From Neorhizobium petrolearium (GTDB lineage Bacteria > Pseudomonadota > Alphaproteobacteria > Rhizobiales > Rhizobiaceae): 64,000 bases of DNA. The notes beneath the pieces were generated by a model that saw nothing but the letters and a program-made list of their open reading frames with translations, was not told the DNA's origin and made no database searches. The position numbers and the translations under genes were made by a program. Of this stretch, positions 1 through 64,000 are shown piece by piece. The stretch is from assembly GCF_017873175.1 (NCBI RefSeq), contig NZ_JAGGJW010000004.1:310001-374000 (forward strand), in the 5' to 3' direction. Each line of letters opens with the position of its first letter. Position 1 is the first letter of the stretch.

Positions 1-412
1 GGGTCACGGTGCCGTTCTTGTCTTGATCCATTTCATCGAAACGCGTGAGCTTCGCCTTCTCGCGGGCAGCCTGCCGCTCCCTGTTCCAGCCCATCTGCGG
101 TCCCATCCGCACGGCCATGTATTCGTCCTTGCTCAGTTCTCCGTTGTCGTCGGCATCCATCGCGATGAAGACGTCCTCGGCTGCGGACGCAGCCTCCTCC
201 GCAGTCACCTTGCCGTCTCCGTTCGCGTCGATCATGGCGAACCGCCCGCGGCCAGGCGCGTGCATCATGGGGCCTGAACCCATGCCCATTCCCCAGCCCG
301 GGCCACCGAAACCGCGCCCCCAGGGGCCGTCGCCATAGGCTTGCGAATAGGCCGTACCGGCAACGAGGCCTGTGCTCGCCACGACGACGATTGCTGTCAG
401 TATCCGTTTCAT
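1..412 (-). CDS. EF-hand domain protein (partial, runs off the left edge)
   Basis: The reading frame starts with ATG at 412 and is open to the left end, so the C-terminus is missing. A GGGAGA ribosome-binding site lies about 6 bases upstream. Residues 1-24 form a signal peptide (MKRILTAIVV... ending near AYSQA), followed by a Gly/Met-rich stretch (residues ~26-55). Three EF-hand calcium loops follow: DANGDGKVTAEE, DADDNGELSKDE and DQDKNGTVT, the last cut by the window edge. Exported calcium-binding proteins of this kind are common in rhizobia but their role is generally not known. It is probably periplasmic. The function beyond metal binding is inference. Confidence 0.8.
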   Translation of the reverse strand, partial: MKRILTAIVVVASTGLVAGTAYSQAYGDGPWGRGFGGPGWGMGMGSGPMMHAPGRGRFAMIDANGDGKVTAEEAASAAEDVFIAMDADDNGELSKDEYMAVRMGPQMGWNRERQAAREKAKLTRFDEMDQDKNGTVT

Positions 413-613
413 CTCAGTTCTCCCTAGATCAACAGAACCGCGGCCCGACACCATGGACGACCGCATGCCGATGCTAGTCGGTTTCTGGGAACAGGCCTTG
501 CGGCAGATCAAGGGAAAAGGCAGCCTCTTCCGGAGGCCGCCCAATTCGCCGGCGGGGACAGGCGGCGAGCCCGTCTTCCCCAGAGCGGCGGTCGCGGGAA
601 CTACCTGCGACGA

Positions 614-2275
614 TCACATATTCTGGTAAAGCGGCCCTTCGCCGCCCTGGGGCGGGACCCAGTTGATGTTCTGGTTGGGATCCTTGATGTCGCAGGTCTT
701 GCAGTGGACGCAGTTCTGCGCGTTGATGACATAGGTCATCTCGCCATCCTTCTCCACCCATTCGTAGACGCCGGCCGGACAGTAACGCGCCGAAGGGCCG
801 CCATAGACGTCGTGTTCGGAGCGCTTCTGCAGGTCCATGTCCTTGACCTTGAGGTGGACAGGCTGGTCCTCCTCATGGTTGGTGTTGGACAGGAACACCG
901 AGGACAGGCGGTCGAAAGTGAGCACCCCGTCCGGCTTCGGATAGTCGATCTTCTGATGCTTCGATGCCGGTTCCAGGCTCTCCGCATCCGTCTTGCCGTG
1001 CTTCAGCGTACCGAACAACGAGAAGCCGAAGAGCTGGTTCGTCCACATGTCCAGCCCGCCGAGCGCAATGCCGAGGCCCGTGCCGAACTTCGACCAGAGC
1101 GGCTTGACGTTCCTGACCCGCTTCAGGTCCGTGCCGATCGCGGTCTGCCGCCATCCGGTCTCGATCTCGATCGGCTCGTCATTGGCGCGGCCGGCGGCGA
1201 TCGCCTCGGCGATCTTTTCGGCCGCCAGCATGCCGGACAGAACCGCATTGTGGCTGCCCTTGATGCGCGGCACGTTGACGAGACCGGCCGAGCAACCGAT
1301 CAGCGCTCCGCCCGGGAAGGACAGCTTCGGTACGGACTGGTAACCCCCTTCGGTGATGGCGCGCGCGCCGTAGGAGAGACGCTTGGCGCCCTCGAACGTG
1401 GCGCGGATCGAAGGATGCGTCTTGAAGCGCTGGAACTCCTCGAAGGGGTAAAGCCACGGGTTCTTGTAGTTGAGATGGACCACGAAACCGACGGCGACAA
1501 GATTGTCCTCAAGATGGTAGAGGAAGGAGCCGCCGCCGGTCTTCATGCCGAGCGGCCAGCCGAACGAATGCTGCACCAGGCCGGGCCTGTGGTTCTCCGG
1601 CTTCACCTGCCAGAGTTCCTTCAGGCCGATGCCATATTTCTGCGGCTCGCGGCCGTCCTGTAGACCGAAGCGGGCGATCAGTTGCTTGGCGAGCGAACCG
1701 CGCACGCCCTCGCCGATCAGCACGTATTTGCCGAGCAGTGCCATGCCGCGGGTATAGTTGGGGCCGGGCTCGCCGTTCCTCTCGATGCCCATGTCGCCGG
1801 TCGCCACCCCGACGACCGCACCCTGTTCATTATAGAGCACTTCGGTCGCGGCAAAGCCCGGATAGATCTCGACGCCCAGTGCTTCCGCCTTTTCGGCGAG
1901 CCAGCGACAGACGTTTCCGAGCGAGACGATGTAGTTGCCGTGGTTGTTCATCAACGGCGGCATGGCGACATTGGGCAAACGGATCGAGCCGGCGGGACCC
2001 AGGAACAGGAACTGGTCGTCGGTGACCGGCGTCTTGAAGGGATGGCCCTCCTCTTCCTGCCAGCCGGGCAGAAGCCTGTCGATGCCGATCGGATCGACCA
2101 CCGCGCCGGAGAGGATATGGGCGCCCACTTCCGAACCCTTTTCAAGCACCACGACCGTCAGATCCGGGTTGACCTGCTTCAGGCGGATCGCCGCCGCAAG
2201 CCCCGCCGGCCCCGCGCCCACGATCACCACGTCGAATTCCATGCTCTCCCGTTCGGGAAGTTCCTGTTCGTTCAT
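614..2275 (-). CDS. etf-QO: Electron transfer flavoprotein-ubiquinone oxidoreductase
   Basis: This flavoprotein passes electrons from ETF, reduced by acyl-CoA and other dehydrogenases, to ubiquinone at the inner membrane. The 553-residue length is normal for the family. An FAD-binding GAGPAG motif lies at residues ~20-25. The last 60 residues hold the 4Fe-4S ferredoxin-like domain with four cysteines (CPAGV, then NC-VHC-KTC), ending in the typical NWVPPQGGEGP. I chose ATG at 2275, six bases inside the longest frame, because a GGAG sits 6 bases upstream. The gene stands alone and is divergent from the SDR gene. A possible LiuR-type site lies in the intergenic region. No ETF subunit genes are in the window. 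Confidence 0.95.
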   Translation of the reverse strand: MNEQELPERESMEFDVVIVGAGPAGLAAAIRLKQVNPDLTVVVLEKGSEVGAHILSGAVVDPIGIDRLLPGWQEEEGHPFKTPVTDDQFLFLGPAGSIRLPNVAMPPLMNNHGNYIVSLGNVCRWLAEKAEALGVEIYPGFAATEVLYNEQGAVVGVATGDMGIERNGEPGPNYTRGMALLGKYVLIGEGVRGSLAKQLIARFGLQDGREPQKYGIGLKELWQVKPENHRPGLVQHSFGWPLGMKTGGGSFLYHLEDNLVAVGFVVHLNYKNPWLYPFEEFQRFKTHPSIRATFEGAKRLSYGARAITEGGYQSVPKLSFPGGALIGCSAGLVNVPRIKGSHNAVLSGMLAAEKIAEAIAAGRANDEPIEIETGWRQTAIGTDLKRVRNVKPLWSKFGTGLGIALGGLDMWTNQLFGFSLFGTLKHGKTDAESLEPASKHQKIDYPKPDGVLTFDRLSSVFLSNTNHEEDQPVHLKVKDMDLQKRSEHDVYGGPSARYCPAGVYEWVEKDGEMTYVINAQNCVHCKTCDIKDPNQNINWVPPQGGEGPLYQNM

Positions 2276-2430
2276 ATCCAACTCCGCTCGCCGGCCCCTC
2301 CCGGCGTCTGTTCAGGCACCTGTTGCGGCAGGCACCCTGTCTTGGCAAAAGCCGCCCCGCTTGTCGAGGCGGGAAAACGTCTTCAGCCTTGCCATTCGCG
2401 CAAATTGCCTTTCCGTTTCTTCAACTTACT

Positions 2431-2446
2431 TTTACGTTCACGTCAA
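2431..2446. promoter_or_regulatory. Candidate LiuR-like (MerR family) site
   Basis: The sequence TTTACGTTCACGTCAA lies between the divergent etf-QO and SDR genes. It resembles, from memory, the motif of LiuR, the MerR-family regulator of branched-chain amino acid and fatty-acid degradation genes in proteobacteria. ETF-QO would be a logical target. No liuR gene is in the window, so this is a pattern match only. Confidence 0.35.
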
Positions 2447-2548
2447 TTATAGGTCGCGAACCGAAGAAAGCAAGTTCGGCCTTTCGCGACCAAATGCCCC
2501 TGCTATAAAGGCCGACAGTCCGAAGACAGGAATGGAAGGAACAGCATC

Positions 2549-3337
2549 ATGGATCTCGGTCTTACCGGCAAACGCGCTCTCGTGCTCGCCTCATCGCGCG
2601 GCCTCGGCCTTGGAATTGCGAAGGCGCTCGCGGCGGAAGGCGCGAACGTGCTGCTCGTCGGCCGCTCAGGCGACCGCCTCGCGGAGAATTGCGAGGCGAT
2701 CAATGCGGAAGGCAAAGGCAAGGCCGAATGGGTCTGGGGGGATATTGCCGACGACAATTTCGTCGCAGCCATGGTGAACGCGGTCAAGGAGAAGCTCGGC
2801 GGCATCGACATCCTCGTCAACAACACAGGCGGCCCGACACCCGGCACGACGGAGGATATGACGGCCGACAAGCTCGACACCTTCTTCCAGTCCATGGTGC
2901 TGCGCGTCATCACGCTTACCAATGCGCTGCTGCCGCAGATGAAGGAACAGGGTTTCGGCCGCATCCTGACGGTTGCTTCCTCCGGGGTCGTCGAACCGAT
3001 CGCCAATCTCGCGCTTTCCAACACGCTGCGTTCGGCGCTGGTCGGCTGGAACAAGACGCTTGCGACGGAAGTGGCCAATTTCGGCATCACCGCCAACATG
3101 CTGCTTCCCGGGCGCATCCACACGGACCGTATCGATGAACTCGACAGTGCAAATGCAAAGCGCACCGGCAAGTCCCTCGAGGACGTGCGCGCCGCGTCGC
3201 TCAAGACGATCCCCGCAGGTCGTCTCGGCAAGGTGGAGGAATTCGCCGCCGCCGGCGCTTTCCTCTGCTCGGTTCCGGCAAGCTATGTCACCGGCACCAC
3301 GCTGCGGGTCGATGGCGGCGCCTCGCGCTCGATCTGA
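2549..3337 (+). CDS. SDR family protein, BKR-like, with altered catalytic residues
   Basis: A 262-residue Rossmann-fold protein of the short-chain dehydrogenase family. The nucleotide-binding segment is ASSRGLGLG (residues 14-22) rather than the usual TGxxxGxG, and the NNTGG motif near residue 93 is present. Aligning the active-site helix puts Ser and Arg (LALSNTLRSAL) where classical SDRs have Tyr and Lys (YxxxK). This matches the known beta-ketoacyl-reductase-like SDR subgroup that lacks the catalytic tetrad. The substrate is unknown and reductase activity should not be assumed. A GGAAGGAA ribosome site precedes ATG 2549. It is divergent from etf-QO. Confidence 0.85.
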   Translation: MDLGLTGKRALVLASSRGLGLGIAKALAAEGANVLLVGRSGDRLAENCEAINAEGKGKAEWVWGDIADDNFVAAMVNAVKEKLGGIDILVNNTGGPTPGTTEDMTADKLDTFFQSMVLRVITLTNALLPQMKEQGFGRILTVASSGVVEPIANLALSNTLRSALVGWNKTLATEVANFGITANMLLPGRIHTDRIDELDSANAKRTGKSLEDVRAASLKTIPAGRLGKVEEFAAAGAFLCSVPASYVTGTTLRVDGGASRSI

Positions 3338-3440
3338 GCATCGTCGTTCAATGTTGATTCGAATTGAGGTCTTCCTCTTCGGAGGATCTCAATTCCCGTG
3401 ACGTAGGACACGAGCCGGCCCTGAAACCCACAGCATCGGC

Positions 3441-3532
3441 CCGAAAATCGGAATCGATTTTCGGAAAGCACGATGCGTAGATTCAAGGAGATAGAGCGTC
3501 CTTTGTGCGTCCATTCGGACGCACGGCGCTCT
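3441..3532. repeat. RIME-like palindromic intergenic repeat
   Basis: Two strong hairpins lie side by side: CCGAAAATCG/CGATTTTCGG (3441-3464, 4-base loop) and a nested one with outer arms AGAGCG/CGCTCT (3493-3498, 3527-3532) and inner arms GTGCGTCC/GGACGCAC (3505-3524). This layout matches the palindromic intergenic mosaic elements of rhizobial genomes. It may act as a 3' end for the SDR transcript. Copy number in the genome cannot be seen here. Confidence 0.55.
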
Positions 3533-3545
3533 AGGGATCGCCGGC

Positions 3546-3890
3546 ATGATCGAAAGCGTTCCGGAGGTAAACGAAGCTTCTTCGCCGGACAGTTCTTCCG
3601 CGACGCCTGCGCCGGCCTCCGCCGCCGCGGCGATCGCGGAAATGCTTGCGGTGGGAGACATGCCGGGACGCGATGCCGATGACCGGCCGGCGCGGCCCAT
3701 TTCCGCGGCAGCCGCTATCGCCAGACCGGCACCCCTCCACGCGAGGCCGCTCGGTGCCTTCGAGGATGCGGTCATCTTCAACCTGCTCGACAACCTCTCG
3801 CCTTCGAGCCGCATCGCCGGCATCGTTCTGTCCGAAAGCGAGGAGCCGGCGCCAAGATCGCTGATCACGGCCTATTACGAAGACGCCTGA
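3546..3890 (+). CDS. Hypothetical protein, Ala/Pro-rich N-terminus
   Basis: A 114-residue frame that starts with ATG directly after the repeat element. The first ~70 residues are low-complexity (Ala, Pro, Ser, Asp). The last ~40 residues (AFEDAVIFNLLDNLSP... to LITAYYEDA) look like a folded segment with a helix. I do not recognise a family. No clear Shine-Dalgarno sequence was seen, so the start is uncertain. A longer frame exists on the opposite strand, but it is arginine- and glutamate-rich in the way of antisense shadow frames in GC-rich DNA. Confidence 0.45.
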   Translation: MIESVPEVNEASSPDSSSATPAPASAAAAIAEMLAVGDMPGRDADDRPARPISAAAAIARPAPLHARPLGAFEDAVIFNLLDNLSPSSRIAGIVLSESEEPAPRSLITAYYEDA

Positions 3891-3977
3891 TCGCCTTCCG
3901 ATATCACGCAATCGCGTCTCGCGATCCGCCCGGCCCGGGCCTATGATCCGACGTTTCCTGACCCTCGGAGATTTCCC

Positions 3978-4181
3978 ATGAAATTCGCACGACTGGCGCT
4001 TTCCGTGATCGGTGTCCTGCTGATTGCTCTCGGCCTTCTCTGGATCGGCCAGGGCAGCGGCATCTTTCCCTACCCGGCGCGTAGTTTCATGATCAACCAG
4101 ACGCCATGGCTCATCAACGGCGCGATCGTCGCCGTCATCGGGCTTCTCGCCATCGGCGGCGCACGGCGGTTTCTCCGATAG
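3978..4181 (+). CDS. Small two-helix membrane protein
   Basis: A 67-residue protein with two predicted membrane helices: residues ~5-25 (LALSVIGVLLIALGLLWIG) and ~45-62 (WLINGAIVAVIGLLAIGG), and a basic C-terminus (ARRFLR). A GGAG ribosome site lies 6-10 bases before the ATG. Small inner-membrane proteins of this type are common in Rhizobiales. The function is unknown. It converges on the next gene, which is on the minus strand. Confidence 0.7.
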   Translation: MKFARLALSVIGVLLIALGLLWIGQGSGIFPYPARSFMINQTPWLINGAIVAVIGLLAIGGARRFLR

Positions 4182-4219
4182 CGGCATAGATCCGCCTGTC
4201 GCGAGACAGTCAGCCGGGA

Positions 4220-4417
4220 TCAGTCGCGATAATTCGACAACCACTTGACGCCCGCTGCGGCCACAGTGACGAAACCCATGAATCCCGCCCAGGTTTCAAC
4301 ATAGACCGGTGGTGTGGCCGGCAATTCCCCTTCGATGTCGAAGTAGCCCAGGGTGAGCATGCCGGCGCACAGAACGAAAGCGAACGTCGCCCAAATCCAT
4401 ATCCGCAGGTATGACAT
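4220..4417 (-). CDS. Small two-helix membrane protein
   Basis: A 65-residue protein with a hydrophobic helix at residues ~5-25 (IWIWATFAFVLCAGMLTLGYF) and a second at ~45-60 (GFMGFVTVAAAGVKWL). A very strong ribosome site, GGAGGAGGAG, precedes ATG 4417. No family is recognised. It converges with the preceding small membrane gene and is a separate transcription unit. Confidence 0.7.
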   Translation of the reverse strand: MSYLRIWIWATFAFVLCAGMLTLGYFDIEGELPATPPVYVETWAGFMGFVTVAAAGVKWLSNYRD

Positions 4418-4678
4418 TCATCTCCTCCTCCGCTGACGCGCGGCAGAAAAATAAACGAACGGCGGCGCCGGGAAAGTAAGCCAATCGACGTAAGTCCTTC
4501 AGATGAAGCAAGGCGGGAGGGTAACCTTAACGGATAACCTGAATATCGAACTCCGCTTGCACAAGCGGCCTCCGATGCCGTTTATGGTTGGTGCGCTGCA
4601 GCGCTGCCTAGGCGCTATGGGCGGTCGGGCCTGGGGGGCCTGGCCGCTTTCGGTTTTCAGCGCGAGAACTCTTTGAGA

Positions 4679-5485
4679 TCAGAACCTTTCCGCCAGTTTC
4701 GGAAAGTCCTCGATCAGCCCGTCCCGCACCACGAAACTGATAGGCTCCTTCGGATACCGTTTGGTATCGACCAGCAGCCTTGCGAAGATGACGCGCCGTT
4801 CATCCTTCATCGCCCAGCCGACGAACCAGCCGAGCGGGCGGTCGCGATCCGTCTTGCCGGCCTTGTCGCGCAACCAGCCGGAACCGGTCTTGCCCTGGAT
4901 GTCCCAGCCGTCGCCCGCTTCGAAATGCGGGGTGATGGCGAGCGTCATGTCGACGGCATGTTCGGAAATCGGCAGGCCGCCGGTCAGGAAGCGGCGGATG
5001 AACTGCACCTGCTCGTCGGCCGAAATCTTCAGCGAGGACATGAGCCAGGCTTCGGTCAGGCCGCCGGAGACATCGCGATTGCCGTAGCCGAAGCGCTGGA
5101 TGTAGTCGGCGAAGGCGCGTTTTCCAAGCTTGCGAGTCAGTTCCTGCGAATACCAGACGATCGAGTCCTTTTCCCAGATCAGCGGATCGACATCTTTCTT
5201 CACCCGATCCGGCCCGCCGAACTTCGCCTGGTATTTCCAGCGCGGGTTTTCCGCATCGGTCAGGATGCCGGCGTCATATCCCATCATGGCCAAAGGAAGT
5301 TTGAAGGTCGATTGCGGATAAAAACCCTGGTCGCAGGTGCCCTGACGATAAAGCGTCTCGCCGCTCTGCTCATCGATAATCACGGTGCAGCGGATCGGCT
5401 CCGCCGCCCCGGCCGACGCAAAATCGAGGAAAGCTGCGGTAATTCCAAGAGAAAATGCCAGAATAAGGGAATTTCTGAAAGCCAT
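4679..5485 (-). CDS. Class D (OXA-type) beta-lactamase
   Basis: This is a periplasmic serine beta-lactamase of 268 residues, a normal class D length. Residues 1-28 are a signal peptide. The class D signature set is present: STFK (catalytic Ser59, with Lys62 as the usual carbamylated lysine), an SxV motif in DSIVWYSQ, YGN in FGYGNRD, and KTGSG near residue 200. The frame could extend upstream to 5644, but the signal peptide fixes ATG 5485. It is divergent from a LysR-type gene about 100 bases away, the arrangement of AmpR-controlled beta-lactamases. The substrate spectrum cannot be read from the sequence. Confidence 0.93.
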   Translation of the reverse strand: MAFRNSLILAFSLGITAAFLDFASAGAAEPIRCTVIIDEQSGETLYRQGTCDQGFYPQSTFKLPLAMMGYDAGILTDAENPRWKYQAKFGGPDRVKKDVDPLIWEKDSIVWYSQELTRKLGKRAFADYIQRFGYGNRDVSGGLTEAWLMSSLKISADEQVQFIRRFLTGGLPISEHAVDMTLAITPHFEAGDGWDIQGKTGSGWLRDKAGKTDRDRPLGWFVGWAMKDERRVIFARLLVDTKRYPKEPISFVVRDGLIEDFPKLAERF

Positions 5486-5589
5486 GGTCAAAGCTCCGGT
5501 TGATGGGACATGGTTTTCTAGGCCGGCTTGCGAGCCCCAATCAAACGATGATATCTGCGGCGAGCCATAAACTGAATTAGGGCATTGCC

Positions 5590-6480
5590 ATGGTCCGGCC
5601 ATATTTACCGCTGAACGCGCTGCGCGCTTTCGAAGCGGCCGCAAGGCATCTCTCGTTCACCCGGGCGGCGATCGAGCTCTGCGTCACGCAGGCTGCCGTC
5701 AGCCATCAGGTGAAGCTTCTGGAACAGCGGCTCGGCGCGACGCTCTTCCGCCGCCTGCCGCGCGGGTTGATGATCACCGAGGAAGGACTGGCGCTCTTAC
5801 CCTCGTTGCAGGAGAGTTTCGACCGCATGGCCGACATGCTGGAGCGGTTCGAGGGCGGGCATGTGCGCGAGGTGCTGAAGCTCGGCGCGGTCGGCACGCT
5901 GGCGGTCGGCTGGCTGTTGCCGCGTCTCCACGATTTTCGGGAAAGATATCCGTTCGTGGACCTCAGGCTTTCCACCAACAACAACCGTGTCGACATCGCC
6001 GCCGAAGGGCTCGACTACACGATCAAGTTCGGCAACGGCGCGTGGCACGATATCGAGGCGGAGGCGCTGTTCGAGGCGCCGCTTTCCGTCCTCTGCATCC
6101 CGGCGATCGCAAAGCAGCTCAAGTCGCCGGAGGACGTGACGCACCAGACGCTGCTCCGCTCCTACCGCGCCGACGAATGGCCGAGTTGGTTCGAGGCGGC
6201 GGGCGTCACCTCGCCATCGATCCGGGGCATGGTGTTCGACAGCTCCGTGCTGATGATCGAGACGGCTTTGCAGGGTGCCGGCGTGGCACTTGCCCCGCCG
6301 CTGATGTTCTCCCGGCAGCTCAGCTCGGGCGCACTCGAACAGCCCTTCGAGATCTACATTTCCAAAGGCAGCTATTGGCTGATCCGGCTGAAGTCGCGAA
6401 GCGTGACGCCGGCGATGGAGATGTTCCGCAACTGGCTTGCGGAACAGGCGGCGGAGACGCGCAGGCAGATGCAGAACTGA
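5590..6480 (+). CDS. LysR-family regulator, AmpR/GcvA-like
   Basis: A 296-residue LysR-type regulator with an N-terminal winged helix (residues ~9-65: ALRAFEAAARHLSFTRAA, then VTQAAVSHQVKLLE) and a C-terminal effector-binding domain (~95-290). The opening PYLPLNALRAFEAAARHLSFT is typical of the AmpR/GcvA subgroup. It is divergent from the class D beta-lactamase, so its most likely target is that gene. AmpR proteins normally sense muropeptides released by cell-wall damage. I did not identify a convincing operator in the 104-base gap. A glycine-cleavage type role is possible but has no local support. Confidence 0.88.
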   Translation: MVRPYLPLNALRAFEAAARHLSFTRAAIELCVTQAAVSHQVKLLEQRLGATLFRRLPRGLMITEEGLALLPSLQESFDRMADMLERFEGGHVREVLKLGAVGTLAVGWLLPRLHDFRERYPFVDLRLSTNNNRVDIAAEGLDYTIKFGNGAWHDIEAEALFEAPLSVLCIPAIAKQLKSPEDVTHQTLLRSYRADEWPSWFEAAGVTSPSIRGMVFDSSVLMIETALQGAGVALAPPLMFSRQLSSGALEQPFEIYISKGSYWLIRLKSRSVTPAMEMFRNWLAEQAAETRRQMQN

Positions 6481-6621
6481 GTTTTCCGGGGTTGCCATCC
6501 GCCTCCCCTTGTGCGATCACGCGCCCTCTCAAAACATCCGGGGCGCCACGAAGCGCCCTTTTCGCGTTCGGAGCCTTCGGCTTCGGTTCAATGATCTTCT
6601 GTGGACAAAAGGAGCACGGCC

Positions 6622-7914
6622 ATGGCACGGGCGCTCGGGCTTGATTTCGGCACGACGAATACGGTTCTGGCGCTTTCGGACGGCGCCGACGCCACGCATT
6701 CCATGCATTTTACGAGCAGCGCCGGCGAGACCGACACGATGCGCACGGCGCTTTCCTTCATGAAGGACCCGGTGATGGGCGCGCAGGCGCTGAAGGTCGA
6801 GGCGGGTCAGGCGGCGATCCGCCAGTTCATCGACAATCCCGGCGACTGCCGCTTCCTGCAGTCGATCAAGACCTTTGCGGCAAGCGCACTCTTCCAGGGC
6901 ACGCTGATCTTCGCCCGCCGGCACGTCTTCGAGGACCTGATGGAGATCTTTCTGCGGCGGCTGAAGACCTATGCGGAGGAGAACTGGCCGAGCGACGTCT
7001 CGCGGGTCATCGCCGGGCGGCCGGTGCATTTCGCCGGCGCCAATCCGGACGCGAAGCTCGCCACCGAGCGCTACAACGCGGCGCTGACAAGGCTCGGCTT
7101 TCCGGAAATCCACTACGTCTACGAGCCGGTCGCGGCGGCCTATTACTTCGCGCAGACGCTGAAATCCGACGCGACCGTGCTGGTCGCGGACTTCGGCGGC
7201 GGCACGACCGACTATTCGCTGATCCGCTTCGAGCGGCAGGCAGGCAAGCTGATGGCGACCCCCATCGGCCATTCGGGCGTCGGCGTCGCGGGCGACCATT
7301 TCGACTACCGCATGATCGACAATCTCGTGGCGCCCGAGATTGGCAAGGGCACGTTCTTCCGGAGCTTCGACAAGGTGCTGGAAGTGCCGGCCGGCTATTA
7401 CGCCAATTTCGGCCGCTGGAACCAGCTGTCGATCTTCAAGACCACGCGCGAATTCGCCGATCTCAAATCGCTGGTGCGCTCGGCGCTCGATCCGGACAAG
7501 CTGGAGCTGTTCATCGACCTCGTCGAGCATGACGAGGGCTATCCGCTCTACCAGGCGATCTCCGCCACCAAGATGGCGCTGTCGGGCGCGGAAGAGGCGG
7601 AATTCCATTTCCCGCCGCTTGGGCGTGCCGGCCGGAAGACGGTGAAACGCGCCGATTTCGAGACCTGGATCGCCGACGACCTGGCGCGCATCGAAGGCGC
7701 GCTCGACGAAGTGCTGGAGAAAACCGGCACGGTGCCGGGAGAGATCGACAAGGTGTTTTTGACCGGCGGCACGTCCTTCGTGCCGGCCGTGCGGCGCATC
7801 TTCACCCGGAGATTCGATGCCGGCAAGATCGAGAGCGGCGGCGAACTGCTGTCCATCGCGCACGGCCTGGCGCTGATCGGGGAAAGCGACAACGTTCGGC
7901 AATGGGCGGCGTGA
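6622..7914 (+). CDS. yegD: Hsp70-family chaperone-like protein, YegD type
   Basis: A 430-residue actin/Hsp70 ATPase-fold protein without the usual C-terminal substrate-binding domain of DnaK. Visible motifs are the phosphate-1 loop LDFGTTN (residues 7-13), the phosphate-2 segment VADFGGGTTDYS near residue 195, and the adenosine motif FLTGGTSFVP near residue 385. Size and motifs match YegD. The frame runs up to a GTG at 6601, but AAAGGAG about 8 bases before ATG 6622 fixes the start. It is a cytoplasmic protein with a poorly defined role. It is transcribed alone. Confidence 0.88.
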   Translation: MARALGLDFGTTNTVLALSDGADATHSMHFTSSAGETDTMRTALSFMKDPVMGAQALKVEAGQAAIRQFIDNPGDCRFLQSIKTFAASALFQGTLIFARRHVFEDLMEIFLRRLKTYAEENWPSDVSRVIAGRPVHFAGANPDAKLATERYNAALTRLGFPEIHYVYEPVAAAYYFAQTLKSDATVLVADFGGGTTDYSLIRFERQAGKLMATPIGHSGVGVAGDHFDYRMIDNLVAPEIGKGTFFRSFDKVLEVPAGYYANFGRWNQLSIFKTTREFADLKSLVRSALDPDKLELFIDLVEHDEGYPLYQAISATKMALSGAEEAEFHFPPLGRAGRKTVKRADFETWIADDLARIEGALDEVLEKTGTVPGEIDKVFLTGGTSFVPAVRRIFTRRFDAGKIESGGELLSIAHGLALIGESDNVRQWAA

Positions 7915-7930
7915 GGGTCTGCTGTAGACA

Positions 7931-7996
7931 TCCCCTCACCTGCAATTTCAGTATCTTAGCTGAAAGCTAAGCGCTAAATTTTGTTGGTGAGGGGGA
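7931..7996. repeat. MITE-like palindromic element
   Basis: A 66-bp intergenic segment bounded by the inverted repeat TCCCCTCACC (7931-7940) and GGTGAGGGGGA (7986-7996). Its right part, 7966-7994, matches 25 of 29 bases with 35095-35123 elsewhere in the window. It is a dispersed repeat of the rhizobial intergenic type. It lies between yegD and the uracil-glycosylase gene. Confidence 0.6.
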
Positions 7997-8075
7997 AATA
8001 ATGACATAACAAGGGTGGCTATGGCCGACCTAAACAGATTCCCACTTTCAGCCGACTTGCTGTAAGAACGATCCC

Positions 8076-8954
8076 ATGAACGCCCAAACCCTCGACGCCC
8101 AGGAGCTTGCCGCCCTTCTGCATTTCTATGCGGACTCGGGCGTCGAATGGCTTGTCGAGGACGAGCCGGTCGATCGTTTCGCGCAGTTTGCAGCGCAGAA
8201 GGCCGCGCAGGCGGAGGCACGGATGCCCGCGACGGCGCGCCAGCCGCAGCCGGTACAGAACGAGCCGGCCCCCACGTCCCGAACGGGTGGGGCTTCCCCA
8301 GCTCCAAATCGCGTCGCCGCACGGCCTGCAGCCCCCACCCCTTCGCTCGCCGTGCCGGATAGCGAGGCTGTGGCCTCGGCCCGATTCGCAGCCGAAAGCG
8401 CCCGCTCGCTCGTCGAGTTGAAAACCGCGCTCGACGCCTTTACCGGCTGTAACCTGAAGAACGGCGCCCGCTCCACCGTGTTTGCAAGCGGGGACCCCTC
8501 TTCCGGCATCATGGTGATCGGCCCGACGCCGAATGCCGACGACGACCGCGACGGCATTCCTTTCTCCGGCCGGCAGGGCCAGTTGCTGGACAGGATGCTC
8601 GGCGCGATCGGGCTTGCGCGCGAGACCGTATTTCTCACCAACATCATTCCCTGGCGTCCGCCGGGCAACCGCATGCCTTCCGATGCCGAACTCGAAATCT
8701 GCCGGCCCTTCCTCGAACGGCAGGTGGCGCTTGCCGAGCCGAAGCTCCTGCTGCTGCTTGGCAATTTCCCGGCCCGCTTCTTCTTCGGCGCCAATGGCAC
8801 GATCCATTCGCTGCGCGGAGAATGGCGCGACATCACCTTCGGGGGAGTCGACGCCGGAGCGATCGCGACGCTGCATCCGCAGGAGCTTCTTGCAGCACCC
8901 GCCAACAAGGCGCTTGCCTGGCAGGACCTTCTGACCTTCAAAAAACGGCTTTGA
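8076..8954 (+). CDS. Family-4-like uracil-DNA glycosylase, divergent active site
   Basis: A 292-residue protein. The C-terminal ~190 residues follow the family 4 (Fe-S) uracil-DNA glycosylase fold: GPTPNADDDRDGIPFSGRQG, then NIIPWRPPGNRMP and a C-terminal ATLHPQELL. Key positions differ from the standard enzyme. The GE(A/G)PG motif is GPTPN, so the usual glutamate is missing; HPS is HPQ; and two of the four cluster cysteines are replaced (FTGC instead of CxxC, and WRPP instead of CRPP). The first ~110 residues are Ala/Pro-rich and look disordered. It may be a non-canonical glycosylase or a DNA-binding relative without a cluster. Base-excision activity is not assured. Confidence 0.8.
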   Translation: MNAQTLDAQELAALLHFYADSGVEWLVEDEPVDRFAQFAAQKAAQAEARMPATARQPQPVQNEPAPTSRTGGASPAPNRVAARPAAPTPSLAVPDSEAVASARFAAESARSLVELKTALDAFTGCNLKNGARSTVFASGDPSSGIMVIGPTPNADDDRDGIPFSGRQGQLLDRMLGAIGLARETVFLTNIIPWRPPGNRMPSDAELEICRPFLERQVALAEPKLLLLLGNFPARFFFGANGTIHSLRGEWRDITFGGVDAGAIATLHPQELLAAPANKALAWQDLLTFKKRL

Positions 8955-9023
8955 AGCCATCGACTGCCCGCATTTCGGGCAGAAGCTTGCGGAATGGCCA
9001 CACGATTACAAAAATATGAAAAA

Positions 9024-9046
9024 TGCCATGCGCCTGACGCATGGCA
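9024..9046 (-). terminator. Hairpin with T-run on the minus strand
   Basis: TGCCATGCG and CGCATGGCA pair perfectly around a 5-base loop. On the minus strand the stem is followed by TTTTTC. It could end a long transcript from the exporter gene at 9506-10453 or an unseen small minus-strand RNA. It could also act weakly after the uracil-glycosylase gene on the plus strand, where no T-run follows. Confidence 0.5.
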
Positions 9047-9059
9047 GCGCGGCGTTCTG

Positions 9060-9089
9060 CTGCATTGCAGAATCAATGTTGCGCTGCAA
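9060..9089. promoter_or_regulatory. Tandem GC-palindromes resembling PhaR sites
   Basis: CTGCATTGCAG (9060-9070) and TTGCGCTGCAA (9079-9089) lie 8 bases apart, each with 4-bp arms and a 3-base spacer. The first matches the CTGC-N3-GCAG form known for PhaR, the polyhydroxyalkanoate-responsive repressor of phasin genes in alphaproteobacteria. They lie upstream of two small reading frames. The regulator assignment is inference. Confidence 0.4.
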
Positions 9090-9135
9090 TATTAGCCTCA
9101 TGTCTTGGGAGGAACAGGTTTAAGGAACCAAGGCA

Positions 9136-9327
9136 ATGACGACGCGCTTCCGCCCGATCCATTCGGGCTTCGAAACCCTCCGGATGGCAGGCCTTCAGCC
9201 GCGCTCGACGCAAGGGTATCACCGTTTCGGCTCAGCGACGAACGAGCAGATGACGTCCCGCGCGATGGCCCGCCCTACCGGCATCACGCGTCCGGCTGCC
9301 ATCTTCGCGGATTTCCGCGAACGCTGA
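9136..9327 (+). CDS. Hypothetical small protein
   Basis: A 63-residue frame rich in Arg, Thr and Ser with no recognised domain. Translation support is weak: a good GGGAGGAA lies about 25 bases upstream, too far, and only AAGG sits very near the ATG. It lies between the PhaR-like palindromes and the next small frame, with 22 bases to that gene's ATG, so the two may share a transcript. It could instead be part of a 5' leader. Confidence 0.35.
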   Translation: MTTRFRPIHSGFETLRMAGLQPRSTQGYHRFGSATNEQMTSRAMARPTGITRPAAIFADFRER

Positions 9328-9349
9328 TGGCCACAGCAAGGAAGCAGCC

Positions 9350-9502
9350 ATGATGGCCATCCTCCATCCGATCCGCATGCTGCGGGAAAACCTCTCCGAT
9401 ATCAGCGCGGCAGTGAACGCCTCGCGCGAATTCAGCCGCGCGGGCGCCGCCCGGTACAGCTCCGAAACGATCAACCCTGTCACGGCGGCCATCCCGCTCT
9501 GA
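9350..9502 (+). CDS. Hypothetical small protein (50 residues)
   Basis: A short frame starting with ATG 9350 (or the adjacent ATG 9353), preceded by AAGGAAG at ideal spacing. The product reads MMAILHPIRMLRENLSDI at the N-terminus and ends in NPVTAAIPL, probably one amphipathic helix. No family is recognised. It ends 3 bases before the stop of the convergent exporter gene. Confidence 0.45.
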   Translation: MMAILHPIRMLRENLSDISAAVNASREFSRAGAARYSSETINPVTAAIPL

Positions 9503-9505
9503 TTT

Positions 9506-10453
9506 TCAGGTGCCCGCCCCTGGCGGCGAAGCCTTGCGCGCGGCCTTCCGCTCCAGCCCGAGCTGGTGTTCGCGGTAGATGATGAAAATTCCCGCCGAAA
9601 CGGTGATCGCCGTGCCGATGAGCATGCTGACTGTCGGCACATCCCCGAACAGCACATAGGCAATGCAGATCCCGAGCAGGATCGACGTGTATTCGAACGG
9701 CGCGACCGTCGAGACGTCGGCATTGCGGTAGCCCTCGGTCAGAAGAACCTGTCCCACTCCGCCGCAGAAGCCGGCGCCGATCAGGAAGAGCTTTTCCGAC
9801 GTGGACAATTCCACCCAGCCAAAGGGCAGGCTGACCAGCGAAAACACCGCCCCGCTCAGCGAGAAGAAAAGCACGATCGTCGCCGTTTTCTCTGTGCGCA
9901 CGAGCTGGCGCGTCTGTATCATCGCAAACCCGGCCAGCACTGCCGATATGATGACGGAAACCGCGCCGATCGCCTGTTCGGACCCCATGCCGCCCTGTTG
10001 GAACATGGTCAGCTTCGGCCAGGAAATAATGACCACGCCGATCATGCCGATCAGAACCGCGGTCCACCGATAGACACGCACCGTCTCCTTCAGGAAGATT
10101 GCGGCGAAGACGACAGCGAGCAGTGGCGTGGAATAGCCGATCGCGATCGCATCCGGCATGGGCAAATGCACCAGTCCATAGAACCCAAAACCCATGGAGA
10201 GAATGCCGAGAAAACCACGCTTCAGGTGCCCAAACGGACTGTCGGTGCGAAATGCGCCCCGCAACTCGCCCTCGAACGCGAGATAAGCCATGATGGGCAC
10301 GATTGCGAAGGCGGAGCGGTAAAAGGTGATCTGACCGGCTGGAATATCAGGCCCCGCGGATTTGATGCAGGTCTGCATCATCACGAAAATCACCACGGAG
10401 GAGACTTTGAACATGATCCCCCGCAAGGGATTCAGGGCATCGGCGGCGGCCAT
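9506..10453 (-). CDS. DMT-superfamily transporter (EamA family)
   Basis: A 315-residue inner-membrane protein with about ten hydrophobic helices arranged as two EamA repeats (residues ~10-140 and ~160-295). Segments such as AIAIGYSTPLLAVVFAAIFLKE, and the matching VSTVAPFEYTSILLGICIAY in the second half, are typical of RhaT/EamA metabolite exporters. The substrate is unknown. ATG 10453 was preferred to the upstream TTG codons because no better ribosome site supports the latter. It is monocistronic, with convergent small frames downstream. Confidence 0.9.
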   Translation of the reverse strand: MAAADALNPLRGIMFKVSSVVIFVMMQTCIKSAGPDIPAGQITFYRSAFAIVPIMAYLAFEGELRGAFRTDSPFGHLKRGFLGILSMGFGFYGLVHLPMPDAIAIGYSTPLLAVVFAAIFLKETVRVYRWTAVLIGMIGVVIISWPKLTMFQQGGMGSEQAIGAVSVIISAVLAGFAMIQTRQLVRTEKTATIVLFFSLSGAVFSLVSLPFGWVELSTSEKLFLIGAGFCGGVGQVLLTEGYRNADVSTVAPFEYTSILLGICIAYVLFGDVPTVSMLIGTAITVSAGIFIIYREHQLGLERKAARKASPPGAGT

Positions 10454-10753
10454 CAACAACTCATTGAAATCTTAGGCCGCATCGAAAACGGAGCCTGCAA
10501 GGAAAAGAGGGGATTCAGTTTGTCGGCAGAGTAACGGAAAAGCGCTGCGCGCGAGATCAAAACTGATGATGGGTTGATCAATATCCGTGACCTGATGAAA
10601 TATACCGAAACAAAATGAGGTTTAATTTAGCCAAAGTTTCAACAATCGTTTAGCATTGCATGCAAGTATGCGCGCGGCGTCGGGCAAAAGCCAGTGAACG
10701 GGAGCATTCATCACTCCCAATGCCATTTTTGAAGAGCCGGTTCAGGAAGTAAC
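10454..10753. other. Intergenic region between exporter and pepN
   Basis: About 300 bases between two divergent genes. It is AT-richer near 10570-10680 (for example GAGGTTTAATTTAGCC), as expected for promoters of both genes. Only very short frames are present. No RNA gene, repeat or clear operator was recognised. Confidence 0.5.
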
Positions 10754-13402
10754 ATGCGAACAGATACGGGCCAGATCGTTCATCTGGCAGATTACCGCCC
10801 CACCGATTTCGTCCTGGAACGCGTCGATCTGACTTTCGAGCTCGACCCGACCAACACCAAAGTGGAGGCGCGGCTGATCTTCCACCGACGCGAAGGTGTC
10901 GATCCCTCTGTACCCCTCGTCCTCGACGGCGACGAACTCACCCTTTCCGGGCTGTTGATAGATCAATCCGAAGCGCCAGCCAGCCGGTATGACGCGACGC
11001 CGGAAAGTCTGACGATCCGCGATCTGCCGGCCGAAACACCCTTCGAGGTCACCGTCACCACCTTCATCAATCCGGAAGCCAACAGCCATTTGATGGGGCT
11101 CTACCGCACCAGCGGCGTCTATTGCACCCAGTGCGAGGCCGAAGGCTTCCGCCGCATCACCTATTTCCCCGACCGTCCCGACGTTCTTGCGCCCTATACG
11201 ATCACCATCATCGCCGGCAAGGCCGCCAATCCGGTGATGCTGTCGAACGGCAATTTCCTCGGTGGCGGCGATTACGACGAAGGCCGGCATTTCGCCGCCT
11301 GGTTCGATCCGCATCCGAAGCCTGCCTATCTGTTCGCGCTGGTGGCGGGCGACCTCGGCGTGGTCGAGGACACGTTCACCACCATGTCGGGCCGCGACGT
11401 CAAGCTCCGGATCTACGTGGAGCACGGCAAGGAGCCGCGCGCCGCTTACGCCATGGATGCGCTCAAACGCTCGATGAAGTGGGACGAGGAACGCTTCGGC
11501 CGCGAATATGATCTCGACATCTTCATGATCGTCGCCGTATCGGACTTCAACATGGGGGCCATGGAAAACAAGGGCCTCAACGTCTTCAACGACAAATACG
11601 TGCTGGCCGACCCCGAGACCGCAACCGATCAGGACTACGCCAATATCGAGGCGATCATCGCGCATGAATATTTCCACAACTGGACCGGCAACCGCATTAC
11701 CTGCCGCGACTGGTTCCAGCTCTGCCTCAAGGAAGGGCTGACGGTTTATCGCGACCACGAATTTTCGGCCGACCAGCGCTCGCGCGCCGTCAAGCGCGTC
11801 GCCGAGGTGCGGCATCTGAAGTCGGAGCAGTTCCCCGAGGATGCAGGCCCGCTCGCCCATCCCGTCCGCCCGACGAAATACCGCGAAATCAACAATTTCT
11901 ATACGACGACGGTCTACGAAAAAGGCTCGGAAGTCACCCGCATGATCGCGACCCTGCTCGGGAGCAAGGATTTCAAGGCGGGCATGGACCTCTATTTCGA
12001 GCGCCATGACGGTCAGGCGGTCACTGTCGAGGACTATCTGAAGTGCTTCGAGGATGCGAGCGGCCGCGATCTTGAGCAATTCTCACTCTGGTATCATCAG
12101 GCAGGTACGCCGCTCGTTACGGCTTCGAGCAGCTACGACCAGAAAAAGGGGACATTTACGCTGTCTCTGGAGCAGATGCTTCCGGCCACGCCCGGCCAGT
12201 CGAACAAGGAGCCGATGCACATTCCGCTCTCCCTGGCGCTGATCCTCGACAATGGCCAGATTGCAGCGCCGACAGCCGTCAAGGGCGGCGAAATGACCGG
12301 CGATGTTCTGCATCTTACAGAACGCAAGCAGACCTTCACCTTCTTCGGCATCTCGTCCCGACCGGTTCTGTCGCTCAACCGCTCGTTCTCGGCGCCGATC
12401 AACCTGCATTTCGACCAGACGCCGGCCGATCTTGCCCATATCGCCCGCCACGACACCGACCTCTTCGCCCGCTGGCAGGCCCTCACCGACCTTGCGATGC
12501 CGAACCTCATGCAGGCGGCACGCGACGCCCGCGAGGGCAAGGAGATCACCTGCGATCCGGCGCTCACCGCAGCACTCCTCGAAGCCGCCGGTGACGAGGC
12601 GCTGGAGCCCGCATTCCGCGCGCAGGTGCTGACGCTGCCGAGCGAGGCCGATATTGCCCGCGAACTCGGCGGCAACAACGACCCGGACGCGATCCATGCC
12701 GGAAGGCATGCGATCCTTTCGACGATCGCCAAGGCCGGTGAAAAGGCTTTCCTTGCGATTTTTGACGGGATGACGATCGGCGGCCCCTATACGCCGGATG
12801 CCGCAAGCGCCGGCAAGCGGGCATTGAGGAACAGTGCACTTGCCTACTTGACCTATGCGGAAGGGACACCCGCCCGCGCGACGCAAGCCTTCGCCGCTGC
12901 CGACAACATGACCGATCTGGCGCAGGCGCTGACGCTGCTCGCCCACCGGTTCCCGGACTCGGCGGAAGCGCAAGGCGCGCTCGATACGTTCCTGAGGCGG
13001 TTTGACGGCAATGCGCTCGTCATCGACAAGTGGTTCTCGATCCAGGCGACGATTCCGGGCGCGGGCGCACTCGCCCGTGTCAAGGCCTTGATGGAGAACC
13101 CGCGCTTCGTATCGACCAATCCGAACCGCGTACGTTCGCTGATCGGCACTTTCGCCTTTGGTAATCCGACCGGCTTCAATCGACCGGATGGCGAGGGCTA
13201 CCGGTTCCTCGCCGAGCAGATCCTTTCGATCGACCCGAAGAACCCGCAGCTTGCCGCCCGCATCCTTACTTCGATGCGGTCATGGCGGTCGCTGGAGCCG
13301 CAGCGTGCGGACCATGCCCGCTCGGCACTGGCGACCATCGAACGGGCCGAAACGCTGTCGACCGACGTGCGCGACATCGTCGAACGCATGCTGAAGGGGT
13401 GA
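10754..13402 (+). CDS. pepN: Aminopeptidase N (M1 family zinc metallopeptidase)
   Basis: An 882-residue cytoplasmic aminopeptidase that removes N-terminal residues from peptides. The length matches proteobacterial PepN. The exopeptidase motif GAMEN is near residue 267. The zinc site HEYFHNW is near residue 305, with the third ligand in the following helix (LKEGLTVYRDHE, near residue 326). The C-terminal half carries the DUF3458 domains of the E. coli-type enzyme. AGGAAG lies 5 bases before ATG 10754. It is transcribed alone and converges with a TetR gene. Confidence 0.97.
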   Translation: MRTDTGQIVHLADYRPTDFVLERVDLTFELDPTNTKVEARLIFHRREGVDPSVPLVLDGDELTLSGLLIDQSEAPASRYDATPESLTIRDLPAETPFEVTVTTFINPEANSHLMGLYRTSGVYCTQCEAEGFRRITYFPDRPDVLAPYTITIIAGKAANPVMLSNGNFLGGGDYDEGRHFAAWFDPHPKPAYLFALVAGDLGVVEDTFTTMSGRDVKLRIYVEHGKEPRAAYAMDALKRSMKWDEERFGREYDLDIFMIVAVSDFNMGAMENKGLNVFNDKYVLADPETATDQDYANIEAIIAHEYFHNWTGNRITCRDWFQLCLKEGLTVYRDHEFSADQRSRAVKRVAEVRHLKSEQFPEDAGPLAHPVRPTKYREINNFYTTTVYEKGSEVTRMIATLLGSKDFKAGMDLYFERHDGQAVTVEDYLKCFEDASGRDLEQFSLWYHQAGTPLVTASSSYDQKKGTFTLSLEQMLPATPGQSNKEPMHIPLSLALILDNGQIAAPTAVKGGEMTGDVLHLTERKQTFTFFGISSRPVLSLNRSFSAPINLHFDQTPADLAHIARHDTDLFARWQALTDLAMPNLMQAARDAREGKEITCDPALTAALLEAAGDEALEPAFRAQVLTLPSEADIARELGGNNDPDAIHAGRHAILSTIAKAGEKAFLAIFDGMTIGGPYTPDAASAGKRALRNSALAYLTYAEGTPARATQAFAAADNMTDLAQALTLLAHRFPDSAEAQGALDTFLRRFDGNALVIDKWFSIQATIPGAGALARVKALMENPRFVSTNPNRVRSLIGTFAFGNPTGFNRPDGEGYRFLAEQILSIDPKNPQLAARILTSMRSWRSLEPQRADHARSALATIERAETLSTDVRDIVERMLKG

Positions 13403-13409
13403 TCGATCG

Positions 13410-13435
13410 GCACGAGGGAAGAAATTTTCCCGTGC
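13410..13435. terminator. Hairpin between pepN and tetR-like gene
   Basis: GCACGaGGGAA pairs with TTCCCGTGC around GAAATT, with one bulged base. It lies between two convergent genes and touches the stop codon of the minus-strand gene. There is no long T-run on either side, so it is a moderate bidirectional terminator at best. Confidence 0.45.
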
Positions 13436-14007
13436 TATTGCTTGAAAAATCGCGCGACGAGCGCCCGGCAGTAGTCGGGCGTCGGCTCCCTGTCACCGAA
13501 CAGGATGTGATAGACAATCGGCGCCACCACGAAATCGACAGCCTCGCCGAGATCGAAAGGCGTCTCGCCGCGTGCCGAGGCTCTTTTCCGCAGGGTCTCC
13601 AGATGATGATAGGTATATTGGCAGCATTTTACCGGAGCATTGCCTTCCAGGCTTCCGAGCACGTCCGCGAGCAGCGCGCGCCCCACTCTTGAGGACATTT
13701 CCTCCGCATATTGCAGGATGAAGGCTTCGAAATCGGAGGTCATCGCTCCCGTATCTTCAGGATCGGCTATCGGCCGCATGCGGTCGACAGCCACATCCGC
13801 CAGAAGTTCAGAAAGATCACCCCAGCGGCGATAGATGGTCGAGGGAGTGACACCCGCCTTGTCGGCGATCATCGGTACGGTGATCTCGCCCCGGTCCATG
13901 TTCTTCAGCAGTTCCTGAACCGTGCGGTGCACCGCCTCCTGGATCCGCGCGCTACGCCCGCCCTGCCGCAACATCTCCCTCGCCACTTTTCTTCTCCTTG
14001 CCGGCAT
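13435..14007 (-). CDS. TetR-family transcriptional regulator
   Basis: A 190-residue repressor. The N-terminal helix-turn-helix is ITVPMIADKAGVTPSTIYRRWGDLSELLADV (residues ~41-72); the C-terminal half is a ligand-binding and dimer domain of the kind found in AcrR-like regulators. It is divergent from an MFS transporter, and the gap contains two related 19-bp palindromes that suit a TetR dimer. The likely role is ligand-relieved repression of itself and the pump. The ligand is unknown. Confidence 0.92.
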   Translation of the reverse strand: MPARRRKVAREMLRQGGRSARIQEAVHRTVQELLKNMDRGEITVPMIADKAGVTPSTIYRRWGDLSELLADVAVDRMRPIADPEDTGAMTSDFEAFILQYAEEMSSRVGRALLADVLGSLEGNAPVKCCQYTYHHLETLRKRASARGETPFDLGEAVDFVVAPIVYHILFGDREPTPDYCRALVARFFKQ

Positions 14008-14030
14008 TCCGCCGGAAAATCGTTCTTATT

Positions 14031-14049
14031 AATGCAAAGATATTGCATT
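14031..14049. promoter_or_regulatory. TetR operator, copy 1
   Basis: AATGCAAAGATATTGCATT is a 19-bp palindrome with perfect 7-bp arms. It lies 24 bases upstream of the tetR-like start and 58 bases upstream of the MFS start. Its sequence is closely related to the palindrome at 14077-14095. Confidence 0.65.
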
Positions 14050-14076
14050 AGCGCGGAAATGCAACTAAATGCCATT

Positions 14077-14095
14077 AACGCTAAAGATTTGCGTT
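14077..14095. promoter_or_regulatory. TetR operator, copy 2
   Basis: AACGCTAAAGATTTGCGTT is a 19-bp imperfect palindrome. It matches copy 1 at 13 of 19 positions, including both outer arms (AAyGC and GCrTT). Its centre is 46 bases from that of copy 1. It ends 11 bases before the MFS start codon, where bound repressor would block transcription. Confidence 0.6.
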
Positions 14096-14106
14096 TAGGT
14101 GAACCT

Positions 14107-15306
14107 ATGAGCAGTATCCTCCCCTCTGCAACGTCTCCATCCGCTTTCCGGATGACGGTCTACAGCTTCACATTCGCGGTGCTGATTTCGGTCTGCAGCA
14201 GTGCGCCAACTCCGCTCTATCACCTCTATCAGGAACTTTTTGACCTCTCGCCAGCGATGATCACAATGATCTTCGGGTCCTATGCCTTCGCGCTTCTTGC
14301 CGCGCTTCTGACGTTCGGCGGACTTTCCGATTACGTGGGACGCAGGCCACTGATCCTCGCCGCCCTTGTCATCAACGCCACCGCGCTGGTGATCTTCATG
14401 CTGGCCGAATCCGGCGCCATGCTGATGGCCGGCCGCATCGTCCAGGGCATAGCGACCGGCCTCGCCTTCCCGACTTTCGGCGCCACGATCCTCGACAGCG
14501 ACAAACGGCACGGGCCGATCCTCAACAGCATAACGGCCTTTCTCGGTCTGATGATCGGCACGCTTGCGACCGGCACGCTCGTGGCCTTCGCGCCTGCGCC
14601 GACATATCTCATCTACGCGATTCTGTTAGTCGCCACCATCGCCGGCATTATCGCGCTCGCCTTCATGCCTGAAACCATCACCAGACGATCCGGCGCGCTC
14701 GCCGCCATGCGGCCGCGCATCAGCGTGCCACCCCGTGCCCGTGGGGCACTCATCAAGGTCACGCCGGTCAATGTTGCCAGCTGGGCGCTTGCCGGCTTCT
14801 ACCTCTCGCTTATGCCGACCCTGGTCGCGGTCGCGACCGGTATTACCTCGCCTTTCGTCGGGGGCGCAGTCGTCGCCACCTCCATGCTCAGCGCCACGGT
14901 CTCGGTCTTCGTTTTTCGCGCGTTCGCGCCGCAACGGGTTCTGTTCTCTGCTACGACCGGGCTGATGATCGGCGTTCTGATCACGTTGCTCGGCGTGGAG
15001 GAACGAGCCGTCGGGCTTCTCTTTCTCGGTACGGCGGTCGCTGGTCTCGGTCTTGGATCGATCTTTTCAAACATCCTGAAGATTGTTCTGCCGCTCGCTG
15101 AAAGCCATGAACGGGCCGGCCTGTTTTCCGCCTTCCTGGTGGAAAGTTATCTCGCCTTTGCGGTTCCCGCTATCATCGCCGGCCTTGCCGCACCGGCACT
15201 GGGTCTCTCCGCAACGGCCTACATCTATGGCGCGGTCATCATCCTGCTTGCCGCGATTTCCATCGCAGCCACCCGCACCGGCCTCATCGAAAACCCGGCT
15301 GTCTGA
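14107..15306 (+). CDS. MFS transporter
   Basis: A 399-residue inner-membrane protein with about twelve hydrophobic helices. The MFS motif GGLSDYVGRRPLI lies between helices 2 and 3 (residues ~63-75). The frame is open far upstream, but ATG 14107 starts a proper short cytoplasmic N-terminus and lies just after the second operator, so I chose it. It is probably a drug or metabolite exporter controlled by the divergent TetR protein. The substrate is unknown. Confidence 0.88.
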   Translation: MSSILPSATSPSAFRMTVYSFTFAVLISVCSSAPTPLYHLYQELFDLSPAMITMIFGSYAFALLAALLTFGGLSDYVGRRPLILAALVINATALVIFMLAESGAMLMAGRIVQGIATGLAFPTFGATILDSDKRHGPILNSITAFLGLMIGTLATGTLVAFAPAPTYLIYAILLVATIAGIIALAFMPETITRRSGALAAMRPRISVPPRARGALIKVTPVNVASWALAGFYLSLMPTLVAVATGITSPFVGGAVVATSMLSATVSVFVFRAFAPQRVLFSATTGLMIGVLITLLGVEERAVGLLFLGTAVAGLGLGSIFSNILKIVLPLAESHERAGLFSAFLVESYLAFAVPAIIAGLAAPALGLSATAYIYGAVIILLAAISIAATRTGLIENPAV

Positions 15307-15648
15307 CCCGACGGCCGGCTCCTTCATTCGAAGAGGGGCTATATTGGTTCCTTACCGACCAGCCTTTTAGTTCGATGAGATCATCGGCGCCATATTGGCC
15401 GGCCTGCTTCCGATCGCGCTCAATGCCTATGACAAGGGCTGATCGCTCCACCCGGCGCAAGTGATTTGCCGCTCCTTTTGACAGGCAGCCATACAGCCGA
15501 GACACCCGGTCGGCATGGGTCTCGTCCGATTCGCAATTGAATCAAAGTGTTAAAAAAATATTAGCAACCCTCTGGACACGAAGAATCACTAGTGATTCAT
15601 TAGGTTAGATTCGGGCGAGCGGCGCCTCGAATCACACGAGGGACCACA
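15307..15648. other. Intergenic region upstream of pleC, with a short gene remnant
   Basis: This 342-base gap contains a short open piece at 15371-15441 encoding DEIIGAILAGLLPIALNAYDKG followed by a stop, without a start codon. It may be the decayed end of a lost membrane-protein gene. The right part, from 15528, is a dense regulatory region described separately. Confidence 0.3.
15528..15633 (+). promoter_or_regulatory. GANTC cluster and CtrA-like box upstream of pleC
   Basis: Six GANTC sites (the CcrM methylation target) lie within 106 bases: 15528, 15539, 15583, 15594, 15608 and 15629. The pair at 15583 and 15594 forms the perfect palindrome GAATCACTAGTGATTC. A CtrA-like box, TTAA-AAAAATA-TTAG, lies at 15550-15564 and matches seven of the eight consensus bases of TTAA-N7-TTAA. 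The cluster ends 16 bases before the pleC start codon. CcrM and CtrA control cell-cycle genes in alphaproteobacteria, so cell-cycle-timed expression is inferred. Confidence 0.65.
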
Positions 15649-17994
15649 ATGAGGACGATGTCGGGCGTGCAGCGGGCAACCGCGGCCGAGGGGCGGCTGC
15701 GTTTCAAATTTCCGAGCTTCGCAGGTTTGGGGCGCATCTCTCCGGAGGAGGTGCGGCTTTCCGTCAAGCCCATCTCGCGGCAGTTGCCGCGGGTGGAATT
15801 GGTTCTGAAGCGTTCCATCCCCCTTCTCATCGTTGCCTTCCTCTCCGTCGTCGCAGCCTCGCGCGTTCTCGGCATCGTGGCGGAATACGGGCGGATGGAA
15901 GATGCGGCCCGGCAGTCGACGGCGCTGATGGCGGCCGCGGCTCGCGCTGCCTTCTCCGGTGAACCGGCCTTTTCCAGCCGTGACCGGGCCATCGCGGAAA
16001 TGCGCCTCGGCTCCTTCCTGCCGCAGCAACAGCTGAAATCCGACACCTTCCTTCTCCTTGTCGACGAAGCCGGGCGTGTCTTTGGCGGATCGGGCGAGAT
16101 CGCGGCCTATATCGGGCGGCGCCTCACATCCGTGCTGCCGGAAACCGCTGCGTTGCGCCGTTTCGGCGGCGACGGTGTGATCGAGACCTATTTCGGGGAA
16201 ATTCCCCATTATGCAGCGATCCAGCCGCTCGGCAGCGAAGGCGCGCTCATCGTCGCAGCCCAATCGCTCGACGGCATTCATCGCTTCTGGCGGCGGGAAG
16301 TATCGCTCAACGTCACGCTTTTCACCGGCATTTCGGCGATCCTGCTCATCATCCTCTACGCCTACTACATGCAGGTCAAACGCGCCCGTGAGGCCGACGA
16401 TATCTTCGTCGAATCCAATCTGCGTATCGAAACCGCACTGTCGCGAGGCCGCTGCGGGCTTTGGGATTTCGACGTTACCAACAAGCGCCTCTTCTGGTCC
16501 GGCTCCATGTACGAGATGCTCGGCCTGCCGCCCGGCAGCAACGTCATCTCCTTTGCCGACGCAGCACGGATGATGCATCCGAGCGACGGCAATATCTGCA
16601 CGCTTGCCCGGGCCATAAGCCGCGGCAATGCCCGGCAGGTGGACCAGGTTTTTCGCATGCGCCATGCCGCGGGCCACTATGTCTGGATGCGCGCCCGCGC
16701 CCAGGTGGTGAAGACCGCCGCCGGCCGGACCCACGTCATCGGCATCGCCATGGACGTGACCGAGCAGCATCGTCTCGCCCAGCGATATGCCGAAGCCGAC
16801 CAGCGGCTTGCGGACGCGATCGAATGCACGTCGGAAGCCTTCGTTCTGTGGGATAAGAACGACCGGCTCGTGATGTGCAACACCCATTTCCAGCAGGCTT
16901 ACGGGCTGCCGGATAGCGTGCTGGTGCCGGGCACCGAACGTGCCTCCGTCAACGCGGCGGCCGCCCGGCCGGTCATCGAGCGGCGTGTCGCCGATCCGGA
17001 CGGCAGCGGCCTTTCCCGCACGACGGAAGTGCAGCTTGCCGACGAACGCTGGCTGCAGATCAACGAACGACGCACTCGTGACGGCGGCCTCGTCTCGGTC
17101 GGCACCGACATCACTCTCCTGAAGCGCCACCAAGAGCGGCTGCGCGACAGCGAGCGCCGGCTGATGGCGACGATCGGAGACCTTTCCTCTTCGCAGAAGA
17201 AGCTGGAGCGTCAGAAAGCCGAGCTTTCGATCGCCAATGCCAATTACCAGGCGGAAAAGGAACGCGCCGAGGCAGCCAACAAGGCGAAGTCCGATTTCCT
17301 CGCCAACATGTCGCATGAACTCAGAACGCCGCTCAACGCCATCCTCGGCTTTTCGGAAATCCTGATGAACGGCATGTTCGGGCCGCTCGGCTCGTCGAAA
17401 TATTCGGAATATTCCAAGGATATCTACGACAGCGGCAAGCATCTCCTGAACGTCATCAACGACATCCTCGACATGTCGAAGATCGAGGCCGGCCACATGC
17501 GCATCCAGTGCGAGGCGGTCGACCTGAAGTCGCTGATCGAAGAAAGCCTGCGTCTGACCTCCATCTCGGCTCAGGACAAGGCCATCATCATCCGCCAGCG
17601 CCTGTGCGACAGCCTCGACATGGCCGGCGACCGGCGCGCGCTGAAACAGGTGCTGCTCAACCTCCTCTCCAACGCCGTCAAGTTCACCAACGAGGGTGGC
17701 AAGGTCGAATTGCGCGCCCGCAGGCTTGAAAAGGGCACGGTGCTGACCATTGCCGATACGGGCATCGGCATCCCCAAGGAATCGCTCAGCAAGATCGGCC
17801 AGCCCTTCGAGCAGGTGCAGAGCCAGTATGCCAAGAGCAAGGGCGGTTCGGGGCTCGGGCTTGCCATCTCCCGCTCGCTGATCTCGCTCCACGGCGGCAC
17901 GATGCGCATCCGTTCCCAGGTCGGCAGGGGAACCGTGGTTTCGCTGCATATCCCCGACCGGCCGCTGCAGGCGGCACGGAAACGGTCGGCGTAA
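15649..17994 (+). CDS. pleC: PleC-like cell-cycle sensor histidine kinase/phosphatase
   Basis: A 781-residue membrane kinase. It has transmembrane helices near residues 56-76 and 220-242 with a periplasmic sensor region between. PAS-type segments follow (~255-380 and ~385-500), then a coiled coil (~500-545). The HisKA box SHELRTPLNAILGF carries the phospho-accepting His near residue 556. HATPase boxes are LLNLLSNAVKF (~670), DTGIGIP (~703) and GSGLGL (~733). The kinase core and the position next to glnE fit PleC of Sinorhizobium, as I recall it. PleC acts mainly as a phosphatase on DivK, opposing DivJ, which is also in this window. A GAGGGA ribosome site is present. Another PdhS-family kinase is the main alternative. 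Confidence 0.72.
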   Translation: MRTMSGVQRATAAEGRLRFKFPSFAGLGRISPEEVRLSVKPISRQLPRVELVLKRSIPLLIVAFLSVVAASRVLGIVAEYGRMEDAARQSTALMAAAARAAFSGEPAFSSRDRAIAEMRLGSFLPQQQLKSDTFLLLVDEAGRVFGGSGEIAAYIGRRLTSVLPETAALRRFGGDGVIETYFGEIPHYAAIQPLGSEGALIVAAQSLDGIHRFWRREVSLNVTLFTGISAILLIILYAYYMQVKRAREADDIFVESNLRIETALSRGRCGLWDFDVTNKRLFWSGSMYEMLGLPPGSNVISFADAARMMHPSDGNICTLARAISRGNARQVDQVFRMRHAAGHYVWMRARAQVVKTAAGRTHVIGIAMDVTEQHRLAQRYAEADQRLADAIECTSEAFVLWDKNDRLVMCNTHFQQAYGLPDSVLVPGTERASVNAAAARPVIERRVADPDGSGLSRTTEVQLADERWLQINERRTRDGGLVSVGTDITLLKRHQERLRDSERRLMATIGDLSSSQKKLERQKAELSIANANYQAEKERAEAANKAKSDFLANMSHELRTPLNAILGFSEILMNGMFGPLGSSKYSEYSKDIYDSGKHLLNVINDILDMSKIEAGHMRIQCEAVDLKSLIEESLRLTSISAQDKAIIIRQRLCDSLDMAGDRRALKQVLLNLLSNAVKFTNEGGKVELRARRLEKGTVLTIADTGIGIPKESLSKIGQPFEQVQSQYAKSKGGSGLGLAISRSLISLHGGTMRIRSQVGRGTVVSLHIPDRPLQAARKRSA

Positions 17995-18180
17995 GACTCA
18001 CATAATCCTCGACATGGCGGACGCGCGGCGTCGGTGCATCAGATTACCTTGCAGGTGGTGGGTCAAAAGAACTCAGGGACAAGCGTGCGAAAGCGAATCC
18101 GCCTTAACGCCACGTGTTATCTGTCTGTTGTGGACTCCGGTTAACATCGCAGCAAGACTAGGAAATGAAGCGGGGGGAGT

Positions 18181-18621
18181 ATGTCGCCAGAATGCCCGTT
18201 CTGCATGGCAAACCGAAGCGGGAAGGACCAGCCCGTTTTCGCCAACGAAACCTGCTTCTTCCTCAAAAGTGCAGATGAGGTTCTCCAGCATTCTGGCATG
18301 ATCATCCCATTCAGGCACGTCAGCTCACCATTCGATCTCACCCCTGCCGAGTGGATCGATACTTTTGATCTCCTGATTAGAGCCAAAATCCATTTAGGCC
18401 AGACAGAGCCTCACGGCTTCAACTTGGGATGGAATGTAGGGCAAGCGGCAGGGCAGGCAGTCAATCACGTGCATCTGCACGTAATTGCGCGCTTCGCCGA
18501 CGAACCGCTCACAGGTCAAGGCATACGCTATCACCTCAAGCAATTGAAGAACCGCCGACAATCGTCACCTGACTGCCCCGGGAATAACGGTTCTCCCAAA
18601 CACCTCCCGCACCGCCTTTGA
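18181..18621 (+). CDS. HIT-family hydrolase
   Basis: A 146-residue histidine-triad protein with the signature HVHLHVIAR near residue 99 and an N-terminal CPFC, as in many HIT proteins with a possible metal site. HIT enzymes cleave nucleotide phosphoramidates or dinucleoside polyphosphates; the exact substrate is unknown. GGGGGGAG precedes ATG 18181. Its 3' end overlaps the end of convergent glnE by about 57 bases, so the last ~20 residues may be a read-on extension. Confidence 0.85.
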   Translation: MSPECPFCMANRSGKDQPVFANETCFFLKSADEVLQHSGMIIPFRHVSSPFDLTPAEWIDTFDLLIRAKIHLGQTEPHGFNLGWNVGQAAGQAVNHVHLHVIARFADEPLTGQGIRYHLKQLKNRRQSSPDCPGNNGSPKHLPHRL

Positions 18622-21528
18622 AAGCCTCTTGACCTCCCCTTCGAGCGTCCCGATATCCGGGCAGTCACCTGCCCGGCAGACACGCTCCAGGAGACCTGCC
18701 GGCGCGTCTTTCGGATCGAAGGGACCGTCGACGCAAAGCCGGATGACCTGGGAAAGCTCGGTGAACAAACGTAACGCTTCGAGGCAAGCGTCGAGATCGC
18801 CGGGCGGCATCAGCTTGCTGCCCAGCGTCTTCAGTGCCTCGGCCGTACTGAAGCCATAGGTATCGATGGCGACGCCGCTCGCCGGCGCGATGAGGCGCAG
18901 ATACTGCGCAATGAACTCGATATCGATCAGGCCGCCGGGGATCAGCTTGAAATCCCAGATGTCGCGCGGCGGCTTTTCCTTTTCGATTAGCGCGCGCATC
19001 TCGGCCACATCCTTGGCAATCTTGCCGACGCCCCGCCTGGCCGACAGCACTTCGCCGATCACATCCCTCGCCTCGTTCACAAGGCTTTCATCGCCGCAGA
19101 CGAGACGGGCGCGCGTCAGCGCCATATGTTCCCAGGTCCATGCTTCCTCGCGCTGATACTTGCTGAAAGCGTTGATGCGGGTGGCAACCGGCCCCTTGTT
19201 GCCCGACGGCCGCAGGCGAAGATCAACCTCGAAGATCACGCCTTCCGCCATGGGCGCGGAAAGTGCTGCGATCAGCCGCTGTGTGATGCGGGTAAAATAA
19301 CGGGTGGAATCGATGGGCTTCGGCCCCTCGCTTTCCATTGCGTCTCCGTCGTAGTCATAGAGAAGGATGAGGTCGACGTCGGAGCCGGCGGTGAGCTCGA
19401 AGCTGCCGAGCTTGCCCATCCCCATCACCGCGACACGCCCGCCGGGATAGGCGCCATGCGCGGCCGTGATTTCCGCAGTGACCGCCTTCAGCGCGGCCTC
19501 GATCAGGAGATTGGCAAGATGGGTGAAGGCGCGCGCCGCCTCGACGCCCGAGATCGCTCCGGTAAGCAGCCTGATCCCGATCAGGAAACGCTGTTCGGCA
19601 GCGAAGATGCGCAGCCGGTCGAGCAGTTCCTCGTAAGCCCTTGCACCGCCGATGAAGGTCGTCAGCCGCTGAGAAAGGTATCCCCGGGTCGGCAGCTCGG
19701 CCATCAGGCCGGGGTCCAGCATGCCGTCGAAGACATGCGGCTTGGAGGCGACGATATCCGCCAGCCTTGGGGCCGACGACATGATCGTGACGATCAGCGC
19801 CAATAGCGGCGGGTTGTTGCCGATCAGCGAGAAGAGCTGGATTCCGGCCGGCAGGCCTTTGAGAAAATGATCGAAGCGCAGCAGCGCCTCGTCGGCCCGC
19901 TTGCTTTCCCCAAATGCCTTGAGCAGCGCCGGCATGAGCTCCGTCAGTCGCTCGCGCGCCTCGACAGATTGCGTCGCCCGGTATCGGCCATAATGCCAGG
20001 TGCGGATGACGCGGGACATGTCGGCGGGTCGCTCGAAGCCGAGCGAAGCGAGCGTCTCAAGCGTGCCGGGATCATCGTGCTGTCCCGTGAAGACAAGGTT
20101 GCCGTCGCCGCCCGAAAGCTTCGCCTCCTGTTCGAAGAGCCGTGCGTAGCGTCTTTCGACCGTGCGCAGCACCTCTTCCAGCCTGGCCGAAAAGCTCGCC
20201 GCATCGGCAAAACCCAGCATGAAGGCTATTCGCTTCAACTCGGCATCCGTCTCCGGCAGGTTATGGGTCTGCTCGTCATGCACCATCTGGATGCGATGCT
20301 CGACATCGCGCAGGAACCAGTAAGCCTCGGTGAGTTCCCCGGCGATCTCCGGCGCGATCCAGTTCGCCTCGGCAAGGGCGGCAAGCGCCGCCTCCGTCTC
20401 CCGGGCGCGCAGCGGCGGCATGCGGCCGCCGGCGATCAATTGCTGGGTCTGGGCGAAGAACTCGATCTCGCGGATGCCGCCGCGGCCGAGCTTCACGTCA
20501 TGGCCCTTCACGGCGATCGCGCCATGCCCCTTGTGGACGTGGATCTGCCGCTTGATCGAATGGATGTCGGCGATCGCCGCATAGTCGAGATATTTGCGGA
20601 AGACGAAGGGGATCAGAAGCCGCAGGAAATTATCGCCGGCAGCAATGTCGCCCGCAACCGGCCGGGCCTTGATGAAGGCCGCCCGCTCCCAGTTCTGCCC
20701 CCTGCCCTCGTAATAGATCAGCGCCGCATCGAGCGAGACGGCAAGCGGCGTCGAACCGGGGTCGGGGCGCAGGCGCAGATCGGTGCGGAAGACGTAGCCG
20801 TCCGCCGTGCGCTCCTGCAGGATGCGGATCAGCCGCCGCATCATCCGCCCGTAGATTTCCGAAGCGTCGAACGGATCGGTCAGAATGCCCGCTTCCGGAT
20901 CGTAAAAGACGACGATGTCGATGTCGGAAGAATAGTTGAGTTCGCGGCCGCCGAGCTTGCCCATGCCGAGCACGATGAGGCCCGAACCCCTGCTCGGTTC
21001 GGCAGGATCGGCAAGCTTCAGCTTGCCGCTCTCATGGCCGGCGAGCAAAAGATGGTCGATCGTTGCCGCGACGGAAGCATCGGCAAAGGCGCTCAGCCAG
21101 CGCGTCGTGTCCCGAGCGGAAAAGATGCGCGCAAGATCGGCGAGCGCGACCAGAAAACTCAAACCCCGCCGAGCGTTCCTGAGTGTCGTCATCACCTCGT
21201 TTTCCGAGGGCGCCTTGCCGTCTTTCGGACGCCATGAATTGCGCGCCGAATCGATCAGTTGTTCCAAAGCCGGCTCGAGCGGCTCACCTATCGCTGTAGC
21301 GAGAAGGGTCGGAGAAACGGCGGCCGTGTCGCGCAGATAGGGTGAAAGCGTGAAGGCTGCGGCGATAAAGTCCTTCAGGGGACTTTCCTTCGTGAGCAGA
21401 TCGGCAACCGCCGGCTCGGACTTGCCCATATCCTTCAAGGCGGCCATCGCCGCCTTCAACTCCGCCTGGTTCAGCGGGCGTATCACCTCCGCCTTGACCG
21501 CATCGAGCCGGTTCAGTTTTCCCGACAC
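18565..21528 (-). CDS. glnE: Bifunctional glutamine synthetase adenylyltransferase/deadenylase
   Basis: GlnE (ATase) adds or removes AMP on glutamine synthetase in response to PII proteins, matching nitrogen assimilation to supply. At 987 residues it is full length. The two nucleotidyltransferase domains are visible through YSSDIDIVVFYD (near residue 196, removal domain) and GSDVDLILLYDYDGD (near residue 714, addition domain). GLIDIEFIAQYLRL near residue 870 belongs to the C-terminal part. Translation starts at GTG 21528 behind GAGGAGG. It lies just downstream of the histidine kinase gene on the same strand (40-base gap) and could share its transcript. Confidence 0.96.
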   Translation of the reverse strand: MSGKLNRLDAVKAEVIRPLNQAELKAAMAALKDMGKSEPAVADLLTKESPLKDFIAAAFTLSPYLRDTAAVSPTLLATAIGEPLEPALEQLIDSARNSWRPKDGKAPSENEVMTTLRNARRGLSFLVALADLARIFSARDTTRWLSAFADASVAATIDHLLLAGHESGKLKLADPAEPSRGSGLIVLGMGKLGGRELNYSSDIDIVVFYDPEAGILTDPFDASEIYGRMMRRLIRILQERTADGYVFRTDLRLRPDPGSTPLAVSLDAALIYYEGRGQNWERAAFIKARPVAGDIAAGDNFLRLLIPFVFRKYLDYAAIADIHSIKRQIHVHKGHGAIAVKGHDVKLGRGGIREIEFFAQTQQLIAGGRMPPLRARETEAALAALAEANWIAPEIAGELTEAYWFLRDVEHRIQMVHDEQTHNLPETDAELKRIAFMLGFADAASFSARLEEVLRTVERRYARLFEQEAKLSGGDGNLVFTGQHDDPGTLETLASLGFERPADMSRVIRTWHYGRYRATQSVEARERLTELMPALLKAFGESKRADEALLRFDHFLKGLPAGIQLFSLIGNNPPLLALIVTIMSSAPRLADIVASKPHVFDGMLDPGLMAELPTRGYLSQRLTTFIGGARAYEELLDRLRIFAAEQRFLIGIRLLTGAISGVEAARAFTHLANLLIEAALKAVTAEITAAHGAYPGGRVAVMGMGKLGSFELTAGSDVDLILLYDYDGDAMESEGPKPIDSTRYFTRITQRLIAALSAPMAEGVIFEVDLRLRPSGNKGPVATRINAFSKYQREEAWTWEHMALTRARLVCGDESLVNEARDVIGEVLSARRGVGKIAKDVAEMRALIEKEKPPRDIWDFKLIPGGLIDIEFIAQYLRLIAPASGVAIDTYGFSTAEALKTLGSKLMPPGDLDACLEALRLFTELSQVIRLCVDGPFDPKDAPAGLLERVCRAGDCPDIGTLEGEVKRLSKAVREVFGRTVIPGAVR

Positions 21529-21568
21529 CGAAATCCTCCTCGAATCTCTCCCTCGCTCTATACCCCAC

Positions 21569-22981
21569 TTAGGGCTTCGGAACCGGAAAGACCATGGTGA
21601 CGGTCAGGCCGGGCGCTTCCGTATTCTCCTTATGCGTGGAGGAAAGTTCGAGCGAACCGCCATGCAGTTCCATCACCGCCTCGACGAGCGAAAGGCCAAG
21701 CCCGGTGCCCGGCTTGGAGCGGCTTTCGTCAAGACGGACGAACCGCTTCAACACCTCGTCGCGCTTTTCGGCCGGAATGCCCGGCCCGTTGTCCCAGACA
21801 GAGAGCCGGAACGTGCCGTCGCTTTTTGCAAGCTTCACGCCGATCTTCGGCTCGCCCTTGCCTCCGGCGGCATATTTGATCGCGTTGTCGAGCAGATTGA
21901 AGATCGCCTGGCCGATGAGCTCGCGGTTGCCGCGCACGATGAGGCCCGGCTCCAGCGCGGTCGTAAGAGAAAGACCCGCCTCCTCCGCGACCGGCTCATA
22001 GAGCTCGGCGCTGTCGGCGGAAATCGCCGAAAGATCGACCTCGGACATTTCCGCGGCGATCGATCCGGCTTCCACGCGAGAAATCATCAGCAACGCATTG
22101 AAAGTTCGGATGAGCTGGTCGGATTCAGCGATGATGCCTTCCAGGGCGGAGCGGCGCACGTCCTCGCGCTTCTCGGCCAGCGCATCGGCCGCCTTGTTGC
22201 GCAGCCGCGTCAGCGGCGTCTTCAGGTCATGGGCGATGTTGTCCGAGACCTGACGCAGGCCTTCGTTGAGTTTCTCGATACGGCCGAGCATGGCGTTCAG
22301 CGAATCCGACAGCCTGTCGAACTCGTCGCCGGATTTTCCGACCGGCAGGCGCTGGGAGAGGTCGCCGGCCATGATCTTCTGGCTTGCCGCCGACATGCGG
22401 TCAATGCGTTTCAGCGCGTTGCGGCCGATGCCGAACCAGATTATCAGTGCGCCAAAGCCCATGATCGCCAGCGCCACCATCAAGGCCCGCCGCACGAGAC
22501 CGCGGAACCGGTTCGGATCCCCCAGATCGCGGCCCACCATGACCCGGAGGCCATTGTCGAGGAGCAGCACGTTGGCCACGGCCAGGTGCCGCCGCGGACC
22601 GGCGGCCTCCGAATAAGGTTCGTAGCTGAAAGGAAATTTAGTCCAACCCTGCTCGTCAAGCACGCCCGGCTGCACGGAGGCGACGTTGCCTGCCAGCATC
22701 TCGCCGTTCGGGCCGGCGATCACATAAAGATTGGCACCCGGCTGACGTGCGCGACGCTCCATCATCCGCAGCAAAAGATTGATGCCACCGCGCTCATAGG
22801 CGCGCTCGATATCCTGCACCTCCTCCTGCAATGTCTGACGCGTCTGCTGCGCGAGCAGCCGTTCGGACATCGCCGTCACGTAAAAGACGAGAAAAGCGGC
22901 GCATAGTGCGAAGAGCAGAATATAGAGCGCCGACAGCCGCACGGCCGTCGAGCGAAACATCAGGCGGGCACGTGCGAGCAA
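21569..22981 (-). CDS. Sensor histidine kinase of an OmpR/EnvZ-type pair
   Basis: A 470-residue inner-membrane kinase with helices near residues 13-36 and ~165-185, a HAMP linker, the HisKA motif NIAHDLKTPLTRLRNKA (His near 250) and a HATPase domain (VWDNGPGIP, TGLGLSL). Translation appears to start at TTG 22981, directly after the stop codon of the response-regulator gene (TAATTG), so the two are translationally coupled; ATG 22960 is the alternative. The signal is unknown. Its position beside degP suggests an envelope-related stimulus, by inference only. Confidence 0.9.
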   Translation of the reverse strand: MLARARLMFRSTAVRLSALYILLFALCAAFLVFYVTAMSERLLAQQTRQTLQEEVQDIERAYERGGINLLLRMMERRARQPGANLYVIAGPNGEMLAGNVASVQPGVLDEQGWTKFPFSYEPYSEAAGPRRHLAVANVLLLDNGLRVMVGRDLGDPNRFRGLVRRALMVALAIMGFGALIIWFGIGRNALKRIDRMSAASQKIMAGDLSQRLPVGKSGDEFDRLSDSLNAMLGRIEKLNEGLRQVSDNIAHDLKTPLTRLRNKAADALAEKREDVRRSALEGIIAESDQLIRTFNALLMISRVEAGSIAAEMSEVDLSAISADSAELYEPVAEEAGLSLTTALEPGLIVRGNRELIGQAIFNLLDNAIKYAAGGKGEPKIGVKLAKSDGTFRLSVWDNGPGIPAEKRDEVLKRFVRLDESRSKPGTGLGLSLVEAVMELHGGSLELSSTHKENTEAPGLTVTMVFPVPKP

Positions 22982-23659
22982 TTAGGCCTCGTCCTTGATC
23001 ATGTAGCCGGCGCCGCGGATGGTCTTCAGAAGCGGCTTGTCGAAATCCTTCTCGATCTTCGAGCGAAGCCGCGAGACATGCACGTCGATCACATTGGTTT
23101 GAGGGTCGAAATGATAGTCCCAGACGTTTTCGAGCAGCATGGTGCGGGTGACGACCTGGCCGGCATTCTTCATCAGATATTCGAGCAGGCGGAATTCGCG
23201 CGGCTGTAGAAGCACTTCCTTGCCGGCGCGCTTCACTTCGTGGGAAAGGCGGTCGAGCTCCAGGTCGCCGACGCGGTAGACCATGTCCTGTTCGGGCGTG
23301 CCTTTCCGACGTCCGAGCACTTCCACCCGGGCAAGCAGTTCGGAAAAGGCATAGGGCTTCGGCAGGTAGTCGTCGCCGCCGGCGCGCAGTCCCGTCACGC
23401 GGTCATCCACCTGGCCGAGAGCGGAGAGGATCAGCACGGGGGTGTTGATGCCACGCTTGCGAAGCTCGCTGATGACCGACAAACCGTCGCGGCGCGGCAG
23501 CATGCGGTCAATCACCAGCACGTCGTAGGAATTTTCCGTGCCCATGAAGAGGCCGCTTTCGCCGTCGCTTGCATGGTCAACCACGATCCCGGCCTCGCGA
23601 AAGGCCTTGGTCATGTAGGCAGCCGCCTCCAGGTCGTCTTCGATCACCAGAATCTTCAT
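22982..23659 (-). CDS. OmpR-family response regulator
   Basis: A 225-residue regulator. The receiver domain (MKILVIEDDLEAAAYMTKAF) has the phospho-acceptor Asp in VLVIDRMLPRRDG (near residue 51) and the conserved Lys in LPKPYAF. The C-terminal winged helix is residues ~130-225. The frame extends upstream to 23740, but ATG 23659 gives the standard receiver start. It is the partner of the kinase immediately downstream. degP lies upstream on the same strand, separated by a terminator hairpin. Confidence 0.92.
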   Translation of the reverse strand: MKILVIEDDLEAAAYMTKAFREAGIVVDHASDGESGLFMGTENSYDVLVIDRMLPRRDGLSVISELRKRGINTPVLILSALGQVDDRVTGLRAGGDDYLPKPYAFSELLARVEVLGRRKGTPEQDMVYRVGDLELDRLSHEVKRAGKEVLLQPREFRLLEYLMKNAGQVVTRTMLLENVWDYHFDPQTNVIDVHVSRLRSKIEKDFDKPLLKTIRGAGYMIKDEA

Positions 23660-23763
23660 GTGCGGAACAATAGCGTCACCGCCCGTTTTTGCACCATTGG
23701 ATTCGGCAGTTTCGGCAGAATAACGGACGCTCGTCTCCATCTCTTTTCCCTTCCAAAGGAAAA

Positions 23764-23790
23764 GGGCGCCGGCCGTTGCCGGCGGCGCCC
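23764..23790 (-). terminator. Rho-independent terminator of degP
   Basis: GGGCGCCGGC pairs with GCCGGCGGCGCCC around a short loop. On the minus strand it is followed by TTTTCC. It lies 25 bases after the degP stop codon and separates degP from the two-component genes. Confidence 0.7.
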
Positions 23791-23814
23791 CGCTTCAATA
23801 CGACCCAAAAGGGA

Positions 23815-25383
23815 TCAACCCTGATCGATCGGCAGGGCGATGAAGCGGCTGTTGCCGCTGCCTTCGACCTGGAACAGCGCACGGGTGCGGCCGTCCTTGC
23901 GGGCCTCCTCGATCACCTTGCCGATATCGGCGGCACTCTCCACCTTGCGATTGTTGACCGAGACGATCTTTTCGCCGCTCTTCAGGCCGCGGGCGGCAGC
24001 CTCGGAGTCAGGATCCACCTCCGTCACCGAGAGGCCGGAACCGTCCTCGGCCGGGGCAACGGTGATGCCGAGATCGGCAAGCGCCTTCTCGCTGGACGGG
24101 GCCGGAGCGTCGGGCTGCTTCGGTTCGGCGGCGGCGGCCTCGTCACTTGCGAGGTTGCCGAGAGTGACCGGGATCGTCTGGACCTTGCCGTCGCGCCACA
24201 GTTCGACATCGACCTTGGTGTTCGGACCGAAGGCCGCGACGCGTTTGGCGAGGTCACGGGCATCCTTGATCGGCTGGCCGTTGACGGCGGTGATGACGTC
24301 GCCTTCCTTGATGCCGGCCTTCTGGCCCGGCGAACTTTCCTGCGGGGCGACCACGAGGGCACCGGAGGCTTCCTTGAGACCAAGCGATTCGGCAATGTCC
24401 TGATTGACCGGCTGGATCTGGACGCCGAGCCAGCCGCGCTCCACCTTGCCGTCCTTGATCAGGTCGTCGACGACGTCCTTGGCCACGGAGGCAGGGATTG
24501 CAAACGCGATGCCGACATTGCCGCCGGAAGGCGAGAAGATCGCCGTGTTGATACCGACAACTTCGCCCGAAAGGTTGAAGGTCGGGCCACCCGAATTGCC
24601 ACGGTTCACGGCCGCATCGACCTGGATGTAGTCGTCATAGGGACCGGAGCCGATGTCACGGCCGCGGGCCGAGACGATGCCGGCCGTCACCGTGCCGCCG
24701 AGGCCGAACGGGTTGCCGACGGCGACGACCCAGTCACCGACGCGCACCTTCGAATCGTCCGCGAAGCTGACATAGGTGAACTTGCGGCTGGAGGCGTCGA
24801 CCTTCAAGACCGCGAGGTCGGTGCGGCTGTCCTTGCCGACGAGCTTGGCTTCAAGCTCGGTACCGTCGTTCATGACGACCGTGTAGGCCGAACCGTCGGA
24901 AACGACGTGATTGTTGGTCACGAGATACCCGTCTTCGGAAATGAAGAAGCCGGACCCCTGGGCGGTCGGGCGAAGACGGTGCGGGCGGTTGCTGTCCGGG
25001 CCGCGCGGGCCGCCCCGTTCGGCGCGGTCGCGGTCGCCGGGACCGCCGGGCATCTGGCCGCCGAATTCGCGGAAGAAGCGTTTCAGCGGATGATCGTCCG
25101 GAAGCTGGTCGAAACCGCGGCCGCCGAAATTAAAGGAGAAATTGCTGCTGTCGTCGGAAGCGACCTGAGTGTCGGACTGGACACGGACGGAAACGACGGC
25201 GGGCGAAACGGCGGAGACGACGTCCGCAAAGCTCGGTGCCTGCGGTGCGGTGACGCTGACCGGAGCCGCAAAGGACTGCACGACCTGAGCCGGGATGCCG
25301 CTCGACAGCATGACCGCTGCAAGACCAGCCACGGTGGAGGCCTTCAAAACGGTCTTCAGGGAGGGACGTCCGATATTGCGCAT
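23815..25383 (-). CDS. degP: Periplasmic serine protease/chaperone, DegP/HtrA family
   Basis: DegP removes and refolds damaged periplasmic proteins. The 522-residue protein has a signal peptide (residues ~1-40), a trypsin-like domain with the catalytic triad in TNNHVV (near 158), TDLAVLKV (near 191) and GNSGGP (near 262), and two PDZ domains (~310-390 and ~430-515). A Gly/Arg/Asp-rich segment around residues 85-120 corresponds to the variable LA-loop region. It lies between the two-component pair and the cytochrome c maturation genes. In rhizobia several DegP paralogues exist; this position corresponds to degP1 in Sinorhizobium, as I recall. Confidence 0.95.
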   Translation of the reverse strand: MRNIGRPSLKTVLKASTVAGLAAVMLSSGIPAQVVQSFAAPVSVTAPQAPSFADVVSAVSPAVVSVRVQSDTQVASDDSSNFSFNFGGRGFDQLPDDHPLKRFFREFGGQMPGGPGDRDRAERGGPRGPDSNRPHRLRPTAQGSGFFISEDGYLVTNNHVVSDGSAYTVVMNDGTELEAKLVGKDSRTDLAVLKVDASSRKFTYVSFADDSKVRVGDWVVAVGNPFGLGGTVTAGIVSARGRDIGSGPYDDYIQVDAAVNRGNSGGPTFNLSGEVVGINTAIFSPSGGNVGIAFAIPASVAKDVVDDLIKDGKVERGWLGVQIQPVNQDIAESLGLKEASGALVVAPQESSPGQKAGIKEGDVITAVNGQPIKDARDLAKRVAAFGPNTKVDVELWRDGKVQTIPVTLGNLASDEAAAAEPKQPDAPAPSSEKALADLGITVAPAEDGSGLSVTEVDPDSEAAARGLKSGEKIVSVNNRKVESAADIGKVIEEARKDGRTRALFQVEGSGNSRFIALPIDQG

Positions 25384-25532
25384 CTTTAGAGTTACCTTCT
25401 TTTCTTCAGTCGTGATGTTGGCCGGAGGTCTGGCCAGGCGGTGGATGACGAAGATATAGGCGGCAACACGTTAACTGCACGTGGCGGACGAATGAAATAT
25501 TGGTAATGTTCGCCCTGGGCTGTGTCAGGCGG

Positions 25533-25985
25533 CTATTTTTTCAGAAACTCTTCGAGTTTCGACTGCTCTTCCGGCGTCAGCGCCGCAACCGTCCGCTGGC
25601 TGGGACGCGTGCGGACGAAAACGAAAATCGCAATGGCGCCAATGAGAAGCAGCAGGATCGGCGTTGCCCAGAGGATCATCGTCTTGGTGCTGAAGCGCGG
25701 CTTCAAAAGCACGAACTCGCCGTAGCGCGATACGACGTAGTCGATCACTTGGCTGTCCGTATCGCCGTTGCTCAAACGCTCGCGCACCAGCACGCGCAAG
25801 TCGCGGGCAAGCTCAGCATTCGAATCGTCGATCGACTGGTTCTGACAGACCATGCAGCGCAGTTGCGCCGAGAGGTTCCGCGCCCGCTGTTCGAGAACGG
25901 GGTTGGAGAGAACCTCGTCCGGATTGACGGCAAAGGCTGGCAGCGCATTCAGAAACAGGAAAAGCGCGATGAAAAGCCTGCGCAT
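25533..25985 (-). CDS. cycL: Cytochrome c maturation protein CcmH/CycL
   Basis: A 150-residue periplasmic thiol protein that keeps apocytochrome c cysteines reduced for heme attachment. It has a signal peptide (residues 1-19), the [11 protein letters not shown] motif (near residue 43) and a C-terminal membrane helix (~103-123). The frame could run up to 26132, but ATG 25985 gives the signal peptide. That start overlaps the cycK stop by one base, showing translational coupling. It is the last gene of cycH-cycJ-cycK-cycL. Confidence 0.95.
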
Positions 25986-27973
25986 CACTCCGCTGCCTCC
26001 AGTGCCGGTTTCACCGGCTTCGCCTTCCGGCTTGGAGCCCCGACCCGAAGCCTGCGGTCCGACAGCGATATGAAGCCGCCGAACATCATGATCAGCGCGC
26101 CGCCCCAGATGCACAGGATGAACGGCTTCCACCAGATGCGCACGACGATACCGCCGCCTTCCATCGGATCACCGAGCGAGACATAGAGTTGGCTGAGCCC
26201 GAAAGTCAGGATACCGGCTTCCGTTGTCGGCATGCGCCGGGCCGTATAAAGCCGCTTCGACGACCAGGTATCCGCAACCTGGACGCCACCGCGGCTGACC
26301 GTGAAATGACCGCGTTGCTCCGTGAAGTTCGGGCCTACCGCGTCTCGCATGCCGTCGAAGGTCAGCGAATAACCGCCGGCATCGACAGACGCGCCGGGTT
26401 TCATCTCGACCACCGTTTCGGTGCCGAAGGTCGTCGCGGCGAAAATCCCCAGAACCGTCACGCCGAGGCCGAAATGGGCGATCGCCGTGCCGAACACCGA
26501 ACGCGGCAGGCCAGCAAGCCGCCGTAGACCGACCGACAACCCGACCTTCGAAAAATTGCCGCGATACCAGAGATCGGCGAGCGCGCCGAACATGCCCCAG
26601 AAGCCAAGCGCGAGCCCGAAGATCGCCATCACCGGACCGCCGTTGTGAACGTAATAGAAGGCAAGGCCGGCGAACAACGCCAGCGCGGCAAAGATCCAGA
26701 GCCTCTGCAGCGCGCCGAGCAGGTCGCCGCGCTTCCAGGCGAGCATCGGTCCGAAGGGCACCACGACCAGAAGCGGCAGCATCAAAAGCCCGAAGGTCAT
26801 GTTGAAGAAGGGCGCGCCAACGGAGATTTTTTCGCCGGTCAGCGTTTCGAGCACCAGCGGATAGAGCGTGCCGGTCAGCACGGTTGCGGTCGCGACCGTC
26901 AGGATCAGGTTGTTCAGCACCAGCGCGCCCTCGCGCGAGATCGGCGCGAAAAGACCGCCCGCTTTCAGCATCGGCGCCCGCCAGGCAAACAGCGTGAAAG
27001 CGCCGCCGATGAAGATCGCCAGGATGCAGAGGATGAAGATGCCGCGCGTCGGGTCGGTCGCGAACGCATGCACGGAGGTTAAAACGCCGGAGCGGACGAG
27101 GAAGGTGCCGAGCAGCGACAGCGAGAATGTCATGATCGCCAGAAGCACGGTCCAGATCTTCAGCGCCTCGCGCTTTTCCATGACAAGCGCGGAGTGGAGC
27201 AACGCCGTGCCGGCAAGCCAGGGCATGAACGAGGCGTTCTCGACCGGGTCCCAGAACCACCAGCCGCCCCAGCCGAGCTCATAATAGGCCCAGTACGAAC
27301 CCATGGCGATGCCGGCCGTCAGGAAGGTCCAGGCGGCAAGCGTCCAGGGCCTGACCCAGCGCGCCCAGGCGGCATCGATGCGCCCTTCCATCAGCGCCGC
27401 AACGGCGAAGGAGAAACAGACGGAAAAGCCGACATAACCGAGATAGAGAAGCGGCGGATGCACCGCGAGCCCGAAATCCTGCAGAACCGGATTGAGGTCC
27501 TGCCCTTCGGCAGGAGCGGGATCGAGGCGCAGGAACGGGTTCGAGGTCAGCAGGATGAAGAGCAGGAAGGCACAGGCGATCCAGGCCTGCACGGCGAGCA
27601 CATTGGCTTTCAGCGTCTCCGGAAGGTTCCGCCCGAAGACCGCCACCAGCGCACTGAAAAAAGTCAGGATCAGCAGCCAGAGCATCATAGAGCCTTCGTG
27701 ATTGCCCCAGACGCCGGAGTATTTGTAGATCAGCGGCATCAGCGAATGGGAATTCTCCCAGACGTTCTTCACCGAAAAATCCGAGACCACATAGGCCCAG
27801 GTGAGTGCTGTGAACGACAGGGCGACGAGCGTGAAGACCGTCAGCGTCCCGGTTGTGCCGAGCGCCATCATCGCCGTGTCGCCACGCCGGGCTCCGATCG
27901 CCGGCAGGACCGAAACGATCAGTGCGGTGGCAAGCGCGAGCACAAGCGCGTAATGGCCGATCTCGATCATCAT
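25985..27973 (-). CDS. cycK: Heme lyase subunit CcmF/CycK
   Basis: A 662-residue polytopic membrane protein of system I cytochrome c biogenesis. It takes heme from CcmE and, with CcmH and CcmI, attaches it to the CXXCH of apocytochromes. The WWD domain is visible as [19 protein letters not shown] (near residue 233), and about fourteen hydrophobic segments span the protein. It overlaps cycJ by 4 bases upstream and touches cycL downstream, so the four genes form one operon. Confidence 0.97.
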
Positions 27974-28440
27974 CGGGTTGCCGCCTCCTTGCCCTCGTTA
28001 CCTTGGCCCTCGTTCCATACGCCATCGGCCTTCAGGCGGTCGGCGACTTCCTTCGGCATGTAGTTCTCGTCATGCTTGGCAAGCACGCTGTCGGCGACGA
28101 AACTATGCGTCACCGCATCAAAAGTGCCCTCGGTCACCACCCCCTGCCCTTCGCGGAAAAGGTCCGGCAGGATACCGGTATAGGTGACGGGCACGTTGCC
28201 CGTGCCGTCGGTCACGGTGAAACTCACCGTCGAACCCTGGCCGCGTTTCACGGAACCTTCCGCCACCAGCCCGCCGAGCCGGATACGCGTGCCCGGCTTG
28301 ACCTCCGTTTTGGCGAGATCGGCCGGCATGAAGAAATAGGCAACCGACTGGCTGAAGGCGAACATGACGAGCAGCACGGCGACGATGATGAAGCTCATGC
28401 CGCCGGCGATCACCGCAAGCCGTTTCTGTTTGCGCGTCAT
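27970..28440 (-). CDS. cycJ: Heme chaperone CcmE/CycJ
   Basis: A 156-residue membrane-anchored periplasmic heme chaperone. It has an N-terminal helix (residues ~8-32) and an OB-fold. The heme-binding histidine lies in [11 protein letters not shown] near residue 125, with the usual downstream tyrosine. It overlaps both cycH (upstream) and cycK (downstream) by 4 bases. Confidence 0.97.
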
Positions 28441-29573
28441 TGGGTCGTTCCCTCCACGGCGAGCCCCATCTCGTTTGCCAGGGCCACCAGTTCGCCGGAG
28501 GACGGGAACTGTTTAAGCCCGCTCTTCAGCGCTTCCTGCGCCTTCTCCTTGTCGCCAAGCACGGAGTACGAGCGCACCAATCTCAGCCAGCCTTCAAGAT
28601 TGTTCGGATCCTCTTTCAGCCGCGCCGCAAGGCTGTCCACCATGCCGCGGATCATCGCCTGCCGGTCGCCCTGCGACATGGTCCCGGCTGCGGCCATGTC
28701 TTCCTGCGTCGGATTGCCCGGCGCCTGCGCCGTACTCTGATCGGGCGCGACCGTGCCGCCGTTCTTGGCAATATGCTGGTTCACGAGCTCGAGCCACGGC
28801 GCGCCGGCCGGCGAATCCTTGGCGATCGCCTCGAACACGCTCCGCGCCTCCGCCGCCCGCCCCGCCTGTTCGAGCCCGAGACCGACATAGAAGCGCGACC
28901 GCGGATTATCCGGTTCGAGCCTCACCGCCTCTTCGAACGCAGAACGTGCATCCTCCGTAACGATGCCGTCATTGGACGCCACCAGCGTCTCGCCGAGACC
29001 GGCCAACCGGGTTGCGCTGGGGCCAAGCAGGCGGATCGCATTGCGATAAGCCATTTCGGCGTCACCCAGCCGCATGGAGCGGAAGTAGATCGGCGCGAGC
29101 AGATCCCAGCCCGCCCCGTCGTTCGGGTTCTGGGCAAGATGGCGTTCCGCCTTGGCTACGAGCAGGGCGACATTGTTGCCGGGATTGGCGAGGCGCGCTT
29201 CGAGCGGCTGGTCCGGAAGCCCGGGGCTGCCAAGCGTCAAGTAAAGACAGAGACCGACGACCGGCAGCACGAGCGTTACCATGGAGGTCACGAGGGCATA
29301 TTTCCCCGTCTTTGCCGCGCCTTCCTGCCTATCCGCATTCGCCCCCGCCGCGGCCAGCAGCCGGCGGCCTATCTCGGCGCGGGCATATTCGGCCTCCTGG
29401 GGCTCGATCAGACCTTGGGCGCGGTCCCGCTCCAGCTCCGTCAGCTGATCGCGATAAACCTCGACCTCACCGGTACGATCGGCAGCCACCACCTTGCCGC
29501 CGCGGGCGAAGGGCATGATCAGCACTGCCGCAACGGCTGCCGTCAGAAGCGCGAGGATAATCCACAAAACCAT
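28437..29573 (-). CDS. cycH: Cytochrome c biogenesis factor CcmI/CycH
   Basis: A 378-residue apocytochrome c chaperone that hands substrates to the heme lyase. It has a membrane helix at residues ~3-20, a cytoplasmic loop, a second helix (~95-117) and a periplasmic TPR region (~125-375), seen as repeats such as [21 protein letters not shown]. It is the first gene of the cycHJKL operon; the 154 bases upstream of 29573 should hold the promoter. Confidence 0.93.
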
Positions 29574-29727
29574 AATGGCCCATTACTGCAACGGCGCTAG
29601 CTTTCCAACTGCGGCGCCGGCGTTGACGCGAATTTGAGGCGTTTCGCCGCAAGTCGCGGCATTCATATGGTGTCTCAAGCCGTATCCGGCCATGACATAA
29701 GTCAAAGCGTCGCAGACGCGTCAAACT

Positions 29728-30162
29728 TCACGTTAACGGTGTCCACGTCCCGTCGGAATTGCGGCATGCCGCACCGCGTGCCGTCACGTCGCGTCCGTCG
29801 GCGGTTACAGTATGACGATATTGACGGCAATTCTGCGTTCCGACCTGATAAGGAGCATTGGCGACCACCTGGCCGTTTGCGTCATCTCCCTTCCAAGGCA
29901 CGGTCTGGCCGACGGCGGCTCCTTCCAAAGCCCGGTATTCCGCCTCCAGGGCGCGTGAACGGTCGCTCCCCGAAAGCGTCACACCCGTGCGGCCGACGAT
30001 ACCGCCCTGTAGCGCGGAAATATAGGAGGCGGACGCAGAAGGCTTCGGCGAAAGAAGGCCACGCGGTCCACCCATCCCGCTACGTGACGCTGTACCGCAG
30101 CCGGCAAGCATGCCCGCTACAAGAAACAATGAAACGGCATTTCGGAGTTTCGGGGATCGCAT
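29728..30162 (-). CDS. Putative outer-membrane lipoprotein, 17-kDa surface-antigen type
   Basis: A 144-residue protein with a type II signal peptide whose lipobox is LAGC (Cys near residue 21). The C-terminal part, from ALEAEYRALEGAAVG to CRNSDGTWTPL, resembles the C-terminal domain of rickettsial/rhizobial 17-kDa surface-antigen proteins, with two conserved cysteines. ATG 30162 was chosen over an upstream frame because it begins the signal peptide. It lies between cycH and feuQ. The function is unknown. Confidence 0.8.
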   Translation of the reverse strand: MRSPKLRNAVSLFLVAGMLAGCGTASRSGMGGPRGLLSPKPSASASYISALQGGIVGRTGVTLSGSDRSRALEAEYRALEGAAVGQTVPWKGDDANGQVVANAPYQVGTQNCRQYRHTVTADGRDVTARGAACRNSDGTWTPLT

Positions 30163-30443
30163 CTTGTCAAAAACCGGGTCGCGAGTTGTCTTTGCTCGGT
30201 CATCTCTGCCGAAACTGCTTCCGTCTCGGCATGGCATCATTATGGCGCTACTCGAAAAACACATGGATCCGATAATGGCTCAATCCTCGCATATCAGCAG
30301 GCTGCAGCAATGACGCTGTTTCCGGAAAAGATATAGCAGGCGATCCATCCGTCCATAACCGGAGGAACGGATCAATCCCATGTTGCCCTTCCGCCACATC
30401 TGCTCCGGTGTTGTCATGGCTCGCCTCGCAGCCTTCGTCGGGT

Positions 30444-31865
30444 TCACGCCGCACTCTTCGTCACGCCCGGCAGAAGAAGCCGGGCCATCAATCCCCCGCG
30501 CGGACCGCGCGTCAGCTTGAACATACCCTGATATTCACTGGTGATCTCGCGCACGATCGACAGACCCAGACCTGCACCCGGCTTGCTCTCATCGAGCCGC
30601 GTGCCGCGCTTCATCGCTTCGCGGATCTGGTCGGGTTCGAGCCCTGGCCCGTCGTCCTCCACCGTCATCTCGACCCAGGTGCGCCGCAGCGCATCCCCCT
30701 CCTGTTGCGGCTCGGAGGCCGGCGTTGCGGTGATCCAGACACCCGTCTCGCAGAAGCGCGCCGCGTTTTCGAGCAGATTGCCGATCGTCTCCTCCACATC
30801 CTGCTGCTCCATGGCAAGTGCTGCGCCTGGCGGTGAGACGGAAAGATGGAATTCCTTGTCCGGATTGAGCCGGCGCATGACGCGGACCAGACGCTCCAGC
30901 ACCGGCTCGATATCCGTGCGGGCGAGCAGGGATTCGCGCTGGGCGGCGATACGCGCGCGGCTGAGATAGGATTGCACCTGTGCCTGCATGGCTTCGGCCT
31001 GCGAACGCACGAGTTCGGACTGCGGCTTGTCAAGCAAGCGCGCTTCGTTGAGCAGCACGGCGATCGGCGTTTTCAGCGAATGGGCGAGGTTGCCAACCTG
31101 CATGCGCGCCCGCTCGACAAGGCGGCGGTTGCTTTCGATCAGCGCATTGATGTCATTGGCAAGCGGCATGATCTCGCGCGGGAACTCGCCCTCCAGCCGC
31201 TCCGCCTCCCCACGCCGTACCCTTTCGAGCGCCCGGCGGGCCCCGTCGAGCGGCTGCAAGCCATAGAGGATGGCGAGGCCGTTCACGACGAGGCTGCCCA
31301 GGCCGAAGACGGCGAGCGCGATATAGAGGCTGCGGGTAAAGGCCTGGATATCCTCCTCGACGACCGCCAGATTGCCCGACACGCGGAAGCGGGCAGCCCG
31401 CCCCTCGCCGTCAAGGACGACCTCGGTTTCCGCAACGAGAACATGGTTCCCGAAGGCGTCATTTGCAGGATAGAAGCGCTCGTAGCGGTTGTTGAAAGGT
31501 ACCGCCAGGATCGAGGGCACGCTGACGTTCGAAGTGCCGAGCGAGGAGGAGGATAGCGGCCTTGCCGCAAAGGTGCCGAGCGGTTCGATGATCCAGTACC
31601 AGCCCGTCTCCGGCTGGGAAAAGCGCAGATCGCCGAGCTGCGGACTTCCGGAGAGCTGGTTGTCGCTGCCGATCGTGATCGAATTGATGACGTTGTAGAG
31701 TTGAGCGCGCAGAAGGTCGGTGAAGGCGCGCTCCGCCGATTGCCGGTAGAGCTGCGAAATCACGATCGAGATCACCACCAGGGCCAGCGCTGACCAGGCA
31801 GTTGCAAGAAGCAGCACGCGGGCTGTCAGCGATCTCGGTCCGATGGTGCGAAACCTAACGCGCAT
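30444..31865 (-). CDS. feuQ: FeuQ sensor histidine kinase
   Basis: A 473-residue inner-membrane kinase with helices near residues 15-37 and ~175-195 and a periplasmic sensor loop between. A HAMP region, the HisKA motif NLAHSLKTPIAVLLNEARLL, and a HATPase domain (DDGPGLEP, GAGLGLSI) follow. The start at 31865 overlaps the feuP stop by 11 bases. In Sinorhizobium, FeuP-FeuQ activates ndvA for cyclic beta-glucan export and osmoadaptation; in R. leguminosarum it was linked to iron uptake. The small inhibitor gene feuN is two genes upstream. Confidence 0.9.
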   Translation of the reverse strand: MRVRFRTIGPRSLTARVLLLATAWSALALVVISIVISQLYRQSAERAFTDLLRAQLYNVINSITIGSDNQLSGSPQLGDLRFSQPETGWYWIIEPLGTFAARPLSSSSLGTSNVSVPSILAVPFNNRYERFYPANDAFGNHVLVAETEVVLDGEGRAARFRVSGNLAVVEEDIQAFTRSLYIALAVFGLGSLVVNGLAILYGLQPLDGARRALERVRRGEAERLEGEFPREIMPLANDINALIESNRRLVERARMQVGNLAHSLKTPIAVLLNEARLLDKPQSELVRSQAEAMQAQVQSYLSRARIAAQRESLLARTDIEPVLERLVRVMRRLNPDKEFHLSVSPPGAALAMEQQDVEETIGNLLENAARFCETGVWITATPASEPQQEGDALRRTWVEMTVEDDGPGLEPDQIREAMKRGTRLDESKPGAGLGLSIVREITSEYQGMFKLTRGPRGGLMARLLLPGVTKSAA

Positions 31866-32526
31866 CAGTTGGCGCTTGCATCCTGTAGCCGAGGCCGCGG
31901 ACAGTCTCGATGAGATCGACGCCGAGCTTCTTGCGAAGCCTGCCCACGAAAACCTCGATCGTATTGGAATCGCGGTCGAAATCCTGGTCATACATATGCT
32001 CCACAAGCTCGGTGCGGGAAACGACCTGGCCCATATGGTGCATCAGGTAGGAGAGCAGCCGGAATTCGTGCGAGGTAAGCTTGAGCGTCACGCCGTCGAC
32101 GCTCGCCTTCGATGCCTTGGTGTCGAGCCTGACCGGCCCGCAGACGATCTCCGAAGAGGAGTGCCCGGCGGCACGGCGGATCAGCGCACGCACCCGCGCC
32201 AGCACTTCCTCCACGTGGAAGGGTTTTGCGACATAATCGTCGGCGCCTGCATCGATTCCCGCCACCTTGTCGCTCCAGCGGTCGCGCGCGGTCAGCATCA
32301 GCACCGGCATGCCCTTGCCGCCGGCGCGCCATTTCTCGATGACGGTGATGCCATCCATGGCCGGCAGGCCGATATCGAGGATCACCGCGTCATAGGGCTC
32401 GTTGTCGCCGAGGTAATGGCCTTCCTCGCCGTCGAAAGCCTGGTCGACCACATAACCGGCCTCTTTCAAGGCATCGGAAAGCTGCCGGTTGAGATTGACG
32501 TCGTCTTCGACCACCAGAATGCGCAT
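31855..32526 (-). CDS. feuP: FeuP response regulator
   Basis: A 223-residue OmpR-family regulator. The receiver domain begins MRILVVEDDVNLNRQL, with the phospho-acceptor Asp in AVILDIGLPAMDG (near residue 51) and Lys in VAKPF. The C-terminal winged helix ends in VRGLGYRMQAP. The sequence opening and the feuN-feuP-feuQ order match the rhizobial Feu system. It follows feuN by 42 bases and overlaps feuQ. Confidence 0.93.
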   Translation of the reverse strand: MRILVVEDDVNLNRQLSDALKEAGYVVDQAFDGEEGHYLGDNEPYDAVILDIGLPAMDGITVIEKWRAGGKGMPVLMLTARDRWSDKVAGIDAGADDYVAKPFHVEEVLARVRALIRRAAGHSSSEIVCGPVRLDTKASKASVDGVTLKLTSHEFRLLSYLMHHMGQVVSRTELVEHMYDQDFDRDSNTIEVFVGRLRKKLGVDLIETVRGLGYRMQAPTDAR

Positions 32527-32568
32527 GCACCGCCCCTCGAATGATATGCCGGCAAATTGGCCAACAGC

Positions 32569-32835
32569 TTACATCGGAACCCTTACGGTGACCTTACGCG
32601 GCCTCTCGCTGCCGTTGCCCTGGACGAGCACCGTGACGACACAGGTCTGGCCGTCGGAGGACGGCTGAGCGGAAAGAAGCTGGCCGCCGGTTTCCCGCAC
32701 AACGCGAGATGCCGCCGAGCCGCAATCGCCCGCAACGAGCATGAGATAATCACGCGCAGAGGCCTTTTCCGGCTGCAGGCCGGAAAAACCGACAATGCCG
32801 GCAGCCAGTATCGCGATGATCGGCAGTCGCGCCAT
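32569..32835 (-). CDS. feuN: FeuN, small periplasmic inhibitor of FeuPQ
   Basis: An 88-residue exported protein: a signal peptide (MARLPIIAILAAGIVGFSG, cleaved before RDY), two cysteines (GDCGSA and GQTCVV) that could form a disulfide, and a C-terminal KVTVRVPM. In Sinorhizobium meliloti, FeuN is a small periplasmic protein that restrains FeuQ and is essential because unchecked FeuPQ is toxic. Size, export signal and position just upstream of feuP support the assignment. I recognise it mainly by context. Confidence 0.8.
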   Translation of the reverse strand: MARLPIIAILAAGIVGFSGLQPEKASARDYLMLVAGDCGSAASRVVRETGGQLLSAQPSSDGQTCVVTVLVQGNGSERPRKVTVRVPM

Positions 32836-32951
32836 GGTTACAGTTTCCACTCACAAGACAACAGGATTCATGCCCGAAGCATATGGCGGATTATGTAACC
32901 AAAGGCGGCTGAATGGCAAATGAATGGTCCGTAATGCTTTCTTTCATGAGG

Positions 32952-33164
32952 CTATTTTCCCCCGATTCCGGTATCGGCAGAAATCCGCCCATAGATTGCA
33001 AGAAGCCCGCCGGCCGCCCCCACCAATGTCACCGCGATGTCCGCAAGATCGGCCTGCATGTCGGCGCCGAGTTCGATTCCCGCCACCTGCAAAAGTGATG
33101 CGCCGACTGCAATCAGTGCGCCCCAGACCGTTTTCGACTGATACCAGGCCTTCATCCCGTCCAT
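32952..33164 (-). CDS. Small phage holin-like/GTA-associated protein
   Basis: A 70-residue protein beginning MDGMKAWYQSKTVWGALIAV, with a hydrophobic helix at ~14-30 and a second at ~45-62 (ADIAVTLVGAAGGLLAIYG). Proteins with this opening sit next to tail genes in rhizobial prophage and GTA clusters and are often annotated as holin-like or hypothetical. A GGAGATG ribosome site supports ATG 33164. It lies 21 bases downstream of the tail fragment and looks intact although the cluster is decayed. Confidence 0.7.
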   Translation of the reverse strand: MDGMKAWYQSKTVWGALIAVGASLLQVAGIELGADMQADLADIAVTLVGAAGGLLAIYGRISADTGIGGK

Positions 33165-33185
33165 GTTTCATCTCCGTTTCTTCAG

Positions 33186-34589
33186 CTAAAGTAAAATGGT
33201 CGTTCCAACCGGTACACCGAGCGGCACGGCGCGGCCCATCTGCCGTATGCGCAATGAAAGGCTCGCCTGCGCCGCGCCGAAGTCGGCAATCTCATCGGCC
33301 GCCGGATAGGTGAAAGCCGGTTCCGTCACCTCGATCGCGCGCCGGACGATTGCTCCGTCCAGAACCTCGATGCGGTAGCGCTCCGTCGGTTCGTCCAGCG
33401 GGATATCCGCTCCCTCCCAGTCGTCCGCTTCCACCCTGCCGCGTCTCACCCAGGTCACCCGGACGTCGCCCGCGGCCTGTCGCTCCCCGCGGACATGAGC
33501 GGGCGACAACGGCGTCTCCGCGCGGATGCCACCTGCAAAGACATGCGGGCCTGAGCGGCCGCCAGCCTGGCCAAGGCTTTCCGCAAGCCAGTTCATGCCG
33601 AGACCACGCTCTTCCGCCGTGAGCCCCAGCGACACCACCGCCTCGTCGAGAACCACGACGGCAGCGCCCTGACCCGCGCCGGCCAGCATCGCATCTTCCG
33701 TGCCGGCGAGACCGCGCAGCAAGCGCCCGAGGCGCCAGCGGTTCGGACTGATCTCCTCCGCATCCGCATAACCGATCCCCTCCCAGACGCCGTTCGCAGC
33801 CTTTACCGCGATCCGGTTCTCGCCGTTCAGCACCGCCCGCTCATCCGCAGAGGACAATCCGCCGAAGAAGAGGTCGAGTTCCGCCATGCCGCCCCGATCG
33901 AAGCGACCGGTCATGCCGGGACTGAGCGGCTCAACCAGAACACCCACTCTCGCGGGTCGGTCGAGCACCGTCCGCGTCCGGTAGCCCTGGTTTCCGGCCG
34001 ACGAGGAAAGCGCCATGCGTCGCCACGGCCGGCAGAAGCCAGCAACGCGCGCGAAGCCTGCCGCTTCGCCCGACGAGAAACGGGGCAGGTCGAGTAAGTG
34101 CAGGACCGGCGCAAAGGCATTGGACACGGTGCTGCCCGCATTCCTGCGTTCCGGCTCGCCGGCATAATTCGCTGGCGCAAGCGGCGCGTGATGGCGTGCC
34201 TCGATCCGCCGTGTGGCGCCCTCCTCGATCCGCTCGACGATGAAGGTCCCGTCCGGACCGGCGATATCCGGCAGCGCCAACCGCACTGCATCCCCCGGTT
34301 CGACCCCGATATCGGCGGGTGAGAGTGAAAAAGCTACCGTTCGCTGCCCGATCCGCTGTGTACGCAGCAGCGTCTCGACCGCGCCGAGTGCCGTCTCCTG
34401 CGCAAGCACCGCCGGCAGATCGTAGCTCAGCGTCCGTTGGCTTTCGGCTCGCGTCCGGCGGGAGCGCACACTGGCCTGCTCATAATCGAGCCGCGGATTG
34501 GCCTTGCGGAATTGTCGAGCAGCGCCTTGTTCCAGGAAGCCGCTGTGGTCGTCGAGCGGATGAAACAGTTTCAGATGCAACAGCATCAT
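33186..34589 (-). pseudogene. GTA/phage tail tip protein, C-terminal part fused to portal remnant
   Basis: The frame encodes 467 residues. The first ~35 (MLLHLKLFHPLDDHSGF) belong to an HK97-type portal protein. From about residue 40 onward the sequence is the C-terminal third of the large GTA tail protein (rcc01698/gp15 type; putative phage-tail domain), ending in IRQMGRAVPLGVPVGTTILL. An intact gp15 has about 1,300 residues, and the protease, capsid, adaptor and tape-measure genes that normally lie between are absent. A single deletion joining portal to tail explains this. It is probably not functional. Confidence 0.8.
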
Positions 34590-34903
34590 GCCGTCCCCAT
34601 CCGCCGCGTGACGCCGCCGGCGCGGTAGTCATAGCCCGTCGCCCAGCCGTCGCGGCCCTCGACCACACTCACCCGGTCGGGGCGCAGGAGATGCAGTTCC
34701 CGCAGGGTCCCGCCGATCAGAAGCGGCTCCACATAGGCATTGCCCGAGAGCAGCAGATGCCCATGGAGCGCCTCGAGGAAATCCGGTCCGCCCTGCCGCC
34801 CGTTCGGCCGGGAGACCTGCGGATGGGTTTCACCCTTCTGTGCTTCAGCCACGGCTTTTCGCCCGCCCGTGAAGAACCACGCGCGCCAGAATGGAGATTT
34901 CAC
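34586..34903 (-). pseudogene. HK97-family portal protein remnant
   Basis: A 105-residue fragment. The segment DFLEALHGHLLLSGNAYVE to LRELHLLRPDRVSVVEGRDGW and YDYRAGG is diagnostic of GTA/HK97 portal proteins (normally ~400 residues). The N-terminal ~200 residues are mostly deleted, leaving only MKSPFWRAWFFTGG-like sequence. A frameshift after GVTRRMGTA moves the continuation (LLHLKLFHPLDDH) into the next frame, which fuses to the tail remnant. It is non-functional. Confidence 0.8.
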
Positions 34904-35123
34904 GTTTAAAGCCTCTGTTCTTGCGAAACTTCCCGCAAGGGAGAAAGGATGCCGCGTTGCGGCGGGTCTACCTCTCTCCAGGCGGGAGAGGCTTTGAAGC
35001 GGTGGCCGAAGGCCAGAAATCGATGAAGTCGATTTTCAGCGCACAAAGGCCTGAGCGCATCCCTGTGCGAAGGCAATCACGATCTTGAGCCTAAGCTAAG
35101 TCGTAGATTTTGTTGGTGAGGGG
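34904..35123. repeat. Composite rhizobial intergenic repeat (RIME-like)
   Basis: About 220 bases made of successive palindromes (CTTCCCGCAAGGGAG, CTCTCCAGGCGGGAGAG, GTGGCCGAAGGCCAG, AAATCGATGAAGTCGATTTTC). It ends in GCTAAGTCG...GGTGAGGGG (35095-35123), which matches 25 of 29 bases of the element at 7966-7994. No coding frame is supported. It marks the boundary between the portal remnant and the Dabb gene and may have taken part in the deletion. Confidence 0.6.
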
Positions 35124-35146
35124 GTAGGTTTGCGGAAGCCCCTACC

Positions 35147-35455
35147 TCAGATCGGGCGCCTTACCGCCTTCTCGACGTCGTAATCGGCCGCAAACCGCAT
35201 TTCGCGGATGGGCCTCACCCGCTCGATCGATTGCTGATAGACCGGATGCGCCTTGTAGGCGGCAAGCGCCGCCTCATCTTCGAATTCGCCATAGACGACG
35301 AAATCCACCTCGTTGCCAAGCTGGTCGGTCTTCTCATTGATGCCGATCTCAAGACGTGCCGCATGCGGTATCTCGGTCAAAAGCGACAGGCCGGAAAGCA
35401 CGGCCTGACGGTCGTCCTCGCTGCGTGCGGTAAAAAAGACGATATGGCGGATCAT
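35147..35455 (-). CDS. Dabb (stress-responsive A/B barrel) domain protein
   Basis: A 102-residue protein with the Dabb signature: MIRHIVFFTAR at the N-terminus, a central beta strand (VDFVVYGEFEDEAALAAYKAHPVYQQ) and a C-terminal strand (AADYDVEKA). Dabb proteins form dimeric alpha+beta barrels; roles range from stress response to small-molecule chemistry. ATG 35455 was chosen because the family begins with MIRHIVFF. It sits inside the GTA remnant but looks intact and is probably an ordinary chromosomal gene. Confidence 0.85.
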   Translation of the reverse strand: MIRHIVFFTARSEDDRQAVLSGLSLLTEIPHAARLEIGINEKTDQLGNEVDFVVYGEFEDEAALAAYKAHPVYQQSIERVRPIREMRFAADYDVEKAVRRPI

Positions 35456-35504
35456 GGATGCACTCCGGTTGACGCACCGCCGGCTATCATATCCCGGGCG
35501 AGCG

Positions 35505-36116
35505 TCAAGACCCGACCAATGCCCCGGCAAACACCTGCCCGTATCCCGCCGCCAGCCCGGCCCGGTCCGTCCCGTTGATGATTTTTCGCGCGCCCAGCCA
35601 GTCGTTCCTGCCCGGCGCGAAAAAGTCGTCGAGTGGCCCGCCGGTGAAACTGCCGCGCTGCATACCCTCGATCAGGATGGCCACCGAGACATCCATCTCC
35701 ATCGCGCAGCCCGGGTCGGCAACGAGATCGATCCCGATCAGCCTGGACATGGCTTCGTAGTTCCGCTTGTGGGTGAGCTGTACTAGGCCACGGCCGAGCC
35801 AGCTCTTGCCATCCCCATCCGGCCGCCAATAGGACGTCCTCACCGACCCGAGCCGGCCCGCCGCGAAGGCCGCGTCCAGCCGCGCGACTGCCGCCCTGTC
35901 GCTCTTCGCCAGCGTCTCGCGGACGGGCTGCATGGTCGCGGCCATCTAGAGGAAGGCGGTCGCCACAACGTAAGCCATTGCCTCCATCGTATGCCTCGCA
36001 GCCCGCGCCTCCCAACCGTCGAGAATCGCACTCAAGCCTGCTACCTGCCCCGCGGACAGCCGCCCCTTGAAGAGCTTCGACCGGATGACATTGAACAAAC
36101 CGCCCGCTGCAGCGTC
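35505..36116 (-). pseudogene. Broken endolysin, glycoside hydrolase 19-like
   Basis: The last 146 residues (from MQPVRETLAKSD, YWRPDGDGKSWLGRGLVQLTHKRNY to KIINGTDRAGLAAGYG) are a clear GH19/lysozyme-type endolysin domain. Just upstream in the same frame, MEAMAYVVATAFL is cut from the domain by a TAG stop. Further upstream, in another frame, LSAGQVAGLSAILDGWEAR restores the expected N-terminus. So the gene has at least one frameshift and one nonsense mutation. It probably belonged to the prophage/GTA lysis module. Confidence 0.75.
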
Positions 36117-36273
36117 ATGTTAAGCTTGCGCCCTCACCCTTCCCAAAGTTTCAATCGGTTTAGAAAAACTAAATCGTTTTAAGCGCTTAGGCGCCACTTT
36201 ACTTTTCATTGACGCTATGGAACCAACGGTGCCGCAGGACGTTCATGTCTGCCTTCTAATGAACAAGGAGATC

Positions 36274-36405
36274 ATGATGATGCAGCAGCCGGTGCAGGCC
36301 GCCCCTTCGAAGCAGATCCCCCAGCATGTCGCCGAGCGCATGGAATCCGAATGGAAAGAGATGCGCGAAAACGCCCCGCCGAAGCCGGCAAGCCAGCAGC
36401 GCTGA
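36274..36405 (+). CDS. Hypothetical small protein (43 residues)
   Basis: ATG 36274 is preceded by AAGGAG at good spacing, and two more ATGs follow at once. The product is MMMQQPVQAAPSKQ at the N-terminus, then VAERMESEWKEMRENAPP: a short charged helix between Gln/Pro/Ala-rich ends. It is the only plus-strand gene inside the GTA remnant. No family is recognised. An AT-rich promoter-like stretch lies at 36140-36210. Confidence 0.55.
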   Translation: MMMQQPVQAAPSKQIPQHVAERMESEWKEMRENAPPKPASQQR

Positions 36406-36432
36406 TCACCACGATCCAATCATCGAGCCGCG

Positions 36433-37787
36433 TCAGATGCCCCGCACGCGCGACTCCCCCGAGCCTTCCAGCAGAAGCGCCGTCAGCGCCCAGACCAGCG
36501 CATCGAGCCGGTCCGGCGAACGGCCTGAGGAGAGCCGTCCGGGCCGAAATCGCGCATCTGGTCCTCCAGGTCCGCGAACCGCCCTGCATGGGCGATTCGC
36601 CCCTGCTCGTAGAGTGCAGCCACCGGTTCGGCCCGCATGAATTTTCCCCGGGTGGCGCGCACCATGGTCACCGGCAGGACCGAATCGACGCTTTTCAGCA
36701 TCGCCGTCACCATCTCGCCGCCCTGGTTGACCTCCGCCACCACGCGGTCCGCCTGGAAGCGCGAGAAGGCTCTTGCCACCTCATGCGCCCAGCCGCCCGG
36801 GCTTGCGCCCTCCACCGAACAATCCGCCAGCACCACAGCCCTTCCGCTCGTCTCCAGCCCTGCCACGACGATGCGCCTCAGCGCGCCGGCGAAGCGTCCC
36901 CTGTGAAAACCGATGCTGCAGGCCTCGATATCGGCGCGTTTCCACAGCGCGTCCTCGCGGTCCTCGATCAGCTCGCCGGCAATTTCCCGCCGCCCGAGCC
37001 GCGTCCCGCCATAGCGCGCCTCCAGCGCCTCCAGAAACCCCGGAGCCAGATTTTTCGCATTCGCCTCGGCAGAGATCCTGATCAGGCTGGTCCCCGGGTC
37101 GGCGATCAACCGTTTCAGCACCGGCACCGGCCGCGGCGTGGTGGTCACGAGCTGGCGCGGATCGGCCCCGAGCCGAAGCCCGAACTGCAGCATGTCGAAG
37201 GTCTCTTCGGCATGTTTCCACTTGGCGAGTTCTTCGCACCAGGCAAAATGGAATTGCAGGCCGCGCAGCGCCTCCGGGTCTTCGGAGGAGAAGATCTGCG
37301 CCACCGCTCCGTTCGGCCAGACGAGCCTGCGGCGGGAAATCTTGAAATCTGGCCGCTTCGTCCTGGCGACCCGGCAGATGCCGGAAACGCCGTCGATCAT
37401 CACTTCGCGGGCATCACCCAGCGTTTCGGCCACCAGCGCGATCCTGAGATTGGACCGTTTGTCGGTGGAAGCCAGCGCATGCACCCATTCGGCGCCGGCC
37501 CTGGTCTTCCCCGACTCGCGCCCGCCCATGATCAGCCAGGTGCGCCAGTCGCCGGCGGGAGGATACTGCTCGCGGCGGCCGGCATGACGCCAATCGCGAC
37601 TAAGGGGACGGGAATGGCTTACATGAATGCTGTCGCGCCATTTCGGCGATAGGACCGGCGACATGGTCACCCTCCCTTTCTTCCCGTCGGGGAGAAGGGG
37701 GTCCGAAGGACCGGATGAGGGGGGCGAAGCCAAACTGTCCAGTGCCTCGAGCGCTGGCAAGTGCGATCGATCTTCCGTACCAATCAC
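36433..37787 (-). pseudogene. GTA/phage large terminase (frameshifted)
   Basis: The frame encodes the GTA-type large terminase that packages DNA into heads: Walker A MGGRESGKTRAGAEW, the ATPase segment FHFAWCEELAKWKHAEETFD, and the nuclease half (FQADRVVAEVNQGGEMV). Near 36530 the frame shifts. The conserved C-terminus LSSGRSPDRLDALVWALTALL continues in another frame to a stop at 36433, while the open frame ends at 36483. The N-terminus before DWRTWLIMGG also looks eroded. The gene is therefore a pseudogene, or recently inactivated. Confidence 0.8.
37671..37723. repeat. RIME-like repeat fragment
   Basis: TTCTTCCCGTCGGGGAGAAG and GGTCCGAAGGACC hairpins followed by GGATGAGGGGGG form a pattern frequent in rhizobial intergenic DNA. 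Here it lies at the junction of the terminase start and the upstream packaging gene. No other copy of exactly this piece was found in the window. Confidence 0.45.
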
Positions 37788-38048
37788 TTCGGCTCTGGCA
37801 GGCTGATACTCTGTCCCCTCTTCTCCTCGCTCTGCTTGGGCTTCCTCCCCACTGGGGGAAGCGAGAGCTCGCTAGGCTGATCGTCGTCAGCTTCAACCGG
37901 TGCTGATTCGCTTGGCGCCCCTGCATGCCGGTAGCTGGAGATAATCTCCTCACCCGGCTTCATGGCAACCGCTCTTGCCGCCGCCCAAGCGCTGTGGATT
38001 CCGGCCATGTCTTCTCCGTGCCGCGTCAGTTCGCCGATGCCTTCCGCC

Positions 38049-38614
38049 TCACCCGGTGTCGGAAGGCTCCGGTTGATCCCCTCCCGCACCGCTGGACTTA
38101 CCTGGGTCAATGCCAGCTTCGAGGTACCGTTGTTCAAAACGTTCGCGGGTCCGTTCTTCGATAAGCCTTTCGACCTCACGCACCGCCTCCTCATACCCGC
38201 TCTCATCAGCCATGCGCTCGGCTTCAAGCTCCCGGTCGCGGGCGAGCGACGCTGCAGGCTGTCGACCTTTTCGAACGTTCGCACGATCAGCGACATGGCG
38301 TCGGTTGCCGCCTTCACGTCGGCGCGCGCCAGTTTCTGGGCCGCCTCGTCGCCATCTTCCAGCGCCTTTTCCGCCGACCTGCGCATGTCGCGGAACGTTT
38401 CGAACTGCGCACGCATCTCGGCGGTCATATCGTTCAGCAGCCGGCGCAACTCCTCGGCCGGCTGGATCGCGCTCTCGGCCGACTTGATTTCCAGCAGCAC
38501 GCCGCGCGCCCTGTCGGCCAGTATCTCGTCGTCCATGACGATCCCGTCGCCATAGGCAGGCCGTTCCGCCCAGAGCCCGAAGAGCGCCGGATCGAAAGTC
38601 TCGAATTCATCCAT
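38049..38614 (-). pseudogene. Protein in the small-terminase position of the GTA cluster (frameshifted)
   Basis: It starts at ATG 38614 (MDEFETFDPALFGLW) and reads a helical, charged protein to VDSLQRR. The frame then shifts: SLARDRELEAERMADESGYEEAVREVERL and ERTRERFEQRYLEAGIDPG lie in the next frame and end at a TGA at 38049. The apparent continuation in the original frame, down to 37784, is Ser/Pro-rich shadow sequence. Its location directly upstream of the large terminase suggests a packaging role, by context only. Confidence 0.6.
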
Positions 38615-38644
38615 GGCCGATTTCCCGATGCGCCTTTCGCGCAT

Positions 38645-38975
38645 GCCGCGTCACCCGGCGCCCGTTCCCGGTCGCCGGCGCTCCCGCTATCGATTGTCGT
38701 GATAAAAAAAGCCCGGCATGAAGACCGGGCCGATCGCTTGAAGCCTTGCCACCGAGAACCTCCAAAGGCTCCGCGCCGGCGCAATTCCTCGACTGTAGTC
38801 AAACCCTATCAAACCACCGTCACGCCGTCAAGGATTATTTTCCTATCTTATGATAATTTTATAGCTCCTGTCAGGCGCCTGATCGTCAGCCAACTTGTCA
38901 GAGACCGCAGCCGCACAGAGACGCCGCTTGCCACAAGTGAGAACCTGCGGGACAATCGACGCGGGAGGAATCGCC
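38645..38975. other. Intergenic region with candidate small RNA
   Basis: 331 bases between the packaging-cluster remnant (minus) and the methyltransferase gene (plus). It holds a likely minus-strand small RNA (38704-38797) and, near 38840-38870, an AT-rich stretch that may be the methyltransferase promoter. No protein-coding frame is supported. Confidence 0.5.
38704..38797 (-). ncRNA. Candidate trans-acting-type small RNA
   Basis: On the minus strand a rhizobial-type promoter, CTTGAC-N17-ATAGGG (38827-38832 and 38804-38809), is followed by about 94 bases with three hairpins: GCGCCGGCGC (38773-38782), AGCCTT/AAGGCT (38742-38770), and a terminator with arms GCCCGG/CCGGGC (38711-38730) followed by seven Ts. 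Three hairpins ending in a Rho-independent terminator is the usual layout of alphaproteobacterial small RNAs. I cannot name a family. Confidence 0.5.
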
Positions 38976-39587
38976 ATGGGTGTCTACAACGATGTCATCC
39001 TGCCGAAGCTCTGCGATCTTGCGATGCGGAACGAGCGGCGGCGGCCGTATCGCGAGCGCGTGATCGGCGCCGCAGAGGGACGCGTATTGGAGATCGGCAG
39101 CGGTTCCGGCCTCAACCTGCCCTTCTACGGCGCAAGGGTCCGCGAAATTCTGGCGCTTGAGCCTTCCCCAAATCTTCTCGCGATGGCCCGCAGCGCCCCG
39201 CAGTCGGCAATGCCCGTCCGGTTCATCGAGGCCTCTGCGGAAGCGATCCCGCTCGACGACGGCAGCATCGATACGGTCGTGACGACCTGGACGCTCTGCA
39301 CGATCCCGGGGGCGGCCGCGGCACTTTCGGAAATGCGCCGCGTGCTGAAACCCGGCGGGAAACTGCTGTTCGTCGAACACGGGCGGTCGCCCGACCGCGG
39401 CGTGCGCTGGTTTCAGGATGGCCTCACGCCCGTCTGGCGGCGCATCAGCGGCGGTTGCCATCTCAATCGCCCGATCCGGTCGATGATCGAGGACGGCGGA
39501 TTCCGGATCGACCGGGTCGAGACCGGCTACATGCAGGGGCCGAAACCGATGACGTTCATGTATGAAGGCAGCGCCCGCCCGAACTGA
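38976..39587 (+). CDS. Class I SAM-dependent methyltransferase
   Basis: A 203-residue methyltransferase of the Methyltransf_11 type. Motif I is VLEIGSGSGLNLPFY (near residue 37). The SAM-binding acidic position is in LALEPSPN (~60), and post-motif regions are DTVVTTWTLCTI and LKPGGKLLFVEHG. The opening YNDVILPKLCDLAMRN resembles small lipid- or thiol-methyltransferase-like proteins (METTL7-like), but the substrate is unknown. GGGAGGAA supports ATG 38976 rather than the longer frame from 38895. It converges with selO. Confidence 0.85.
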   Translation: MGVYNDVILPKLCDLAMRNERRRPYRERVIGAAEGRVLEIGSGSGLNLPFYGARVREILALEPSPNLLAMARSAPQSAMPVRFIEASAEAIPLDDGSIDTVVTTWTLCTIPGAAAALSEMRRVLKPGGKLLFVEHGRSPDRGVRWFQDGLTPVWRRISGGCHLNRPIRSMIEDGGFRIDRVETGYMQGPKPMTFMYEGSARPN

Positions 39588-39594
39588 CCGCCAC

Positions 39595-41055
39595 TCACGT
39601 GCCGCAGAACGTCTGCGTCACCCGCTCCTCCGGCTTCGGCGGCGCCATCAGGTCGGCGAATTCCGGCCGATCATCATAGGGATTTTCCAGCGCCTCCAGC
39701 AGCCGTTCGAAGAAGCTGAAATCGCCGTAATTGGCGGCGGCAATCGCCTCCTCCACCCGATGGTTGCGGGGAATCACCGCCGGATTGACGGCGCGCATCG
39801 CAGCCGCCCGTTCCCCGCCCGACCGATCTTCACCCACCAGCCGCTCCCGCCATGCCGTCAGCCAATCCTGCGCCTTGGCGGGGTCGACAAAGCAGGCGAG
39901 GAACGCCTCGTCCCGGCCCTCGGCCGCATCGGCCAGACGCCGGAACGCAAGGGTGAAATCCGCCTCGCCTTCGTGCATGGCGGCAAACAGCGCCTGGATC
40001 AGCTCGCCGTCGCCATCCGCTCCGGAAAACAGCCCGATCTTCTTCCGGAAGACCGTGAGCCACTCGCTCTGGAACCGTTCGCCGAATTCTGTCAGCACGG
40101 CATTCGCCGCATTCACCGCCTTTTCCTCGTCACTGTCCAGAAGCGGCAGCAGGCATTCGGCCAGCCGCGCGATGTTCCACTGGCCGATGCCCGGCTGGTT
40201 GCGATAGGCGTAGCGGCCCATCTGGTCTATCGAGGAGAACACTTTCATAGGATTATATTCATCGAGAAAGGCGCAGGGGCCGAAATCGATCGTCTCGCCG
40301 GAAATCGTCATGTTGTCGGTGTTCATCACGCCATGAATGAAGCCGACGCCCAGCCAGCGGGCGATAAGATCGGCCTGTTTCAGAGCCACCGCCCTCAGGA
40401 GCGCGAGATACCGGTTTTCTTCGTCTTTCAGCTCCGGGTAATGCCGCTCGATCACGTAGTCGGCAAGCAGCTTCACCCCGTCATTGTCGCCGCGGGCGGC
40501 GAAGAACTGGAACGTGCCCACCCTCACATGGCTTGCCGCGACCCGCACGAAGACGGCGCCCTGCTCGACGTGCTCGCGATAGACCGGCTCGCCGGTCGCA
40601 ACCGCCGCCAGCGCCCTTGTCGAGGGAAGCCCAAGTGCGGCAAAGGCTTCCGAAACGATGTATTCGCGCAGCACCGGGCCGAGTGCTGCGCGCCCGTCGC
40701 CGCGGCGGGAAAAGGGGGTCGGCCCCGCCCCCTTGAGCTGAATGTCGCGGCGCTTTCCGTTCCGACCCACGACCTCGCCGAGCAGGATCGCGCGGCCGTC
40801 GCCGAGCTGCGGCACGAAATTGCCGAACTGGTGGCCGGCATAGGCCATGGCGATCGGCGCAGCGCCGGGCGGCACGACATTGCCGGCGAGGATCGCCGCC
40901 AGTCGCGCCGGATCGGAAAAATCCGCCTCGACGCCCAGTTCTTCGGCCAGTTCCTGATTGAACTTGATCAGCTTCGGCCCCGCAACCGGCTCGGGATAGA
41001 CGGAGGCGAAAAACCGGTCCGGCAAGCGGGCATAGGAATTATCGAACTGGAACAC
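39595..41055 (-). CDS. selO: Protein adenylyltransferase SelO (YdiU)
   Basis: A 486-residue pseudokinase-fold enzyme that transfers AMP from ATP to Ser/Thr/Tyr of target proteins and is linked to oxidative stress in other bacteria. Family motifs include YAGHQFGNFVPQLGDGRAILLGE, RGDGRAALGPVLREYIVSEA, GVMNTDNMTISGETIDFGPCAFLDEY and IGQWNIARLAE. I chose GTG 41055 because GAAGGAG lies 6 bases upstream and the product starts at the conserved FDNSYARLP; the longer frame upstream is non-coding in character. It lies downstream of an MFS gene on the same strand. Confidence 0.94.
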   Translation of the reverse strand: MFQFDNSYARLPDRFFASVYPEPVAGPKLIKFNQELAEELGVEADFSDPARLAAILAGNVVPPGAAPIAMAYAGHQFGNFVPQLGDGRAILLGEVVGRNGKRRDIQLKGAGPTPFSRRGDGRAALGPVLREYIVSEAFAALGLPSTRALAAVATGEPVYREHVEQGAVFVRVAASHVRVGTFQFFAARGDNDGVKLLADYVIERHYPELKDEENRYLALLRAVALKQADLIARWLGVGFIHGVMNTDNMTISGETIDFGPCAFLDEYNPMKVFSSIDQMGRYAYRNQPGIGQWNIARLAECLLPLLDSDEEKAVNAANAVLTEFGERFQSEWLTVFRKKIGLFSGADGDGELIQALFAAMHEGEADFTLAFRRLADAAEGRDEAFLACFVDPAKAQDWLTAWRERLVGEDRSGGERAAAMRAVNPAVIPRNHRVEEAIAAANYGDFSFFERLLEALENPYDDRPEFADLMAPPKPEERVTQTFCGT

Positions 41056-41159
41056 GGGAAACTCCTTCGGCCCGGCAGGCTTTTCGCGCCGTGCGGGCTC
41101 TTCCCCAATATGGGGAATCTCCCCCGTCGAACAAGCGAAATGCGCTTTTGTTGCGTGCT

Positions 41160-42545
41160 TCAGGCACTCTTCAGCCGTATGCCGAAACCGAACAGGAAGG
41201 TGAGCGCGGCACCTGCCGCCGCCGTGCCGTAGAGCCACAGCGAGGCGCTCGCATCGCCGTTTTCCAGGCCCGCGACGAGCCCGGTCGCGGTGGCGATCAT
41301 GCCGGCGATCCCCGCGCCGATCGCGTAGCCGGTCGTCGAGATCGTCGGAAGGAGTGCGCTCGCCAGATCCCGCTCGGTACTCTCGGCCGCTTCCATCGCC
41401 GCCTGGTTGATGTTTGCCCAGGCAACCCCGAAGCCGGTGCCGATCGCCATCTGCCCGATAAGCAATAGCGTGACGGAACCCGACGTGAAGGCGGTGCCGA
41501 GCGCCAGGAAACCGAAGAACTGAAACAGCGCGCCGCTCAGCATCCACCTCTGCCGCGAACCGACGGCCGCCACCCGGCTCACCAGAACCGCGACCGCGCT
41601 CCAGGTCAGCGCCATGATCACGACGATGGAGCCCACGACCGATGGCCGGAAATCGAAGACGGCGCCGATCATCATCGCCAGGTAGACGCTGCCGACCGAA
41701 TGGCTGGCGGACATGACGAGCAGAACCCAGAACCCGTGCCCCAGCACCGAACCGAGCCGGAAGGCGCCGGCCGGAAACAGTCTTGGGCCGATCTTCCCGT
41801 CAAGCTTCAGCGCCGGCAGGAAAAGTGCGGCACCTGCGGCGATCGTCATGGCCTGCATGCCGCCGCCGCTCATCACCGACGACAGCGACAGGACGAAAGC
41901 TGCTGCCAGGCAAAGGACAATCGTTGCGACGGAAAGCGGGACGGGCGCCGCCTCCGTCATCCTCGGCCTTGCGGCAAATGCGAGGAAGGGCAGCAGCAGG
42001 ACGAAAGGCGCAACCGCCAGAAACGACGCACGCCAGGAATAGGCTTCCGTCAGCAGCCCGCCGGCCAGCGGTCCGGCGATCGCCGCAACGGCCCAGACGA
42101 TCGCCTCGACGGCAAACACCCTGGCGATCAGCGCGGACGGGAAATTGGCCGGGATGAGGCTGTAGCAGATCGCCACGATCAGCCCGTCGGCAATGCCCTG
42201 GAACAGCCGCCCGGCCATGATCCAGGAAAAGCTTGGCGCCGACAGCGCCAGCAGGCCGCCGAATGCAAAAACCAGCGTCGAGACGACAAGGCTCGCGCGC
42301 GGGCCAAACCGGTCGCGCATGGCCGCCGCCCCCGTGCCTCCGGCGATCGAACCCAGGAAATAGAGCGTATAGGCCCAGCTGAAATAATTCGTGCCGCCGA
42401 TCTCCGCCGCCGCCGGCGGCAGGGCCGCCACGATCGCGAACTGGTTGAAGGCGTGCAGGCCGACGCCCGCCGAAATCAGCCCGAGCATCGCCCCGTCGCG
42501 GCCCTTCAAAAGCCTCGACCATCCCGCATTCACGTCCTGCAACAC
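41160..42545 (-). CDS. MFS efflux-type transporter
   Basis: A 461-residue inner-membrane protein with about fourteen hydrophobic helices, as in the DHA2-like drug exporters. Typical segments are ALPPAAAEIGG, AMRDRFGPRASLVVS (motif A region), GRLFQGIADGLIVA (helix 4) and AGPLAGGLLTEAYSWRASF (motif C region). Translation seems to start at GTG 42545 behind AAGG. A SoxR-like promoter lies 42-61 bases upstream, suggesting induction by redox-active compounds. The substrate is unknown. Confidence 0.9.
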   Translation of the reverse strand: MLQDVNAGWSRLLKGRDGAMLGLISAGVGLHAFNQFAIVAALPPAAAEIGGTNYFSWAYTLYFLGSIAGGTGAAAMRDRFGPRASLVVSTLVFAFGGLLALSAPSFSWIMAGRLFQGIADGLIVAICYSLIPANFPSALIARVFAVEAIVWAVAAIAGPLAGGLLTEAYSWRASFLAVAPFVLLLPFLAFAARPRMTEAAPVPLSVATIVLCLAAAFVLSLSSVMSGGGMQAMTIAAGAALFLPALKLDGKIGPRLFPAGAFRLGSVLGHGFWVLLVMSASHSVGSVYLAMMIGAVFDFRPSVVGSIVVIMALTWSAVAVLVSRVAAVGSRQRWMLSGALFQFFGFLALGTAFTSGSVTLLLIGQMAIGTGFGVAWANINQAAMEAAESTERDLASALLPTISTTGYAIGAGIAGMIATATGLVAGLENGDASASLWLYGTAAAGAALTFLFGFGIRLKSA

Positions 42546-42586
42546 GCCCTTACCCTTCCCTTTGTTACGATGGGCAGGACGCTACA

Positions 42587-42606
42587 ACCTCAAGCACAGT
42601 TGAGGT
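42587..42606 (-). promoter_or_regulatory. SoxR-like operator/promoter
   Basis: ACCTCAAGCACAGTTGAGGT has the arms CCTCAA and TTGAGG of the SoxR box (consensus CCTCAAG-N4-CTTGAGG). On the minus strand it sits between a -35 TTGACC and a -10-like TAGCGT with a 19-base spacer, the overlong spacing typical of MerR-family promoters. It reads toward the MFS gene. No soxR gene is in the window. Confidence 0.6.
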
Positions 42607-42749
42607 CAATGGACGAGCTGAAAATAAAACCCTTTCTTTTTCAGCCTCTTATGCAGGCGCTTCAGTTTTTGCATCCTGTTGTATTTTAGCTACAGCTTTT
42701 CAAGAATGGCGACATACATCATAATCATCTGCAATCGGAGGGAATATCC

Positions 42750-43385
42750 ATGAAGGCTCTTTTCATTCTTGCAGCATCGGCCGCCATGACCGCTTCTTCC
42801 GTTGTGTTCGCAGCAGATGCGGTCGAACAGATCCCCGCCGCGCCGGAAGTGGTGGAGACGCCATCCTTCACCTGGTCAGGCCCCTATATCGGGCTCCACG
42901 GCGGTTATGCCTGGGGTGAAGGTGACGCGACGGCCGCCGGCGGCGGCAGTAACGACAATTTCGACGGCGGGCGCTTCGGCGGCTTCGTCGGTTACAACTG
43001 GCAGTTCTCCAACGGTTTCGTGGCCGGTGTCGAAGGCGACCTGAACTACGACTGGAACGAGAACAGCTATACGGGCGGTTTCGACATGGACACCGGCTTC
43101 TCCGGTGGATTGCGCGGCCGCGTCGGTTATGCTTTCGACCGGGCATTGCTTTATGCGGCCGGCGGCTGGACGATGACCAATATCAGCGTCGAAGGGCCGG
43201 GCGTGGATGACGACGACACCCTGCATGGCTGGACGGTCGGCGCCGGTCTGGACTATGCCTTCACCGACAATTTCTTCGGCCGGGTGGAATATCGCTACAA
43301 CGACTATGGCGACGGGGATCTCGGTGGCTTCGACACCGATTTCAACCAGCACATCATCAATGTCGGCATCGGCGTGAAATTCTGA
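42750..43385 (+). CDS. Outer-membrane beta-barrel protein (Omp25/RopB-like porin family)
   Basis: A 211-residue protein with a signal peptide (residues 1-21, cleaved after VFAAD) and alternating aromatic/polar strands typical of an eight-stranded OmpA-like barrel: WSGPYIGLHGGYAWG, GFVGYNWQF, GLRGRVGYAFDRALLYAAGGW. It ends in a C-terminal phenylalanine pattern (IINVGIGVKF). Such proteins are abundant surface proteins in rhizobia and Brucella. A GGAGGG ribosome site precedes ATG 42750. It is monocistronic, with a terminator hairpin 45 bases downstream. Confidence 0.92.
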   Translation: MKALFILAASAAMTASSVVFAADAVEQIPAAPEVVETPSFTWSGPYIGLHGGYAWGEGDATAAGGGSNDNFDGGRFGGFVGYNWQFSNGFVAGVEGDLNYDWNENSYTGGFDMDTGFSGGLRGRVGYAFDRALLYAAGGWTMTNISVEGPGVDDDDTLHGWTVGAGLDYAFTDNFFGRVEYRYNDYGDGDLGGFDTDFNQHIINVGIGVKF

Positions 43386-43429
43386 GGCCTTGGAGGCCCG
43401 CCCTCTGTCTGATTGTCATCACGAGAAAG

Positions 43430-43457
43430 CCGCCTGAAGGAAACTTCCGGCGGTTTA
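43430..43457. terminator. Terminator hairpin after the OMP gene
   Basis: CCGCC-t-GAAG pairs with CTTC-c-GGCGG around GGAAA-type loop bases, followed by TTTATCC on the plus strand. On the minus strand the stem is followed by TTTCTCG, so it may also serve the small gene whose stop codon it touches. Confidence 0.6.
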
Positions 43458-43712
43458 TCCGGTCGGGTGAATTTGCCGAAGTGAAAAGGGGCGCGGGCGC
43501 TGGGACCGCGACCGCAGATCGATCGTGTTCGTGGCCATTTCCAGCGCCGCAAGCCCCCTCGGCGTGATCAGGCGCGGATAGCTGTTCGTGCACAGGCCCC
43601 GGCTACCCAGCTCTTCCAGGCATATCCATTCGGCCACGCTACCCGTGCCCGGACGCTGGCCGGCCAGCATCTGCAGGACTTCGATTTCAGGCTGTATCAG
43701 ATCGTCGTTCAA
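43455..43712 (-). CDS. Conserved small hypothetical protein
   Basis: An 85-residue protein: IEVLQMLAGQRPG, then WICLEELGSRGLC and PRLITPRGLAALE. The pattern of short helices followed by a turn resembles a small winged-helix-like module, but this is not certain. It appears to start at TTG 43712. It follows the 44-residue membrane protein gene by 8 bases, so the two are probably one operon. The function is unknown. Confidence 0.6.
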   Translation of the reverse strand: MNDDLIQPEIEVLQMLAGQRPGTGSVAEWICLEELGSRGLCTNSYPRLITPRGLAALEMATNTIDLRSRSQRPRPFSLRQIHPTG

Positions 43713-43720
43713 GATGGCGT

Positions 43721-43855
43721 TTATTCGTCGAATTCATAGGCACGAATTGTTTTCAGATTGGCCGCGAAATTCTCGGCCAGCCGCCATCCCGCCAATATGA
43801 TCCAGCCGACACCAAAAGCGGTAAGGAATGTTGCCGCGCCCCCAAACTCAATCAT
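43721..43855 (-). CDS. Small single-helix membrane protein (44 residues)
   Basis: ATG 43855 to TAA 43721 reads MIEFGGAATFLTAFGVGW, continuing IILAGWRLAENF and ending in AYEFDE. One membrane helix spans residues ~8-25. The ribosome site is weak (GGGGCAGGA, 4 bases away). Tight spacing to the next gene and a protein-like composition support it. No family is recognised. Confidence 0.5.
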   Translation of the reverse strand: MIEFGGAATFLTAFGVGWIILAGWRLAENFAANLKTIRAYEFDE

Positions 43856-44085
43856 TGGTCCTGCCCCCCGATAAGCTCACCCCGAATAATATCCCGGACA
43901 CACAACTGTAAAAACTTGGGAAATATACGTATTCGAACCTGATAATATTGCGCGGCGAGATCCCGGAAGCGAAGGTCCGCCTCATCATGTCACAGGGGCC
44001 GACACGAATTGACGTTTGTCAAAATTTTGAAAGGCTACTACTCTACAAGCTTGGGTAGTCATATCTGCCGTGACGGGGCGACATC

Positions 44086-44250
44086 GTGCAGGAATTCATC
44101 GCGAAGAAAAACATCGAACGCTTTCGCTCGATGTTGCAAGCGGAAATGGATGAGGGCCGGAGGCGCATGCTCGAGAAGCTGATCGAGGAAGAAGAGCGCA
44201 TCCTTGACGCCATCAAATCGGCGACGCAATCTGAGGGCGACCAGGACTGA
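44086..44250 (+). CDS. Small charged helical protein (54 residues)
   Basis: GTG 44086 to TGA 44250 encodes a product starting (M)QEFIAKKNIERFRSML and continuing EMDEGRRRMLEKLIEEEERIL. It is a highly charged helical hairpin of clear protein character. I recall similar short proteins annotated as hypothetical in rhizobial genomes. Only one in-frame start exists after the upstream stop, with a weak GGGG ribosome site. It may be a regulatory or adaptor peptide; the function is unknown. Confidence 0.65.
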   Translation: MQEFIAKKNIERFRSMLQAEMDEGRRRMLEKLIEEEERILDAIKSATQSEGDQD

Positions 44251-44473
44251 GGGATTGCCTTCCCCTGTCCCGCAGATGTCGACGTTTGGGTAGCATGGCG
44301 GCACGCGACGGTCTCGCCCCGGCAGATCAAGAAACCGCCCCGGTTGCCGATGCAGCATCGAAGCATAAATCCCCGCTCCGACGGCCGAAGATGTGATCCC
44401 GAACTTCATTTGAAGCTCAGGATCACACTGGTGCTCTACCGGGATTATGTTTCGGAGTTCTCTTCCAAGATGC

Positions 44474-45235
44474 TTAGATTCCGAGACCGCCGGCGATATT
44501 TATGGCCTCGCCGTTGATGTAGCCCGCATGTGGTCCGGCGAGGAAGCAGATGGTTTCCGCCACTTCTGCGAGGGTCGCAATGCGGCGGATCGGATGCATG
44601 TCAAGGATGGCGTCACGGTTCGGAAGCTCACCGGCAACCTCCGCCGCCATGTCCGTGGGCATGATGCCCGGCTGGACAACGTTGACGGTGATATTGCGGG
44701 GGCCAAGATCGCGCGCAATGCCCTTGGCGTATCCGGCGAGCGCCCACTTTGTTCCGGCATAGTCGGCGACGCCCGGGAAGGGCACATAGGAGCCGAGGAG
44801 AGAGCCCACGAAGATGATCCGGCCACCATCGGTCAATTTCGGCGCTGCCGCGCGCGTGTTGGCGATCGTACCCATGACGTTGACCTGCCACTGGCGGTTA
44901 TATTTGTCTCCGTCGAGTTCCGGATCGTCGACAGTCTGCCCCTGGATCGCAATGCCGGCATTGTTCACGAGGATATCGAGCCTGCCGAACTCGGCAAGCA
45001 CCCTGTCGATCAGAGGCCTGGCGGAAGCAAGGTCAGCCTGGTCGCTCTTTACCGCAATCGCCCGAATACCCTTTCCCCGGAGCTTCTCCACGACAGCTTC
45101 CGCCTTGTCCGCCGAGGTCGCGTAGCTGATGGCCACGTCTGCTCCGTGGTCGGCTAACGCTTCCGCAGTCGCGGCGCCAAGGCCGCGGGAGCCGCCGGTT
45201 ACGAGAGCGACCTTTCCCTTCAGTATGTTCGACAT
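44474..45235 (-). CDS. SDR-family oxidoreductase
   Basis: A 253-residue classical short-chain dehydrogenase. Nucleotide motif TGGSRGLG is near residues 14-21 and NNAG near 91. The catalytic residues are Ser in VGSLLGS and YAGTK (YxxxK) near residue 160, all present. The product family reduces ketones or oxidises alcohols with NAD(P)H; the substrate is unknown. It is divergent from a TetR gene that probably represses it. An AAAGGG ribosome site supports ATG 45235. Confidence 0.93.
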   Translation of the reverse strand: MSNILKGKVALVTGGSRGLGAATAEALADHGADVAISYATSADKAEAVVEKLRGKGIRAIAVKSDQADLASARPLIDRVLAEFGRLDILVNNAGIAIQGQTVDDPELDGDKYNRQWQVNVMGTIANTRAAAPKLTDGGRIIFVGSLLGSYVPFPGVADYAGTKWALAGYAKGIARDLGPRNITVNVVQPGIMPTDMAAEVAGELPNRDAILDMHPIRRIATLAEVAETICFLAGPHAGYINGEAINIAGGLGI

Positions 45236-45314
45236 GAGTACCCTTTCTAGGTTTGGTCAGGGCGCCGCCCGGTTGTGGTGAGCGACGCCGTCACTTTTAG
45301 TAACGAACGTTACG

Positions 45315-45372
45315 ATAATGATCGGTATGAAATTTGACGACGACGGTCAAGAGGTTTAATAATGATCATTAT
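45315..45372. promoter_or_regulatory. Paired TetR operators in the SDR/TetR gap
   Basis: ATAATGATCATTAT at 45359-45372 is a perfect 14-bp palindrome. ATAATGATCGGTAT at 45315-45328 is an imperfect copy (12 of 14 bases), centred 44 bases away. Both lie between the divergent SDR and TetR genes, as expected for autoregulation and control of the SDR. Confidence 0.55.
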
Positions 45373-45393
45373 GAAACAGGCCCGCTTGAACTG

Positions 45394-46005
45394 ATGGGAC
45401 GCCATCGCGAATTTGACGTGGAGAAAGCGCTCGACGCCGTTTTGTGCGTTTTCTGGCGCAAGGGCTATGAGGGGGCATCCTACGCCGACCTGACCGCGGC
45501 CGCCGGTGTCGAGAGACCTGCCCTCTATTCGGCATTCGGCAACAAGGAAGCCCTCTTCCGCAAAGCCTTGATGCGCTATTACGAGCGATACCTGCACTAC
45601 ATCCCGGCGGCGCTGGCGCTTCCGACAGCGCGAGAGGTCGCAGCCCACATTCTCTACAATGCAATCGACCTCAACACCCGTTATCCCGACCATACGGGAT
45701 GTCTGGTCATCAACGGTGTTCTGGCTGGATCGGATGAAGCGGAGCCTGTCCGGCAGGTGTTGATAGAGGCTCGCGCGGTTGCTGAGGCGCAGCTTCGCGA
45801 ACGCTTCGAACAGGCGAAGGCCGAAGGCGACCTGCTGGAGACGGCCAGACCCGACGCCCTTGCAGCATTTCTTATGGCCGTGCTTCACGGCATGGCGGTG
45901 CAGGCCAAAGCCGGTTTCAGTCGTGAAACGCTTGAGGCTGTCGCCGAGCAAGCGCTGTCCACCTGGCCTGCGGGCAGTGCCGGATGCGCAAACAAACGGC
46001 CTTGA
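45394..46005 (+). CDS. TetR/AcrR-family transcriptional regulator
   Basis: A 203-residue repressor. The opening MGRHREFDVEKALDAVLCVFWRKGYEGASYADLTAAAG and the recognition helix VERPALYSAFGNKEALF are typical of the group that controls neighbouring oxidoreductases. The C-terminal domain (residues ~75-195) is the TetR_C type that follows this head. ATG 45394 was chosen because the family starts at MGR(H/P)R. It is divergent from the SDR gene, with operator-like palindromes in between. The ligand is unknown, possibly an electrophile. Confidence 0.9.
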   Translation: MGRHREFDVEKALDAVLCVFWRKGYEGASYADLTAAAGVERPALYSAFGNKEALFRKALMRYYERYLHYIPAALALPTAREVAAHILYNAIDLNTRYPDHTGCLVINGVLAGSDEAEPVRQVLIEARAVAEAQLRERFEQAKAEGDLLETARPDALAAFLMAVLHGMAVQAKAGFSRETLEAVAEQALSTWPAGSAGCANKRP

Positions 46006-46082
46006 TATCGGACAATGTGGCCCGTCCGTTTTCACGCAAGATGAATACCAGTTCCAAAGAAACCGAGTTGAGGAGCTGGAGC

Positions 46083-46292
46083 ATGAAAAGCATTATCGCA
46101 TTGACCGCCATTTGCATCGTTCTTGCCGGATGTACCCAGACGAGCCGCTATACCAGCGTGCCCGGATACGCCCATAGAACCGATCCCACCTGCAAAAGAA
46201 CCCAACCACCCTCGAAATACGATCCGAAATGCGATTGCCCGGATGTGGGCTACGAGGGCTTTTCTCCTCCTGTCACATGCGGGTCCAGATAA
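46083..46292 (+). CDS. Small lipoprotein
   Basis: A 69-residue protein with a type II signal peptide (MKSIIALTAICIVLAGC, lipobox LAGC, Cys 17). The mature part has three further cysteines (PTCKR, KCDCP) and ends in VTCGSR. A GGAG ribosome site precedes ATG 46083. It is probably anchored to the outer membrane. No family is recognised; Cys-rich lipoproteins next to copper genes could bind metal, but this is speculative. Confidence 0.7.
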   Translation: MKSIIALTAICIVLAGCTQTSRYTSVPGYAHRTDPTCKRTQPPSKYDPKCDCPDVGYEGFSPPVTCGSR

Positions 46293-46338
46293 AGGCGCCC
46301 TGCCGGCAGATGATGCAATGACGGTGAATGCCGGCCGG

Positions 46339-46539
46339 TCACGCCGCCACGGGTTGCGGCGTATAGCCCGCTTCGCGGATCGCTTCCTCGGCCTTTGCCG
46401 CATCGCCCTCGACTGTCACCCTGTGGACCGAGAGATCGATCGTCACCGCAGCATTCGGCAGGGCTTCGCCCAGCGCGCCGCGCACGGTCTTTTCGCAATG
46501 GCCGCAGGTCATGTCCGGTACGATGAAAGTCGCAGTCAT
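46339..46539 (-). CDS. copZ: Copper chaperone CopZ
   Basis: A 66-residue heavy-metal-associated domain with MTCGHC (Cys near residues 11 and 14). It carries Cu(I) in the cytoplasm and delivers it to the ATPase CopA. ATG 46539 was chosen from family length. It has its own CueR-type operator 38-58 bases upstream, so it can be made separately from copA-cueR. Confidence 0.92.
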   Translation of the reverse strand: MTATFIVPDMTCGHCEKTVRGALGEALPNAAVTIDLSVHRVTVEGDAAKAEEAIREAGYTPQPVAA

Positions 46540-46576
46540 TTTCAAGATTCTCCTTGTTGAGATAAACGCCTTCTGC

Positions 46577-46597
46577 ACCTTCCTATAACGGGAAGGT
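46577..46597 (-). promoter_or_regulatory. CueR operator of copZ
   Basis: ACCTTCC-TATAACG-GGAAGGT is a perfect 7+7 palindrome with a 7-base spacer, the known CueR/HmrR pattern. On the minus strand it follows -35 TTGACC and reads toward copZ. It touches the last base of the cueR stop codon. Confidence 0.8.
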
Positions 46598-47034
46598 CAA
46601 GCGGGCTGCTTGGTCTTTTTCGGCTCGGGGGACATCTTCCCCGGCGCGCTGCCGGCAAGGTCGTCGAGGATCGGGCAATTCGGGCGATGATCGCCGCCGC
46701 AGCAATGGGCCAGGTGCTTCAGCGTCTTCAACATGCCCTGCATTTCGGCAATGCGTCGTTCAAGATCGGCGATATGAGCCGTGGCGACGTCCTTGACCGC
46801 CGCGCTTTCGCGACTCTTGTCCTGCCAGAGTTTCAGGAGCGTCTCGGTCTCTTCCAGCGAAAAGCCGAGCGAGCGCGCCCGCTTGATGAAGCGCAGGATG
46901 TGCACCTCGTCCTCGCCATAGACCCGGTAATTGTTGCCGCTGCGGCCCATGGGGCGGATCAACCCGATCTCCTCGTAATAGCGGATCATCTTGGCTGTCA
47001 CGCCGGAAGCGTCGGAAGCCTGTCCGATATTCAT
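46597..47034 (-). CDS. cueR: Copper-responsive MerR-family activator CueR/HmrR
   Basis: A 145-residue activator. The N-terminal MerR helix-turn-helix is [26 protein letters not shown], followed by the dimerisation helix. The metal-binding loop [13 protein letters not shown] (near residues 112-124) has the Cys-x7-8-Cys spacing of Cu(I) sensors. It overlaps the copA stop/start by 4 bases, so it is co-transcribed with copA. It should activate both palindromic operators found here. Confidence 0.93.
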
Positions 47035-49442
47035 CTCGTTTCTCCTATCGTTACCGCTTTCAGTCTCAGCGCATTGCCGAGCACGAAGACGCTCGACAGC
47101 GCCATGGCGCCAGCCGCAATCATCGGCGACAGCGTGAGCCCGAAGGCGGGATAAAGCGCGCCCGCCGCGACCGGGATCAGCGCCACATTGTATCCGAAAG
47201 CCCAGAACAGGTTCTGCTTGATGTTCACCATGGTCGCGCGGCTCATGGCGATCGCCGAGACGGCACCGGAAAGCTCGCCGCCGACCAGCACGACGTCGGC
47301 GCTTTCGATCGCCACATCCGTGCCGGTGCCGATCGCGATGCCGATATCGGCTTCCGCCAATGCCGGCGCGTCGTTGATGCCGTCTCCGACGAAGGCGATC
47401 TTCCGGCCGCTTTGGCTTCGCTTGGCTCGCATCTCGTGGACCGCGGCGACCTTGCCTTCCGGCAGGACCTCGGCCACGACCCTGGTGATCCCGACCTGGC
47501 GGGCGATGGCTTCCGCCGTCCGGCGGTTGTCGCCGGTCACCATGGCCACTTCGACGCCCATTTCCCGCAGCGCTCTGATCGCAGCCCGGCTTGCGGGCTT
47601 CAGGGGATCGGCAACGGCGATCACCGCGGCAAGCTTGCCGTCCACCGCGGCATAGAGCGGCGTCTTACCCTCGTCTGCAAGGCGGCTGGCCGCTTCTGCA
47701 AATCCCTCCACCGAAAGCCCGAGCTTCTCCATGAAGCGGTCGGCGCCCACGGCGATCTTGCGGCTATCGACCACCGCCTGAATGCCGTAGCCGGTGACGG
47801 ATTCGAATCTTTCGGCCTTCGGCACGGCAATACCCTTTGCTTCCGCCGCCTTGACAATAGCTTCCGCGATCGGGTGTTCGGACTGCGCCTCGACGCTTGC
47901 CACCAGTTTCAGAACCTCGTCCCCGGCAAGGCCTTCGGTGGTGACGAGATCGGTCAATTCCGGCTGGCCCTTGGTCACCGTACCGGTCTTGTCCAGTACA
48001 ACCAGGTTTACATTGCGCAGTTCCTGCAGCGCCTCGCCCTTGCGGAAGAGCACGCCGAATTCAGCCGCCCGGCCGCCGCCGACGACGATCGAGGTCGGCA
48101 CGGCAAGCCCCATGGCGCAGGGGCAGGCGATGATCAGCACGGCAACCGCATTGATGAGCGCGTGGGTCAGCGCCGGGCTCGGGCCGTAAAAGGCCCAGAC
48201 GGCGAAGGTGAGGACCGCGAACGCGATCACGACGGGTACGAACCAGGCAGTGATCTTGTCGACCAGGGTCTGGATCGGCAGTTTCGCCCCCTGCGCCTGT
48301 TCCACCATGCGGATGATCTGGGCCAGCATCGTGTCGCGGCCGACCTTGTCGGCGCGGAAGCGGAAGGAACCCGTCTTGTTGATGGTGCCGCCGACCACGG
48401 TCGCACCGGCCGCCTTTTCCACCGGCAACGGCTCACCGGAGATCATCGATTCATCGACATTGGAAGAGCCGTCGATCACCGTGCCATCGACCGGAATGCG
48501 CTCGCCGGGGCGGATGACGACGATATCGCCAGCTACCACCTCGCCGGCCGCGATATCGACCGTCTTTCCATCGCGCTCGACGCGGGCGGTCTTGGCCTGC
48601 AGACCGGCAAGCTTCTTGATCGCCTCGCCGGTGCGGCCGGCAGCGCGAGCCTCCAGGAGCCGGCCGAACAGGATGAGCGTGACGATCACCGTTGCCGCCT
48701 CGTAATAGACGAAGCGGGCGCTTTCGGGCAGCAGGTCCGGCGCAAAGGTCGTCACCAGCGAATAGCCATAGGCCGCGAGCACGCCAACGGCGACCAGCGA
48801 ATTCATCTCCGGCGCGCCGCGCAGGAGCGCCGGCAGGCCGAGCCTGATGAAGCGGAAGCCCGGCCAGAAGATCACCGCCGTCGCGGCCAGGAAATAGAGG
48901 TAGTAGAGATTCTGCGTGTCGATGATGCCCATCAGCCAGTGATGGAACGGATCATAGAAATGGCTGCCCATCTCCAGCACGAAAAGCGGCAGCGTCAGCA
49001 CGAAGGCGACCGCAAGGTCGCGTTTCAGCTTCCCCTCCTCACCCTGGTGCATGTGTGCATGGTCGTGTCCGCCGGCGTGACCCGCATGGTCCCGGCCCGA
49101 GGGGTCAGGGCCCGCGTGGTCATGATGATGACCATGGCCGGCATGCCCCGCGGGAATCGCAGCCGGCGGCATTCCGGCCTCGCGGAGCGCGTGATCCATG
49201 GCGCCCGGCGGGATTTCATAACCGACCTTTTTGATCGCTTTTTCAAGCTCTTCGGGCAAAAAGCCGTCCGCCGATTCCACCGTCAGCTTCTTCGTCGCGA
49301 AGTTGACCGCACTCTTGTCGATGCCCGGCACCTTGGCGGCCGCATTTTCCACACGGCGCACGCATGAGGCACAGGTCATGCCCTCGACCGGGATGGTGAA
49401 GGGTTCGCGAAGACGGTTCGGGTTTACGGTCTGGTTCATCAC
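47031..49442 (-). CDS. copA: Cu(I)-exporting P-type ATPase CopA/ActP
   Basis: An 803-residue P1B-type ATPase that exports Cu(I) from the cytoplasm. It has one N-terminal HMA domain with MTCASC (Cys 24 and 27), a His-rich linker (residues ~100-133, with about 14 His), eight membrane helices with the CPC motif in IACPCAMGL (near residue 439), the phosphorylation site DKTGT (~480), and the hinge [10 protein letters not shown] (~715). Rhizobial ActP usually has two HMA domains; here the second place is taken by the His-rich stretch. A CueR operator lies just upstream. In rhizobia ActP supports copper and acid tolerance. Confidence 0.95.
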
Positions 49443-49484
49443 TGGATCCCTGGGAGCGGTATTTCTCTTTCCCGCCCTATGTGG

Positions 49485-49505
49485 GGCTTCCCATCATGGG
49501 AAGGT
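49485..49505 (-). promoter_or_regulatory. CueR operator of copA
   Basis: On the minus strand, TTGACC is followed by TTCCCATGATGGGAAGCCC (19-base spacer) and CACATA. The palindrome CTTCCC-ATGAT-GGGAAG matches the CueR pattern. It lies about 43 bases upstream of the copA start codon. Confidence 0.75.
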
Positions 49506-49620
49506 CAAGGGGTGATGATGCGGATTTTTCGGCCTCGTCAGAACAGCAATTCGTCGCCGTTTCCGTGGCCGACCGCCAGACACGGACGGACGTCCGCGGG
49601 ACCGTTGCTTGAGAGAGACG

Positions 49621-50742
49621 TTATTCGTCCTGGTCGCCGCGCTCTCCGATCCCGAAGATCGGCGCGCTCAACCCCGCGAGCAGGAGCACCAGTTCCGCCT
49701 GCCTTGTGGTACCGGTCTTGCTCATGATCCGCTTCAGGTGCGAGCGGACGGTTTCGAACGAAACGCCGAGCGAGGCGGCCACCGTTTCGGGCGTCTGGGC
49801 CATCGCAATCCCGCGCGCCACGCGGGCTTCGGCCGGCGTCAGGTCGAAGAGGCCGCAGAGAACCCGCATATCCGGTGAGCCGACCTTCCCCACCTCGGTC
49901 ACCGCCAGAACCGCCATGGAACGGGAAAAGATATCGCGCGCCGCGCGGCGGATCGGCAGGAGATGCAGGATCAGCGCCGGCGCCCCGTCGCGCGCCATCA
50001 TCGGCAGCGACTGCACCGTCGGCACGGCCTGAGCCCTGTAGCGCCTTATCGCATCATCCAGCAGCGCGTTCGCGCCCATCCCCTCCAGGATCAGCCGGTC
50101 GGCGGCGCCGGTGCGGATGCGGGGAGCGAGCGCCTCCATCTCGGGATTCATGGCGATCGCCTGGCCGCCATCGCCGATCACCGCCGCCGGCAGGCCGAGC
50201 ATGGAAAGCGTCTCAGTCATCGAACGCGCCGCGTTGAAGGAAAGACGCGACGAAAGATAGGCGGCCCGGGCGATATCCGGCTTCAGAAGGTTGAGCCGAG
50301 CAAGCTCCTCGTCCGCAAAATGCTCGCGTCCATGGTTGCGCATGAGGATGATGGCGATCGTATGCCCGGTCGGCTCCTGGAATACGCAGCCGGCTTCCCA
50401 CTGCACGCCGTGAGGTTCGAGAAAGATGGGACGGATGAGATCCTGCGCGTATTCCTCCTTCGTCAGGATGTCGATATCACGGCCGAAGGAGAAGGGCGAT
50501 CGCTCCAGTGCCCTGGCCGCCCGGGTATTGTTCAGCCGATGCTCGCTTTTGGCGAACTCGACATAGGCTTCCGCAATATTGGGCGTCGTGACGAAGCGAT
50601 GGCTGCCCTGGTGGTCGACGGTAAAAATGGAGGAACTGTCCGCCTCGACTACCGAGGCCAGATGTTCACAGGCCTCCGTCCAAAGCTCAGGGACGAGGGC
50701 TGCCTCGTAGAGGCGGTCTGCCAATGTACCTTCTGCCTTCAT
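49621..50742 (-). CDS. LuxR-family transcriptional regulator
   Basis: A 373-residue regulator whose C-terminal ~65 residues form a LuxR/GerE helix-turn-helix (LTPAEARVARGIAMAQTPETVAASLGVSFETVRSHLKRIMSKTG). The N-terminal 290 residues have a GAF/PAS-like look (VEADSSSIFTVDHQG, MLGLPAAVIGDGGQAIAMN), a type common in rhizobia. ATG 50742 follows an in-frame TTG. It is divergent from nothing close and ends near the copA promoter. The signal and targets are unknown; a TTACGTAA palindrome lies ~75 bases upstream. Confidence 0.85.
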   Translation of the reverse strand: MKAEGTLADRLYEAALVPELWTEACEHLASVVEADSSSIFTVDHQGSHRFVTTPNIAEAYVEFAKSEHRLNNTRAARALERSPFSFGRDIDILTKEEYAQDLIRPIFLEPHGVQWEAGCVFQEPTGHTIAIILMRNHGREHFADEELARLNLLKPDIARAAYLSSRLSFNAARSMTETLSMLGLPAAVIGDGGQAIAMNPEMEALAPRIRTGAADRLILEGMGANALLDDAIRRYRAQAVPTVQSLPMMARDGAPALILHLLPIRRAARDIFSRSMAVLAVTEVGKVGSPDMRVLCGLFDLTPAEARVARGIAMAQTPETVAASLGVSFETVRSHLKRIMSKTGTTRQAELVLLLAGLSAPIFGIGERGDQDE

Positions 50743-50895
50743 CAAACTGCCATCGAATGGTTGAACTGACGGGCATCAGGTTTAACCGCCTCGGTCGGGA
50801 AGGTACATTCGCAAAATTACGTAAGTAAGAACTCGCTTTTTGAATGTATTTTGAATTTTACCTATCCGGCCGGCAGGTAATTCTCCACGACGTGG

Positions 50896-51357
50896 TCAGC
50901 CGTTTTCCCCGACCGTCAGCGGCCAGTCGACCAGATAATCTTCGAAGTCGTCGACATCGACATCCGCCTCGCTGACCGTTCGGCCGCGGGCGGATATGCC
51001 GGCGAGATGCACGGTCTCCGGATCGCCGGAGACGAGCGGGTGCCACCAGTAGAGGTCCTCGCCGTCACGCATCAGCCGGTAGCCGCAGGTGGGCGGCAGC
51101 CAGGCGATCTCGTCGACCGTGTCGGGTGTCAGCCGGATGCAATCCGGCACGGTTGCCTGACGGTTGTCGTAATCCTTGCAACGACAGCTTTCCCCGTCGA
51201 GGAGCCGGCAGGCCACGGACGTGAAGACCACGTCCCCCGTGTCCCAGTCCTCCAGCTTGTTAAGACAACAGAGTCCGCAGCCGTCGCAGAGGCTTTCCCA
51301 TTCCTCCCCGCTCAGCTCATCGAGCCGCTTCGTCTTCCAGAAAGGTTCTTCCGTCAT
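50896..51357 (-). CDS. YcgN/UPF0260 cysteine-cluster protein
   Basis: A 153-residue cytoplasmic protein of the YkgJ/UPF0260 family. It has the cysteine cluster CDGCGLCC near residue 24, later [14 protein letters not shown] and [10 protein letters not shown]. Family members are thought to bind zinc or iron; the role is unknown. ATG 51357 ([12 protein letters not shown]) matches the family start, while the frame runs on to 51558. It is divergent from the penicillin-binding protein gene. Confidence 0.9.
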
Positions 51358-51536
51358 ATCACTTTCACGGCAACATGGAACGAATCGTCCATCTCGCCCT
51401 TTACCTGTTGCGATTTGACTATCGCGCTTAAACCATTTGTCAGCTATTGCTGAATAACGGTGAGAGCTCATGCCTTTGATCCCTTCATGGGGCGGCGTCA
51501 AGCACATCTCATTGAAAACGGGCGGGGGAATCCACG

Positions 51537-53762
51537 GTGCAGGACGAGCCAAAGTCACCCGACGACAGGCCGCGCAGAAAGCGCCACTTCCTGCTGCGCA
51601 TCGATTCCTGGATCGATTCCACCGTCTGGAATCTCGGCTTCACGCTCGGCGAAATCTGGGAGGAGATCACCATCTTCTCCCGCAAATTCCGCGTCCGCGG
51701 CTTCAAACGCATCGGCTTCGAGCTCGCCGGCGAGGCGATGACGCTCGGCACCGCCGGTTTTGTCGTTCTTCTTGCGCTGGCGCAACCCGCCTTCGAGGAA
51801 ACCAAGGAAGACTGGCGAAATCGCGGCGATTTCGCCGTCACCTTCCTCGACCGCTACGGCAATACCATCGGTCACCGCGGCATCATCCATGAGGATTCCG
51901 TCCCGGTCGACGAACTGCCCGACCATCTCATCAAGGCCGTGCTCGCAACCGAAGACCGCCGCTTCTTCGACCATTTCGGCATCGATTTCATCGGGCTCAC
52001 CCGCGCGCTCAGCGAAAACGCCAAGGCAGGCGGCGTCGTGCAGGGCGGTTCGACCATCACGCAGCAGCTCGCCAAGAACCTCTTCCTCACCAACGAGCGC
52101 TCCATCGAGCGCAAGATCAAGGAAGCCTTCCTGGCGCTGTGGCTGGAGGCGAACCTGTCCAAGAAGGAAATCCTGTCGCTCTATCTCGACCGCGCCTATA
52201 TGGGCGGTGGCACGTTCGGCGCGGCCGCCGCGGCGCAATTCTATTTCGGCAAGAACATCACCGAAGTGAACCTTGCCGAATCCGCCATGCTCGCCGGCCT
52301 CTTCAAGGCACCGGCGAAATATGCGCCGCATGTCAACCTGCCGGCTGCCCGCGGCCGCGCCAACGAGGTGCTTTCCAATCTCGTCCAGAGCGGGCTTATG
52401 AGTGAAGGCCAGGTGATCGCGGCCCGCCGCAATCCGGCCACCGTGGTCGACCGGGCGGACGTCAAGGCACCCGACTATTTCCTCGACTGGGCCTTCGACG
52501 AGGTGCAGCGGCTCGCGACGGAAGGCAAGTTCCGCGAGCATTCCGTCATCGTGCGCACGACGATCGACACCGGCCTGCAGCAGGCGGCGGAATCCGCCGT
52601 GGAAACCAGCCTGCGCGAATATGGCGAAAGCTACAAGGCGAAGCAGGGCGCTCTGGTGATGATCGAGAACGGCGGGGCCGTGCGCGCCATGGTCGGCGGG
52701 CGCGACTATGGCGAGAGCCAGTTCAACCGCGCCACCCGGGCACTTCGCCAGCCGGGCTCCTCCTTCAAGCTCTATACCTATTCCACCGCCATGGAGAACG
52801 GCTTCACGCCGGAATCGGTCATCTCGGACGCACCGATCACCTGGCGCGGCTGGTCGCCCCAAAACTACGGCAGATCCTACAAGGGCAAGGTGACGCTGCT
52901 CACCGCCATGGCCCAGTCGTACAACACCGTGCCGGTCCGGCTCGCCAAGGATTATCTCGGCACGGAAGCGATCGTTGCGACCGCCAAGAAGATGGGCATC
53001 GAGACTCCGCTCAGAACCGACAAGACCATCCCGCTCGGCACGTCGGAAGTCACCGTGCTCGACCAGGCGACGGCCTATGCGGTGATGCCGGCAGGGGGCA
53101 TGCAATCACGCCGCCACGGCATCGCGCAGGTGCTCAGCTATGACGGCGATGTGCTATACGATTTCAACCGCGACGAACCGCCGGCCAGCCGCGTGCTTTC
53201 GGAACAGGCGACCTCGTCCATGAACCGCATCCTGACGCAGATCCCGGTGATCGGCACGGCCCGACGGGCGGCCCTTGACGGCGGCATCGTGACCGGCGGC
53301 AAGACCGGCACCTCGCAGAGCTACCGCGATGCCTGGTTCATCGGCTTCACCGGCAATTACACGACCGCCGTCTGGTACGGAAACGACGATTTCACGCCGA
53401 TGCACAACATGACGGGCGGCTCGCTGCCGGCCATGACCTTCAAGACGCTGATGGACTATGCCCATCAGGGCATCGAGCTCCGGGCCATACCCGGCATCCA
53501 AAACCCGCTGCCGACCGGCGGCCACAAGGGTACGGAAGTAGCAAAGAAAGATGGCGAGCCCGGCCTCGTGCTCGTTCGGCCACGCTCGCTCTCGGCCGAA
53601 TCCACCCGCATCCTCAGGCAGATCGGCGAAAACCTGAAGAAGGCCGGCCCGCTCGCGCCGGTGGGCACCAAGGTGGCCGACGCCGGGGGCGTGGTCGGTG
53701 AAACGGAACCGGCAAAGGGCGCACCGGTCATAACGCCGGTCAGCGGGGAGCTGCGGCGGTAG
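51537..53762 (+). CDS. Class A penicillin-binding protein (transglycosylase/transpeptidase)
   Basis: A 741-residue bifunctional peptidoglycan synthase. A cytoplasmic N-terminus is followed by a membrane helix (residues ~66-84). The glycosyltransferase-51 domain has [12 protein letters not shown] (catalytic Glu near 138) and [14 protein letters not shown] (~168). The transpeptidase domain has SSFK (~406), SYN (~463) and KTGTS (~589). The C-terminal tail is low-complexity. It starts at GTG 51537. The architecture is that of PbpC/PBP1-type proteins common in rhizobia; it is transcribed alone. Confidence 0.94.
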
Positions 53763-53764
53763 GT

Positions 53765-54071
53765 TCAGGCGGCGCGGGGCCGGATGCGACCGAGTTCCCG
53801 GCGCCGCTGCATAAGGTCGTAATCCGCCTGAAGGCCCAGAAAAAAGCCTTCCGATATCCCGAAATAACGGGCGAGCCTCAGATCGGTATCGGCGGTGATC
53901 GCCCGCTTGCCAAGCACGATCTCGTTGATGCGGCGCGGCGGCACATCAATGGCCCGGGCCAGCCCGTTCTGACTGAGTTCCATGGGATTCAGAAACCTCC
54001 AGCAGGATTTCTCCGGGATGCAGGTTGTGGAGCCATTCGGCCTCAGTCGTGATAGTCGACGATTTCGACAT
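53765..54071 (-). pseudogene. HigA-family antitoxin, frameshifted
   Basis: The C-terminal ~75 residues, LNPMELSQNGLARAIDVPPRRINEIVLGKRAITADTDLRLARYFG, are a clear HigA/VapI helix-turn-helix. The normal N-terminus (EWLHNLHPGEILLEE) is present from ATG 54071 but in another frame. A 2-base loss near 53993, in the stretch coding LLEEFLNP, explains the shift. The open frame from 54112 is therefore an artefact of the mutation. Confidence 0.75.
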
Positions 54072-54327
54072 AAGCAGGCCCTCCTTCGGTCCAGATGAAA
54101 CAAATACGCCATTAATCATTGATGCGGATGGAAAACTGGTCCGCGCGATCCCCCCTCAGAGCCTCGAGGCGATTTCCCGGGAAATCCGCAGGTCCGACAG
54201 TTCATGTGCCTGGTTAAGCAAACGCAGTTTTCTGAGCGCAATCGGCTGGATGTCCGATGGTAAATTGCGGCTTCTCGAGCCGAGACCAGATCCGCTCAGT
54301 CTCGCGATCCGCAAAGTTCTTGATCAT
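54043..54327 (-). pseudogene. HigB-family toxin, multiply disrupted
   Basis: It starts as MIKNFADRETERIWSRLE at 54327 and then changes frame. PSDIQPIALRKLRLLNQAHELSDLRI lies in a second frame. A third frame gives FSIRIND, a TAA stop, and WRICFIWTEGGPAYVEIVDYHD up to 54043. These pieces in order rebuild a complete RelE/HigB toxin with at least two frameshifts and one nonsense codon. It overlaps the antitoxin start, as in intact higBA operons. Confidence 0.75.
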
Positions 54328-54447
54328 GCAGCATATACAACGCATGGCGTTATAGCCTGCAATAACCGAAGTTTCACCCCGCCCATTCCTTCCCGCCAGA
54401 ATCAATGCTAACCCTCTGACACAGCTAGCGAGGGCCAAAGCAAACCA

Positions 54448-55035
54448 GTGTTCCGTGTTCCCTTCCTCATCGCGATCGCGCTTGCCATCGCCTTCGGCGG
54501 CGGGATCTGGTCCACCCTCGTGGCGCTTGACGCGACCGTCGGCTTCGGCGCCATCAAGCTCGGCCCTTGGGAAGCCTTTCCGGAGGTGCAGACGGCCAAA
54601 GCAGACCCTTATGCGAAATCCCACCGGGCGAATGCCGGCAAGCTCATCTATGCCAGCGCCGAAGGTCTCGTCTTCACCGCCGCCACCGACGAGACGGGCG
54701 CCCGGCTTTCCGGGAACTGTTCCTACCGTCTGACCGGCCATACGCCGCCGGCGCGTTTCTGGACGCTGTTTGCCAGCGCTCCCGGCACCGCCCCGCCGTC
54801 TGCCCGTTCCGACCTGCCGAGGGCGCTCAATTCCCGCATCGTGCTGCGCGACGAGGAGGGCAGCTTCGACATCGCCATTTCCTCGGCCGCCAGGCCCGGA
54901 AACTGGCTCGCCGTGCCGGCCGCCGGCTCGTTCCGGCTGACGCTGACCCTTTTCGATACGCCAACTGCCGGCAGTTCCGGCCTCATCGACCTGACCATGC
55001 CGCGGCTGGAAAAAACCGGGTGCGGCAATGCTTAG
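54448..55035 (+). CDS. DUF1214-domain membrane-anchored protein
   Basis: A 195-residue protein with an N-terminal signal anchor (residues ~3-27) and a periplasmic domain containing YRLTGHTPPARFWTLF and RIVLRDEEGSFDIAIS, typical of DUF1214. It starts at GTG 54448. The function is unknown. It overlaps the next gene by 8 bases, so the two are co-translated; DUF1214 and DUF1254 are known partners. Confidence 0.88.
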   Translation: MFRVPFLIAIALAIAFGGGIWSTLVALDATVGFGAIKLGPWEAFPEVQTAKADPYAKSHRANAGKLIYASAEGLVFTAATDETGARLSGNCSYRLTGHTPPARFWTLFASAPGTAPPSARSDLPRALNSRIVLRDEEGSFDIAISSAARPGNWLAVPAAGSFRLTLTLFDTPTAGSSGLIDLTMPRLEKTGCGNA

Positions 55036-55618
55036 GCCCCGGTCGCGATTTGCGCTGCAGATCCTTTTCGCCTCCGTCACCGGCCTGATCGGCGCAGCAC
55101 TCCTGCATCTCGTCATCGTGCTACTGCTGCCGGAATTCAGTGAGCGGGACGCCTATACCCGCGTTCTGGCGGAAGGCGATATCCACCGCTTCTACCGGCT
55201 CGGCGAACGACCGGACCGGGCGGGGCTTTCGAAGGACGATCCTTTCGTGGAAGCTGCCGTGTGCGCTTTCGACGTCAGTAGCGGTCCCGTGCGGCTGACG
55301 GCTCACAATGGCGGCGTGCCCTTCTGGTCGCTTGCCATCTACGACCAGTCGTCCAACGAGGTCTTCAGTATCAACGACCGGACATCGGCCGACGGCATGC
55401 TGGACGTGGTGATCGCCACGCCGGTGCAGATTACCACGCTACGCAAATCGCTGCCGCAGGCGGTCTCGCAGTCGATCCTGGTGGAAACCCAGCAGGCGGA
55501 AGGTTATGTGATCCTGAGAAGCCTCGTGCCGCAGGCAAGCTTTGCGGATATCGCCTCGCAATTTCTGGCCCAGGCAACCTGTGCGCCCTTCGAGTGGCGT
55601 TCCAGAAGCCGGTTCTGA
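55028..55618 (+). CDS. DUF1254-domain membrane-anchored protein
   Basis: A 196-residue protein with a membrane helix (residues ~10-33) and a periplasmic part including FVEAAVCAFDVSSGPVRLTA and PFWSLAIYDQSSNEVFSIND. It pairs with the DUF1214 gene upstream through an 8-base overlap. The C-terminus holds one cysteine (ATCAPF). The role is unknown but the pair is conserved in rhizobia, as I recall it. Confidence 0.87.
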   Translation: MLRPRSRFALQILFASVTGLIGAALLHLVIVLLLPEFSERDAYTRVLAEGDIHRFYRLGERPDRAGLSKDDPFVEAAVCAFDVSSGPVRLTAHNGGVPFWSLAIYDQSSNEVFSINDRTSADGMLDVVIATPVQITTLRKSLPQAVSQSILVETQQAEGYVILRSLVPQASFADIASQFLAQATCAPFEWRSRSRF

Positions 55619-55656
55619 CCTGATTTTCCCAAGGCCTAACCCGAATGTGAACCGGT

Positions 55657-55833
55657 CTAATCAGCGTGAAGGGCGTGGTTTTCGGCCTTGCGGTCTCCCC
55701 GGTCATCGAAGCGCTCATAACGCACCCCGGTGAACAGCAAGAGCCGGCCGGCATCATCTTCCTCGCCGATCCTGATCTGTGGTCGGCGGATATTCTCGCT
55801 CCGCCATCTGTTCAGCACTACGATCTCTGCCAT
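55657..55833 (-). CDS. Small conserved-looking protein (58 residues)
   Basis: ATG 55833 to TAG 55657 encodes MAEIVVLNRWRSENIRR, then IRIGEEDDAGRLLLFTGVRYERFDD. GGAGACGAGC before the ATG is a good ribosome site. Mixed strand/helix character and charge balance are protein-like. It is a separate minus-strand unit converging with the DUF1254 gene. No family is recognised. Confidence 0.6.
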   Translation of the reverse strand: MAEIVVLNRWRSENIRRPQIRIGEEDDAGRLLLFTGVRYERFDDRGDRKAENHALHAD

Positions 55834-56024
55834 GCTCGTCTCCGTTTTCAGGAATTCGAGACGGATGAAGACGGACCGATCTCACCCTGCCCTCCTTGAG
55901 GGCTGGTGCTTCCCGAGGGGTAACCCGCGAGCATACCGCACCTTTCTCCTTGCAGCACCTTTTCAAACAAGGCGCAATGATATTCCCGTACTGGCAGCCG
56001 GTTCCGCCTCAGCCGGTCGCCTGA

Positions 56025-56067
56025 CGGATGGCCTCCAGGGTCGAGCCCTGCAACGCGAGGCCATCCG
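56025..56067. other. Branched hairpin of unknown role
   Basis: CGGATGGCCTC (56025-56035) pairs with GAGGCCATCCG (56057-56067), and inside it CAGGG pairs with CCCTG (56036-56050). No T-run follows on either strand, so it is not a simple terminator. It could be an RNA structure or a palindromic repeat unit. Confidence 0.5.
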
Positions 56068-56124
56068 GAACCTGAAATCCCGGCAATACACGCCGGTTAC
56101 TTCGCAAATTCAGCCAGACCAGCG

Positions 56125-56139
56125 TTAATAGTGAGTTAA
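56125..56139. promoter_or_regulatory. Perfect CtrA box
   Basis: TTAA-TAGTGAG-TTAA matches the alphaproteobacterial CtrA consensus TTAA-N7-TTAA at all eight positions. It lies about 380-395 bases upstream of the DUF2336 start and 290 bases from the small minus-strand gene. Confidence 0.6.
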
Positions 56140-56322
56140 TGCTAAAATAGCATTTGCTACCGGTGCATGTCTGGTGTCGGCAGTGGAAACGTACGATCGG
56201 CCGATTGGTTCACACATCGATCTGACTCGCTGCGCATGGCGATGACAAACCAACAGGGAACTCCAAAAAATCACAGACGTATCAAAACGATCCGTTTTCA
56301 CTGACCGTTAACCCTCAGAGAG

Positions 56323-56337
56323 TTAGCATCTGGTTAA
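56323..56337. promoter_or_regulatory. Near-perfect CtrA box
   Basis: TTAG-CATCTGG-TTAA matches seven of eight CtrA consensus bases. It lies about 185 bases upstream of the DUF2336 start codon, a plausible promoter position. Confidence 0.5.
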
Positions 56338-56520
56338 ACCGGGGCACTCCCTTTCCGACGGATGTTTTCACAGTTGCGTGAGAGCGGCTCGGCGCCATGG
56401 GGAGAGTTCCGATTTGAGGGACTTAAGCAAGGTACGATGAAAGCGTCAGGCGGGCCTTGAGGCAGGCCTGGATGCTTCGCGGCACCTCCGGATTTGTATT
56501 GCGTTGACGTGAGTTTGCCC

Positions 56521-57567
56521 GTGACGAACGAGTTTCGCGACCTTGAGAGGCCCCCGGCCATGCGTAAGAAGGATGTGGTGCTGATGGCCACCGTCACGAG
56601 CTTCGAAAGTCTGCCGCATCCGTCGCGGTCGGAACTTCGACAGTTCGCCGAACTCTTCGCCCCGCTCTTTACCGCTTCCTCCGAAGAGGCCCGTCGCGAG
56701 GCGGTCGCAGCCCTTTCACAGTGCAGGACCGTGCCGCCGGCGGTTGCCTTTTTCATCGCCTGTCAGCCGATCACCATCGCGGCTCCCTTCCTCATCTCGT
56801 CCACCTGCCTTACCGACGACGCTCTGATCACCATTGCCCGCACGCAAGGAGAAGCGCATGCCCGGGCGATCGTCAGCCGCGAAGCACTGTCGCCGACCGT
56901 CATCGATGCGCTCGTCGGTCTGCGCTACGACCACGCGAAGCGCCTGAGCGCCAATGGCGGAGGTACCGAGGAGGTATCGGCCGTGAGACCGATGCCTGGC
57001 GCGACGGGCGATGCCGAGCGGCTGGCGCGCGAGGAGCATTTGCGCCGGCACATCAAAGCGCTCGCCGGACATGTCAACCGGCCGGCCGCGGACCGGCTCG
57101 GGCTTCGCACCCTTTCGCCGATCCAGGAGGCGCTGCTCGTGCGCTTCGCCCGCAACCGTGAGGCCGGCCTGTTCGCCAGCGTGCTCGCCGACACACTTTC
57201 CGCCAGCCGATGGCTCGCGGAGCGCATCATGCTCGATATCTCCGGCCAGCAGCTCGCCACCACGCTAAAGGGCGTGGCCATGGAGACCGAGGATGCAATC
57301 TGCATCCTGCAGCGGCTCTACGACCATCTATCGGGCCCGCAGAGCGGCATGACCCGGGCACAGGCGCTGTGGGAGGCGCTCGACGAGGAGGAATGCGGCA
57401 GGCGTGTCGAAGCCTGGCGCCGCGCCGACCGCTACACCTACGCCGAACCGCAGCGGCCGGTCGCTTCCGACACGCGTGATGGCGAAGGACACGAGGCCCC
57501 GCCGCAGGTGATCCGCACCACGGCGAGCGCCCGCAGGCAGGTGCACGGCCTGCGCCGGGTTCGATAA
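56521..57567 (+). CDS. DUF2336-domain protein
   Basis: A 348-residue cytoplasmic, mostly helical protein. The opening (M)TNEFRDLERPPAMRKKDVVLMATVTSFESLPHPSRSELRQF and repeats such as LTDDALITIARTQGEAHARAIVSREALSP are typical of DUF2336, a HEAT-like family found in alphaproteobacteria. GTG 56521 fits the family start; ATG 56560 is the alternative. The function is unknown. CtrA boxes upstream suggest cell-cycle control, by inference. It converges with the DUF1491 gene. Confidence 0.85.
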   Translation: MTNEFRDLERPPAMRKKDVVLMATVTSFESLPHPSRSELRQFAELFAPLFTASSEEARREAVAALSQCRTVPPAVAFFIACQPITIAAPFLISSTCLTDDALITIARTQGEAHARAIVSREALSPTVIDALVGLRYDHAKRLSANGGGTEEVSAVRPMPGATGDAERLAREEHLRRHIKALAGHVNRPAADRLGLRTLSPIQEALLVRFARNREAGLFASVLADTLSASRWLAERIMLDISGQQLATTLKGVAMETEDAICILQRLYDHLSGPQSGMTRAQALWEALDEEECGRRVEAWRRADRYTYAEPQRPVASDTRDGEGHEAPPQVIRTTASARRQVHGLRRVR

Positions 57568-57577
57568 AACGCTGTCT

Positions 57578-57922
57578 TCAGCCGGCAGGCTTGACGACCT
57601 CGAAAAGACCGGCGACATCGTCGGTCTCCAGTTCCAGCAGCCAGAGATCCGGATCGAAGCGGAGTTCGCGCGACAGCATCTCGCTGACGGCATCGGGTTC
57701 TGCCCTTTCCGCCCTCGTCTCGAATTTGCGCCCCGCATCCTCCTCGCCGAAGAAGTTCTGCGGCGCCGGCGCGTAGAGTGTCTCCAGTCCGTCGCGGAAC
57801 CGCTGGCGGATAAAGATCGCCCCCGCTTCCTCCGCCCCCTTCTTCTCGACGGCGGCGAAACCGCCGAGTGCGAAGACACGGCGGATCAGGGCGGAAACAA
57901 AGATATCGGATTTCAGGCGCAT
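57578..57922 (-). CDS. DUF1491-family protein
   Basis: A 114-residue protein. MRLKSDIFVSALIRRVFALGG at the start, GAIFIRQRF in the middle and DLWLLELE near the end are the DUF1491 pattern of alphaproteobacteria. ATG 57922 was chosen from that pattern. The function is unknown. It lies downstream of the peptidoglycan-binding protein gene on the same strand with a ~100-base gap, so it may be part of a divJ-containing transcript. Confidence 0.88.
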   Translation of the reverse strand: MRLKSDIFVSALIRRVFALGGFAAVEKKGAEEAGAIFIRQRFRDGLETLYAPAPQNFFGEEDAGRKFETRAERAEPDAVSEMLSRELRFDPDLWLLELETDDVAGLFEVVKPAG

Positions 57923-58019
57923 AGCCCGTCTTACAGTGGTTCGCCGCGAAGGGCAAATGGGGCGATAAACCAAAGGTTGGACCGCCCCAGGAGATGGCGC
58001 GATCCACAGGAGGCAATCG

Positions 58020-58934
58020 TCAAAGCGCGCCGATCGACTTGAGCTTCTTCAGCACCATCTCGTCGGGCTCACCCGTTTCCGGGAGGCGGTAGTGCTTCTG
58101 GAAACGGCGGATGGCGGCCTTGGTCTGCTCGCCGGCGACGCCATCCACCGCGACATCCGCATAGGCGATGTTCGACAGGCCGCGCTGGATCTGCAGGACG
58201 AGATCGGCCGAGGATGAAGATGCCGCCGGCTTTTGGGCGACAGGTGTTGCCCGGGGCGTCCGGGGAGTCGATCCGGTGCTGGGAATCTCGGCAGGCGGCC
58301 TCATCACGGGGCGGCGCTCCGCCGAGCGGATCGCCGCCGCCACGGGGTCCTCGTTGCGCACAGCAGCAACCTTTTCCGGCGGGCGGCTTACGGGCACCGC
58401 CTTCGACGAGGATGCCGGCCGGGCAGGCTTTGCCGGGGCTGCCTTCGCGGTTTCAATCGGAGCCGGTTTCTGAGGGGCGGGTTGCGGCGCGGCCTCCCGG
58501 GCCTCTCTCTGGATTGTTTCCGGACGCGGCGCGGGAACGGCGACCGGCAGCGGATCGGAGAGCGGCGCGGCTACCGATTCGGTCTCAGGTGCCGTTGTGG
58601 CGGGCGACGATGCGGGCGCATCCGGATCGGCGCGCTCGATGCGGAAGGTCGTCACTTCCTCGGGCGTTGCGCGGCGCACGGGCCGATAGCCGGCGATGGC
58701 ATTCGGGTCGCTGGCATCGCGGGTGGCAAGGAATGGCGCGGGATGGCCGCCCGGCTGGTACCAGAGCGCATTGGCAGCGACGAACGAGAAGACGACGATG
58801 AAGGCCGCAACGCCGATGACGGGCCTGGGATGGCGCGCAGCGGCGCGTCCCGCTGCCGAGAGGAGGCTCGACAGAAGGCCCGGCTGCTGGACAGGCTTTC
58901 TCCTGTCAGGCGATTTTCGCTTCCGCGCGGCCAT
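58020..58934 (-). CDS. Membrane-anchored peptidoglycan-binding (PG_binding_1) protein
   Basis: A 304-residue protein with a cytoplasmic basic N-terminus, a membrane helix (residues ~39-60), a long Pro/Ala-rich spacer (~85-235) and a C-terminal PG_binding_1 domain (LVLQIQRGLSNIAYADVAVDGVAGEQTKAAIRRFQKHYRLPETG). It probably spans the periplasm and binds the cell wall. It overlaps the divJ stop region by 29 bases, so it is co-expressed with that kinase; a link between cell-wall state and DivJ is an attractive but untested idea. Confidence 0.85.
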   Translation of the reverse strand: MAARKRKSPDRRKPVQQPGLLSSLLSAAGRAAARHPRPVIGVAAFIVVFSFVAANALWYQPGGHPAPFLATRDASDPNAIAGYRPVRRATPEEVTTFRIERADPDAPASSPATTAPETESVAAPLSDPLPVAVPAPRPETIQREAREAAPQPAPQKPAPIETAKAAPAKPARPASSSKAVPVSRPPEKVAAVRNEDPVAAAIRSAERRPVMRPPAEIPSTGSTPRTPRATPVAQKPAASSSSADLVLQIQRGLSNIAYADVAVDGVAGEQTKAAIRRFQKHYRLPETGEPDEMVLKKLKSIGAL

Positions 58935-60453
58935 CGATAAAATCCTGTTCGTCCATCATGAACGTTTTCTGCGACGTTAGCCGGGCTTTGCTGAGCCGCG
59001 GCGGGAATTCGACTTTCTCCTCCCGGATTTTGTCCAGTTTGCTTCCGATCCCCGACCCGTCGGCCGGCAGCGAGACGGTCACCACGGTCCCTTCGCCCGC
59101 ACGGCTGGCGATCGAAAAACGGCCGCCATGCAGCGCCACCAGGCCCTTGACCAGCGAAAGCCCGAGACCGGTCCCTTCGTAGCTTCGAGTATAGGCATTT
59201 TCAACCTGCATGAAAGGCTGGCCGATGAACTCCAGCTTCTCGGCCGCAATGCCGATGCCGGTATCGCTCACGGAAATCACCACGTCGTCACCGGCGAGCA
59301 CCGCATCGATCGAAACGGCGCCGCCGGCCTCGGTGAACTTGATGGCATTGCTTGCGAGATTGATGAGGATCTGCTGCACCGCGCGGCGGTCGGCGATCAC
59401 TTCGCCAAGGCCCCGGGAGGCGCGGCTTGCCAGCGTGATGCCTTTTTCGCGCGCCGACAGGTCGAGCATGGCGCGGCAGGCCTCCATGGCCTCGGCGAGC
59501 GCGAAGGGTTCGGCGATCAGTTCGTAGCGGCCGGCCTCGATCTTCGACATGTCGAGCATGGTGTTGACGACCGAGAGCAGATGCGCGCCCGACTGGCGGA
59601 TCAGCCCGACATATTCGCGCTGGCGATCGTTCTCGAGCCTGCCGAAATATTCGCCGGCGAGCACGTCCGAAAAACCGAGAATCGCATTGAGCGGCGTGCG
59701 CAGTTCGTGGCTGACCGCGGCGAGGAAGCGTGACTTCGCCTCATGGGCGGAGCGTGCCTCGGCGACACGGGCGACCGCTTCAGCGCGCAGGTCTTCCTCT
59801 TCCGACATGTCCCGCGCCTGCGCGAAGGCATGCACGAACTGCCCCTCGCCATCGCGAATTGCAGTCATGTCGAGCCGGACGGGCAGGAACTGTCGGCCGG
59901 CGGCCGAGAGAGGCCGCTCGATCCGGATGTCGACAACCGCACTTGCCGCCCCCTGGCGCAATGCATCGAGCGCCTGGACGAGGCCGATCCTGTCCGACAC
60001 ATGCACGCATTCGGCAAGCGGCAGGCCCGAAGCCTCGCTGAGGCCGACGGGAAAGGCGTCACGGTCGCGTCCACCCGTCTTCATGACCTGCCCCTGCGGG
60101 TCGAGGATGAGCGACAGGCCCGGGCAGGCCTCGAAAGCAATGTCCTCCGGCTGCGGGACGACGGCGGAAACAACCGCATGGCGCGGCAGGGCAAAGAGGG
60201 CCGCGACGGCCAGCAGGAAGAAAGAGATGACCAGTGCGGCGCCGACCGGCAGCGCCAGCGCGGGGGTGAAGACGAGCGTGAGCGCGGACGGCACGACAAC
60301 CAGCGTTGCGAGGCAGGCAAAGACCAGGCGGCGGAAGAGCGCAATCTCCTGCGCGCGCGCCACTTCGCCTTCGCCAAGGCGAGTGAGCCAGCGGTTCACG
60401 GTCTCATCGACCAGAAGAACCATCCTGTCGGCAATGTTACTCAATACGCGCAC
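58906..60453 (-). CDS. divJ: DivJ-like cell-cycle histidine kinase
   Basis: A 515-residue membrane kinase with two helices (residues ~43-63 and ~67-90), a PAS-like domain (~103-215), the HisKA box SHELRTPLNAILGFSDVL (His 249) and HATPase motifs (NLASNAIKF, DTGIGI, GTGLGLS). It ends in a ~60-residue charged tail. The core, and its place about 3 kb from mucR, fit rhizobial DivJ (adjacent to mucR in Sinorhizobium, as I recall). DivJ phosphorylates DivK, opposing PleC, and so controls CtrA and division. It starts at GTG 60453 behind AGGG. Confidence 0.75.
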   Translation of the reverse strand: MRVLSNIADRMVLLVDETVNRWLTRLGEGEVARAQEIALFRRLVFACLATLVVVPSALTLVFTPALALPVGAALVISFFLLAVAALFALPRHAVVSAVVPQPEDIAFEACPGLSLILDPQGQVMKTGGRDRDAFPVGLSEASGLPLAECVHVSDRIGLVQALDALRQGAASAVVDIRIERPLSAAGRQFLPVRLDMTAIRDGEGQFVHAFAQARDMSEEEDLRAEAVARVAEARSAHEAKSRFLAAVSHELRTPLNAILGFSDVLAGEYFGRLENDRQREYVGLIRQSGAHLLSVVNTMLDMSKIEAGRYELIAEPFALAEAMEACRAMLDLSAREKGITLASRASRGLGEVIADRRAVQQILINLASNAIKFTEAGGAVSIDAVLAGDDVVISVSDTGIGIAAEKLEFIGQPFMQVENAYTRSYEGTGLGLSLVKGLVALHGGRFSIASRAGEGTVVTVSLPADGSGIGSKLDKIREEKVEFPPRLSKARLTSQKTFMMDEQDFIDGRAEAKIA

Positions 60454-60935
60454 GCCATACCCTGAAAAGACTCGTTTTTACACGAGGGACAATAGGCCCC
60501 CGCGGCTTAAGGAAAGGATAAAAGATGGGGTGCCGAACGCCCATCCGAAGCCCGAAATCCGACTTTGGCACATCTTCGCCAAGCCTTCTCTGCTTGTGGT
60601 TAACGCGACGTAAGCGACGGATTTGGTTTGATTTTTCCTGTGACGTTAACTTTTGAGGCAATCGAGCGGGTGCAAAACCCAGAGCTTTTCGGGCGTCTGC
60701 CGCAATTATGCTTAACATCATCCGCTAAAATTCGAGACAAGCTCACCAGAAGTGTCATGCAGCGGGACCGATAGATCGAATTTTAGATAAATTTGCCGAA
60801 AAACCGAGCGGTTGCGTCAAAGCCATATTTGCTTCCGGGCGGTACAACCATGTTCAAGACCGGCACAGACCCGGCGGCCCTGCACTATCCCGGAATCACT
60901 CCGGAAGCCGGCAGGGAAAACAGGTGGACAGGACG
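60454..60935. other. Intergenic region between divJ and DUF5330 gene
   Basis: About 480 bases between divergent genes. Several TTAAC sequences are present (60600, 60644, 60713) but none forms a CtrA box with correct spacing. AT-rich stretches near 60640 and 60780-60830 may be promoters. A GAATC site lies near 60894. No RNA or repeat was recognised. Confidence 0.5.
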
Positions 60936-61382
60936 ATGTGGTTTCTCATCAAGGGAACATTCTGGTTCGCAGCCGTGCTGGTGGTGCTCTCCTACTTCAG
61001 CAGCCGGCCTGTGACCGTGACCGAGGGTGTCTCGGCGATTGAGGTCGGCGACGCTTTTCACGCTGCGACCGAAGCCTATCAGTATGTGAGCGCCATCTGT
61101 CTGGAAAAGCCGGATGTCTGCGAAAAGGGCGCAGAAACCTTCTCGGCACTCGGGGTCAGGGCCAAGGAAGGCGCCCGCGTCGCCTTCGAACTGCTCGACA
61201 AGCAATTTGGAAACGGGCAGTCCGGCGCCAAGGAACCGGAAACCGCCGTGCTCGCCGATCCGGATCCGACGCCCTTCCCGTCCGAGGCCGCCGAAACCGC
61301 TGCCGCCCCTGCCGACACGATCTCCACCGGCACCATCCTGACCGGCTCGGTGCCGGTACCACAGAAACGCCCGGTTCACTGA
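60936..61382 (+). CDS. DUF5330-domain protein
   Basis: A 148-residue protein. It has an N-terminal signal anchor (MWFLIKGTFWFAAVLVVLSYF), a helical segment with a cysteine pair (YVSAICLEKPDVCEKG) and a Pro/Ala-rich tail. This is the DUF5330 pattern of Rhizobiales. ATG 60936 was preferred to GTG 60924 because the family starts at MWFLIKG. The function is unknown. A strong terminator lies 100 bases downstream. Confidence 0.85.
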   Translation: MWFLIKGTFWFAAVLVVLSYFSSRPVTVTEGVSAIEVGDAFHAATEAYQYVSAICLEKPDVCEKGAETFSALGVRAKEGARVAFELLDKQFGNGQSGAKEPETAVLADPDPTPFPSEAAETAAAPADTISTGTILTGSVPVPQKRPVH

Positions 61383-61480
61383 ACGGGATCGTCCTTACGA
61401 ATTTCAAAGCTTGCGCCGGGCCTGATTGCCTCGCTTCCCGGCGCCGGACCTGCCTGCCCTGCAATTCGGCATTTTGCTGA

Positions 61481-61515
61481 CGCCGTGAGGAATGAACGCC
61501 TCACGGCGCATTTTT
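61481..61515 (+). terminator. Rho-independent terminator
   Basis: CGCCGTGAGG and CCTCACGGCG form a perfect 10-bp stem around AATGAACG, followed by CA and seven Ts. It lies about 100 bases after the DUF5330 gene and before sufE, separating their transcripts. Confidence 0.9.
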
Positions 61516-61570
61516 TTCTTTTATCCCGCATTGCAATGCCTATATGAAATGCAGATAAACCGGAGCGCTC

Positions 61571-61993
61571 ATGGCCAGTATCGACCAGATCATCGACGAT
61601 TTCGCCTTCCTCGACGAGTGGGAAGACCGCTATCGTTATGTGATCGAACTCGGCAAGGAACTGCCCGATCTTCCCGACGACAAGAAGACATCCGAGTACA
61701 AAGTGCAGGGCTGCGCGAGTCAGGTCTGGCTGGTCAGCCATATCGAAGACGGCAGCTCTGATCCGGTGATGACATTCAAAGGCGATTCCGACGCCCATAT
61801 CGTGCGTGGCCTCGTCGCCATCGTGCTCGCCGTCTACTCGGGAAAGCGAGCCTCCGAGATCGTTGCGACCGACGCGATCGAAATCTTCGACCGCATCGGG
61901 CTCGTCGAACACCTCTCCTCGCAGCGCGCCAACGGATTGCGCTCCATGGTCAAGCGGATCAGGGAAGAGGCAAGGATGAAGGCAGCCGCTTAG
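61571..61993 (+). CDS. sufE: Cysteine desulfuration protein SufE
   Basis: SufE accepts sulfur from the cysteine desulfurase SufS for Fe-S cluster assembly. The 140-residue protein has the acceptor cysteine in VQGCASQVWL (near residue 49), the conserved GDSDAHIVRGLVAIVL and FDRIGLVEHLSSQRANGLRSM. The remaining suf genes are not in the window, as is usual for this sufE in Rhizobiales. A CTATAT -10-like sequence lies about 35 bases upstream. Confidence 0.96.
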   Translation: MASIDQIIDDFAFLDEWEDRYRYVIELGKELPDLPDDKKTSEYKVQGCASQVWLVSHIEDGSSDPVMTFKGDSDAHIVRGLVAIVLAVYSGKRASEIVATDAIEIFDRIGLVEHLSSQRANGLRSMVKRIREEARMKAAA

Positions 61994-62068
61994 AGCCGCC
62001 CTCTTTGTTGCTCACTGGTTGATATATGCTCCCCCGCGACAGGCGGACGAGGGGCAATCCTAGCAAGA

Positions 62069-62869
62069 TCACAGCACCGGCCGGTAATCCTCCGTGCCCC
62101 AATGGTGGCTGCGACGACGGCTTGCGGGCGGCGGCGCATAATGACGGGCGAGCGCCAGAAGCGCGGCGCGCAGCATCAGCTTTGCCGAGCGCGCCGGCCA
62201 CTGGCGTTCGCGCTCCACCGTCTCCAGCCCCTTGGAAAAGCAGCAGACGTCCACCGCGACGCCAGAAAGCTCCGGCCCCATGGCATCCATCGCCCTGGAG
62301 AACCTGAGCCTTGCGGCCATGGCGCTGTCGGCAATCTCCGCCTGACCACCCGCCTGCCCCTTCCCGCGACTCGATAGACGCGGTTCCCAGGAGGCGGTGA
62401 CGCGCGGCTGCAACTGCCCGCGGGTGAAATCGGCAAGCAGCCGTTCGCCGGCCTCGATCGCCTCGACCTGCAGGAAAGGCTTGCCCTCACGATCCTTCAT
62501 CCGCGCCACCGCGCCGAGCGGCGATTCCAGAAGATTGCGCCGGACCGGTTGGCGGGCACCTTCCACCTCGACGGTGGCGGCAACCATCTCGCCATGCTGC
62601 TCGATGAACGCCTCCCCGCCCGTGACCAGGGCCCGGCGCAGGAAGGCCGATGCCTCGGCACTTGCCATAAGCCGGTTGCCTGAAAGCTGCGCCAGCCCGA
62701 GCGACCGGGCCTCAGCAATCACGGCTTGCGGATAAAGCCGTTCCCCGCCACCGGTTACCCGCATGTCGCCACCTTCCGCCGCCTCGACCGCGCATTCGCC
62801 GCGGGCGAGCTGGCGGATCAATCTGAGGAGCTGCTTTCCAAACGATGGATCGGGCTTCCTCTCATTCAT
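62069..62869 (-). CDS. DUF6456-domain protein
   Basis: A 266-residue protein starting MNERKPDPSFGKQLLRLI. The middle part resembles a winged-helix-like region, and the C-terminal ~150 residues (RRNLLESPLGAVARMKDREGKPFL to MDAMGPELSGVAVDVCCFSKGLETVERERQWPARSAKLMLRAAL) are the DUF6456 pattern found in alphaproteobacteria. The C-terminal pattern looks like a small phage-type DNA-binding module, but this is not certain. It overlaps the DnaA-like gene upstream by 8 bases. The function is unknown. Confidence 0.8.
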   Translation of the reverse strand: MNERKPDPSFGKQLLRLIRQLARGECAVEAAEGGDMRVTGGGERLYPQAVIAEARSLGLAQLSGNRLMASAEASAFLRRALVTGGEAFIEQHGEMVAATVEVEGARQPVRRNLLESPLGAVARMKDREGKPFLQVEAIEAGERLLADFTRGQLQPRVTASWEPRLSSRGKGQAGGQAEIADSAMAARLRFSRAMDAMGPELSGVAVDVCCFSKGLETVERERQWPARSAKLMLRAALLALARHYAPPPASRRRSHHWGTEDYRPVL

Positions 62870-63284
62870 GGGCCGGTACCTCCGACATGCCGAAGACGAC
62901 CGTGACGATCCGCTCCACCGCCGAGACGAAATCGTCGAAGGCGGGATCGTCGCGGCGATCCTCGACCACATGGCAGGCATGGCCGACGGTCGTGCGATCG
63001 CGGCCGAAGGCCTCGCCGATATCGCTCATCGAGATCCGCAGCACCACGTGGCAGACATACATGGCGATCTGCCGCACATGGCATGAAAGGCGCCTCCGGT
63101 CCCGGCGCAACATCACCCGGTCACCGAACAGCGGCACAAGTTCGCCGACCATCTGGCGGACGATCCGGCACACATTCCTGAGCGGCAGGCTGGCGGGAAT
63201 CCCAGGGGAACGACTAGCGGCACAGGCAGCGATCAAGCGGCCGGGCGGCGGGACGAAAGACTCGAAATGTTTCTCCAAAGGCAT
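62862..63284 (-). CDS. DnaA domain IV-like helix-turn-helix protein
   Basis: A 140-residue protein without an ATPase domain. Residues ~70-125 resemble the DNA-binding domain IV of the replication initiator DnaA. The pattern CHVRQIAMYVCHVVLRISMSDIGEAFGRDRTTVGHACHVVED corresponds to the DnaA signature around GRDHTTVxHA. ATG 63284 is supported by GAGGGAA 8 bases upstream. It is translationally coupled to the DUF6456 gene. It may bind DnaA boxes or other sites; regulation of replication or transcription is speculation. Confidence 0.82.
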   Translation of the reverse strand: MPLEKHFESFVPPPGRLIAACAASRSPGIPASLPLRNVCRIVRQMVGELVPLFGDRVMLRRDRRRLSCHVRQIAMYVCHVVLRISMSDIGEAFGRDRTTVGHACHVVEDRRDDPAFDDFVSAVERIVTVVFGMSEVPAHE

Positions 63285-63592
63285 GACAAATTCCCTCACA
63301 AATAGGAATTAATTCATACACCTTAGAGCAAACACGGGGATGCAAGAAACTGCGTGCCTGCAACCTATCGCTGAAATTATTGATATTTTTGACAAGCGCC
63401 AGAAAGAAAATGGGATTTTTTTCCTCTCTCCATTCCCCTCTGCCTTCCGCAAGGAAAAACCGGGCCTGGAAGCCCGGTCCTGATCCGCATTCGCATTTCC
63501 GGGTACAAAATCCCAATTCCGGTCGAGTTACGATCGGTCTCCATCGGAGGGATTGGCTTTTTCCCAATTGGCCAACCAGCGTATGTCCCGGC
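63285..63592. other. Intergenic region between the DnaA-like gene and mucR
   Basis: About 308 bases. Its left part is AT-rich (AATTAATTC, ATTATTGATATTTTTGAC) and should hold the promoter of the DnaA-like gene on the minus strand. Its right part holds the mucR terminator. No gene is seen. Confidence 0.5.
63455..63479 (-). terminator. Rho-independent terminator of mucR
   Basis: ACCGGGC and GCCCGGT pair around a short loop (63460-63479). On the minus strand five Ts follow (63455-63459). It lies ~113 bases downstream of the mucR stop codon. Confidence 0.75.
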
Positions 63593-64000
63593 TCAGGCGG
63601 CCTTGCTGCGCTTGCGGCGCTGGCCAAGCCCCATTTCCTTGGCGAGTCTGGAGCGCGCTTCCGCGTAAGCCGGGGCTACCATCGGATAATCGGCCGGCAG
63701 ACCCCATTTCTCGCGGTATTCTTCCGGAGTCATGTTGTAATGGGTCATGAGGTGACGCTTCAGCGACTTGAACTTCTGACCATCCTCGAGGCAGATCAGA
63801 TAGTCGTCTTCGATGGACTTCTTGATCGGAACGGGCGGCTTCGGCTTTTCGACGGCTGTCGCAACCGGAGCCGGCGAGGACGTGTTGCTCAGCGCCGAAT
63901 GCACATCGGCGATGAGGTTCGAAAGATCGCCGACGGGGACCACGTGGTTGCTCACATAGGCAGCCACGATATCTGCTGTCAGTTCAACCAGCAGGTCCTG
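63593..64000 (-). CDS. mucR: MucR/Ros-family zinc-finger regulator (partial at the right edge)
   Basis: At least 135 residues are visible; the frame is open to 64000 ([21 protein letters not shown]), and a few N-terminal residues lie outside the window. MucR is a global regulator of exopolysaccharide, motility, quorum sensing and cell-cycle genes. The zinc finger reads [20 protein letters not shown], so the ligands are Cys-Asp-His-His rather than Cys2-His2, as known for many MucR proteins. The C-terminus [22 protein letters not shown] is typical. Its proximity to divJ matches Sinorhizobium. Confidence 0.93.

Follow-up and report, generated by a model that had tools for sequence, protein, structure and literature searches.

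The sigma cofactor GcrA brings RNA polymerase to methylated promoters and speeds their opening (PMC7403470), and Caulobacter pleC has been reported among the 80 loci at which efficient GcrA occupancy needs CcrM (PMC3667746). Caulobacter transcription starts that are regulated by the cell cycle and carry GANTC between the -35 and -10 elements are described as activated at 40-60 min (PMC4287350), and a mapped Caulobacter pleC promoter is mentioned in PMC7010744, a mention that comes without sequence features. PleC itself, a kinase/phosphatase, acts on DivK and hence on the activity of CtrA (PMC2877005). In Rhizobiales, the essentiality of CcrM is argued probably not to operate via ftsZ or mipZ, whose promoters there seldom carry GANTC (PMC3708114), and individual GANTC sites are described as not diagnostic (PMC8725594).

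In the present study, we analysed the region 5' of a pleC-type gene in a window of 64 kb, that is, the whole stretch of DNA at contig positions 310001-374000 of a 6.97-Mb draft genome with close named relatives in Neorhizobium, Rhizobium and the like. The gene order at the locus is pepN, TetR, MFS, pleC, HIT, glnE, and the assignment of the kinase as PleC rests on its domains and these neighbours; its best NCBIfam match is DivJ, with a score below the cut-off. The true start of pleC may be the ATG at 15658, nine bases 3' of the start of the open reading frame, as an ATG is found there in 89/109 relatives versus 51/109 for the ATG at 15649. Elsewhere in the window (58906-60453, minus strand) lies a 515-aa histidine kinase, possibly DivJ. 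Its core is more closely related to PleC than anything else in the genome (46% identity). The features of the locus are collected in Table 1.

Table 1. Features of the pleC upstream region, in window positions; sites are numbered in the direction of pleC.
Feature	Position	Strand	Remarks
Intergenic gap, transporter (MFS) gene to pleC	15307-15648		342 bp
GANTC site 1, GATTC	15528-15532		upstream of CtrA-like box; near this offset in 36/108 core-pair relatives
GANTC site 2, GAATC	15539-15543		upstream of CtrA-like box; near this offset in 35/108
CtrA-like box, TTAA-N7-TTAG	15550-15564	+	TTAA-N7-TTAA-type; putative binding site
-35-like CTGGACA	15572-15578	+	hexamer TGGACA at 15573-15578; putative -35 role
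GANTC site 3, GAATC	15583-15587		in promoter spacer; five bases invariant in 34 sequences
GANTC site 4, GATTC	15594-15598		overlaps predicted -10; invariant in 34 sequences
Predicted -10, TTCATT	15596-15601	+	17 bp after TGGACA; predicted from spacing
GANTC site 5, GATTC	15608-15612		predicted transcription start; hairpin 5' arm; 54/108 near relatives
Predicted hairpin	15608-15633	+	expected 5' end of pleC transcript
GANTC site 6, GAATC	15629-15633		hairpin 3' arm; TGATTCG on minus strand; 84/108 relatives
Shine-Dalgarno-like GAGGG	15638-15642	+	well kept in alignments of relatives
pleC-type histidine kinase	15649-17994	+	two PAS, HisKA, HATPase_c

The first-pass annotation had pointed to six GANTC within 106 bp (15528-15633) in front of pleC, one pair of them forming a palindrome, against a background in which GANTC is rare, and all of this is borne out. 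The window holds 99 GANTC versus 348.8 expected from dinucleotide shuffles, and the density is 1.50 per kb over the window plus 40 further stretches (1,293 sites in 864 kb, 12% of the genome). Six GANTC within 106 bp occurred in 0/10,000 dinucleotide shuffles of the 342-bp region, the maximum being 5, reached in 10 shuffles. When the intergenic regions of the 864-kb sample (12% of the genome) were counted and ranked, the check proposed at the outset, the pleC region came 1st of 409 with its six sites; the regions were delimited by crude gene calls, with open reading frames scored by third-position GC. The next regions by total have 4 GANTC (three regions of 534-1,126 bp), and the next within any 106 bp has 3. 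With coding sequence included, the pleC cluster is still the highest per 106 bp in the 864-kb sample, followed by stretches with 4 that are almost wholly coding. Such 4-site stretches (51528-51633 in the window and locus L161) were rejected as members of the same class, their sites being nearly all inside long open frames; in the former, three of the four sites fall within the beginning of an open frame of 741 aa, spaced by 12 and 14 much as in the pleC trio.

The pleC cluster is not alone in the genome, because the gcrA promoter is similarly dense. The 5' region of gcrA (C1:209500-212500, chosen deliberately and lying outside the sample) contains 5 GANTC in 106 bp, 4 of them in 37 bp with spacings of 10, 9 and 13, and a TTAA-N7-TTA box stands downstream of its GANTCs.

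The palindrome, GAATCACTAGTGATTC at 15583-15598, is perfect over its 16 bp and has a single mismatch-free occurrence in the 6.97-Mb genome; with up to 3 mismatches, 6 forward places were found versus 3 for the reversed control, those outside pleC carrying 2-3 mismatches. The palindrome as such is incidental, since its inner six bases differ in relatives and the two GANTCs are the part that is kept. We likewise rejected, as the main reading, that it is the operator of an unknown regulator: the inner six bases vary, and the spacing of the pair is 10, 11 or 12 bp depending on lineage.

The two GANTCs of the palindrome fall within what is predicted to be a weak sigma70-like promoter composed of TGGACA and TTCATT, with a start near 15608; a generic sigma70 scan called no promoter in the pleC upstream region. 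Compared by eye with the GcrA-type motif YGAKTCG/YGAKTCK, as quoted in PMC7987155 (according to which it was not recovered in B. subvibrioides), sites 1 (CGATTCG, plus strand) and 6 (minus strand) fit YGAKTCG and site 3 (minus strand) fits YGAKTCK; site 4, at the -10 element, matches neither.

Conservation was followed in 109 related loci, namely 29 of the same genus and the 80 best matches among genome contigs, which are non-independent and together with the query make up 89 distinct sequences. The core pair, i.e., two GANTCs spaced 10-12 bp apart, is present in 108/109 of these loci versus 2/2,726 control windows of the same loci. Among 34 divergent sequences, no variation was seen in CTGGACA, the GAATC of the spacer, TGATTC plus a T three bases beyond it, the TC within site 5 and two isolated bases, and the bases between the two core GANTCs are variable; TGGACA is kept in 107/108 core-pair relatives. 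In the pair-less locus (L075) the spacer site is missing, and TGGACA, the -10 GANTC and site 5 are still present, lying some 100 bp farther upstream. Further upstream the picture is looser, with a GANTC of whatever kind 40-90 bp before the -10 site in 80/108 core-pair relatives. Conservation of the cluster in Rhizobiaceae, proposed as a further check, thus holds for sites 3 and 4, which are near-universal, and does not hold for the cluster as a whole, as sites 1 and 2 are lineage-specific and sites 5 and 6 are part of a predicted hairpin. On this alignment evidence, two of the six are near-universal, and the other four are either confined to lineages or have another, partial explanation.

The hairpin deserves separate mention. 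Its pairing is kept in 88.3% of the cells, versus 25.7-42.5% when the partners are slid, and several changes in its arms (GGTTC, GGATC) destroy GANTC and keep G-U pairing. Sites 5 and 6 may therefore be kept partly for a reason other than GANTC; since they may serve another role, the count of six as such is weakened and the core sites become the main evidence. A proven RNA element was nonetheless rejected, as covariation was not above that of shuffles, RNAalifold retained two pairs only, the single-sequence fold was unremarkable (z -1.01), and there was no Rfam match.

A plain BLAST search with the 126-bp stretch gave matches in just 54/199 genomes of the family. The core model covers 46 positions and was built from 18 sequences. 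Across the whole of the present genome it finds pleC with E 1.3e-12 and no second convincing match (next E 1.05), gcrA not being hit, and a regulon of like promoters was rejected, the search being convincing at pleC alone; a scan of 1.73 Mb of strands of the genome for the strict pattern CT[AG]GAC, 15-17 bp, GANTC gave a single match, the one at pleC. Of the 199 family genomes, 185 give a model match with E no higher than 1, a figure that includes many weak matches without meaning; in a separate count over the same genomes, the pleC gene itself was located in 191. One family genome (G223, contig C1) has two copies of pleC, with a core-promoter match just 5' of each.

The simpler pattern T[AGT]GAC followed by GANTC at 14-18 bp is found in 109/109 near loci and, among the best-scoring loci of the family and the order, in 28/28 and 27/28, respectively, the latter set including 3 genomes of the same family (L284, L286, L287) and 3 loci (L278, L280, L298) that repeat genomes of the 13-locus set from other families described below. 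In control windows of the same loci the pattern occurs in 5/2,726, 0/387 and 2/367. Correspondingly, the GANTC pair at 10-12 bp is present in 28/28 family and 22/28 order loci versus 0/387 and 0/367 control windows. In other families the arrangement mostly reads TGGACA, then GATTC, 10 bp on GATTCAAAT (again GATTC), and 14-16 bp on GATTCGG. Most of the order-level loci shown have a -10 of TCAAAT, better than TTCATT, at about the same spacing, and GATTCG at the place of site 5. Among 13 order-level loci from other families, 9 match the pattern in the form [CT]TNGAC, and in the remaining 4, judged by eye, the -35 is variant (L194, L197, L199) or the -10 GANTC is lost (L206). Outside the near group, the middle base of the spacer site is A in 38, T in 20 and G in 5 loci (63/111 full-pattern loci, the pattern itself demanding GANTC), and the spacer GANTC shifts its place between families. 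This variation of the middle base, together with the shifting place, fits a CcrM site and not a fixed operator.

We also examined the least favourable loci, namely 20 of the 23 lowest-scoring matches of the order (two were already in the 13-locus set and one was omitted) and 16 family genomes with a core-model E of 4e-4 or more or no match (4 of the 14 no-match genomes). The automatic pattern was found in 17/20 and 11/16 of these, respectively, 9/16 of the latter at the right place (L339 and L347 are off-site). Locus L315, which falls within coding sequence and carries no information, stays in the counts. At least 2 GANTC within 50 bp are present in 18/20 of the weak order loci, 16/16 of the weak family loci, 11/13 of the other-family set and 3/5 of the class-level loci, and in 8/332 intergenic regions of the own genome, the latter under an earlier gene call that was wrong at pleC. 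By eye, family genomes L335, L339 and L341-L343 have lost the -10 GANTC and kept the spacer and start-point sites. No single site is indispensable, because the -10 site is lost in these family genomes and the spacer site in L075; the former are natural variants for tests of which site matters. Additionally, a further GANTC (GACTC) running into the -35, as GACTCTGGACA or GACTCTAGACA, was seen in the distant genomes L318, L321, L322, L330, L331, L332, L334, L337, L342, L344 and L345, giving up to four core GANTCs. At the level of the class, 6/142 genomes pass the cut, the own genome included; by eye, a similar core is present in L272 and L273 and absent from L274-L276, the automatic match in L276 being off-site.

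As to the factors that could read such a promoter, the genome has one CcrM-type gene (PF18755) and one GcrA gene (PF07750), the former product being close to Caulobacter CcrM (E 9.9e-158) and the DNA-binding domain of the latter matching Caulobacter GcrA (E 1.9e-17). CcrM and GcrA were each detected in 146/150 genomes of the order, which makes natural loss of either unusable as a test.

We consider it probable that the pleC core promoter is read by CcrM and GcrA, which would tie pleC to replication with CtrA as an extra input. RNA polymerase with the housekeeping sigma factor would recognise TGGACA and the weak -10 with its embedded GANTC; of two further GANTCs, one would sit in the spacer, roughly a turn of the helix before the -10 site, and the other, most conserved outside the family, at the predicted start point. 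Late in the cycle the core sites would be methylated by CcrM, and passage of the replication fork would leave them hemi-methylated. GcrA, as a sigma cofactor that binds methylated GANTC, would read the methylation state and help to open the weak promoter, so that pleC output would be tied to replication of the pleC locus, and CtrA at the upstream box would add a non-essential input in Rhizobiaceae. The roles of the promoter elements, the start point, methylation, the binding of GcrA and the sign of the effect are what we infer from the sequence, activation being likelier than repression. A tie to fork passage, through methylation read by GcrA, is the simplest reading. Against it stand the loss of the -10 GANTC in some family genomes and of the spacer site in L075, and the misfit of site 4 to YGAKTCG/YGAKTCK; pleC is also absent from the main text of the study of CcrM depletion in A. 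tumefaciens, so that a strong effect is undocumented there. The CcrM-dependent timing of pleC that the first-pass annotation had proposed is thereby supported in part, by conservation of the core GANTCs beyond chance and by the presence of both CcrM and GcrA genes, and the support extends to two near-universal sites of the six.

Methylation might alternatively lower activity by itself, without GcrA, full methylation hindering the polymerase and hemi-methylation after the fork releasing a burst of pleC. This is what the A. tumefaciens gcrA promoter would lead one to expect, which has 6 GANTC in 250 bp and is reported to lose activity on methylation, in E. coli as well (PMC11514494), and the similar cluster before gcrA in the own genome and the overlap of one pleC GANTC with the predicted -10 point the same way. 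Nevertheless, we judge it unlikely: methylation is a requirement for GcrA to bind at Caulobacter pleC, a point in favour of a positive role (PMC3667746), and the gcrA and pleC arrangements differ, the pleC model having no match at gcrA.

It is a still poorer bet that the conserved bases are ordinary promoter elements plus a transcript hairpin, with GANTC incidental and its methylation without effect. The location of sites 5 and 6 in the hairpin arms, where GGTTC and GGATC keep G-U pairing, and the overlap of TGATTC with the -10, where constraint is expected anyway, would both be accommodated. However, sigma70 has no need of a GANTC between -35 and -10, and still the spacer site does not vary among the 34 sequences and reappears in other families at displaced positions; GANTC is otherwise depleted in the window, and the hairpin covariation stays at the level of shuffles.

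The CtrA-like box, TTAA-N7-TTAG, is present upstream of pleC at 15550-15564 as had been annotated, within an A+T-rich stretch. TTAA-N7-TTA is kept in 90/109 near, 22/28 family and 3/16 weak family loci, and at the order level in 4/28 loci, 1/13 of those from other families and 5/20 of the lowest-scoring; in the sample of the own genome, 12/409 intergenic regions have it on one strand. CtrA of Brucella is reported to be bound to the pleC promoter (PMC2877005), and in S. meliloti CtrA was bound at pleC, yet its depletion led to no significant change of pleC (PMC4433202). Binding of CtrA at the pleC box is thus likely, whereas the CtrA-dependent timing suggested from the sequence is doubtful, the S. 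meliloti depletion speaking against it. That MucR or CtrA shields the GANTCs from CcrM, leaving a hypomethylated, occupancy-dependent switch, is very improbable, for although MucR is reported to shield promoter GANTCs in C. crescentus and S. meliloti (PMC5172544) and the stretch around the box is A+T-rich, pleC has 0 occurrences in the main text of that paper, the nearly fixed phase with -35 and -10 is left unexplained, and the order-wide core persists where the CtrA-like box is mostly absent.

If the CcrM/GcrA reading is correct, the DivJ-PleC-DivK switch would directly receive a signal of replication timing. Whether pleC senses chromosome replication is now directly testable with a few point changes in laboratory strains. 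The pleC promoter, with its order-wide GANTCs, is a concrete candidate target for the essentiality of CcrM in Rhizobiales, and its core sequence can serve as a standard for separating functional GANTC from background. Going one step further, we raise, as a tentative idea on which we would not ourselves wager, that the core is an ancestral multi-site methylation reader, its spacer, -10 and start GANTCs phased order-wide and its response graded or cooperative with the number of methylated sites. Were this so, few direct CcrM targets in the order would be as deeply conserved as pleC, and pleC could be one source of the unexplained CcrM requirement of Rhizobiales.

Control of pleC by CcrM and GcrA is not a new idea, having been published for Caulobacter (PMC3667746). 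What appears to be new here is a promoter of CcrM/GcrA type with several phased sites and an unusual depth of conservation, and the earlier statement that a dense cluster at pleC was undescribed agrees with the open-licence main texts searched, where neither the cluster nor the order-wide core was found. The nearest counterpart is Caulobacter pleC itself (PMC3667746), which is the same gene and whose GcrA occupancy depends on GANTC methylation; a multi-site core and the count or spacing of GANTC are not given in that account. The gcrA promoter PG of A. tumefaciens (PMC11514494) is likewise dense, belongs to a cell-cycle gene of Rhizobiaceae and is methylation-sensitive, and the gcrA cluster of the own genome matches it. 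It differs from pleC in gene and arrangement; methylation lowers its activity, and the pleC model misses the own-genome gcrA. The MucR-shielded promoters of S. meliloti and Caulobacter (PMC5172544) are cell-cycle promoters with GANTCs too, the mechanism described there being occlusion from CcrM. Finally, Caulobacter ftsZ, mipZ and ctrA P1 (PMC3708114, PMC4287350) likewise carry GANTC near the core promoter and are reported to depend on methylation for their activity, but ftsZ and mipZ do so through a conserved CGACTC motif and ctrA P1 through a GANTC at about -29, whereas pleC has two or three phased sites.
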